In this document: positions 1-39,185 of the stretch, piece by piece
Numbering within the stretch: position 1 is the first letter of the stretch
Layout: the number at the start of each line of letters is the position of its first letter
DNA from: Microbacteriaceae bacterium X2B
GTDB taxonomy: Bacteria > Actinomycetota > Actinomycetes > Actinomycetales > Microbacteriaceae
Assembly: GCA_005502445.1 (NCBI GenBank)
Contig: SCPB01000022.1
Location: forward strand, 1-39,185
Direction: 5' to 3'
Length of the DNA: 39,185 bases
Notes under the pieces: model-generated
Database searches by the model: none
What the model saw: only the letters and a program-made list of their open reading frames with translations
What the model was told of the DNA's origin: nothing
Position numbers and translations under genes: made by a program

Positions 1-36
1 CCTCACTCAAGTGCAGATCTCCGTGAGGTGCTCCCC

Positions 37-1488
37 GTGTCCGTCAACCCGCTCGCTCCGGCGTGGCTCCGCCACCCCGACGACGCGAACGCGCTGCCCG
101 CGCACGTCTGGCCGTCGACCGCCGGGCGCACCGACGCCGGAGTGCTGACGATCGGCGGCGTCGCGGCGACGGCGCTCGCCGCCGAGTTCGGCACCCCCCT
201 CTACGTCGTCGACGAGCGGGATGCCCGTGGCCGGGCAGTCCGCACGCGCGCCGCTTTCGAGGCCGCATTCGGCGATCGCGGCTCGAGCGCCGTCGTCTAC
301 TACGCGGGCAAGGCCTTTCTCTGCACCGAGGTCGCGCGCTGGATGATCGCCGACGGCCTCAACCTCGACGTCGCGAGCGGGGGAGAGCTCGCCGTGGCGC
401 TCGCCGCGGGCGTCGACCCCGCGCGACTCGGACTGCACGGCAACAACAAGTCCTTCGCCGAGATCGATCGCGCGGTCGCCGTCGGGGTCGGGGCGATCGT
501 CATCGACTCGCTCGTCGAGATCGAGCGCGTCGCCGCGGCGGCCGAGCGCCACGGCCGCACGCAGAGCGTGCGCCTGCGCATCAACTCGGGCGTGCACGCC
601 CACACCCACGAGTACCTCGCGACGGCGCGCGAGGATCAGAAGTTCGGCATCCCGCTCGCCGAGGCGCCCGAGGCCGTCGCGGCGATCCGCGCGCGCGCCC
701 CGCACCTGCGCTTCCTCGGCCTGCACTCGCACATCGGCTCGCAGATCTTCGTCGTCGACGGATTCCTCGAGGCCGCGCGTCGCCTGCTCGCGCTGCACGC
801 CGAGCTGCTCGCCGGCGGCGAGGTGCCCGAGCTCAACCTCGGCGGCGGCTTCGGCATCGCCTACCTCGACAGCGACGAGGCGCCCGCGATCGAGTCGATC
901 GCGGAGGGGCTCGCCGAGGCGGTGTCGTCCGTCTGCCGCGAGCTCGGCATCCCGGTGCCGCGCATCGCCGTCGAGCCGGGCCGCACGATCATCGGCCCCG
1001 CCGGCGTGACGCTGTACGAGGTCGGCACGACGAAGGACGTCGTCGTGACGTTCGGCGACGGCGGCGCCGCCGTGCGCCGCTACGTGAGCGTCGACGGCGG
1101 CATGAGCGACAACGCGCGCCCCGCCCTCTACGGCGCCGACTACGGCGTGCGCCTCGCGAGCCGCGCCTCCGACGTCGACCCGGCCCTCGTGCGCGTCACC
1201 GGCAAGCACTGCGAGAGCGGCGACATCGTCGTGCAGTCCGACTACCTGCCGGGCGATGTCTCGGCCGGCGACCTCGTCGCCGTGCCCGCGACCGGCGCCT
1301 ACTGCTTCTCGCTCGCGAGCAACTACAACTACCTCGCGCGCCCCGCCGTCGTCGCCGTCCGCGACGGAGCCGCGCGCGTCATCGTGCGCGGCGAGACCGA
1401 GGAGGACCTCCTCCGGCGCGACCCCGGCGCGCAGCCCGCGCCGTCGACCCGACCCGCTGCCCGACCCGAGAGGATCACCCGACCGTGA
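37..1488 (+). CDS. lysA: Diaminopimelate decarboxylase
   Basis: PLP enzyme that decarboxylates meso-diaminopimelate to L-lysine, the last step of lysine synthesis, in the cytoplasm. The N-terminal alanine-racemase-type barrel carries the PLP lysine in YYAGKAF (about K92). The C-terminal beta domain carries the HCESGD motif with the active-site cysteine (about C392), and the glycine-rich phosphate loop NLGGGFGI is also present. The length of 483 residues is normal for actinobacterial LysA. I chose GTG at 37 because GTGAGG at 23-28 is a well-spaced ribosome site and the protein then begins SVNPLAPAWL, as I recall for relatives. GTG at 28 is the alternative, and the frame is open to the window edge. 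The stop overlaps the hom start (GTGA), so the two are translationally coupled. Confidence 0.95.
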   Translation: MSVNPLAPAWLRHPDDANALPAHVWPSTAGRTDAGVLTIGGVAATALAAEFGTPLYVVDERDARGRAVRTRAAFEAAFGDRGSSAVVYYAGKAFLCTEVARWMIADGLNLDVASGGELAVALAAGVDPARLGLHGNNKSFAEIDRAVAVGVGAIVIDSLVEIERVAAAAERHGRTQSVRLRINSGVHAHTHEYLATAREDQKFGIPLAEAPEAVAAIRARAPHLRFLGLHSHIGSQIFVVDGFLEAARRLLALHAELLAGGEVPELNLGGGFGIAYLDSDEAPAIESIAEGLAEAVSSVCRELGIPVPRIAVEPGRTIIGPAGVTLYEVGTTKDVVVTFGDGGAAVRRYVSVDGGMSDNARPALYGADYGVRLASRASDVDPALVRVTGKHCESGDIVVQSDYLPGDVSAGDLVAVPATGAYCFSLASNYNYLARPAVVAVRDGAARVIVRGETEEDLLRRDPGAQPAPSTRPAARPERITRP

Positions 1489-2813
1489 TCGAGTACCGCA
1501 ACCTCCGCATCGCCCTGCTCGGAGCGGGCAGCGTCGGCGCCCAGGTCGCCGACCAGCTGCTGACCCACGCCGACGAGCTCGCCGCGCGCGTCGGCGCCGG
1601 CATCGAGCTCGTCGGCGTCGCGGTGCGCGATACGGATGCTCCGCGCACGACCGACATCCCGCGCGAGCTGCTCACGACCGACGCCGAGTCGCTCATCCTC
1701 GGCGCCGACATCGTCGTCGAGCTCATGGGCGGGCTCGAGCCGGCTCGCACCCACATCCTCCAGGCCCTCAACTCGGGCGCCGACGTCATCACGGCCAACA
1801 AGGCGCTGCTCGCCACGCACGGCCCCGAGCTGTTCGAGGCCGCCGAGCAGGTGGGTGCGCAGCTGTACTACGAGGCCGCCGTCGGCGGGGCGATCCCGAT
1901 CATCCGCCCGCTGCGCGATTCGCTCGCCGGCGACCGGGTCACGCGCATCCTCGGCATCGTCAACGGCACGACCAACTTCATCCTCGACCGCATGGACAAG
2001 CACGGCGAGACCATGGAGCAGGCGCTCGCGACCGCGACCGAGCTCGGCTACGCCGAGGCCGACCCGACCGCCGACATCGGCGGGTACGACGCGGCGCAGA
2101 AGGCGGGCATCCTCGCGAGCCTCGCCTTCCACACGCTCGTGCCGGCCGACGCGGTCTACCGCGAGGGCATCACCGCGGTGACGCTCGACGACGTGCGCAA
2201 CGCGCGCAAGGCCGGCTACGTCGTCAAGCTGCTCGCCATCTGCGAGAAGCTGCTCGACCCCGAGACCGGTCGCGAGGGCGTCTCGGCCCGCGTGTACCCG
2301 GCGCTCGTGCCCGACGAGCACCCGCTCGCCGCCGTGCACGGCGCAAACAACGCCGTCTTCGTCGAGGCCGAGGCCGCCGGCCCGCTCATGTTCTACGGCG
2401 CGGGCGCCGGCGGCATCCAGACCGCCTCGGCCGTGCTCGGCGACGTCGTCTCGGCCGCCCGCCGCCACGTCGCCGGCGGGCCCGGTGTCGCCGAGTCGAC
2501 CCACGCGAACCTCCCGGTCCTGCCCATCAGCGCCGTGACCACCCGCTACCAGATCACCCTCCAGGTGGCGGACCAGCCCGGCGTGCTCGCCGCGATCGCC
2601 ACCCTCTTCAGCGAGCACGGGGTCTCCGTCGAGACGGTCGAGCAGTCCGTCGCCTCCACCGGAGGCGGTGACGGCGCCGCCGCGCCCGCCGCTACCCTGG
2701 TGATCGGCACCCACGAAGCGACGGAGGCCGATCTCGCCGCAACGGTCGCGGCACTGACCACCAGCACGGTCGTCCACTGCGTGACCGGCGTGCTGCGAGT
2801 AGAAGGACTCTAG
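1485..2813 (+). CDS. hom: Homoserine dehydrogenase
   Basis: NAD(P)-dependent reduction of aspartate semialdehyde to homoserine, the branch point to threonine and methionine. The Rossmann motif LLGAGSVG lies at residues 11-18. The substrate-binding core includes ITANKALLATHG and the catalytic region NGTTNFILDRM. A C-terminal ACT domain (about 355-430, ITLQVADQPGVLAAIATLF) suggests feedback control by threonine, as in the family. The length of 442 residues is typical. The start is GTG 1485, overlapping the lysA stop by four bases, with GAGAGG upstream. An overlapping open frame extends far upstream but only shadows lysA. The stop TAG is followed immediately by the thrC ATG. Confidence 0.96.
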   Translation: MIEYRNLRIALLGAGSVGAQVADQLLTHADELAARVGAGIELVGVAVRDTDAPRTTDIPRELLTTDAESLILGADIVVELMGGLEPARTHILQALNSGADVITANKALLATHGPELFEAAEQVGAQLYYEAAVGGAIPIIRPLRDSLAGDRVTRILGIVNGTTNFILDRMDKHGETMEQALATATELGYAEADPTADIGGYDAAQKAGILASLAFHTLVPADAVYREGITAVTLDDVRNARKAGYVVKLLAICEKLLDPETGREGVSARVYPALVPDEHPLAAVHGANNAVFVEAEAAGPLMFYGAGAGGIQTASAVLGDVVSAARRHVAGGPGVAESTHANLPVLPISAVTTRYQITLQVADQPGVLAAIATLFSEHGVSVETVEQSVASTGGGDGAAAPAATLVIGTHEATEADLAATVAALTTSTVVHCVTGVLRVEGL

Positions 2814-3896
2814 ATGGCGAAGCAGTGGCGGGGCGTTCTGCACGAGTACGCCGACCGGCTGGACATCAGCGCGGCGACCCCGATCATCACGCTCGGCGAG
2901 GGCGGCACGCCGCTCATCCCCGCGCGGTACCTCTCCGAGCGCACCGGCGCCGAGGTCTGGGTCAAGTTCGAGGGCATGAACCCCACGGGCTCGTTCAAGG
3001 ACCGCGGCATGACGATGGCGATCTCGAAGGCCGTCGAGCACGGCGCGAGGGCCGTCATCTGCGCCTCGACCGGCAACACCTCGGCCTCGGCCGCCGCCTA
3101 CGCCACCCACGCGGGCATCACCGCGGCGGTGCTCGTGCCCGAGGGCAAGATCGCGATGGGCAAGCTCAGCCAGGCGATCGCGCACAAGGGTCAGCTCATC
3201 CAGGTGCAGGGCAACTTCGACGACTGCCTCGACATCGCCCGCGACCTCGCGGCGAACTACCCCGTGCACCTCGTCAACTCGGTCAACCCCGACCGCATCG
3301 AGGGCCAGAAGACGGCCGCGTACGAGGTCGTCGAGGTTCTGGGGGATGCGCCCGACTTCCATCTGCTGCCGGTCGGCAACGCGGGCAACTACACCGCGTA
3401 CCACCGCGGGTACCGCGAGGAGCTCGCCCGCGGGGCGACCACGAGACTGCCACGCATGTTCGGCTTCCAGGCCGCGGGCTCCGCCCCCCTCGTGACCGGC
3501 GCGGTCGTGAAGAAGCCCGAGACGATCGCGAGCGCGATCCGCATCGGCAACCCGGCATCGTGGGAGCTCGCCCTGCACGCCCACGCCGACAGCGACGGCT
3601 ACTTCGGCGCGATCGACGATGGTCGCATCCTCGAGGCGCACCGCCTGCTCTCGCAGGAGGTCGGCATCTTCGTCGAGCCGGCGTCAGCCATCTCGGTCGC
3701 GGGGCTGCTCGAGCGCGCCGAGGCCGGCGTGATCCCGCGCGGGGCGACGGTCGTGCTCACGGTGACGGGGCACGGTCTGAAGGATCCGCAGTGGGCGCTC
3801 AAGCGCGCAGACGGCTCGGAGGTCGCGCCCACGATCGTCGGCGTCGACACCGCCGAGGTCGCCGAGGTGCTCGGCCTGTCGAAGGCTGACGTCTGA
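2814..3896 (+). CDS. thrC: Threonine synthase
   Basis: PLP-dependent conversion of O-phosphohomoserine to L-threonine. The fold-type II signature [11 protein letters not shown] gives the PLP lysine at about K62. The phosphate loop [13 protein letters not shown] is present, as is a C-terminal VTGHGLKDP segment typical of the short actinobacterial/Bacillus-type enzyme. The length of 360 residues fits. The gene begins on the base after the hom stop and ends in a TGATG overlap with thrB, so hom, thrC and thrB are made from one message in stoichiometric fashion. Confidence 0.97.
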
Positions 3897-4846
3897 TGGC
3901 CGTCGACGCCCGACTGGCCGGCCGTCGCGTGCACGTGAAGGTGCCCGCGACCACGGCCAATCTCGGCCCGGGCTTCGACACGCTCGGTCTCGCACTCTCG
4001 GTGTACGACGAGCTCGAGGTCGCGGTGCGCGAGGCGCCCGGTGCGACCGTGCGGGTCGAGGGCGTCGGGCAGGGCGAGGTGCCGACCGATGCATCGAACC
4101 TCATCGTGCGATCGATCCAGCACACCTTCGACGCCTACGGCGTCGAGATGCCGGGCCTCGACCTCATCGCCCGCAACGTGATCCCGCACGGGCGCGGCAT
4201 GGGCTCCTCGGGCGCGGCCATCGTCGGCGGCATCATGGCGGCGAAGGGGCTGCTCGAGGGCATCGTCGACATCGACGCCGACGGGCTGCTCGCCCGGGCG
4301 ACCGAGCTCGAGGGGCACCCCGACAACGTCGCCCCGGCACTCTTCGGCGGGCTGACCATCGCGTGGATGACCCCGGCGGGCCCGCAGCACAAGCGCCTCA
4401 CCGTGCACCGCGGCGTCTCGCTGCTCGTCTGCGTGCCCGAGTCGACGACGATGTCGACGGCGCTCGCGCGGTCGCTGCAACCGGAATCGGTGCCCCACGA
4501 GGATGCGATCTTCAACGTCTCGCGGTCGGCCCTGCTGATTGCCGCGCTGATCCAGAGCCCCGAGCTGCTGTTCGCCGCCACCGAGGACAAGCTGCACCAG
4601 AACTACCGCGCGAGCGCGATGCCCGAGACCGACGCCCTCATCCAGGTGCTGCGCGGGCACGGATTCGCCGCCGTGGTCTCCGGGGCGGGCCCGTCGATCC
4701 TCGTGCTGTGCGGCGACCCCGCGCAGCGCCTCGCCGCCGCCGAGATCGTCGCGGAGCACGCCGCCACACCGTGGCACTCGCACATGCTCGCCGTCGATTT
4801 CAAGGGTGCTACAGTGGTGGCGCATCCGGTCGAGGCCGCGGCTTAG
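3896..4846 (+). CDS. thrB: Homoserine kinase
   Basis: GHMP-family kinase that phosphorylates homoserine with ATP to give the ThrC substrate. The GHMP ATP-binding motif IPHGRGMGSSGAAIVGG starts at about residue 96. The N-terminal VKVPATTANLGPGFDTLGLAL and the C-terminal VSGAGPSILVL glycine motif complete the family pattern. The length of 316 residues is normal. The ATG overlaps the thrC stop (TGATG). This gene closes the lysA-hom-thrC-thrB unit. Its 3' end contains TACAGT near 4809, a weak candidate -10 box for rho. Confidence 0.96.
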   Translation: MAVDARLAGRRVHVKVPATTANLGPGFDTLGLALSVYDELEVAVREAPGATVRVEGVGQGEVPTDASNLIVRSIQHTFDAYGVEMPGLDLIARNVIPHGRGMGSSGAAIVGGIMAAKGLLEGIVDIDADGLLARATELEGHPDNVAPALFGGLTIAWMTPAGPQHKRLTVHRGVSLLVCVPESTTMSTALARSLQPESVPHEDAIFNVSRSALLIAALIQSPELLFAATEDKLHQNYRASAMPETDALIQVLRGHGFAAVVSGAGPSILVLCGDPAQRLAAAEIVAEHAATPWHSHMLAVDFKGATVVAHPVEAAA

Positions 4847-4895
4847 GCCCTCCTCCCCGGGCATCCCCAAGCAGCTATCGCTTTTTCACCGGCCC

Positions 4896-4911
4896 GCATC
4901 GCGGCATCGCG
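4896..4911. repeat. Tandem GCATCGCG octamer in the rho leader
   Basis: The 171-base gap between thrB and rho (4847-5017) contains GCATCGCG twice head-to-tail. It also has a short pyrimidine run (CTTTTT, about 4881-4886) and C-rich segments. The leader has no convincing ORF. Long C-rich rho leaders are known to be sites of Rho autoregulation in other bacteria, but nothing here proves that role. Confidence 0.35.
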
Positions 4912-5017
4912 TTGCGCCCGATCTCCCGGTTCATCATCACCGCCTCCTGCGCGGTCGGCCCGAAGCGATCAGCATCCTCCGCGGCACCATGCCCGGAGTC
5001 GAAAGGACACCACCTCC

Positions 5018-7063
5018 GTGACTGACACCACCGACCGCGCTGCGAGCGCGGCCGCCGCCGACCTGGCCGCCCTGAAGCTCCCGCAGCTGCAGCAGCTGGC
5101 CACCGAGCTCGGAATCCCGGGCGTCTCGAAGCTCCGCAAGGGCGATCTGCTCGCCGCGATCGTCGCGAATCAGGGCGGCGCCGCCGTCGGCACCGCGACC
5201 GCGGTCGCCGAGAGCGAGGCGGCGCCCGCCGTCGACCTCTCCGCTCTCGACGAGGCTCCCGTGCTCGACCGCGCGCCCGCCTCGGCGGCGCGCCGTGCCT
5301 CGCGCCGCGTCTCGAGCGGAACCCTCACCGCGACTCCCGTCGACGAGCCGGCTGAAGCAGCCGATGGCGCCGCCGAGACGGGTTCAGGCGATGTCGCCGA
5401 GTCGTCCGCCGCGGCCGGGCGCCGCTCCGCCCGCGATCACACCGCCTCCGGCGACGCCGGTCTCGAGGTGGCGCCGGCGGTCGAGTCCGGCGGCGAGGGC
5501 GGGCGCAGCGGGGCCGAGGGCTCCGCGAACGCCGCCGCCGAGGCATCCGATGACGAGAACGGCGGCCCCCGCGGCCGCAACCGAAACCGCAACCGCCGCA
5601 GCCGCGAGCGCAGCCAGCAGGGCGGCGAGAGGGCCGAGCAGGGCGACGCCGGCCAGACGCCGAGTGGGCAGGCCCAGGGCGGACAGAACCAGGGCGGGCA
5701 GGCCCAGGGCGGACGCCAGGGCGGCCGCGGCCAGCAGAACGCCCAGCAGAGCCAGACGCAGCAGCAGGGCGGTGGGAACGGGCCCCAGAGCGATCGTGCC
5801 GATCAGGATGCCGACGGCCGGGCTCGCGGTCGCGGTCGCGATCGCAAGCGCGGGCGCGGTCCGGCCGGCGACGACTTCGAGCCCGAGGTCGGCGACGACG
5901 ACGTGCTGATCCCGGTCGCGGGAATCCTCGACGTGCTCGACAACTACGCCTTCGTGCGCACGAGCGGCTACCTGCCCGGCCCGAGCGATGTCTACGTCTC
6001 GCTCGGCCAGGTCAAGAAGTACCACTTGCGCAAGGGCGACGCCGTCGTCGGCGCGATCCGCCAGCCGCGCGAGGGCGAGAGCCAGGGGCGGCAGAAGTAC
6101 AACGCGCTCGTGTCGATCGACTCGATCAACGGTCAGTCGATCGACGAGGCCGGGGCTCGCGTGGAGTTCGGCAAGCTCACGCCGCTCTACCCGCAGGAGC
6201 GCCTGCGCCTCGAGACCGAGCCGCAGAGGCTCTCGACGCGCATCATCGACCTCGTGGCCCCGATCGGCAAGGGTCAGCGCGGCCTGATCGTGTCGCCGCC
6301 GAAGGCCGGCAAGACCCTCGTGCTGCAGGCCATCGCCAACTCGATCGCCAAGAACAACCCCGAGGTGCACCTCATGGTCGTGCTCGTCGACGAGCGCCCC
6401 GAAGAGGTCACCGACATGCAGCGCTCGGTCAAGGGCGAGGTCATCGCCTCGACCTTCGACCGCCCCGCCGAGGATCACACCACGGTCGCCGAGCTCGCCA
6501 TCGAGCGCGCGAAGCGCCTCGTCGAGCTCGGTCACGACGTCGTCGTGCTCCTCGACTCGATCACCCGCCTGGGCCGCGCCTACAACGTGACCGCCCCGAC
6601 GAGCGGGCGCATCCTCTCAGGCGGCGTCGACTCGGCCGCCCTCTACCCGCCGAAGCGCTTCTTCGGCGCCGCCCGCAACATCGAGGACGGCGGTTCGCTG
6701 ACGATCCTCGCGACGGCGCTCGTCGAGACCGGCTCGAAGATGGACGAGGTGATCTTCGAGGAGTTCAAGGGCACCGGCAACATGGAGCTCCGTCTCTCGC
6801 GCCAGCTCGCCGACAAGCGCATCTTCCCCGCCGTCGACATCAGCGCCTCTGGCACGCGCCGCGAGGAGATGCTGCTCGGTGCCGAGGAGGTCAAGGTCAC
6901 CTGGCGCCTGCGCCGTGCGCTCGCCGGCCACGACCCGCAGCAGTCGCTCGAGATCGTGCTCGGCAAGCTGAAGGAGACGCAGTCGAACGTCGAATTCCTC
7001 GTGCAGATCCAGAAGGCGCTGCCGCAGGCCGACCGCACGCAGACCGCCCACAAGGAGGACTGA
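5018..7063 (+). CDS. rho: Transcription termination factor Rho, with long disordered insert
   Basis: Hexameric RNA-dependent ATPase that ends transcription. Residues about 10-50 are the Rho_N helical domain ([25 protein letters not shown]). Residues about 55-290 are a low-complexity insert, first Ala/Glu rich, then Arg/Asn/Gly/Gln rich. The cold-shock RNA-binding domain follows ([20 protein letters not shown]). The ATPase core has Walker A SPPKAGKT (K432), Walker [17 protein letters not shown] and the Q/R loops. The total of 681 residues is far above the ~420 of E. coli, and the excess is all in the insert, as in Micrococcus luteus and other actinobacteria. The start GTG 5018 has GAAAGGA upstream. 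Confidence 0.97.
5666..5714 (+). repeat. 19-base direct repeat inside the rho insert
   Basis: An identical 19-base unit occurs at 5666-5684 and 5696-5714, a 30-base offset. It encodes repeated [16 protein letters not shown] residues of the disordered Rho insert. It looks like a recent slippage duplication within the glutamine/glycine-rich part. Confidence 0.8.
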
Positions 7064-7067
7064 CCGC

Positions 7068-7087
7068 GCGGGCCGCACCGGCCCCGC
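7068..7087 (+). other. Hairpin between rho and prfA
   Basis: Just after the rho stop, GCGGGCCG pairs with CGGCCCCGC around a three-base loop with one bulged C, giving eight GC pairs. There is no following T run, so it is not a classical intrinsic terminator. It lies just upstream of the prfA ribosome site (GAGGGA, about 7092). Confidence 0.5.
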
Positions 7088-7103
7088 TGACGAGGGAGAT
7101 CCC

Positions 7104-8186
7104 ATGTTCGACTCGGTCGCCGCACTGATCGCCGAGCACGAGGCGTTGCAGGTGCAGCTCGCCGACCCCGCGGTGCACGCCGACGCGGCGCGCGCCAAGA
7201 AGCTCAACCGCCGCTACGCCGAGCTCAGCCAGATCCAGCACGCGCACGAGGTCTGGGTGCAGGCCCAGGACGACCTCGCCGCCGCGCGCGAGCTCGCGAA
7301 AGAGGACGAGGCCTTCGCCGAGGAGGTGCCCGCCCTCGAGGAGCGGGTCGTCACGACGCAGGAGAAGCTGCGCCGCCTGCTGATCCCGCGCGACCCCGAC
7401 GATGGTCGCGACGTCATCATGGAGATCAAGGGCGGCGAGGGCGGCGAGGAGTCCGCGCTGTTCGCCGCCGACCTGTTGCGCATGTACTCGTACTACGCCG
7501 AGTCGCGCGGCTGGAAGGTCGAGGTGCTCGACTCCACCCAGAGCGACATGGGCGGGTTCAAGAACGTGCAGGTCGCGATCAAGTCGAACGCGACCGACCC
7601 CTCGCAGGGCGTCTGGGCGAGCATGAAATACGAGGGCGGCGTGCATCGCGTACAGCGTGTGCCGGCCACCGAGTCGCAGGGTCGCATCCACACCTCGACG
7701 ACGGGCGTGCTCGTCTTCCCCGAGGTCGACGAGCCCGAAGAGGTCGAGATCAACCAGAACGACCTCAAGATCGACGTCTTCCGCTCGTCGGGCCCGGGTG
7801 GCCAGAGCGTCAACACGACCGACTCGGCCGTGCGCATCACCCACCTGCCGACGGGCATCGTCGTCTCGATGCAGAACGAGAAGAGCCAGATCCAGAACCG
7901 CGAGGCCGCGATGCGCGTCCTCCGGGCGCGCATCCTCGCCAAGCAGCAGGAGGAGATCGACGCGGCGGCGAGCGACGCGCGCAAGAGTCAGATCCGCGGC
8001 ATGGATCGCTCGGAGCGCATCCGCACCTACAACTTCCCCGAGAACCGCATCGCGGATCACCGCACCGGCTACAAGGCATACAACCTCGACACCGTCATGA
8101 ACGGCGCCCTAGGCCCCGTGATCGAGTCGTGCGTCCAGGCCGACGAGGAGGCGCGGCTCGCCGCTCTCGGCGAGGGCCTCGGGTGA
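7104..8186 (+). CDS. prfA: Peptide chain release factor 1
   Basis: Recognises UAA/UAG in the ribosomal A site and triggers peptide release. The codon-reading tripeptide PAT lies at 187-189 ([14 protein letters not shown]), which marks RF1 rather than RF2. The catalytic GGQ lies at 232-234 in [18 protein letters not shown], with Q234 the residue methylated by PrmC. The length of 360 residues is standard. ATG 7104 has GAGGGA about six bases upstream. It overlaps prmC, whose product modifies it. Confidence 0.98.
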
Positions 8187-9073
8187 GCGTCGTCCATTCC
8201 GTTCCCGGCATGAGCACTCCCGACCTCGACGCGCTGCGGCGCCACGCCATCGGAGTGCTCGGCGAGGCGGGCGTTCCGAGCCCGGAGGCCGACGCCGACC
8301 TGCTCATCGGGCACGTGCTCGGCTTTTCGCGCGGGCAGGTTCAGGCGAAGGCGCTCCTGGGCGCCGTCGTCGACGCCGAGCAGGTGCTCGCGATCACCGA
8401 GGCGATCGAGCGGCGGGCGACGCGGGAACCGGCGCAGCACATCACGGGTGTCGCGCCGTTCCGTCTGCTCGAGCTCGAGGTCGGCCCCGGGGTCTTCACC
8501 CCCCGGCCCGAGACCGAGTTCGTCGCGCAGTTCGCGATCGACGCCCTCGCCGCCGTGCCGAACCCAGCGCCGCTCGCCGTCGATCTGGGATCGGGCAGCG
8601 GTGCGATCGCCCTCGCCATGGCCACCGAAGTGCCGCACGCCCGCATCGTCGCCGTCGAGAACTCGCCGGCCGCCTTCCCCTGGACGACCCGCAACGTGCG
8701 CCGCCTCGGCGACGACCGCGTGCGCCTGGTCTTCGCCGACCTGGCCGATGCGCTGCCCGAGCTCGACGGCACTGTCGACGTCGTCGTCTCGAACCCGCCG
8801 TACATCCCGATCGACGCGGTGCCGCGCGACCCCGAGGTGCGGCTCTTCGAGCCGCCCGCGGCCCTCTATTCGGGGCGGGACGGCCTGGATGCCGTGCGCG
8901 CGCTCTCGACGACGGCGCGCCGCCTCCTGCGCCCCGGTGGCACTCTCGTCATCGAGCACGGCGAGCTGCAGGCGGCCGAGATCGCCGAGATTCTCATGGC
9001 GTGCGGCTTCGGCGCGATCGCGTGCCACCGCGACCTCCTCGCTCGCGATCGGGCGACGACCGCCGCACGGTGA
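8183..9073 (+). CDS. prmC: Release factor glutamine methyltransferase
   Basis: SAM-dependent N5-methylation of the GGQ glutamine of release factors. It has an N-terminal helical domain, then a Rossmann methyltransferase fold with the SAM loop [15 protein letters not shown]. The catalytic NPPY is at about 204-207 ([14 protein letters not shown]). GTG 8183 overlaps the prfA stop (GTGA) with GAGGG upstream, giving 296 residues. ATG 8210 is a plausible second start (287 residues) but has a poorer ribosome site. Coupling to prfA matches the function. Confidence 0.94.
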
Positions 9074-9101
9074 GCGCGTCCGGTGCGCCGGTGTGCGCCG
9101 G

Positions 9102-9725
9102 TCAGGCGGCTTGCCACTCGGCGGCGAAAGCCTCGATCGCCGTGCGCAGCCCGGCGGCGTCGCGATAGAGGTGCCCGGTGATGCCGATCGACTCGGCCCC
9201 TTCGACGTTCTCGATGCGATCGTCCGTGAAGAAGGCGTCAGTGGCTGGGGTGCCGTAGTGCTCGATCACGCGCGCGAATACGACAGGGTCGGGCTTGCGG
9301 GCTCCGAACGCCGCCGTCGCGAACATGTGCTCGCGCCCCATGATCGGCACGAGCTCGGGCGCGACGAGGTGCAGGTGCTCGTGGATGAGGATGCCGTTGT
9401 TGGTCAGCAGAGCGACCCGGCCGAGCTCGCCCGCCCGCCGCACGGCGTCGAGGGCCTCGGGGCGCGGGCGGGTGGCGTCCGAGCGGATGCGCACCCACTC
9501 CTCGAGCCCGATCTCTGCTCCGATCGCCTCGGCGACCGCGGCGAGGTACGCCACGGGCGTCGAGGGGGAGCCCGCCTCTGCGCGCTCCTCGAGACCGTTG
9601 ATCCACCAGCGCCGCCGCAGCTCGAGCAGGTCGTGCCCGGTGATCGCCGTGAGCGCCGCCATGCGGGTGCGCCAGTCGTAGTCGTACAGCACGTCGTCCA
9701 TGTCGAAGATGAACAGCAGGCTCAT
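9102..9725 (-). CDS. HAD-superfamily hydrolase
   Basis: Haloacid-dehalogenase-fold phosphohydrolase, substrate unknown. Motif I is FDMDDVLYDYDW, with nucleophile D8 and acid/base D10. Motif II is LLTNNG, motif III the lysine of GARKPDP, and motif IV FFTDDRIENV. A helical cap lies between motifs I and II. At 207 residues it resembles the YihX/epoxide-hydrolase-like HAD group. It stands alone on the minus strand, convergent with prmC and divergent from tsaC, inside an otherwise collinear plus-strand block, so it looks like an insertion. No clear ribosome site or promoter is seen upstream. Confidence 0.9.
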   Translation of the reverse strand: MSLLFIFDMDDVLYDYDWRTRMAALTAITGHDLLELRRRWWINGLEERAEAGSPSTPVAYLAAVAEAIGAEIGLEEWVRIRSDATRPRPEALDAVRRAGELGRVALLTNNGILIHEHLHLVAPELVPIMGREHMFATAAFGARKPDPVVFARVIEHYGTPATDAFFTDDRIENVEGAESIGITGHLYRDAAGLRTAIEAFAAEWQAA

Positions 9726-9802
9726 GCGCGAGGGGTCCGGTTTCCGTGCGAGGACTGGGCGAGGCGGCTCCGCGAGCGGGCCGCCTCCCCAGCATGCCGC
9801 AC

Positions 9803-9808
9803 TACGAT
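9803..9808 (+). promoter_or_regulatory. -10 box for leaderless tsaC
   Basis: TACGAT ends nine bases before ATG 9818. This is the TANNNT-to-start spacing expected when transcription begins at or near the start codon. There is no convincing -35 box and no ribosome site before the ATG. Confidence 0.55.
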
Positions 9809-9817
9809 GAACGCATC

Positions 9818-10495
9818 ATGACGACCGTGTTCGACTGCTCCGTGGAGGCCGAGCTGCTGGCGGGCCTGCGTGCCGCTCGCGGGGCGATCGGGCGTGGCGA
9901 GCTCGTCGTCCTGCCGACCGACACCGTCTACGGCGTCGCCGCCGACGCCTTCCGCCCCGAGGCCGTGCAACGACTTCTCGATGCGAAGGAGCGCGGCCGA
10001 GACGCCCCGCCGCCCGTGCTCATCCCGGGAATCCCGACGCTCTCGGCGCTCGCGGAATCGGTGCCGCCCGAGGTCCATTCGCTCGTCGCCGAGTTCTGGC
10101 CCGGCGGGCTCACCGTGATCGTCGAGGCTCGCGAGTCGCTCGTGTGGGATCTCGGGGAGACGCGCGGCACCGTCGCCCTGCGCATGCCGGACAACCGGCA
10201 CGCCCTGCATCTGCTCGCCGACACCGGCCCGCTCGCCGTCTCGAGCGCGAACATCAGCGGCCGCCCGGCCGCGCGTACGGTGCAGGAGGCGGTTGAGATG
10301 CTCGGCGACCGCGTCGCCGTCTACCTCGACGGAGGCGCCGTGGGGGAGGGGCGCGACGAGGCCCGCGATCCCGGGTCCACGATCGTCGACGCCACGAGCC
10401 TGCATCTGCCCGACGGCAGGCTGCGCATCGTGCGCCACGGCGTCATCCCCGACGACGAGATCGCGCGTGTCGTCGGCGCGGAGCGCCTCGCGTGA
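9818..10495 (+). CDS. tsaC: L-threonylcarbamoyladenylate synthase
   Basis: Sua5/YciO/YrdC-family enzyme that makes threonylcarbamoyl-AMP from threonine, bicarbonate and ATP for the t6A37 tRNA modification. Visible signatures are VLPTDTVYGVAADAF near the N-terminus, LRMPDNRHALHLL in the middle and LAVSSANISGRPAA. The length of 225 residues means the single-domain type without a Sua5 C-domain. I chose ATG 9818 because it follows a -10 box at leaderless distance. ATG 9794 would lie upstream of that box. The stop overlaps the next gene (GTGA). Confidence 0.93.
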   Translation: MTTVFDCSVEAELLAGLRAARGAIGRGELVVLPTDTVYGVAADAFRPEAVQRLLDAKERGRDAPPPVLIPGIPTLSALAESVPPEVHSLVAEFWPGGLTVIVEARESLVWDLGETRGTVALRMPDNRHALHLLADTGPLAVSSANISGRPAARTVQEAVEMLGDRVAVYLDGGAVGEGRDEARDPGSTIVDATSLHLPDGRLRIVRHGVIPDDEIARVVGAERLA

Positions 10496-11748
10496 CCTTC
10501 TACGCGCTCGTCGCGCTCATCGCCGCGATCGCGAGCTTCGCCGTCGGGGTGGCGGTGCTCACGCTGAGCCATCGCTTCAAGCTGTACCCGGGCATCCGCG
10601 ATCGTGATGTGCACACGCGGCCGACGCCGCGGCTCGGCGGCATCGGGATCGTCCTCGGCGTCGCCGTCGCCCTCGCGGTCGCCTCGCAGATCAGCTGGTT
10701 CGAGCGCGTCTTCGACGATCCTTTCCCCGTCCTCGCGATCGTCGCTGCGGCTCTCGTCATGCTCGGCGTCGGCGTCGCCGACGACCTGTGGGATCTCGAC
10801 TGGATGACCAAGCTGGCCAGCCAGATCCTCATCGCCGGATTCCTCGCCTGGGCGAGCCTGCAGATCGTCTCGCTGCCGGTCGGCCCCGAGAACGGCATCA
10901 CGGTGCTCTCGCCGACGCTCTCGCTCATCGTCACGGTGCTCGCGATCGTGCTCGTCATGAACGCCGTGAACTTCATCGACGGCCTCGACGGTCTCGTGGC
11001 CGGCGTCACGCTCATCGCCGGTGGGGTCTTCTTCATCTACAGCTACATCCTCTCGATCTCGACGGGCCAGTCGGCCTTCAACCTCGCCTCGCTCACGATG
11101 GCGGTGCTGCTCGGGGCCACGGCGGGATTCCTGCCGCTCAACTGGCACCCCGCGAAGATGTTCATGGGCGACGGCGGTGCGCTCGTCGTGGGCATGCTCA
11201 TGGCGATCTCGACGATCACGGTGACCTCCCAGATCAATCCGAGCTCGATCGACCGCAGCCAGCTGCTGCCCGCGTTCATCCCCCTCCTGCTGCCGTTCGC
11301 CGTGCTCATCGTGCCCCTGCTCGACTTCGGCCTCGCAGTGCTCCGCCGCCTGCGCGCCGGCAAGTCGCCCTTCAGCGCCGACCGCCTGCATCTGCACCAC
11401 CGGCTGCTCGACATGGGGCACTCGCACTTCCATGCCGTGCTGATCTTCTACGGCTGGACCGCCGTCGTCGCCGTCGGCACCCTGCTGTTCATGTTCGTGT
11501 CGTGGGGATGGGCGCTCACGGCGGTCGTGCTCGGGCTCATCGCGTGCACGGTCGTCACGCTCGCCCCGATCAGCCGACGGAAGCGCGTCGAGGCCGCCGC
11601 GCAGTCGAGCCACGACGCGGATGGCCGGCTCGCGCGCTTCGATCCGCTCGACGCTGCCGCACCGCCGATCGACGACGAGCTCGAGCCCGACGACGTCTTG
11701 TTCGACACCCTGACGCGCGCGCGTCGCCACCAGGAGGAGCTCCGATGA
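10492..11748 (+). CDS. wecA: Polyprenyl-phosphate GlcNAc-1-phosphate transferase (WecA type)
   Basis: Integral membrane enzyme of the MraY/WecA family that moves a sugar-1-phosphate from a UDP-sugar to a polyprenyl phosphate, starting synthesis of a surface glycan. About ten hydrophobic segments are visible. Diagnostic motifs are DDLWDLD (D97/D98), NFIDGLDGL (N160-D166), GDGGALVVG and the cytosolic histidine motif HHRLLDMGHSH near 302-312, which favours WecA/TagO over MraY. It is 418 residues long with a cytosolic acidic tail. GTG 10492 overlaps the tsaC stop, and the gene ends in an ATGA overlap with atpI. Confidence 0.92.
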   Translation: MTFYALVALIAAIASFAVGVAVLTLSHRFKLYPGIRDRDVHTRPTPRLGGIGIVLGVAVALAVASQISWFERVFDDPFPVLAIVAAALVMLGVGVADDLWDLDWMTKLASQILIAGFLAWASLQIVSLPVGPENGITVLSPTLSLIVTVLAIVLVMNAVNFIDGLDGLVAGVTLIAGGVFFIYSYILSISTGQSAFNLASLTMAVLLGATAGFLPLNWHPAKMFMGDGGALVVGMLMAISTITVTSQINPSSIDRSQLLPAFIPLLLPFAVLIVPLLDFGLAVLRRLRAGKSPFSADRLHLHHRLLDMGHSHFHAVLIFYGWTAVVAVGTLLFMFVSWGWALTAVVLGLIACTVVTLAPISRRKRVEAAAQSSHDADGRLARFDPLDAAAPPIDDELEPDDVLFDTLTRARRHQEELR

Positions 11749-12203
11749 CCACCGCCCACCGCCCCCGCTCGGCGGCCGCGCTCGCCTTGCGCCTGTCGAT
11801 CGTCTACGGCGCCTCCCTGAGCGTGGCGATCGCCGTCGTCGCGAGCGTCGTCGGAGCGCTCGTCGCCGGTCTGCCCGGACTGCTGAGCGGGCTCATCGGC
11901 GCGGGCATGGGTTTCGTGTTCCTCGCCGTGACCGCCGGCAGCATCCTGCTCGCCGACCGCGCGACGAAGGGCGACCTGCTCTCGCCCGCCTACTTCGGCA
12001 TCGTGCTCGGGGCGTGGCTTCTGAAGTTCGCGCTCTTCCTCGTGCTGGTTTTCACGCTGCGAGATGCGGCGTTCGTCGAGCCGACGGTGCTGTTCATCGC
12101 GCTCGTCGTCGCCGTGCTCGGCGGGCTCGTGGTCGATCTCGTCGCCGTCTCCCGCGCCCGGGTGCCGTATGTGAGCGATTCGAGGATGTCCGGGCGACCG
12201 TAG
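11745..12203 (+). CDS. atpI: ATP synthase protein I-like membrane protein
   Basis: Small 152-residue membrane protein with four hydrophobic segments (about 15-37, 43-65, 80-103, 110-130). Its place directly before atpB and its size and layout match AtpI, which is thought to help c-ring assembly or Mg transport. Sequence conservation in this family is low, so the call leans on position. ATG 11745 overlaps the wecA stop (ATGA). Confidence 0.8.
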   Translation: MTTAHRPRSAAALALRLSIVYGASLSVAIAVVASVVGALVAGLPGLLSGLIGAGMGFVFLAVTAGSILLADRATKGDLLSPAYFGIVLGAWLLKFALFLVLVFTLRDAAFVEPTVLFIALVVAVLGGLVVDLVAVSRARVPYVSDSRMSGRP

Positions 12204-12247
12204 GCTCGTCGGCGGGCATTCGACGGCGCTCGCCGATGGCTCTCGCG

Positions 12248-12265
12248 CCTGCGTCTCGACGCAGG
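12248..12265 (+). other. Hairpin upstream of the atp promoter
   Basis: CCTGCG and CGCAGG form a six-pair stem with loop TCTCGA in the atpI-atpB gap. There is no T run after it. It could attenuate read-through from wecA-atpI into the atp operon; function unproven. Confidence 0.4.
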
Positions 12266-12294
12266 TCGAGCCCCTCCGCCCGCCGTCGCCCCGA

Positions 12295-12324
12295 TTCGGA
12301 CGGAGCCTGTTTCCTTGATAGGGT
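12295..12324 (+). promoter_or_regulatory. Candidate promoter of atpBEFHAGDC
   Basis: TTCGGA at 12295-12300 and TAGGGT at 12319-12324, spaced 18 bases, form a reasonable sigma-A promoter. Transcription would start near 12331, giving a ~50-base leader before the atpB start. This is the only good promoter-like pair in the 180-base atpI-atpB gap. Confidence 0.5.
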
Positions 12325-12383
12325 GACAGGCAACTGCCGATCGCCGCGGCACCTCGTGTGCCGCCCCGATTCTGGAGACTCCC

Positions 12384-14041
<1,658 letters not shown>

Positions 14042-14043
14042 GC

Positions 14044-14835
14044 ATGGGCTCAGCGACGAGAAGCGCTCTCGAGGCGGCCCGCGCTGCGCTGGCCGCGGCG
14101 GACGGCGTCGACCTCGCGACCGGCGAGCAGCTGCTCGCTGCGGCGCGGGCGATCGGCTCCTCACCGCAGCTCGTGAGCGCGCTCACCGATCCCTCGGCGA
14201 GCCCGGAGTCGAAGGCCGCCCTCATCGGCGCGATCTTCCACTCGATGAGCTCGGCTGCACGCGCGCTGCTCGAGGGCATCGTCGCGAGCCGGTGGTCGAA
14301 CGGTGTCGAGCTTCTCACCGGTATCGAAGAGATCGGCATCCGCGCGGTGGCAGCTTCGGCGCGGGCGGAGACCTCCGTCGAGGGCGAGCTGTTCGCCTTC
14401 GGCCGCGCGGTCGCCTCCGAGGCCGAGCTCGAGCTCGCGATCGGCAGCAAGCGCGGCGCGCCCGAGGGCAAGGCCGCGCTCGTGGCGGGCCTGCTCGGCG
14501 CGAGCGCGAGCCCGCAGGCCGTCGCGATCATCGGCCACCTCGTGCAGCAGCCGCGCGGGCGTCGTATCGGGGCCCTGGTGCGCACGGGTGCCGAGATCGT
14601 CGCCGATGCGGCGGGCAAGGGCGTCGCGACCGTGACCGTCGCTCGCGAGCTGACCGCAGCGCAGCGCGACGAGATCGCGGCGAGCCTCGCTCGGCGCTAC
14701 GGCCGCGGATTCACGATCAACCAGGTCATCGAGCCCGCCCTCATCGGCGGCGTGCGCGTCCAGGTCGGCGACGAGGTCATCGACGGCAGCGTCGCGGCCC
14801 GGCTGACCGAACTCAAGCTCCGGCTGGCCGGCTAG
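14044..14835 (+). CDS. atpH: ATP synthase F1 subunit delta
   Basis: Stator subunit linking the peripheral stalk to the top of the F1 head. It has an N-terminal helical domain and the C-terminal motif [22 protein letters not shown], close to the family's GGxxxxxGDxxxDxSxxxxL pattern. Its 263 residues are longer than the ~177 of E. coli but usual for actinobacteria. ATG 14044 lies two bases after the atpF stop. Confidence 0.95.
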
Positions 14836-14856
14836 GCCTTCGCCGTCACACCAGAA

Positions 14857-14877
14857 CGGGCTCCGGTTTCGGGCCCG
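14857..14877 (+). other. Intercistronic hairpin between atpH and atpA
   Basis: CGGGCTC pairs with GGGCCCG (one G-T pair) around a seven-base loop in the 59-base gap. It is followed by an A-rich stretch and the atpA ribosome site (AAAAGGGAAG). It has no T run. Confidence 0.5.
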
Positions 14878-14894
14878 AACGAAAAGGGAAGAAC

Positions 14895-16529
14895 ATGGCA
14901 GAACTGACGATCAGCCCGGATGAGATCCGCGACGCGCTGAAGACCTTCGCCAAGGGCTACGCCCCGGGCGCCGCCGTCGCGACCGAGGTCGGCCGCGTCA
15001 CCGACGCCGCCGACGGCGTCGCGCACGTCGAGGGACTCCCGGGCGTCATGGCCAACGAGCTCATCCGCTTCGCCGACGGCACTCTCGGCCTCGCCCAGAA
15101 CCTCGACGAGAACGAGATCGGCGTCGTCGTGCTCGGCGAGTTCACGGGCATCGTCGAGGGTATGGAGGTCACCCGCACGGGCGAAGTGCTCTCCGTGCCC
15201 GTCGGCGACGGCTACCTCGGCCGCGTCGTCGACCCGCTCGGGGCGCCGATCGACGGTCTCGGCGAGATCGCCTCAGAAGGCCGTCGCGCGCTCGAGCTGC
15301 AGGCGCCGGGCGTCATGCAGCGCAAGAGCGTCCACGAGCCGCTGCAGACCGGCATCAAGGCCATCGACGCGATGATCCCCGTCGGCCGCGGCCAGCGCCA
15401 GCTCATCATCGGCGACCGCCAGACCGGCAAGACCGCGATCGCGATCGACACGATCATCAACCAGAAGGCGAACTGGGAGTCGGGCGACGTCTCGAAGCAG
15501 GTGCGCTGCATCTACGTCGCGATCGGCCAGAAGGGCTCGACGATCGCGGCCGTCAAGGGCGCGCTCGAGGAGGCTGGCGCGATGGAGTACACGACCATCG
15601 TCGCGGCCCCCGCCTCCGACCCGGCCGGCTTCAAGTACCTCGCCCCGTACACGGGCTCGGCCATCGGGCAGCACTGGATGTACGGCGGCAAGCACGTCCT
15701 CATCATCTTCGACGACCTGTCGAAGCAGGCCGAGGCCTACCGCGCCGTTTCGCTCATCCTCCGCCGCCCGCCGGGCCGCGAAGCCTACCCGGGCGACGTG
15801 TTCTACCTGCACTCCCGCCTCCTCGAGCGATGCGCCAAGCTCTCCGACGAGCTCGGGGCGGGATCGATGACCGGGCTCCCGATCATCGAGACGAAGGCGA
15901 ACGACGTCTCGGCGTACATCCCCACCAACGTCATCTCGATCACCGACGGCCAGATCTTCCTGCAGTCCGATCTGTTCAACGCCAACCAGCGCCCGGCGGT
16001 TGACGTCGGCATCTCGGTCTCCCGCGTCGGCGGCGACGCCCAGGTCAAGAGCATCAAGAAGGTGTCGGGAACGCTGAAGCTCGAGCTCGCGCAGTACCGC
16101 TCGCTCGAGGCCTTCGCGATGTTCGCCTCCGATCTCGACGCGGCGAGCCGCCGACAGCTGGCACGCGGCGCCCGCCTCACCGAGCTCCTGCGCCAGCCGC
16201 AGTACTCGCCGTACCCCGTCGAAGAGCAGGTCGTGTCGATCTGGGCCGGTACGAAGGGCAAGCTCGACGAGCTCGCCGTCGGCGACGTGCTGCGCTTCGA
16301 GCGCGAGCTGCTCGACCACCTCGCCCGCCACACCTCGATCCTCACCACGCTGCGCGAGACCAACGTGCTCGACGGCGACACCGAGGCCGAGCTCGAGAAG
16401 GCGGTCGACGCCTTCCTGCTCGAGTTCCAGGGCGGCGAGAACGGCGGCGTGCACGCCGGCCACGAGGAGTTCGACGAGACCGAGGCCGAGGACATCAACC
16501 AGGAGAAGATCGTCCGCCGCAAGCGCTGA
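14895..16529 (+). CDS. atpA: ATP synthase F1 subunit alpha
   Basis: Non-catalytic nucleotide-binding subunit of the alpha3-beta3 head. Walker A GDRQTGKT lies at 173-180. The [14 protein letters not shown] segment, the [15 protein letters not shown] Walker B region and the signature [14 protein letters not shown] are all present. The length of 544 residues is typical. ATG 14895 follows AAAGGGAAG; an open frame further upstream overlaps atpH and is a shadow. Confidence 0.98.
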
Positions 16530-16536
16530 GGCGTGA

Positions 16537-16570
16537 CGGCGGGCCCTGCGCGATCGCGACGGGCCCGCCG
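16537..16570 (+). other. Strong intercistronic hairpin between atpA and atpG
   Basis: CGGCGGGCCC (16537-16546) and GGGCCCGCCG (16561-16570) form ten perfect GC pairs. Inside, CGC and GCG pair around a GATC loop. No T run follows. The gap is 86 bases, the longest inside the operon, and ends with the atpG ribosome site (AAAGAGAG). The position suggests an RNA processing or stability element rather than a terminator, because atpG, atpD and atpC have no other obvious promoter. Confidence 0.7.
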
Positions 16571-16615
16571 CCCGCCGGCACCGGACATCCTCATCCCGAC
16601 CACAGAAAGAGAGAC

Positions 16616-17518
16616 ATGGGAGCGCAGCTTCGGGTCTACCGGCAGAAGATCAGGTCTGCCCAGACGACCAAGAAGATCACGCGTGCGATGGAGCTCATCT
16701 CCGCCTCGCGGATCCAGAAGGCTCAGGCGCGCATGGCCGCCTCGGCGCCCTACGCCCGCGCGGTGACGCGCGCCGTCTCGGCGGTCGCCACCTATTCGAA
16801 CGTCGACCACGTGCTGACGACCGAGCGCGAGAACCCGCGTCGGGCCGCCGTCGTCGTCTTCACCTCGGACCGCGGACTCGCCGGCGGGTTCAGCTCGCAG
16901 GTCATCCGCGAGGCGAACGAGCTGCGCACGCGGCTCGAGAGCGAGGGTCGGGAGGTCGTCAACTACCTCGTCGGCCGCAAGGCGGTGCAGTACTACGCCT
17001 TCCGGCGTCGCGTCGCGGCGAAGGAGTGGATGGGCGGCACCGACCAGCCGACGTTCGAGACCGCGAAGGACATCGCCGACACGCTCGTCGCCGCGTTCAT
17101 CGCCGGCGGCGAGGGCGGCGAGGGCGTCGACGAGATCCACATCGTCTACAACCGCTTCGTCAGCCTCGTGACGCAGACGCCCGAGATCGTTCGGGTGCTG
17201 CCCCTCGAAGTCGTCGACGGCGTCGAAGAGCCCGGCGAGAGCGAGATCCTGCCGCTCTACGAGTTCGAGCCCGAGGTCGACCAGGTGCTCGACGGCCTGC
17301 TCCCGGTGTACATCGAGAGCCGCATCTTCAACGCGATGCTGCAGTCGGCCTCCTCGGAGCACGCCGCGCGTCAGAAGGCGATGAAGTCGGCCACCGACAA
17401 CGCCGACAAGCTCATCCGCGAGTACACCCGTCTGGCGAACAACGCCCGCCAGGCCGAGATCACCCAGCAGATTTCCGAGATCGTGGGCGGCGCAGACGCC
17501 CTCGCCTCGGCGAAGTAA
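16616..17518 (+). CDS. atpG: ATP synthase F1 subunit gamma
   Basis: Central rotor shaft. Conserved N-terminus [33 protein letters not shown] and C-terminus ending in the helix [22 protein letters not shown]. The [11 protein letters not shown] motif of the middle domain is present. The length of 300 residues is normal for actinobacteria. It lies downstream of a strong hairpin, with a ribosome site AAAGAGAG. Confidence 0.97.
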
Positions 17519-19069
<1,551 letters not shown>

Positions 19070-19071
19070 TC

Positions 19072-19335
19072 ATGGCCGAGCTCTCCGTCAGCGTCGTCGC
19101 CGCCGACCGCGAAGTGTGGTCGGGGGCGGCGAAGCAGATCGTCGCCCGCACGACCGAGGGCGAGATCGGCATCCTGCCCGGCCACGAACCACTGTTGGGG
19201 ATCCTCGGCGCCGGCGAGGTGCGGATCACGCCCGTGAGCGGCGCGGTGATCACGGCGCGCGCCGAAGACGGCTTCCTCTCGGTCGAGAACAACACCGTGA
19301 CGATCGTCGCGGGCCGGGCAGAACTCGTCGCCTGA
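19072..19335 (+). CDS. atpC: ATP synthase F1 subunit epsilon, short form
   Basis: 87-residue epsilon consisting only of the N-terminal beta-sandwich domain (ELSVSVVAADREVWSG, GEIGILPGHEPLLGILGAGEV). The C-terminal two-helix domain, which can inhibit ATP hydrolysis in E. coli and Bacillus, is missing. The frame stops cleanly after VAGRAELVA, so this is a short gene, not an obvious frameshift. ATG 19072 is two bases after the atpD stop; an open frame reaching further upstream is a shadow of atpD. Confidence 0.95.
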   Translation: MAELSVSVVAADREVWSGAAKQIVARTTEGEIGILPGHEPLLGILGAGEVRITPVSGAVITARAEDGFLSVENNTVTIVAGRAELVA

Positions 19336-19336
19336 C

Positions 19337-19453
19337 GTGCTCATCGCCATTGCCGGGCCGCCCGGCTCGGGCACGAGCGCGCCGTCTGAGCGGCCCGCGC
19401 ACCTCCCCGGCGTGCACCTGAGCGCTGGGGCGCTCGCCGTCCTGCGGTCGTGA
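19337..19453 (+). pseudogene. 38-codon P-loop-like fragment
   Basis: Starting with GTG 19337, one base after the atpC stop, the frame reads LIAIAGPPGSGTSAPSE and ends at TGA 19451 in a GTGA overlap with yaaA. The start resembles a P-loop kinase (GxxGSGKS/T), but the Walker lysine is Thr and the rest is far too short. It may be a decayed kinase or a chance frame kept open by GC content. There is no clear ribosome site. Confidence 0.3.
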
Positions 19454-20229
19454 CCACGCTCCTCCTGCCCCCGTCGGAGACCAAGCGCGACGGGGGCGCG
19501 GGCGGTAGCTCGCTGGAGCTCGCGCGGCTCGCCCACGCCGAGGCCCTCATGGAGTCGCGCTCGGCGGTGCTCGAGGCTCTGGCCGCGCTCGTCGCGGGGG
19601 ACGACCAGTCGGCCGCCCGTGCGCTCAAGGTCGGGGCGAAGCTCGCCTCGGCCGAGCTCGCCCGCGACCGGGCCGTGCGCAGCAGCCCGACGATGGCGGC
19701 GATCGAGCGGTACACCGGAGTCCTCTACGACGCACTCGATGCCGGCACGCTGTCTCCCGCGGCCCGATCGCGCGCGGATGCTCACGTGATCGTCCACTCG
19801 GCCTTGTTCGGCCTCGTCGCCGCGAGCGACGCCATCCCCGCCTATCGCCTCTCGCACGACAGCCGCCTGCCGGGCCTGCCGCTCACGCGGCGCTGGGCCG
19901 GCCCGATCGCGCGCGTCGTCGCTGCGCTGCCGGGACCGATCATCGACCTGCGCTCGGAGGGATACGCCGCGCTCGGCCCGCTGCCGCGCCGCTCGGAGCG
20001 GCCTGACGCGTTCTTCGTGCGCGCGGTGTCGCTCGGGCCCGACGGCGCGGCCCGAGCGCTCAATCACTTCAACAAGAAGGGCAAGGGCTCGTTCGTGCGC
20101 GACCTGCTCGAGCGGGGGCCGCTGCCGGAGACCGTCGACGGGCTCATCGTCGCGGCCTCCGATACCGGCTGGACCCTGCGGCCGGGTCGGCCGGGCGAGC
20201 TCGAGCTCGTGGTGCCGAGCACGCTGTAG
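19450..20229 (+). CDS. yaaA: YaaA family peroxide-stress protein
   Basis: YaaA/DUF328 protein, known in E. coli to lower free intracellular iron during hydrogen peroxide stress. Family marks are the N-terminal LLLPPSETKR, the YTGVLYDALD segment and the C-terminal LNHFNKKGKGSFVRDLL motif. The length of 259 residues is normal. GTG 19450 overlaps the preceding short frame. The gene is convergent with tag (64-base gap, no T-run terminator seen). Confidence 0.9.
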   Translation: MTTLLLPPSETKRDGGAGGSSLELARLAHAEALMESRSAVLEALAALVAGDDQSAARALKVGAKLASAELARDRAVRSSPTMAAIERYTGVLYDALDAGTLSPAARSRADAHVIVHSALFGLVAASDAIPAYRLSHDSRLPGLPLTRRWAGPIARVVAALPGPIIDLRSEGYAALGPLPRRSERPDAFFVRAVSLGPDGAARALNHFNKKGKGSFVRDLLERGPLPETVDGLIVAASDTGWTLRPGRPGELELVVPSTL

Positions 20230-20293
20230 CCCGCGATCGAGCTCGACGCGTCGCGTCGTTCCGCAGCCCGGGTCGGCAGATGGCTCGACCGCG

Positions 20294-20887
20294 TCAGTCG
20301 TCGGCGCGCCAGCACCCCGTGAGGTGGTCGTCGACGAGCCCGGCGGACTGCATGAGCGCATAGGCGGTCGTCGGCCCGACGAAGCGCATACCGCGCGCCT
20401 TGAGCGCGCGAGCCAGGGCCACCGACTCGGGTGTCGCGGCGGGAAGCTCGGTCATGGTCGTGAGTCGCGCCGGGCGCGCAGAGGGAGCGTGCGACCAGAT
20501 CAACGCATCGAGCGCGCCGGGCTCGGCGGCGAGCCACGCGGAGAGCACGCGGGCGTTCGCGATCGTCGCCGAGATCTTGGCGCGATTGCGGATGATGCGG
20601 GTATCGGCGAGCAGGCGCTCGACGTCGGCGTCGTCGAACCGCGCGACCGCGTCGACTTCGAATCCCGAGAACGCCGCCCGGAATCCCTCGCGCCGTTTGA
20701 GGATCGTGATCCACGACAGGCCGGATTGAAACGCCTCGAGCGAGAGCTTCTCGAACAGCGCGCGGTCGCCGCGGAGCGGATGCGCCCACTCCTCGTCGTG
20801 GTAGCGGCGGTACGCGTCGTCGTCGCCCACCCAGCCGCAGCGGGCGCGCCCGTCGGGCCCGACGCGCAGGTCGTTCGCGGCGACCAT
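20294..20887 (-). CDS. tag: DNA-3-methyladenine glycosylase I
   Basis: Base-excision repair glycosylase removing 3-methyladenine. Start region RCGWVGDDDAYRRYHDEEWAHP (first zinc cysteine C17), central LSLEAFQSGLSWITILKRREGFR and C-terminal DDHLTGCW with the last zinc ligands. The length of 197 residues fits. ATG 20887 overlaps the ogt stop (TGATG), so ogt and tag form one alkylation-repair unit; the open frame reaching further back is a shadow of ogt. Confidence 0.94.
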   Translation of the reverse strand: MVAANDLRVGPDGRARCGWVGDDDAYRRYHDEEWAHPLRGDRALFEKLSLEAFQSGLSWITILKRREGFRAAFSGFEVDAVARFDDADVERLLADTRIIRNRAKISATIANARVLSAWLAAEPGALDALIWSHAPSARPARLTTMTELPAATPESVALARALKARGMRFVGPTTAYALMQSAGLVDDHLTGCWRADD

Positions 20888-21393
20888 CAGCGGTGCGCGA
20901 TGCCCTCGTGGTCGAGCAGCCAGGTCTTCGTCGGCACGCCCTGGCCGGCGCTGTAGCCGGTGATGCGGCCGTCGCTCGCGAGCACGCGGTGGCACGGCAC
21001 GATCAGCGGCACAGGGTTCGCCCCGACGGCGCCTCCGACCGCGCGCCCCGCCGTCGCGCGCCCGGTCGCACGGCCGAGGTCGCCGTAGCTGCGCACCTCG
21101 CCGAACGGGATCGCCTCGAGCTCGGCCCAGATCGCGCGCTGGAAGGCGGTGCCCCCGAGCCGCACGGGCACGTCGATCTCAAGTCGCTCGCCCGCGAAGT
21201 ACTCGCGCAGTCGCCGGGCTGCGAGCTCGAGCACGGGCGTCGGGGCGTCGGGCGCCTCGCCGACCGAGAAGAGCCCATCGCGCTCGATCTCGAGCCGGGT
21301 CACCGCTTCGGCCTCGCCGAGCAGCAGGATGCGCCCGATCGGCGACGGGACGACGAGGCGCGCGGGTGCGGGAGGAGCCGTGATGCTGGACAT
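20887..21393 (-). CDS. ogt: Methylated-DNA-protein cysteine methyltransferase
   Basis: Suicide repair protein that takes the alkyl group from O6-alkylguanine. The acceptor cysteine is C134 in the PCHRV motif; GRAVGGAVGANPVPLIVPCHR and the downstream YSAGQGVPTKTWLLDHE segment are typical. It is 168 residues long without an Ada regulatory domain. ATG 21393 lies six bases after a TAGCCT -10 box, pointing to a leaderless message shared with tag. Confidence 0.95.
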   Translation of the reverse strand: MSSITAPPAPARLVVPSPIGRILLLGEAEAVTRLEIERDGLFSVGEAPDAPTPVLELAARRLREYFAGERLEIDVPVRLGGTAFQRAIWAELEAIPFGEVRSYGDLGRATGRATAGRAVGGAVGANPVPLIVPCHRVLASDGRITGYSAGQGVPTKTWLLDHEGIAHR

Positions 21394-21399
21394 ACGGCC

Positions 21400-21405
21400 A
21401 GGCTA
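21400..21405 (-). promoter_or_regulatory. -10 box for leaderless ogt-tag
   Basis: Minus-strand TAGCCT is separated from ATG 21393 by six bases, with no ribosome site between, the pattern of a leaderless actinobacterial transcript. The 132-base gap to the divergent reductase gene is otherwise GC-rich without clear structure. Confidence 0.5.
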
Positions 21406-21525
21406 TCCGCCCGGTGCATCCCGAACCGGCGGGAATCGGACGCGGGGGACGGCGCCGCACGGACGAGCGCGGGGGAGGACCGGCGACGCGCCCGGGAGGC
21501 GGCGGCGCTGGGCCAGGATGGGGGA

Positions 21526-22512
21526 ATGAGCGACATGACCTACCGCACCCTCGGCCGCAGCGGCCTCCGCGTCTCGACCGTCGGGCTCGGCTGCAACAAC
21601 TTCGGCCGCCCCGGCAGCGCGACCGAGTCGCAGGAGGGCACCGAGCGCGTGCTGCACGCGGCGATCGAGCACGGCATCACCCTGCTCGACACGGCCGACA
21701 TCTACGGCTACGAGTACGGTCGCAGCGAGTCGATGATGGGGCGCGCGCTCGCGGGCAGGCGCGATCAGGTCGTCATCGCGACGAAGTTCGGCCACGCCGA
21801 CTACGACAGCCCCGTGCCGCACTGGGGGTCGAAGGGCTCGCGCCGTTACATACGCCTCGCCGTCGAGGGCAGCCTGACGCGGTTGCAGACCGACTGGATC
21901 GACCTCTATCAGCTGCACACCCCCGACCCGACGACGCCGATCGACGAGACGCTCGCGGCGCTCGACGAGCTCGTCGGCGAGGGAAAGATCCGCTACGTCG
22001 GGCACTCGAACCTCGCGGCGTGGCAGCTCGTCGAGGCCGAGCACGTCGCGCGGCAGCGGGGCGGCGCCCGCTTCGTCTCGGCGCAGAACGAGTACAGCCT
22101 GCTCACGCGGGGCGCCGACCGCGAGCTGCTGCCGGCGGCCGAGGCGATGGGGGTCGGCCTGCTGCCGTACTTCCCGCTCTACAACGGCCTGTTCACGGGC
22201 AAGTTCACCCGCCAGGGCGGCCCCGCCGACTCGCGCATCATGCGCCAGCGCGCGCACCTGGTCGAGAACGCGCCGTGGGACCGCATCGAGGCGTACGCGG
22301 CGTTCTGCGACGAGCGGGGCACCGGGATGCTCGAGGCGACGATCGGCTGGCTGCTGAGCCGCCCGGCCATCGCGAGCGTCATCGCGGGTGCCACGACGCC
22401 CGAGCAGATCGCCCAGAACGCGGCGGCAGCGGACGCGTGGGCGCCGAGCGCCGACGAACTCGCGACGATCGAGGCGATCTTCCCGACCAACGAGGCGCTC
22501 ACGAGCTACTGA
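21526..22512 (+). CDS. Aldo/keto reductase
   Basis: NADPH-dependent TIM-barrel oxidoreductase of the AKR family; substrate unknown. The catalytic tetrad is visible: D55 and Y60 in LLDTADIYGYEYG, K87 in ATKFGH and H131 in YQLHTPDP. The NADPH-site SVIAGATTPEQ near the C-terminus is also present. The length of 328 residues is usual. ATG 21526 is used here; ATG 21535 is better spaced from GGGGGA and may be the true start. It is divergent from ogt-tag and convergent with the HExxH gene. Confidence 0.93.
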   Translation: MSDMTYRTLGRSGLRVSTVGLGCNNFGRPGSATESQEGTERVLHAAIEHGITLLDTADIYGYEYGRSESMMGRALAGRRDQVVIATKFGHADYDSPVPHWGSKGSRRYIRLAVEGSLTRLQTDWIDLYQLHTPDPTTPIDETLAALDELVGEGKIRYVGHSNLAAWQLVEAEHVARQRGGARFVSAQNEYSLLTRGADRELLPAAEAMGVGLLPYFPLYNGLFTGKFTRQGGPADSRIMRQRAHLVENAPWDRIEAYAAFCDERGTGMLEATIGWLLSRPAIASVIAGATTPEQIAQNAAAADAWAPSADELATIEAIFPTNEALTSY

Positions 22513-22523
22513 GCGTCGCGCGC

Positions 22524-23597
22524 TCAACCCTCCGTCGGCGCCTCGATTCCCTCCTGCCGCTCGATCGGCACGAGTTCGACGTTGATCGACCGGTTGAGCT
22601 CGTCGGCTTCGGCGTTGAGGGCCTCGAGCTCGGCGAGGAGGGTGTTGTACTGCTCGACGAGGGCGTTCGTCGCCGCGAGTCGCCGTTCGAGGTCGGACTG
22701 CCGCAGCAGGAGCGCATCCCGATCGCGCTCGAAAGCCGACCGGCTCGTGTACCCGCCCGGCACGGCGGCGCGCGCGTTGAACGCGGCGATGTCGGCCTCG
22801 AGCGCCGCGGCGTCGGTCCCGTACGCCGCCTGCTCGGCATCGATGCGGGCACCGAGCGCCTCGAGCTCGGCGTTGAGCGCCGTCAGCCGCTGCTCCAGCT
22901 CGTCGAACACCGCGATGACCTGCGCGTTGAGGCCGGTCGACGCGGCGCGGTCGTCGAACCAGAGCGCGTAGTGAGCCTCGAGGGCCGCTGGCACCGCGGC
23001 GACCTCGCTGCCGACGATCGCGTAGAGCTCGGGGATGCGCGAACGCGGGTCGCGGGCCTCGTAGGCGGCGATGCGCTCGACGAGCTCGTGATCGGGGCCG
23101 AGGGCGGCGAATGCCGACTCCAGCGGGGCGACCAGGGCATCCTGCTCATCGCTCGGGAGGCGATCCCAGGCGGCGTGCAGCATCTCGTGGGCGGCGACGA
23201 CGGGTTCGAGCGCGGCGAGGTCGGGGTTCTCGACGTCGTAGAGGTAGATGCGCCCGTCGTCGAGCGTGTAGCAGCCGAGGACGCCGATTCCGGGCTCGTC
23301 GGCCGGGCAGTAGTCGTCGAAGTCGGCGGCGGGGATGATCGCCGTCAGGCTCGCGTGCAGCAGGTCGACGCCCGCCTCGGAGAGGCCCGCGCGCGAGCCG
23401 TAGTCGGCGACGACCGGGTCCAGTTCGCTCGTGAGCACCGTGACGCGATCGGCGACGATGCGCGGATTCGCCGATGCCCACACGACGCCCGAGAGCAGAG
23501 CCGCCTGCGCGAGGATCGCGAACGCGGCGAGGCCGATCAGGATGCCCCGGCCCCAGCGGGCCCCTCTCGGCCGGCGGGCGTCGGCGGGCGTCGTCAT
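22524..23597 (-). CDS. Membrane-anchored HExxH protein with coiled coil
   Basis: No function is established. Residues 1-16 are basic, about 17-42 form one membrane helix, and the rest should face outward. C97 and C109 flank a short loop and could form a disulfide. HEMLH at 137-141 fits a zinc metallopeptidase helix, and the downstream ELYAIVGSE (190-198) could supply the third ligand. Residues about 225-345 are heptad-rich Ala/Leu/Glu (FDELEQRLTALNAELEAL, LVEQYNTLLAELEALNAEADEL), so likely a long coiled coil. I chose ATG 23597; GTG 23600 is exactly leaderless-spaced from the -10 box and is equally possible. Confidence 0.85.
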   Translation of the reverse strand: MTTPADARRPRGARWGRGILIGLAAFAILAQAALLSGVVWASANPRIVADRVTVLTSELDPVVADYGSRAGLSEAGVDLLHASLTAIIPAADFDDYCPADEPGIGVLGCYTLDDGRIYLYDVENPDLAALEPVVAAHEMLHAAWDRLPSDEQDALVAPLESAFAALGPDHELVERIAAYEARDPRSRIPELYAIVGSEVAAVPAALEAHYALWFDDRAASTGLNAQVIAVFDELEQRLTALNAELEALGARIDAEQAAYGTDAAALEADIAAFNARAAVPGGYTSRSAFERDRDALLLRQSDLERRLAATNALVEQYNTLLAELEALNAEADELNRSINVELVPIERQEGIEAPTEG

Positions 23598-23607
23598 CAC
23601 GATGCCC

Positions 23608-23613
23608 ACGCTA
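23608..23613 (-). promoter_or_regulatory. -10 box for the HExxH gene
   Basis: Minus-strand TAGCGT ends seven bases before GTG 23600 and ten before ATG 23597, in the 31-base gap after the TspO gene. It suggests separate, probably leaderless, transcription. Confidence 0.45.
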
Positions 23614-23628
23614 CCCGCGGGTCGCGCG

Positions 23629-24165
23629 TCAGGCCGCGAGCACCGCGATCGCGGCGTTGAGAGTGGTCGCGTAGAGCACCCACAGCCAATAGGGCACGAG
23701 GAGCGCGGCGGCGGCGCGGCTCGACTCGCCGAAGCGGGTGATCGCCGTGAGCACGGCGAAGTCGAGGGCGACGATCACGCCGAGCGCGATCCAGAGCCCG
23801 GGGGCGCCGATCATGCCGCCGAGCCCGAAGAACATCGGGGTCCAGAGGGCGTTGAGCCCCAGCTGCACGCCGTAGACGGTCAGTGCGCGTGATCGTTGCG
23901 GCGATCGGGGGCGCCGCCAGACGAGCCATACCGCGAGCGACATCATCGCGTACAGCACCGTCCAGACCGGGGCGAAGACCTCGCCGGGCGGGTTCCACAT
24001 CGGCTTGGGGGCGTCGGCGTACCAGCCGTCGATGGCGGGCCGCGCGATCATCGAGCCGATGGCCCCGATGGCGAAGGCGAGGCCGAGGAATCCGAGGAGC
24101 ACGATCGCGGAACTGAGTGCGGAGCGGCCGCCGACGGTCGTCGTCGCCATGCGCGTGTCGGTCAT
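23629..24165 (-). CDS. TspO/MBR family membrane protein
   Basis: Five-helix membrane protein of the translocator family, which binds porphyrins and affects tetrapyrrole and stress responses in bacteria. It shows the Trp/Pro-rich family pattern: PMWNPPGEVFAPVWTVLYAMM (52-75), LNALWTPMFF (105-113) and PYWLWVLYATTLNAAI (159-174). It is 178 residues from ATG 24165, chosen because GGGAGGAGGG lies just upstream. It has its own promoter and is not obviously part of the amine operon. Confidence 0.93.
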   Translation of the reverse strand: MTDTRMATTTVGGRSALSSAIVLLGFLGLAFAIGAIGSMIARPAIDGWYADAPKPMWNPPGEVFAPVWTVLYAMMSLAVWLVWRRPRSPQRSRALTVYGVQLGLNALWTPMFFGLGGMIGAPGLWIALGVIVALDFAVLTAITRFGESSRAAAALLVPYWLWVLYATTLNAAIAVLAA

Positions 24166-24186
24166 CCGGCCCTCCTCCCGCATCGC

Positions 24187-24192
24187 ACAGTA
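24187..24192 (-). promoter_or_regulatory. -10 box for the TspO gene
   Basis: Minus-strand TACTGT would start transcription about 14 bases before ATG 24165, leaving room for the strong GGGAGGAGGG ribosome site. In contrast to its neighbours this is a short-leader, not leaderless, arrangement. Confidence 0.45.
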
Positions 24193-24240
24193 GGGCGGCT
24201 TGCTCCGAACCTCCTGCGCGTGGCCTGCGCGGGGGCTCCT

Positions 24241-25626
24241 TCAGTGCCCGACGAGCGGGGCCATCGCGCGCGCGATGAGCGAGGGCCGGCCGGTGAGGCG
24301 CTCCTCGGCGTCGGCGGCCGTCATCGCGACGAGGCCCGCGTTCGCACCGAGGAACCGCAGCGGCTCGGGCTCCCAGTCGGGCGATCGATGGTTCACCCAC
24401 GGCAGCCGGGTGAGCTCGGTGTCGGCGCCCGTGATGAGGTCGGCGAGCGTGCGCCCGGCCAGGTTCGTGGTCGACAGCCCGTCGCCGACATACCCGCCCG
24501 CCGCGCCGAGCCCCGTCGCCGGGTCGTACGAGACGCTCGCGTGCCAGTCGCGCGGCACGCCGAGCGGCCCGCCCCACGTGCTGGTGATGCCGAGCTCGGG
24601 CAGTTGCGGGAACAGCTCGTGCACCGTGCGTTGCAGGTGCGAGAAGACGCGCTCGACCCGGTCGTACTCGGGCCGGATGGCGCTGCCGAAGTGGTAGCGC
24701 GCCCCGCGCCCGCCGAAGGCGATGCGATCGTCGGCGGTGCGCTGGCCGTAGATCACGAGGTGGCGCCCGTCGGCGAAGGTCTGCCCGTGCGCGATGCCGA
24801 TCTCGTCCCAGACCGCTGCGGGGAGGGGCTCGGTCGCGATCATGAGCGAGTACAGGGGCAGGATGCGGCGGCGCGACTGCGCGACCGTCGCCCCGTACCC
24901 CTCGAGGGCAGCGATCACGTGCCGAGCGCGCACGCGCCCCCGACTCGTGACGACCTCGCCCTGGCTCCACGAGGTGACCTCGGTGCCCTCGACGATCGTC
25001 GCTCCGCGCCGCTCGACGATGCGGGCGAGCGATCGCGTGAGCCGCGCGGGGTGCACGCGCGCGCACGCCGGGTCGTAGACGGCGCCGCGCGCGTCCGCGG
25101 CGCGCACGCGGTCGGACCCCCACAGTTCGAGGGCGTCGGCGCCGAAGGCTTGCGCCCGCTCGACCTCAGCCAGGGCATCCGCCCACTGGGTCTCGGATCG
25201 CGCATACACGATCGTGCCGCCGCGCACGAAATGGGCGTCGATGCCCTCATGCGCGACGACGCGACCGACCTCGTCGACGGTGTCGACCATCGCCCGTCGC
25301 ATCGCGACGGCGGCAGCGCGCCCATGGGTGTGCGCGAGCGAGTCGGCCGAGCGGGGGAAGAGCGCCGAGACCCAGCCGCCGTTGCGGCCGGACGCACCGA
25401 AGCCCGCAATGCGCCTCTCGAGCAGCACGATGCGCAGCGAGGGCTCGCGGCGCTGCAGCTCGTAGGCCGTCCACAGCCCGGTGAGCCCGGCGCCGATGAT
25501 CGCGACGTCGGCCTCGGCGTCGCCGTCGAGCGGCGGGCGCGGCTCGAGGGCATCGCCCGCCGTGGCATGCCAGTGGCTCAGCCCGCGGTAGTGGGCGGCC
25601 GAGTGCTCGACTACAGGCGCGTCCAC
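24241..25626 (-). CDS. FAD-dependent amine oxidase (DAO family, PuuB-like)
   Basis: DAO-fold flavoprotein. The N-terminal dinucleotide motif is VAIIGAGLTGLWTAYEL (G45-G50), followed by LLERRIAGFGASGRNGG and a C-terminal GGYVGDGLSTTNLAGRTLAD. The early SHWHATAG segment resembles gamma-glutamylputrescine oxidases. Known relatives oxidise an amine to an aldehyde with release of ammonia and peroxide. It is 461 residues from GTG 25626, the only reasonable start, overlapping the aminotransferase stop by 16 bases. The context with aminotransferase and Lrp suggests polyamine or amino acid catabolism; the exact substrate is unknown. Confidence 0.9.
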   Translation of the reverse strand: MDAPVVEHSAAHYRGLSHWHATAGDALEPRPPLDGDAEADVAIIGAGLTGLWTAYELQRREPSLRIVLLERRIAGFGASGRNGGWVSALFPRSADSLAHTHGRAAAVAMRRAMVDTVDEVGRVVAHEGIDAHFVRGGTIVYARSETQWADALAEVERAQAFGADALELWGSDRVRAADARGAVYDPACARVHPARLTRSLARIVERRGATIVEGTEVTSWSQGEVVTSRGRVRARHVIAALEGYGATVAQSRRRILPLYSLMIATEPLPAAVWDEIGIAHGQTFADGRHLVIYGQRTADDRIAFGGRGARYHFGSAIRPEYDRVERVFSHLQRTVHELFPQLPELGITSTWGGPLGVPRDWHASVSYDPATGLGAAGGYVGDGLSTTNLAGRTLADLITGADTELTRLPWVNHRSPDWEPEPLRFLGANAGLVAMTAADAEERLTGRPSLIARAMAPLVGH

Positions 25627-27089
25627 GCCTCGGTGAGCACCTTCCGCAGGATCGCCTCGATCTCGTCGAACTCGGCCGAACCGATCGTGAGCGGGGGCGC
25701 GAGCTGGATGACGGGGTCGCCGCGGTCGTCGGCGCGGCAGTACAGGCCCGCGTCGAACAGGGCCTTCGACAGGAAGCCGCGCAGGAGGCGCTCCGACTCG
25801 GCGTCGTCGAAGGTCTCCTTCGTCTCCTTGTTCTTCACGAGCTCGATGCCGAAGAAGTAGCCTTCGCCGCGGACGTCGCCCACGATCGGAAGGTCTTTCA
25901 GTCGCTCGAGCGCTGCGCGGAACTTCGGCGAGTTCTCTCGGACGTGCTCGAGGATCCCCTCCTCCTCGAAGATGCGGAGGTTCTCGAGGGCGACGGCGGC
26001 AGAGACCGGATGCCCGGCGAAGGTGTAGCCGTGGTAGAACGCGGTCGACCCGTGCTTGAAGGGCTCGTAGAGCTTCTCCCGCACGATCATCGCGCCGAGC
26101 GGGGAGTAGCCGGAGGTGAGGCCCTTGGCCGAGGTGATGATGTCGGGCACGTAGCCGAAGCCCTCGCACGCGAACATGTAGCCCGTGCGGCCGTAGGCGC
26201 AGATGACCTCGTCGCTCACGAGCAGCACGTCGTACTGGTCGCAGATCTCGCGAACGCGCTGGAAGTACCCGGGGGGCGGCGGGAAGCAGCCGCCCGAGTT
26301 CTGGACGGGCTCGAGGAAAACGGCAGCCACGGTGTCAGGGCCCTCGAAGAGGATCGCCTCCTCGATGCGGTTGGCGGCCCACTGGCCGAACTCCTCGAGC
26401 GAGCCGTGGAAGCCCATCTCCTCCGCGCGGTAGTAGTTGGTGTTCGGCACGCGGAAGCCGCCGGGCGTGAGGGGCTCGAACATCTCCTTCATGCCGGGGA
26501 TGCCCGTGATGGCGAGGGCGCCCTGCGGAGTGCCGTGGTAGGCGATCGCGCGCGAGATGACCTTGTGCTTGAGGGGCTTGCCGACGAGCTTGAAGTACTG
26601 CTTGGCGAGCTTCCAGGCCGACTCGACGGCCTCGCCGCCACCGGTGGTGAAGAACACGCGGTTGAGGTCGCCCGGAGCGTAGTCGGCCAGGCGGTCGGCG
26701 AGCTCGATCGCGGTGGGGTGCGCGTACGACCAGAGCGGGAAGAACGCGAGCTCCTCCGCCTGCTTGCGGGCCGCCTCGGCGAGGCGCTCGCGGCCGTGGC
26801 CGAGCTGGACCACGAAGAGGCCGGAGAGGCCGTCGATGTACTTCCGACCGGTCGAATCCCAGATGTGGTGGCCCTCGCCGCGCACGATGATCGGCACGCC
26901 CTTGCCCTCCTCCATGCCCGACTGGCGAGCGAAGTGCATCCACAGGTGGTCCTTGGCCTTCTGCTGCAGGTCGGCCTCCTGCTCGGCGGCGAGCGCGCCG
27001 GGCAGCGGTGCGCTCGCCGCGGCCGAGCCGTGGTGCTGAGTCGACTGCTGCTGCTGCTTCTGCTTCTTGCTGCGGGTGAAGAGTGTCAT
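25611..27089 (-). CDS. Class III aminotransferase
   Basis: PLP enzyme of the omega-aminotransferase group (putrescine:pyruvate or beta-alanine:pyruvate type). The PLP lysine is K322 in SAKGLTSGYSPLGAM; D293 lies in VSDEVICAYGRTG. TTGGGEAVESAWKLA binds the cofactor phosphate. Residues 1-40 are an odd low-complexity tail (KKQKQQQQSTQHH). The length is 492 residues. ATG 27089 overlaps the stop of the Lrp gene (ATGA), which supports this start. The partner FAD oxidase follows with a 16-base overlap. Confidence 0.94.
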   Translation of the reverse strand: MTLFTRSKKQKQQQQSTQHHGSAAASAPLPGALAAEQEADLQQKAKDHLWMHFARQSGMEEGKGVPIIVRGEGHHIWDSTGRKYIDGLSGLFVVQLGHGRERLAEAARKQAEELAFFPLWSYAHPTAIELADRLADYAPGDLNRVFFTTGGGEAVESAWKLAKQYFKLVGKPLKHKVISRAIAYHGTPQGALAITGIPGMKEMFEPLTPGGFRVPNTNYYRAEEMGFHGSLEEFGQWAANRIEEAILFEGPDTVAAVFLEPVQNSGGCFPPPPGYFQRVREICDQYDVLLVSDEVICAYGRTGYMFACEGFGYVPDIITSAKGLTSGYSPLGAMIVREKLYEPFKHGSTAFYHGYTFAGHPVSAAVALENLRIFEEEGILEHVRENSPKFRAALERLKDLPIVGDVRGEGYFFGIELVKNKETKETFDDAESERLLRGFLSKALFDAGLYCRADDRGDPVIQLAPPLTIGSAEFDEIEAILRKVLTEAWTRL

Positions 27090-27553
27090 CGTGTTCCCCA
27101 GTTGTAGAACTGCTTGAGCAGTCGTAGATAGACGAATGTCTCGGTGGACTGAACGCCCTCGATGCCGCGGATCTGCTTGTTGAGCAGGTCGATGAGGTCG
27201 TCGTCGTTCTCGCAGACGACCTCCGCCATGATGTCGAAGCTCCCGGCGGTCAGCACGACGTAGTCGACGGCCGGGATGCGCGCGAGAGCCTCGGCGACGG
27301 AGGTCGTGTCGCCCGCCACCCGGATTCCGATCATCGCCTGGCGGTAGAAGCCCAGTTGCATCGGGTCGGTGACGGCCACGACCTGCATGACGCCCGACTC
27401 GGTGAGCTTCTGCACGCGCTGTCGCACGGCGGCCTCGCTGAGGCCGACCGCTTTGCCGATCTCGGCGTATGAGCGCCGCCCGTCGTCCTGCAGCTGCTCG
27501 ATGATCGCCTTCGAGACGTCGTCGAGCTGTACGGGCTTGATTCGCGTTGGCAT
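27086..27553 (-). CDS. Lrp/AsnC family transcriptional regulator
   Basis: 155 residues: an N-terminal winged helix-turn-helix (SYAEIGKAVGLSEAAVRQRVQKL, about 28-50) and a C-terminal RAM/ACT-like ligand domain (about 75-150, IGIRVAGDTTSVAEAL, VDYVVLTAGSFDIMAEVV). It is the first gene of the operon with the aminotransferase and FAD oxidase and most likely controls them and itself. The start ATG 27553 lies six bases from the -10 box, so the message is probably leaderless. A TTCAC/GTGAA palindrome overlaps its promoter. Confidence 0.95.
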   Translation of the reverse strand: MPTRIKPVQLDDVSKAIIEQLQDDGRRSYAEIGKAVGLSEAAVRQRVQKLTESGVMQVVAVTDPMQLGFYRQAMIGIRVAGDTTSVAEALARIPAVDYVVLTAGSFDIMAEVVCENDDDLIDLLNKQIRGIEGVQSTETFVYLRLLKQFYNWGTR

Positions 27554-27559
27554 GGGCTG

Positions 27560-27588
27560 ATTCTGTCAGTGACAACCAATTTTCACAA
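27560..27588 (-). promoter_or_regulatory. Promoter of the Lrp-aminotransferase-oxidase operon
   Basis: On the minus strand TTGTGA (27588-27583) and CAGAAT (27565-27560) are 17 bases apart, and ATG 27553 follows six bases after the -10. The region is far more AT-rich than the rest of the window. Confidence 0.55.
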
Positions 27589-27593
27589 GTGAA
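27582..27593. promoter_or_regulatory. Candidate Lrp operator palindrome
   Basis: TTCACAAGTGAA is a perfect TTCAC-N2-GTGAA inverted repeat that overlaps the -35 box. A second small palindrome GTCAGTGAC lies at 27565-27573 between -10 and -35. GTGA/TCAC half-sites recur across the segment, which suits cooperative binding by an Lrp-type octamer. Confidence 0.5.
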
Positions 27594-27601
27594 TCCGTAC
27601 T

Positions 27602-27607
27602 TATTAT
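27602..27607 (+). promoter_or_regulatory. Near-consensus -10 box in the AT-rich divergent region
   Basis: TATTAT matches the -10 consensus at five of six bases and points toward the FHA gene, about 115 bases ahead. Good -35 spacing is lacking. The same bases read CATAAT on the other strand, so it could serve either direction. Confidence 0.3.
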
Positions 27608-27710
27608 GCGGGTTTAGCCACGGAATTCGTTGCGCGACGGCGGAATGCCTCGAAGACTGTCCGGGCCTCGATCATCTCGGGGCTTCCCACGGTGCGGGAG
27701 GGCCTCGCGG

Positions 27711-27716
27711 TAGCGT
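27711..27716 (+). promoter_or_regulatory. -10 box for the FHA gene
   Basis: TAGCGT is followed after six bases by ATG 27723, a leaderless spacing. GAAGG in the same interval could instead act as a ribosome site if transcription starts further upstream. Confidence 0.4.
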
Positions 27717-27722
27717 GAAGGC

Positions 27723-28349
27723 ATGGAGGAGTCCGAAGGGGAGCTCGACCGTCGGCTCGAGGGCGACGCGGCCGAAACCGTCATCCGACGCCGCGATCGT
27801 GACGGCGCGGCGTCGGACGAGAGCGTCGAGCGCGACGATGACACCGTCATCCGTCTCATCGAACCGTTCGTGCCGTCGCGCAGCCGACTCGCCGACCGTC
27901 CGGCGCTCCTGATCGATTCGCTCCTGCCACAGCGACCGGGCAGCGCGGTCGAGCCGCCGTCGCGGCAGCGGTCCGGAGCGACCGCGCGCTTCGCCCTGCG
28001 CATTCCAGGCGTCGCGAAGCCGGTAGGGCTCGAGGCCCCGGTGGTCATCGGCCGTCGGCCCGGGGCCAGCCGTGTGCCCGAATCGACCCCGCCCCGCCGC
28101 ATCGTGGTGCCCGCCGATCGCCTGGGGGTCTCGGGCCGGCACGCGCGGATCGAGCAGCTCGGGGAGTCGGTCGTCCTCACCGATCTCGGCTCCAGCAACG
28201 GAACAGTCGTACACTTGCCCGCGGGGCCGCTGCTGCGCCTCCGTCCGGGAGAGTCCTGCGTGGTGCTCCCCGACTCCATCATCGGTCTCGGCGATGGGAT
28301 CGACATCGCCGTCGTGGCGGTCGATCCTCGCTCGGGCGAGGCGACGTGA
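27723..28349 (+). CDS. FHA domain protein
   Basis: Phosphothreonine-binding adaptor. The C-terminal half (about 105-185) is an FHA domain: GRRPG, SGRHARI (S137, H140) and DLGSSNGT (N159) are the phosphopeptide-contact motifs. The N-terminal ~100 residues are charged and probably disordered. They carry two Thr sites in similar contexts, ETVIRR (T19) and DTVIRL (T41). These could be phosphorylated by the kinase encoded two genes downstream and then bound by an FHA domain; that is inference. It is 208 residues long and the first gene of the signalling cluster. Confidence 0.92.
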   Translation: MEESEGELDRRLEGDAAETVIRRRDRDGAASDESVERDDDTVIRLIEPFVPSRSRLADRPALLIDSLLPQRPGSAVEPPSRQRSGATARFALRIPGVAKPVGLEAPVVIGRRPGASRVPESTPPRRIVVPADRLGVSGRHARIEQLGESVVLTDLGSSNGTVVHLPAGPLLRLRPGESCVVLPDSIIGLGDGIDIAVVAVDPRSGEAT

Positions 28350-28425
28350 CGATGGCGGGCGACGGCCGGCAGAGCGCCGCACAATTTCCTTGGCCCGCCC
28401 TCGACGACACCCTCCGGAGTACCCC

Positions 28426-29217
28426 GTGACCGCGCTCGGCCGCAGCACCGTCCGTCACGTCGTCGCGCTGCCCCACCGCGGTGAGGTCGTCGAGCTCTCC
28501 TGGCACGGGGTCACGCACACGGGCTATCGTCGCGCCGCGAACGAAGACAGCTACCTCGCCGACGTGCCGCTGTTCGCCGTCGCGGACGGCATGGGCGGCC
28601 ACGCGCACGGCGACCGCGCCTCCGACTCGGTCGTCCGCAGGCTCCAAGCCGCGGTCGACGGGGACTTCGTCGAGAGCGAGGCGATCGCCGAAGCCCTGCG
28701 CCGTGCCACCTGGGACATCCACGAGCTCGATGAGGAGGATCGCGGGATCGGCACGACCGTGACGGGGATCGCTCTCACGTTGTATCGCGGTCGGCCCGTG
28801 CTGACGGTCTTCAACGTGGGCGACTCGCGCGTCTACAGCTTCATCGGCAACGAGCTCGAGCAGATCACGACCGACCACTCGATGGTGCAGGAGATGGTCG
28901 ACGCCGGCCAGCTCGCCGCCGAGGACGCCGAGAGCCACCCGGAGGCGAACGTCATCACCCGCGCCGTCGGGTTCTCGACCGAACCCGAGATCGACTTCGC
29001 GAGGATCCCGCTCGAGCCGGGGATGCGCCTGCTGCTGTGCTCCGACGGCCTCACCAAGGAGGTGCCGGGCGAGCGACTGCGGCTGCATCTCGCCGCGCGC
29101 CTGAGCGCCCGGGAGACGGCGAACGCGCTTGTCGATGCGGCTCTCGCCCAGGGCGGCCGCGACAACATCACGGTCATCGTCATCGACGTCGTGCGGGCGC
29201 CGGAGCCGGAGGACTGA
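28426..29217 (+). CDS. PP2C-type Ser/Thr protein phosphatase
   Basis: Metal-dependent phosphatase. Motifs in order: RRAANEDSY (D41), VADGMGGHAHGD (D54-G58), GIGTTVTG, NVGDSRVY, TTDHSMVQEM, LLLCSDGLT (D207) and GGRDNITVIVID (D246, N247). All metal-binding aspartates are present. At 263 residues it is only the catalytic domain, without the membrane anchor of mycobacterial PstP. GTG 28426 follows CCGGAG. It lies between the FHA and kinase genes and should reverse the kinase's action. Confidence 0.95.
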   Translation: MTALGRSTVRHVVALPHRGEVVELSWHGVTHTGYRRAANEDSYLADVPLFAVADGMGGHAHGDRASDSVVRRLQAAVDGDFVESEAIAEALRRATWDIHELDEEDRGIGTTVTGIALTLYRGRPVLTVFNVGDSRVYSFIGNELEQITTDHSMVQEMVDAGQLAAEDAESHPEANVITRAVGFSTEPEIDFARIPLEPGMRLLLCSDGLTKEVPGERLRLHLAARLSARETANALVDAALAQGGRDNITVIVIDVVRAPEPED

Positions 29218-29281
29218 TCGGGGAACGGATCGTCTTCGTCACACTCCGATGACGACGGCGCCCGGTGCGCGAGGCTGCTCG

Positions 29282-29287
29282 TACACT
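29282..29287 (+). promoter_or_regulatory. Candidate -10 box before the kinase gene
   Basis: TACACT lies 31 bases before GTG 29319, leaving a short leader with the purine-rich ribosome site GGGAGGGGGGA. No good -35 is seen. Confidence 0.35.
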
Positions 29288-29318
29288 GGGAGGAATCGAG
29301 GCCGGGAGGGGGGATTCC

Positions 29319-30743
29319 GTGGCGCGACGCCGACCATCCGAGCCTCCCGTGCTGTCCGGATTCACGCACATCCGCATGCTCGGCTCCGGCGGGTTCGCCG
29401 ACGTGTTCCTCTACGAGCAGAACATGCCGCGGCGACAGGTCGCCGTGAAGGTCATGCTCGCCGACGTCGTGACCGAGAACGTGCGGCAGATGTTCCAGGT
29501 CGAGGCGAACCTGATGGCCCAGCTCTCGTCCCACCCGAGCATCCTGACCGTGTATCAGGCCAGCATCTCGGCCGATGGTCGCCCGTATCTCGTCATGGAA
29601 CTGTGCTCGGCACAGCTCGCCGAGCGGTACCGCAAGGAGCGACTCCCGGTCGCCGAGGTGCTGCGCATCGCCGTGCAGATCGGCAGCGCGATCGAGACGG
29701 CGCATCGAGCCGGGGTGCTGCACCGCGACATCAAGCCCTCGAACATCCTCATGACCGCCTACGGCCACCCCGTGCTGTCGGACTTCGGGATCGCCGCAAC
29801 GCTCAGCGCGGCCCCCTCCCATGACACGGTCGGCATGTCCATCCCGTGGTCGGCGCCCGAGGTCCTGCTCGATGAGACCCCCGGCGCGGTCACGAGCGAG
29901 GTGTGGTCGCTCGCCGCGACGGCGTACTCGCTGCTCGCCGGGCGTTCGCCGTTCGAGGTCACGGACACGTCGAACACCTCGGTCGAGCTCATCGGGCGCA
30001 TCACGAAGGCGCGCGTGCCCGCGATCGGCCGCGACGACGTCCCCCAGGCCCTCGAAGAGGTTCTGCGCCGAGCGATGACCCGCGATCCCGCGAAGCGGCA
30101 GCAGAGCGCCATCGAACTCGTGCGCGACATCCAGAGGGTCGAGCTCGAGATGGGGCTCGTGCCGACGCACGCGGATGTCGCGATGGACGACTGGGCGCTC
30201 GCGACGGTCAACGATCCCGGCGACCGCACGATCGTGCGGGCCGTTACGCCGACGGCTGCTGCGGGTCGCCCGTCGCGTCGTCGGCGCCGCGCCGCGCTCG
30301 CCGGAGCCGTGGCCGCGTCCGAGGCGAGCGGCGGGTCGACGGCCGGATCGACCGCGGGTCGTGCCGGCGCGGGTCGACGCGCTCTGCGGTCGCGCATCGC
30401 CGTCGCGGCCCTCGTGCTCGTCTCCCTCGTCGTCATCGGCCTCGGGGCGACCGCGACGCTGTTCGCCTTCCAGCCCGATGACGACGCGATACCGCGCGTG
30501 ACGGACGTCCAGGCGGCGATGGACGGGGCGACGGTCGTCTTCAGCTGGACCGACCCGGGCCTGCTCGAGGGGGACGCCTTCCAGGTGCAGATCACCGGCG
30601 GAGCCGCCACGCTGCAGCGCGAGGCCGAGTTCATCGTCGCCGCCGTTCCCGGCGATCGGGTGTGCGTGACCGTGCGCGTCGCGCGCGAAGGCCGGCTCGG
30701 GCCTGCGAGCGGCGAGAAGTGTGCGAACGCGGTCGGAGAGTGA
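29319..30743 (+). CDS. Membrane Ser/Thr protein kinase with FN3-like outer domain
   Basis: Hanks-type kinase: glycine loop MLGSGGFADV (20-29), K44 in VAVKVM, E62, HRDIKPSN (D137, N142), SDFGIA (D155) and WSAPEVL. A flexible linker with RTIVRAVTP (T304) follows. Next come an Arg-rich stretch, one membrane helix (about 360-383) and a ~90-residue outer domain (VTDVQAAMDGATVVFSWTDPG ... DRVCVTVRVAREG) that reads like a fibronectin type III fold. No PASTA repeats are present. The length is 474 residues. GTG 29319 has a strong purine-rich ribosome site. It resembles bifidobacterial Pkb2 in context. The next gene starts seven bases downstream. Confidence 0.93.
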   Translation: MARRRPSEPPVLSGFTHIRMLGSGGFADVFLYEQNMPRRQVAVKVMLADVVTENVRQMFQVEANLMAQLSSHPSILTVYQASISADGRPYLVMELCSAQLAERYRKERLPVAEVLRIAVQIGSAIETAHRAGVLHRDIKPSNILMTAYGHPVLSDFGIAATLSAAPSHDTVGMSIPWSAPEVLLDETPGAVTSEVWSLAATAYSLLAGRSPFEVTDTSNTSVELIGRITKARVPAIGRDDVPQALEEVLRRAMTRDPAKRQQSAIELVRDIQRVELEMGLVPTHADVAMDDWALATVNDPGDRTIVRAVTPTAAAGRPSRRRRRAALAGAVAASEASGGSTAGSTAGRAGAGRRALRSRIAVAALVLVSLVVIGLGATATLFAFQPDDDAIPRVTDVQAAMDGATVVFSWTDPGLLEGDAFQVQITGGAATLQREAEFIVAAVPGDRVCVTVRVAREGRLGPASGEKCANAVGE

Positions 30744-30750
30744 TGCCCTG

Positions 30751-33700
30751 ATGCGCCGATGGACTCGCCCGCGCCGATCGAGCCTGCTCACGGGCGCGAG
30801 CAGCGCGCTCGTGGCCGCCGTCGTCGCGACGATCGCCATCGTCGCACCGGGGTTCGAGGCGCAGCGCCTCGACCTCAACGACGGTGCGGTGTGGGTCGCC
30901 AACGGCGAGCAGCGGTCGGTCGGTCGGGCCAACCTGCAGATCGCGCGCCTCGACACCGTCGTGACGGGTGAGGGCGCCGACCTGCAGCTCGTGCAGTCGG
31001 CCGCCGAGGTCGTCGTCGTCGACCGCGCCAATTCCACCGCCGAGATCCTCGACCCGGCTCGCTCCGAGGTCGCCGAGAGCGTGCCGCTGCCCCCGGACGA
31101 GCCCACGCTCGCGATCGAGGGCGAGACGGCCGTCGTGCACAGCGCCGGCACCGGCGAGACCTGGATCATCCCGCGCCTGCTGTTCCCCGATTTCGACGCG
31201 GCGTCGGCGGCCCCGCTCGTCTTCGGCGCGGGGTCGGCGATCGCGCTGGAGGCGCGGTACGGCGTCGCTGCGGTCTCACCCGCGACGGGGGAGGTGCTGC
31301 AGATCGACCCCGCCGCTCCCGACACGGTGAAGGGCCGGTGGCCGATCGCGATCGACGCCGACTCCGAGGTCGAGATCTCGGTCGCGGGCGACCGGTGGGT
31401 GGTCCTCGACGCCGCGGCGGGCCTGCTTCACACCTCGAGCGGGACGACCGATCTCTCGGCTCTGCTGCCCGTCGGCGCCGATCCCGTCCTCGCGGCGCCC
31501 GACTCGTCCGCTGTCGACGCGATCATCGCCTACCGCGGCGGACTCATCGCGGTCCCGCTGGGAGGGGGAGACCCGCGCGTGGTCGTCGACGGCCGCGACG
31601 GGGCTCCGGCTCGGCCCGTGACGGTCGACGGCTGCGTCTACGCCGCGTGGGCCGATGGGTCCGCCTGGCGCGACTGCGGCGGTGATCCCGTCGCCCTCGC
31701 GCTCATCGGCACCGACCCGGCTTCCTCTCTCGTGTTCGCCGTCAGAGACGATCGCGTCGTCCTCAACGACCGGCTTCGCGGGGCGACCTGGGCCGTCCAG
31801 AGCGACGGCGAGCTCATCGACAACTGGGACGAGCTGCTCGAGGATGAGCAGGACGAGCAGCAGGCCGAGGTCGACGAGCTCGACACGCCGCCCGAGCTCG
31901 AGCTCGCCCAGCAGCCGCCCGTCGCCGTCGACGACGCTTTCGGGGCGAGGCCGGGCCGTTCGACGTCGCTCCCCGTGCTGCTCAACGACACCGACCCCAA
32001 CGGCGACGCCCTCGTGGTGAGCGACTTCGAGGAGGTCGACCCCGAGGTCGGCCGACTCGACGTCGTCGGCAGCGGCCAGCGGCTCCAGCTCACCCTCGCC
32101 CCCGGTGCGAGCGGATCCGTCGCTTTCGCGTACACGATCTCGGACGGCCGGGGCGGCGTCGCCTCCGCGACGGTGACCGTCGAGATCCGGCAGCCCGGTG
32201 AGAACGGCGCACCCGTGCAGGTTCGCGCCTCGAAGACGCTCGTCGCCGAGGGCGGCAGCGTGAGCTCGAGCGTGCTGGGCGAGTGGGTCGACCCCGACGG
32301 CGACCCTGTCTACCTCGCCTCCGCGACGATCGCCGCACCCGACCGGGTCGCCTTCCGGCCCGACGGCCGTGTGACGGTGCAGGAGCTCGGCGGCATCGGC
32401 GAGCTCCGTCCCGTGACCCTCAGCGTCTCCGACGGTCTCGCGGCCGGGACGGGCTCGCTCGCGGTCACCGTGAAGCCGGCGGGCCAGACCCCCATCATCG
32501 CCGACCCCTTCGTGGTGCTCGCCTACGCCGGGCAGGAGGTGCGCATCGAGCCGCTGTCGCACGTGCGCGGCGGCACCGGCCCGATCCGGCTGGGCGCCGT
32601 GCCGCCGAAGCCCGGCGCGACGATCACGCCGAGCCTCGACCGCGGCGTCGTCCGCTTCGTCAGCGACGAGGTGCGCACGCACTACCTCGACTACGTCGTG
32701 ACCGACGGCGAGCAGACGGCGACGGGCGTGATCCGCGTGGAGGTCGCCGCGCCGCCCGACGCGGGCACCGCGCCGATCGCGATCCCGAAGACGGCCTTCG
32801 TGCGCACCCTGAGCAGCGCGACCGTCGCCGTCGCGACGACCGACATCGACCCCGCGGGGGGCGTGCTCGTCGTCACGGGCATCACCGACGTGCCGGTCGA
32901 GAGCGGGATCCGCGCTGAGATCCTCGAGCAGCGCGACATCCGCCTCACCCTCACCCGGCCGCTCGAGGGCCCGACCGGCATCCGCTACGTCATCAGCAAT
33001 GGAGTCGCCGACGCGACCGGCACGATCACGGTCATCGAAATCCCTCCGCTCGACCGCGTGCAGCCTCCCGTCGCCCGCGACGATGCCATCACCGTGCGCG
33101 TCGGCGACGCCGTCACGATTCCCGTGCTCGCGAACGACGAGCACCCCGACGACGAGCCGATCTCGCTCGCGCCCGAGCTGCTCCAGGGTCTCGAGAGCGA
33201 CTCGGGCCTGCTCTTCGTCTCCGGCGATTCGCTGCGATACCTCGCACCCGATGAACCCGGGGAGTTCACCGCCGTCTACGAGGTGCTCGGACCCCTCGGT
33301 CTCGAACGGGCCCAGGCGACCGTGCGCATCAGCGTGCGCGAGGTCGACGAGGCCACCAACTCGGCGCCGGTGACGCGAACCGTGACCGCGCGCGTCATCG
33401 CCGGCGAGACCGTGCGCATCCGCATCCCCGTCGAGGGCATGGATCCGGACGGCGACTCCGTGCAGGTCATCGGCCAGGAGTCCGCGCCCGAGAAGGGCAC
33501 GATCATCGACTCGGGGCAGGACTACCTCGAGTACGAGGCGGGCGTCTACAGCGCGGGCACCGACACCGTGCGCTACACGGTCGTCGACGCACTGGGCGCG
33601 CGTGCGAGCGGCGTCATCCGCGTCGGCATCAGCCAGCGCCTGGAGGGGGCGCGGAATCCCGTCGCCAATGACGACCAGGTCGTCGTGCGCACGGGGGTGA

Positions 33701-36660
33701 GCGTGCTCGTGCCCGTCCTCGAGAACGACACCGACCCCGACGGCTCGCCGTTGCAGGTCGCGGCGGTCGAATCGACCGACGCACAGGCCGAGTCGGAGGT
33801 CGTCGACGGCGAGTACGTGCGCATCACCCCGCCCGAGAGCGAGGGCCGGTACGGATTCGTCTACGCCATCGAGAACGGGATCGGCGGAGCATCCCAGGCC
33901 TTCATCTCCGTCGTCGTGCGCGAGGATGCGCCGCTGACGGCGCCGGTCGCCCGCGACACGGTGCTCACCCTCTCCGACATCCTCGACGCCGAGAGCGTCG
34001 ATGTCGCCGTGCTCGACGGGGTGTTCTTCGCGGAGGGCGAGGTCGGCGACCTCGACCTCTCGCTCGTCGAGGGCTACGAGGGCGGCGCGCGGGTGCTGGC
34101 GAACGGGAAGGTGCGGGTCGAGGTCGGCGAGCGGCGGCAGATCATCCCCTTCGTGGTCCGGCATCCGGTCGACCCGACCGTGCGCGCCTACGCCTTCATC
34201 TGGATCCCCGGTACCGACGACGCCCTCCCGCAGCTGGACAGGCGGGCGCCGCGCATCGAGGTCGTGAGCGAGCAGACCCTGACCATCGACATCAACGACT
34301 ACGTGCTCGCCGTCGGAGACGACGGCGTCCGCATCACCGACTCGGCGACCGTGCGGGCCACCAACGCCAACGGCGACGACCTCGTGGTCGACGACGACAC
34401 CGTGCGGTTCACCTCCGCCGACCTGTACTTCGGGCCCGCGTCGATCTCGTTCGAGGTCACCGACGGATCGAGCGCGAGCGATCCGGATGGCCGCATCTCG
34501 ACGATCGTCCTGCCCATCACGGTGACGCCGCGCGACAACCAGCCTCCCGTGCTCATCGGTGCGGCGATCGAGCTCGAGCCCGGGCAGGAGCGCACGCTCG
34601 ACCTGCTGAGGATCACCTCGTACCCCTACCCCGACGACCTCGACGAGCTCGCCTACGCGATCACCGAGGGTCCGACGACGGGCCTGTCGGCGGTCGTCGA
34701 CGCGCAGCGGCTCGTGCTGCGCCTCGACGACACGGCAGCGAAGGGCACCAGCGCCTCGGTGTCGCTCTCGGTGCGCGACGACGCCGTGGATGGCACCGGA
34801 GGGCGCATCCGGGTGTTCGTCGTTCCGTCGACGAGGCCGTTGGCCAGCCCGGCGGACGACATCGCCATCGCGCCGCGCGGTGAGACGACGACCGTCGATG
34901 TTCTCGCGAACGACCTGGCAGGCAACCCCTTCCCGGACGAGCCGCTGCGCGTCGTCGACATTCGCGGCCTCGACGGCGCCGGGGTGCCCGACGGTGTGAG
35001 AGTCGCCCCGAGCGCCGACGGGCAAAGGCTGCAGGTGACCGTCGCGGAGGGCGCGCAGCCGGCCGACACGAACGTGCAGTACCAGGTCGCCGATGCGACG
35101 GGCGACCCCGATCGCTTCGTCTGGGCAGGGGTGCGCATCTCGGTGCAGGACGTGCCCGATCCCGTGACGGATCTGCGCGTGCAGGCGTACGGCGACCGCT
35201 CGCTCGACATCGCGTGGTCTCCGGGAGCGGCGAACAACGCCCCGATCGAGGGCTTCGAAGCCACCGTGACGCGCGCCTCGGACGGCTCCGTGTTCGCGAC
35301 GGTCGACTGCGAGTTCTCGCCGTGCACCGTTCCGACGCCGGGCAACGGACCCGAGAACCGCGTGCGCATCGCGGTCGCCGCGATCAACGCCCAGGGGGAG
35401 TCGGCGCCGACGACGCTCGCCGACACGGTGTGGTCGGATCTCGTGCCGCCGGCGCCGCCGATCGTCGGCGTCCTGCCGCTCGACCAGGGACTGCGCATCG
35501 GCTGGAGCAAACCGGCGCAGGATGCCGCCGCATCGCCGATCAGCTCCTATCGCGTCGTCGTCGGTTCGGTCGTGCGGCAGCTGACGGTGCCCGCCGGCGA
35601 CCCGACCGGAACGGTCTACTGGCTCAACGTCGTCGACGCCTCCCTCGAGAACGGCACCTCGTACGCGGTTGCGGTGAGTGCGCGGAACGAGTCGTTCGAC
35701 CCTCTTACGCAGTGGAACAGCTCCGAGAGCTCGGGTACCCCCGCCGGCCCGCCCATTCGCGTCGGCACGCCGAGCGCGAGCGGTTCGACCTCCGGCGTCG
35801 GCGGCGACGGCCACAGTGTGAGCGTCTCCTGGGCGGGGGTGTTCGCGCCCAACGGGCGCGCCGTGCAGAACCACTACGTGTGGATCAGCGACTCGGGCTC
35901 GGCACCTGGTTGCACCGTGACGGGAGTCGAGAAAGGCGCACCCTCGCACTCGCAGCCCGCCGGTACTCGGCTCGTGAACGGTGATGCGACATCGCTCACC
36001 GTCAGCGGCCTCTCGGCCGACGTGGAGTATCGCGTCGTCGTCTACGCCTACAACGGCCAGGGCTGCACGGCGAGCGCCGAGGTGCGCGCCACGCCGCGCG
36101 CGACGCCCGGAAAGGTCACGAGCATCGTGACGAGCCGGCCGAAGCCGAACGGCGAGGGCCGATGGGACATCGAGCTCCAATCGGCCGCGACATCGACGGG
36201 CGAGGCGGCGAGCCTCGTGCGCTACCGGCTGATCGCCGACGGCACGGCTCTGCCGGACTCCGGCGTCGTGCCGGTCGGCGGGTTCCTCACTTCGGCCGAC
36301 GGCGCGCACTACGGCCGAGGTCTCCAGCTGCAGGTGCAGGCCTGCGAGCAGAACGAGAGCCTGCTCTGCGGGGCGTGGTCCGATGCGTTCGTCATTGCGA
36401 CCGCCGTGCTCATCGACGCGCGGCCCGTCTTCACCGAGACGGCGACCGCACCGGCCGAGCGCGTCGTGACGATCGACTGGACGCCCGTCACGGGGACCGC
36501 CTACGACGCCGTCGAGACCGAATGCCTCGGCGGCACCGTCCTGACGTTCGACCCCGTCGACGGCTCGTGCACGATGGCCATGTCGCCCGGCGGATCAGCG
36601 AGTCTCGCCATCACCGTCACGGATGACGGGGTCGCCTACGACAGAAGCTACGCGCAGTGA
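30751..36660 (+). CDS. Giant membrane-anchored Ig-like/FN3 repeat protein
   Basis: 1969 residues. An RR-containing basic start and a hydrophobic segment (about 12-32) form a signal anchor. Residues 35-360 are beta-rich, possibly a propeller. An acidic linker (EDEQDEQQAEVDELD) follows. From about 389 to 1467 eleven modules recur every 93-102 residues, several with the pattern VAxDD...VRxG...VPVLxNDxDPDG. From about 1469 to the end there are FN3-type modules (VTDLRVQAYGDRSLDIAWSPG, PPAPPIVGVLPLDQGLRIGWSKP and others). There is no LPxTG. It is probably an outward rod tethered to the membrane, serving adhesion or sensing. Start ATG 30751 with GGTCGGAGAG upstream, directly behind the kinase gene. 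Confidence 0.9.
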   Translation: MRRWTRPRRSSLLTGASSALVAAVVATIAIVAPGFEAQRLDLNDGAVWVANGEQRSVGRANLQIARLDTVVTGEGADLQLVQSAAEVVVVDRANSTAEILDPARSEVAESVPLPPDEPTLAIEGETAVVHSAGTGETWIIPRLLFPDFDAASAAPLVFGAGSAIALEARYGVAAVSPATGEVLQIDPAAPDTVKGRWPIAIDADSEVEISVAGDRWVVLDAAAGLLHTSSGTTDLSALLPVGADPVLAAPDSSAVDAIIAYRGGLIAVPLGGGDPRVVVDGRDGAPARPVTVDGCVYAAWADGSAWRDCGGDPVALALIGTDPASSLVFAVRDDRVVLNDRLRGATWAVQSDGELIDNWDELLEDEQDEQQAEVDELDTPPELELAQQPPVAVDDAFGARPGRSTSLPVLLNDTDPNGDALVVSDFEEVDPEVGRLDVVGSGQRLQLTLAPGASGSVAFAYTISDGRGGVASATVTVEIRQPGENGAPVQVRASKTLVAEGGSVSSSVLGEWVDPDGDPVYLASATIAAPDRVAFRPDGRVTVQELGGIGELRPVTLSVSDGLAAGTGSLAVTVKPAGQTPIIADPFVVLAYAGQEVRIEPLSHVRGGTGPIRLGAVPPKPGATITPSLDRGVVRFVSDEVRTHYLDYVVTDGEQTATGVIRVEVAAPPDAGTAPIAIPKTAFVRTLSSATVAVATTDIDPAGGVLVVTGITDVPVESGIRAEILEQRDIRLTLTRPLEGPTGIRYVISNGVADATGTITVIEIPPLDRVQPPVARDDAITVRVGDAVTIPVLANDEHPDDEPISLAPELLQGLESDSGLLFVSGDSLRYLAPDEPGEFTAVYEVLGPLGLERAQATVRISVREVDEATNSAPVTRTVTARVIAGETVRIRIPVEGMDPDGDSVQVIGQESAPEKGTIIDSGQDYLEYEAGVYSAGTDTVRYTVVDALGARASGVIRVGISQRLEGARNPVANDDQVVVRTGVSVLVPVLENDTDPDGSPLQVAAVESTDAQAESEVVDGEYVRITPPESEGRYGFVYAIENGIGGASQAFISVVVREDAPLTAPVARDTVLTLSDILDAESVDVAVLDGVFFAEGEVGDLDLSLVEGYEGGARVLANGKVRVEVGERRQIIPFVVRHPVDPTVRAYAFIWIPGTDDALPQLDRRAPRIEVVSEQTLTIDINDYVLAVGDDGVRITDSATVRATNANGDDLVVDDDTVRFTSADLYFGPASISFEVTDGSSASDPDGRISTIVLPITVTPRDNQPPVLIGAAIELEPGQERTLDLLRITSYPYPDDLDELAYAITEGPTTGLSAVVDAQRLVLRLDDTAAKGTSASVSLSVRDDAVDGTGGRIRVFVVPSTRPLASPADDIAIAPRGETTTVDVLANDLAGNPFPDEPLRVVDIRGLDGAGVPDGVRVAPSADGQRLQVTVAEGAQPADTNVQYQVADATGDPDRFVWAGVRISVQDVPDPVTDLRVQAYGDRSLDIAWSPGAANNAPIEGFEATVTRASDGSVFATVDCEFSPCTVPTPGNGPENRVRIAVAAINAQGESAPTTLADTVWSDLVPPAPPIVGVLPLDQGLRIGWSKPAQDAAASPISSYRVVVGSVVRQLTVPAGDPTGTVYWLNVVDASLENGTSYAVAVSARNESFDPLTQWNSSESSGTPAGPPIRVGTPSASGSTSGVGGDGHSVSVSWAGVFAPNGRAVQNHYVWISDSGSAPGCTVTGVEKGAPSHSQPAGTRLVNGDATSLTVSGLSADVEYRVVVYAYNGQGCTASAEVRATPRATPGKVTSIVTSRPKPNGEGRWDIELQSAATSTGEAASLVRYRLIADGTALPDSGVVPVGGFLTSADGAHYGRGLQLQVQACEQNESLLCGAWSDAFVIATAVLIDARPVFTETATAPAERVVTIDWTPVTGTAYDAVETECLGGTVLTFDPVDGSCTMAMSPGGSASLAITVTDDGVAYDRSYAQ

Positions 36661-36745
36661 GGCAGGCTGGGGGTCGCACGGGCATCCCGATCGTCCTGCA
36701 TCGCTATCCCGCCCCGCCGCCCGCCCCACGAGAGGGAGCCCACCG

Positions 36746-37714
36746 ATGACCATGACCCCCGACCAGGCGCGCTGGTTCGCCGACATCGCCGGGCGCATCG
36801 TCGCGAACGTCGAGCAGGTGCTGCTCGGCAAGACCTACGTGATCCGCCTGAGCCTCACGGCGATGCTGAGCGAGGGGCACCTGCTGCTCGAGGATGTTCC
36901 CGGCACGGGCAAGACCTCGCTCGCGCGAGCCCTCGCGCAGAGCATCCGCGGCACGACGACGCGCGTGCAGTTCACCCCTGACCTGCTGCCGGGCGACATC
37001 ACGGGCATCACGGTGTACGACCAGCGGTCGGGTGAGTTCTCGTTCCACCGAGGGCCGGTCTTCGCGACGATCGTGCTCGCCGACGAGATCAACCGCGCCT
37101 CGCCCAAGACCCAATCGGCGCTCCTGGAGGTGATGGAGGAGGGGCACGTCACGATCGACGGCGTCGAGCACGACGTCGAAGCCCCCTTCCTCGTCATCGC
37201 GACGCAGAACCCCATCGAGCAGGCGGGAACCTACCGCCTGCCGGAGGCGCAGCTCGACCGGTTCCTCATGAAGACCGCGATCGGCTATCCGGATCACGCG
37301 GCGACCGTGCGGATCCTCGACGGGGCGGGCGGTCCACGCGCCTCGAAGCTCGAACCGGTCGTCGGACTCGACGTCGTGCGCGACCTCATCGGCGCCGCGC
37401 GCACCGTGCACGTGGACCCGGTCGTGACCGACTACGTCGCCCGCCTCGTCGAGGCGACGCGGGCCCACGCCGATGTCCGGCTCGGCGCGAGCGTGCGCGG
37501 CGCGCTCGCGCTCGTGCGCTGCGCGAAGACCTTCGCCGCCATGGAGGGCCGGCACTACGTGATCCCCGACGACGTGAAGTCGCTCGTGGAACCCGTGCTC
37601 GGGCACCGGCTGATCCTCGACACGGAGGCCGAGTTCGACGGCGTGACGGCGGCGTCGGTCATGGCGCAGGTGCAGCTCGAGACCGCGCCGCCGAGCGATC
37701 GGGTCGCTGTGTGA
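36746..37714 (+). CDS. MoxR family AAA ATPase
   Basis: Chaperone-like AAA+ ATPase. Walker A EDVPGTGKTSLA (K56), Walker B VLADEINRASPKTQSALLEVMEE (D113, E114), sensor 1 region IATQNPIEQAGTYRLPEAQLDRF and the C-terminal lid. It is 322 residues long. MoxR proteins usually act with the neighbouring DUF58 protein in maturation of membrane or periplasmic complexes. ATG 36746 follows GAGAGGGA; ATG 36752 is possible. It overlaps the DUF58 gene (GTGA). Confidence 0.95.
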   Translation: MTMTPDQARWFADIAGRIVANVEQVLLGKTYVIRLSLTAMLSEGHLLLEDVPGTGKTSLARALAQSIRGTTTRVQFTPDLLPGDITGITVYDQRSGEFSFHRGPVFATIVLADEINRASPKTQSALLEVMEEGHVTIDGVEHDVEAPFLVIATQNPIEQAGTYRLPEAQLDRFLMKTAIGYPDHAATVRILDGAGGPRASKLEPVVGLDVVRDLIGAARTVHVDPVVTDYVARLVEATRAHADVRLGASVRGALALVRCAKTFAAMEGRHYVIPDDVKSLVEPVLGHRLILDTEAEFDGVTAASVMAQVQLETAPPSDRVAV

Positions 37715-39123
37715 CGCTGCGCTCCGCCGATCGCTCCACCCGCTCCGCCGCGCGCGGTCGCGAGGCCGAGCGCCCCCATCGCGCCGTCGACGAGGGCACT
37801 CTCGCGTCGACGGTGACGACGGCGCGCACGCGCATCGTCGGCGCGCGCACGGGGTGGACGGCGGATGCACTCGTCGCGACCGTGCGCGGCGCGCGGGCCG
37901 TCGGTGCGGCGATCGATCGCGCGAGGGAGGCCGCCTCCTCCGTCGTGACGCCGCTGGGGTGGACGATCGCCGCCGCCGCGCCGCTCGCACTCGTCGCCGG
38001 GTACGCGTGGGGCTGGCGCGAACTCGTCGTCATGGGTGTGGCCGGCCTCGCTCTCGCCCTCGTCGCACTGCTGTACCTCATCGGCCGGACGCCGCTCTCC
38101 GTCGCGCTCTCGACGCCGCCCAGTCGCATCGCGGTCGGCGACGAGGCGATCGCCTCGCTCGATGTCGAGAACGTCTCCCGCCGCCGGGCCTTCGGTGTCG
38201 CGCTCGACGTGCCGGTGGGGGAGGGGATCGTGCCGGTGACCCTGCCGGGGCTCGCGCGCGGCGCGGTACGGCGCTGCGACATCCCGGTGCCGACGACGCG
38301 ACGAGGTCGTCTCGTGCTCGGTCCCGTGCGCACGGTGCGCGCCGACCCGATCGGGCTCGTGCGCCGCGAGGTCGCCTTCACCGAACCGGTCGAGATCATC
38401 GTGCATCCGCGCACGACCGACATCCCCTCGACCTCGAGCGGGCTCGTACGCGACCTCGAGGGCCAGCCCACCCGCGACCTCACGTCGAGCGACCTCGCCT
38501 TCCATGCACTGCGCGAGTACACCCCGGGCGACGATCGCCGGCACATCCACTGGAAGTCGACGGCGAAGACCGGCACCTTCATGGTCCGGCAGTTCGAGGA
38601 GACGCGGCGCTCGCACCTCGTCGTCGCGCTCAGCATCGCGAGCATCGACTTCGCCTCGGACGCCGAGTTCGAGCTCGCCGTTAGCGTCGCCGGCAGCCTC
38701 GGCGCACGCGCGATCCGCGATGCCCGAGACGTGTCCGTCATCGTCTCGGCGCTCACCCCCGAGTTCGCCAAGCACACCGTCGTCGCCGTACGCCCCCTCG
38801 CGACGCGCGCGCCGATGCGGCTGCTCGACGATCTGGCCCTCGTCGACCTCAGTCCTTCCGCTCTCGGCATCGTCGACCTGTCGCGGCTCGCGGGCGCCGA
38901 CGCGCGAGGCGTCTCGGTCGCGTTCCTCGTCGTCGGGTCGAGCGTCCGGCCCTCCCGACTGCGCAGCGCCGCCGCGGCGTATCCGCCGTCGGTCGCGGTC
39001 GTCGCGATCCAGTGCGACCCGGCGAGCATCCCCGGCCGGCGGCGGTTGAGCGGACTCAGCGTCGTCACGGTCGGCTCGCTGCCGGACCTGCGCCGCGCGA
39101 TGCGAGGAGCGGCGGAATGGTGA
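37711..39123 (+). CDS. DUF58 membrane protein
   Basis: 470 residues. A basic and Ala-rich N-terminal part is followed by two close membrane helices (about 83-127). A beta-rich region comes next, then the diagnostic DUF58 motif REYTPGDDRRHIHWKSTAKTG (about 268-288). A von Willebrand A-like C-terminal part completes it. The partner of MoxR in most genomes. GTG 37711 overlaps the MoxR stop (GTGA). The stop overlaps the start of the next gene. Confidence 0.93.
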   Translation: MTLRSADRSTRSAARGREAERPHRAVDEGTLASTVTTARTRIVGARTGWTADALVATVRGARAVGAAIDRAREAASSVVTPLGWTIAAAAPLALVAGYAWGWRELVVMGVAGLALALVALLYLIGRTPLSVALSTPPSRIAVGDEAIASLDVENVSRRRAFGVALDVPVGEGIVPVTLPGLARGAVRRCDIPVPTTRRGRLVLGPVRTVRADPIGLVRREVAFTEPVEIIVHPRTTDIPSTSSGLVRDLEGQPTRDLTSSDLAFHALREYTPGDDRRHIHWKSTAKTGTFMVRQFEETRRSHLVVALSIASIDFASDAEFELAVSVAGSLGARAIRDARDVSVIVSALTPEFAKHTVVAVRPLATRAPMRLLDDLALVDLSPSALGIVDLSRLAGADARGVSVAFLVVGSSVRPSRLRSAAAAYPPSVAVVAIQCDPASIPGRRRLSGLSVVTVGSLPDLRRAMRGAAEW

Positions 39124-39185
39124 CTCGTCCCCAGCTCCGTCGGCCCCGGGTCGCCGCGGTCCTGCGACCGCCCCCGCCCCGCCCC
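39117..39185 (+). CDS. Start of next cluster gene, expected transglutaminase-like (partial)
   Basis: ATG 39117 (or GTG 39120) overlaps the DUF58 stop and has GCGAGGAGCGGCGGA upstream. The 23 visible codons read as a basic, Pro/Arg-rich N-terminus and run off the window. In MoxR-DUF58 clusters the next gene is usually a membrane transglutaminase of the TgpA type; that identity is inferred from position only. Confidence 0.5.
   Translation, partial: MVTRPQLRRPRVAAVLRPPPPRP

What the first reader, a model, noticed from the sequence alone, without database searches (positions are those of the whole stretch)
27723..39185. Complete kinase-FHA-PP2C-FN3-MoxR-DUF58 cluster (PFNA-like) in a probable Microbacteriaceae genome
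Six consecutive plus-strand genes encode an FHA adaptor, a PP2C phosphatase, a membrane kinase, a giant FN3/Ig protein, a MoxR ATPase and DUF58, and a seventh begins at the edge. The same set was described in Bifidobacterium (PFNA cluster), where the FN3 protein is discussed in host sensing. The order here puts fha and the phosphatase first. I infer one system: phospho-signalling controls MoxR/DUF58-assisted assembly or cross-linking of a surface fibre. In a likely free-living organism the ligand would not be host cytokines, so the original function may be general.
Basis: partly seen in the sequence, partly recalled or inferred. Interest (0 to 1): 0.8.

Follow-up and report, generated by a model that had tools for sequence, protein, structure and literature searches.

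The report
Secretion-linked PFNA cluster with inactive transglutaminase
A gene set known from gut bifidobacteria as a host-sensing operon sits here beside a type VII secretion motor and carries a transglutaminase that has lost its catalytic residues, which points to a general, phosphorylation-controlled secretion or cell-envelope machine rather than a host sensor or a cross-linker.

Summary
The six genes are real. The seventh, cut by the contig end, is inferred to continue on contig C43 as a TgpA-like transglutaminase-fold protein, followed by a zinc-ribbon/FHA protein and an FtsK-family ATPase. The ATPase is T7SS type (best structural match EccC 4nh0, E 7e-29). The set is not unique to Bifidobacterium: the FN3 propeller profile hits 144 of 248 order genomes, 120 at E<=1.2e-58. 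In 39 of 76 genomes with both in the printed rows, FN3 and an EccC lie within 30 kb. In 100 family genomes the short ATPase co-occurs with one unlinked WXG100 gene (both 55, ATPase only 1, WXG100 only 15, neither 29); the transglutaminase gene does not (p=0.27). None of 62 distinct PFNA-type transglutaminase cores has the catalytic Cys, few have His; three ordinary MoxR-DUF58-transglutaminase operons keep both. Fibre cross-linking is therefore not supported. I propose a phospho-regulated T7SS-like machine: kinase/PP2C/FHA control, MoxR-DUF58 assembly, FN3 as envelope-spanning element, pseudo-transglutaminase as scaffold. Secretion is inferred. The modules are separable, and Bifidobacterium has the core without a nearby ATPase (0 of 36 loci).

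The parts
27723..28349 (+). FHA-domain protein (208 aa), SSNGT motif present
   Evidence: PF00498 E 3.8e-8; motif; syntenic in 9 of 9 fetched family genomes
28426..29217 (+). PP2C phosphatase with DGMGG, GDSR, SDGL and DNIT motifs; start inferred, the mechanical ORF opens at 28072
   Evidence: PF13672 E 1.2e-11; motifs; start candidates
29265..30743 (+). Membrane Ser/Thr kinase (HRDIKPSN, DFG, VAVK), one hydrophobic stretch, C-terminal part outside (inferred) and FN3-like by eye
   Evidence: PF00069 E 1.5e-41; motifs; hydropathy 372-404
30721..36660 (+). Giant envelope protein: N-terminal hydrophobic stretch, beta-propeller, Big_9/cadherin-like repeats, two fn3 domains; start 30721 GTG or 30751 ATG
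   Evidence: Pfam; hydropathy; model pLDDT 81.7; PDB match 1l0q YVTN propeller + PKD E 2.5e-12
36746..37714 (+). MoxR AAA+ ATPase; mechanical ORF opens at 36623
   Evidence: PF07726 E 7.7e-62; start candidates
37711..39123 (+). DUF58 protein with two N-terminal hydrophobic stretches
   Evidence: PF01882 E 2.9e-11; hydropathy
39117..39185 (+). First 23 codons of the transglutaminase-fold gene, cut by the contig end; the rest is inferred to be G000:C43:3-2270 (P0001), Cys->Ala, His->Thr, Asp kept
   Evidence: same order contiguous in G074; residues

Best explanation
The window holds the left part of a nine-gene locus, FHA-PP2C-[kinase-FN3-MoxR-DUF58-pseudoTGM]-ZnR/FHA-EccC-like ATPase; the right part is on C43. 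It is a phospho-regulated type VII secretion-like envelope machine. Shown: gene content, synteny in relatives, ATPase type, loss of the transglutaminase catalytic residues, co-occurrence of the ATPase with an unlinked WXG100 gene. Inferred: the C22-C43 join; the membrane kinase reads the envelope state and phosphorylates Thr on machine parts; the FHA proteins (on the ATPase itself in type II loci, in trans here) bind them and PP2C resets; MoxR with DUF58 assembles or remodels the complex; the FN3/Big_9 protein, with its propeller near the membrane, spans the envelope; the polytopic pseudo-transglutaminase is a binding scaffold, not an enzyme; the ATPase exports the WXG100 protein and perhaps other cargo.
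For: ATPase: TIGR03928 EssC E 2.7e-51 and TIGR03924 EccCa E 9.4e-37, both far below their equivalog cut-offs; N-terminal hydrophobic stretch 21-67 and Walker A GTTGSGKS; model pLDDT 80.7 best matches EccC 4nh0 E 6.9e-29 (TM 0.50) and EssC 4lya E 6.8e-24, ahead of FtsK motors from 6.4e-15. It is one of two over-cut-off PF01580 proteins of the genome, the other presumably ordinary FtsK. WXG100: one gene in G000; W-x-G and C-terminal Y-x-x-x-E invariant in six aligned proteins. Co-occurrence in 100 family genomes: 55 both, 1 ATPase only, 15 WXG100 only, 29 neither, Fisher p 4e-13, relatedness not corrected. Synteny: 9 of 9 fetched relatives carry FHA to TGM, 7 of 9 with the ATPase next downstream. 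Type II: PFNA core with an EccC gene in the same fetched locus in named Microbacterium, Herbiconiux, Agreia, Arthrobacter and Georgenia; FN3 and EccC within 30 kb in 39 of 76 order genomes with both in the printed rows, 11 families. Pseudo-TGM: 0 Cys in 62 distinct cores, 0 of 65 frames by alignment column, with His in 8, against 3 of 3 canonical MoxR-DUF58-TGM operons with Cys and His and two other own-genome transglutaminase-core proteins with the triad by eye.
Against: In the family the TGM gene is not associated with the WXG100 gene (46/16/24/14, p 0.27), so the PFNA core and the ATPase/WXG100 pair are separable modules: ATPase loci without the core in G016, G097, G001, G085, G053, G045 and G063, and at a separate place from it in G002 and G033 (G016 and G097 have no TGM hit at all). 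G024 and G055 keep the core without an adjacent ATPase. No ATPase or WXG100 in the fetched flanks (up to 10 kb) of 36 of 36 Bifidobacterium loci. In 37 of the 76 genomes the listed FN3 and EccC are apart: 20 on one contig, 17 on different contigs; 2 of the 39 linked ones (G180, G235) are Bifidobacterium, where the neighbouring EccC locus looks separate (G180 read). Of 15 second clusters fetched, 10 show an EccC, but I chose most of them because searches had placed one nearby. Some type II TGMs keep His. No secretion has been shown.
Confidence: 0.55

Rival explanations
1. Two neighbouring but independent systems: a PFNA-core phospho-signalling and adhesin module (kinase-FN3-MoxR-DUF58-TGM), and a minimal ATPase/WXG100 module with PP2C and FHA, kept together because they share the phosphatase or regulation.
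For: Each module occurs without the other at a locus; the TGM gene is not associated with WXG100 (p 0.27); Bifidobacterium has the core without the ATPase nearby (0 of 36).
Against: The core is interleaved between PP2C and the ATPase, not merely beside them; second, divergent copies of the core sit by a full-length EccC in several genomes, and FN3-EccC linkage recurs in 11 families.
Confidence: 0.25
2. One reading: kinase-controlled assembly and transglutaminase cross-linking of a surface fibre or adhesin that senses or binds external ligands.
For: Large Ig/FN3 surface protein; papers report B. longum FN3 binding TNF-alpha and Pkb2 phosphorylating the MoxR protein (PMC8430577, passages and section 3).
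Against: Catalytic Cys absent in 62 of 62 distinct cores and His in 57 of 65 frames; canonical paralogues keep both. The cluster is order-wide, so host cytokines are unlikely to be its general ligand. This tells against cross-linking, less against ligand binding as such.
Confidence: 0.08
3. Cell-wall or division-site homeostasis machine in which the FtsK-like ATPase moves DNA or remodels the membrane, not a secretion motor.
For: FtsK-superfamily ATPase; kinase-PP2C-FHA sets elsewhere regulate cell-wall synthesis (recalled).
Against: Fold and sequence rank EccC/EssC above FtsK motors; strong co-occurrence with a WXG100 gene.
Confidence: 0.12

Closest known systems
PFNA operon of Bifidobacterium (pkb2-fn3-aaa-atp-duf58-tgm, with prpC, a hypothetical gene and fha in some species)
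   Same: Same five core genes in the same order, plus phosphatase and FHA genes; profile matches in 36 named Bifidobacterium loci, all five genes in 35.
   Different: FHA and PP2C come first here; a ZnR/FHA gene and an EccC-like ATPase follow the TGM. [quoted passage not shown]
T7SSd and T7SSe of Garrett et al. 2024 (PMC11217815)
   Same: Theme of EssC-type ATPase, WXG100, membrane kinase and a very large Ig-like envelope protein; phosphatase and FHA genes in T7SSe (section read).
   Different: Main text has 0 occurrences each of MoxR, DUF58, transglutaminase and fibronectin. In B. mellis a locus resembling T7SSd by gene types, with its own kinase, lies about 25 kb from the PFNA cluster. The window's ATPase has no FHA hit and its WXG100 gene is unlinked. 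TsdI was not compared with the FN3 protein.
Canonical MoxR-DUF58-TgpA operons
   Same: MoxR, DUF58 and TgpA-like transglutaminase order; the trio is described as frequent in PMC6803598 (passages, citing Wong and Houry 2012).
   Different: The three read here keep GYCxHFA and HAWPE; the PFNA type reads GDxEQYA-like with no Cys.
T7SSa (ESX) EccC
   Same: Fold of the ATPase (4nh0).
   Different: 917 aa against about 1500 in full-length EccC; low-scoring against TIGR03924/TIGR03925; EccB, EccD, EccE and MycP were not searched for.

Membership tests
PFNA operon | pkb2-fn3-aaa-atp(MoxR)-duf58-tgm in this order | tested here: met
   the order across the contig break rests on G074 and other relatives
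PFNA operon | homologous, not just similar, to the Bifidobacterium genes | tested here: met
   profiles built from the window's family only hit all five genes in 35 of 36 Bifidobacterium loci; the other, L199, starts inside tgm
PFNA operon | restricted to Bifidobacterium / host-associated | tested here: not met
   FN3 propeller profile in 144 of 248 order genomes; named Microbacterium, Arthrobacter, Cellulomonas and others
Active transglutaminase (TgpA type) | catalytic Cys | tested here: not met
   Ala in P0001; 0 of 62 distinct cores
Active transglutaminase (TgpA type) | catalytic His | tested here: not met
   Thr in P0001; relatives: His in 8 of 65 frames, 25 of 81 rows of the named set
Type VII secretion system | EccC/EssC-type membrane ATPase | tested here: met
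   (on C43); NCBIfam equivalog cut-offs not reached
Type VII secretion system | WXG100 protein | tested here: met
   one in the genome, unlinked; co-occurrence with the ATPase
Type VII secretion system | secretion of WXG100 or other cargo by the ATPase | not testable with these tools
   needs experiment
T7SSa (ESX) | EccB, EccD, EccE, MycP | not tested
   not searched in the genome
[quoted passage not shown] linked WXG100 | tested here: not met
   no FHA hit on the 917-aa ATPase; WXG100 on another contig, and about 0.8 Mb away in the single-contig genome G059
T7SSd | large Ig-like TsdI homologous to the FN3 protein | not tested
   TsdI sequence not compared

The most novel reading that the evidence does not exclude
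The PFNA core is the envelope module of an undescribed T7SS subtype of Actinomycetota: type II loci carry it with a linked FHA-bearing EccC, type I loci such as this one with a shortened EccC, FHA proteins in trans and a WXG100 gene elsewhere. Its defining new part is a catalytically dead transglutaminase recruited, with MoxR-DUF58, as an assembly or gating scaffold. Bifidobacterial PFNA would then be a secretion or envelope machine, and cytokine binding by FN3 a side effect.
Probability: 0.45. Interest if true: 0.82.

Novelty: new variant of a known kind. Interest (0 to 1): 0.68.

Why it matters
If right, it joins two literatures that I found no paper joining: the bifidobacterial PFNA operon, treated as a species-specific host-sensing operon with a transglutaminase enzyme, and the T7SS subtypes of Gram-positive bacteria. 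It gives MoxR-DUF58 a concrete candidate client complex, shows a pseudo-transglutaminase recurring across an order, and makes the function testable in harmless soil actinobacteria.

Tried and rejected
Host-cytokine sensing as the ancestral function: disfavoured by distribution. Cross-linking by an active TGM: rejected on residues. PFNA in Bifidobacterium being the same locus as T7SSd: not supported in the one genome read (G180, B. mellis), where a T7SSd-like locus lies apart; that label is by gene types, its WXG100 hit is weak (18 bits) and its EccC has no Pfam FHA hit, although T7SSd ATPases are described with FHA domains. WXG100 beside the cluster: none; the genome's only PF06013 hit is on C19. 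PFNA TGM tied to WXG100: no association. Order-level presence of WXG100 as a test: uninformative, 229 of 248 genomes have one.

Limits. In one search I transcribed tables by hand and chose cut-offs after seeing the values; relatedness is not corrected for; the TGM cut-off mixes both cluster types. print only the best rows, so one search uses 120 FN3 and 135 EccC genomes, not all hits, and its EccC rows are not all type II. Searches used proteins picked by similarity to P0001 or to a profile of PFNA-type TGMs, not by that residue; one search includes duplicate loci. In one search several rows were read in the wrong frame and were replaced. FHA on type II EccC was tested by Pfam in L179 only and seen by eye in L119 and L124. 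Most named EccC frames run off the fetched locus; only L234 and L264 are near full length. The short/full split of EccC at order level was not finished. The phylum search gave 23 of 346, but many of those hit only the Big_9 part of the profile. Hydropathy is a simple window average.
Full report
OBSERVATION. The six reported genes are present, on the plus strand and in the stated order. Starts need small corrections: PP2C about 28426, MoxR 36746 or 36752, FN3 protein 30721 or 30751. Catalytic motifs of kinase and PP2C and the FHA SSNGT motif are present. The window is a whole contig, G000:C22, ending at 39185. The cut seventh gene starts at 39117. The genome has three Transglut_core hits; one lies in a 5'-open frame at the very start of contig C43, with TgpA_N and Transglut_core domains. 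In G074, same genus, DUF58, this TGM, a zinc-ribbon/FHA gene and an FtsK-family gene follow each other. I therefore take C43 as the continuation; this is inference from synteny.

WHAT FOLLOWS ON C43. After the TGM come a ZnR/FHA protein and a 917-aa FtsK/SpoIIIE protein. The only PF06013 (WXG100) hit of the genome is elsewhere, on C19. The 917-aa protein matches EssC and EccC models far below equivalog cut-offs, has one long N-terminal hydrophobic stretch (21-67; two helices in the model) and a model (pLDDT 80.7, pTM 0.65) whose best PDB matches are the T7SS ATPases EccC 4nh0 (E 6.9e-29, TM 0.50 by query) and EssC 4lya (6.8e-24); FtsK DNA motors follow from 6.4e-15. Its second P-loop region reads GSGAH, whereas the family consensus is GSGKS.

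SYNTENY IN THE FAMILY. Nine relatives' loci were fetched. All 9 have FHA-PP2C-KIN-FN3-MoxR-DUF58-TGM; in 7 of 9 the short ATPase is the next gene, or the next after ZnR/FHA (not in G024, G055); ZnR/FHA follows the TGM in 7, is moved in G024 and was not detected in G071.

MODULES. Over 100 family genomes, short ATPase (E<=1e-60) and the unlinked WXG100 (profile E<=1e-20) occur together in 55, ATPase alone in 1 (a 75% complete genome), WXG100 alone in 15, neither in 29. Of the 15, several have a weaker ATPase hit (for example G012, G056, G067) or are incomplete (G039, G081); they are counted as misses. TGM (E<=1e-93) against WXG100 gives 46/16/24/14, p 0.27. So ATPase and WXG100 form one module, the PFNA core another. 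Loci show the ATPase with PP2C, and in part FHA or ZnR/FHA, without the core in G016, G097, G001, G085, G053, G045 and G063 (some of these genomes have a type II cluster elsewhere, e.g. G045 and G063; G016 and G097 have no TGM hit); G002 has both modules at two places; in G033 the ATPase locus lacks the core and its TGM is on another contig. In the window the core is nested inside the ATPase module. In G073 a MoxR-DUF58 pair lies near the ATPase.

TYPE II LOCI. Second TGM copies in family genomes belong to second PFNA-like clusters with FN3, MoxR, DUF58 and TGM, and in part ZnR/FHA, PP2C, FHA and kinase genes. I fetched 15 of them, most because searches had placed an EccC near; 10 show one in the fetched stretch, its frame about 1500 aa where complete. 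The EccC of L179 carries an FHA domain (PF00498 E 6e-12). The same arrangement occurs in other families (G304, G106) and in named Microbacterium, Herbiconiux, Agreia, Arthrobacter and Georgenia loci. Among 44 named non-Bifidobacterium loci, 11 show an ATPase within the fetched flank; many flanks end before that place, and two of the 11, Schumannella, are type I like the window. At order level, 144 of 248 genomes hit the FN3 propeller profile at E<=1e-10, 120 of them in the printed rows at E<=1.2e-58, and 231 of 248 an EccC profile at E<=1e-30. With the rows printed, 76 genomes have both; in 39 the two lie within 30 kb, in 11 families; 20 are further apart on one contig and 17 on different contigs. 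By my own arithmetic a random pair would fall that close in about 2% of cases.

THE TRANSGLUTAMINASE IS A PSEUDOENZYME. P0001 reads GDAEQYA and LTAWVE where active proteins have Cys and His. In one search, 43 rows (some the same genome twice) have A, Q, E or G at the Cys place and S, T, A or D at the His place. In one search, 30 of 30 rows lack Cys. Pooled and reduced to distinct cores: 62, none with Cys (A 28, D 11, E 9, Q 8, G 3, S 3). A recount by alignment columns on 65 distinct frames gives 0 Cys and 8 His, while the three canonical controls give Cys and His. The named set (81 rows with P0001) also has no Cys, but its search pattern favoured this; within it 33 of 36 Bifidobacterium proteins have Ser, 2 Asp and 1 Gly, and none has His. 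Against full inactivity, 25 of those 81 rows keep His, in proteins with Asp at the Cys place, and Ser could in principle be nucleophilic. Controls: three canonical MoxR-DUF58-TGM operons of the same family keep GYCxHFA and HAWPE, and two other transglutaminase-core proteins of the window genome keep Cys and His by eye. A PDB search aligns the family with TgpA 6g49 (E 2e-9).

THE FN3 PROTEIN. Its first 480 residues form a beta-propeller and a first repeat (pLDDT 81.7), closest to an archaeal surface-layer YVTN propeller with PKD domain, then NirF, BamB and AztD among others. Big_9 and fn3 repeats follow. An N-terminal hydrophobic stretch and only a weak one at 1880-1899 suggest it is anchored by its N-terminus.

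THE WXG100 PROTEIN. Among ten genomes searched, G000, G059, G084 and G071 have exactly this one; G024 has one of another type. Six aligned copies share W-x-G and Y-x-x-x-E, the latter being the T7SS export signature as I recall it. In the single-contig genome G059 it lies about 0.8 Mb from the cluster. Its neighbour in G000 is a HisKA/HATPase histidine kinase, and in G059 what looks like groEL by eye.

BIFIDOBACTERIUM. Family f4 is Bifidobacteriaceae: the contig length 1,958,815 of G180:C2 equals that of B. mellis NZ_KQ033885.1 (L239). Of 36 named loci, 35 show all five core genes, the other being cut; PP2C in 17; ATPase and WXG100 in 0 within the fetched flanks, which are shorter than 10 kb on one side in L190, L199 and L202; the WXG profile comes from six Microbacteriaceae-type proteins and may miss divergent ones. 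These 36 are what a capped list returned, not the genus. In G180 a locus with a weak WXG100 hit, kinase, small membrane protein, giant protein, 1524-aa EccC and small FHA-like gene lies about 25 kb away.

LITERATURE. PMC8430577 (passages and section 3) states that the cluster is unique to bifidobacteria, that Pkb2 phosphorylates the MoxR protein, and that TGM is presumably a cysteine protease. PMC6803598 (passages) reports positive selection and notes that MoxR-DUF58-transglutaminase trios are common elsewhere. PMC11217815 (abstract, two sections, passages) describes T7SSc-j; transglutaminase, MoxR, DUF58 and fibronectin occur 0 times in its main text. PMC12067865 (passages) compares the mycobacterial moxR operon with PFNA. 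PMC5720513 (passages) describes a T7SS cluster with esxA/esxB, eccC and eccB in Actinotignum schaalii and a second eccC elsewhere, with no MoxR or fibronectin; PMC11004387 (passages) mentions a T7SS in Bifidobacterium only in a comparison. Searches linking PFNA or MoxR-DUF58 with T7SS listed no paper that by title or abstract makes the link, nor an inactive PFNA TGM; apart from those named here the listed papers were not opened. The library lacks most subscription papers; the 2018 and 2022 PFNA papers were seen only as references, and supplements could not be read.

MECHANISM. Best reading: phosphorylation by the membrane kinase, read by FHA proteins and reversed by PP2C, controls assembly by MoxR-DUF58 of an envelope complex of ATPase, pseudo-TGM and FN3 protein that exports WXG100-type cargo. 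The control and export steps are inference. The strongest counter-evidence is the separability of the modules, which keeps the two-systems rival at 0.25.

VERDICT. A real, conserved locus; membership in PFNA is met except for the claimed restriction to bifidobacteria; T7SS-like by motor and WXG100 partner, with secretion untested; transglutaminase catalytic residues not met. New variant of a known kind.

Noticed in passing
G000:C19:83338-83625 (L058): The single WXG100 gene of this genome sits directly downstream of a histidine-kinase gene; in G059 (L060) response regulator, histidine kinase, WXG100 and a groEL-like gene are neighbours, and an unnamed Bifidobacteriaceae genome (L273) shows a similar two-component neighbourhood by eye.
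   Followed up: partly
L178 5983-18457; L180 5930-18922: Some genomes carry two full-size FN3 proteins in tandem in one cluster.
   Followed up: no
L005 3203-5953 (C43): Second P-loop region of the window genome's short ATPase reads GSGAH while the family consensus is GSGKS.
   Followed up: no
L271 14981 to L272 10931: B. mellis locus resembling T7SSd: weak WXG100 hit, kinase, small hydrophobic protein, giant protein split over two fetched pieces, 1524-aa EccC, FHA-like gene and small genes.
   Followed up: partly
L179 9771-10517 and equivalents in L117, L118, L124: Conserved gene of about 250 aa between kinase and EccC in type II loci; FHA-like by eye; the L179 copy, the only one scanned, has no Pfam match.
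   Followed up: no
window 1-27575: Left of the cluster: genes such as a PLP-dependent decarboxylase, rho, release factor, prmC, F-type ATP synthase subunits, then an aminotransferase and an FAD oxidoreductase on the minus strand.
   Followed up: no
G438, G449, G475, G548: Propeller-covering FN3 matches outside the order (families f32, f60, f75, labelled same phylum), hinting at transfer or an older origin.
   Followed up: no
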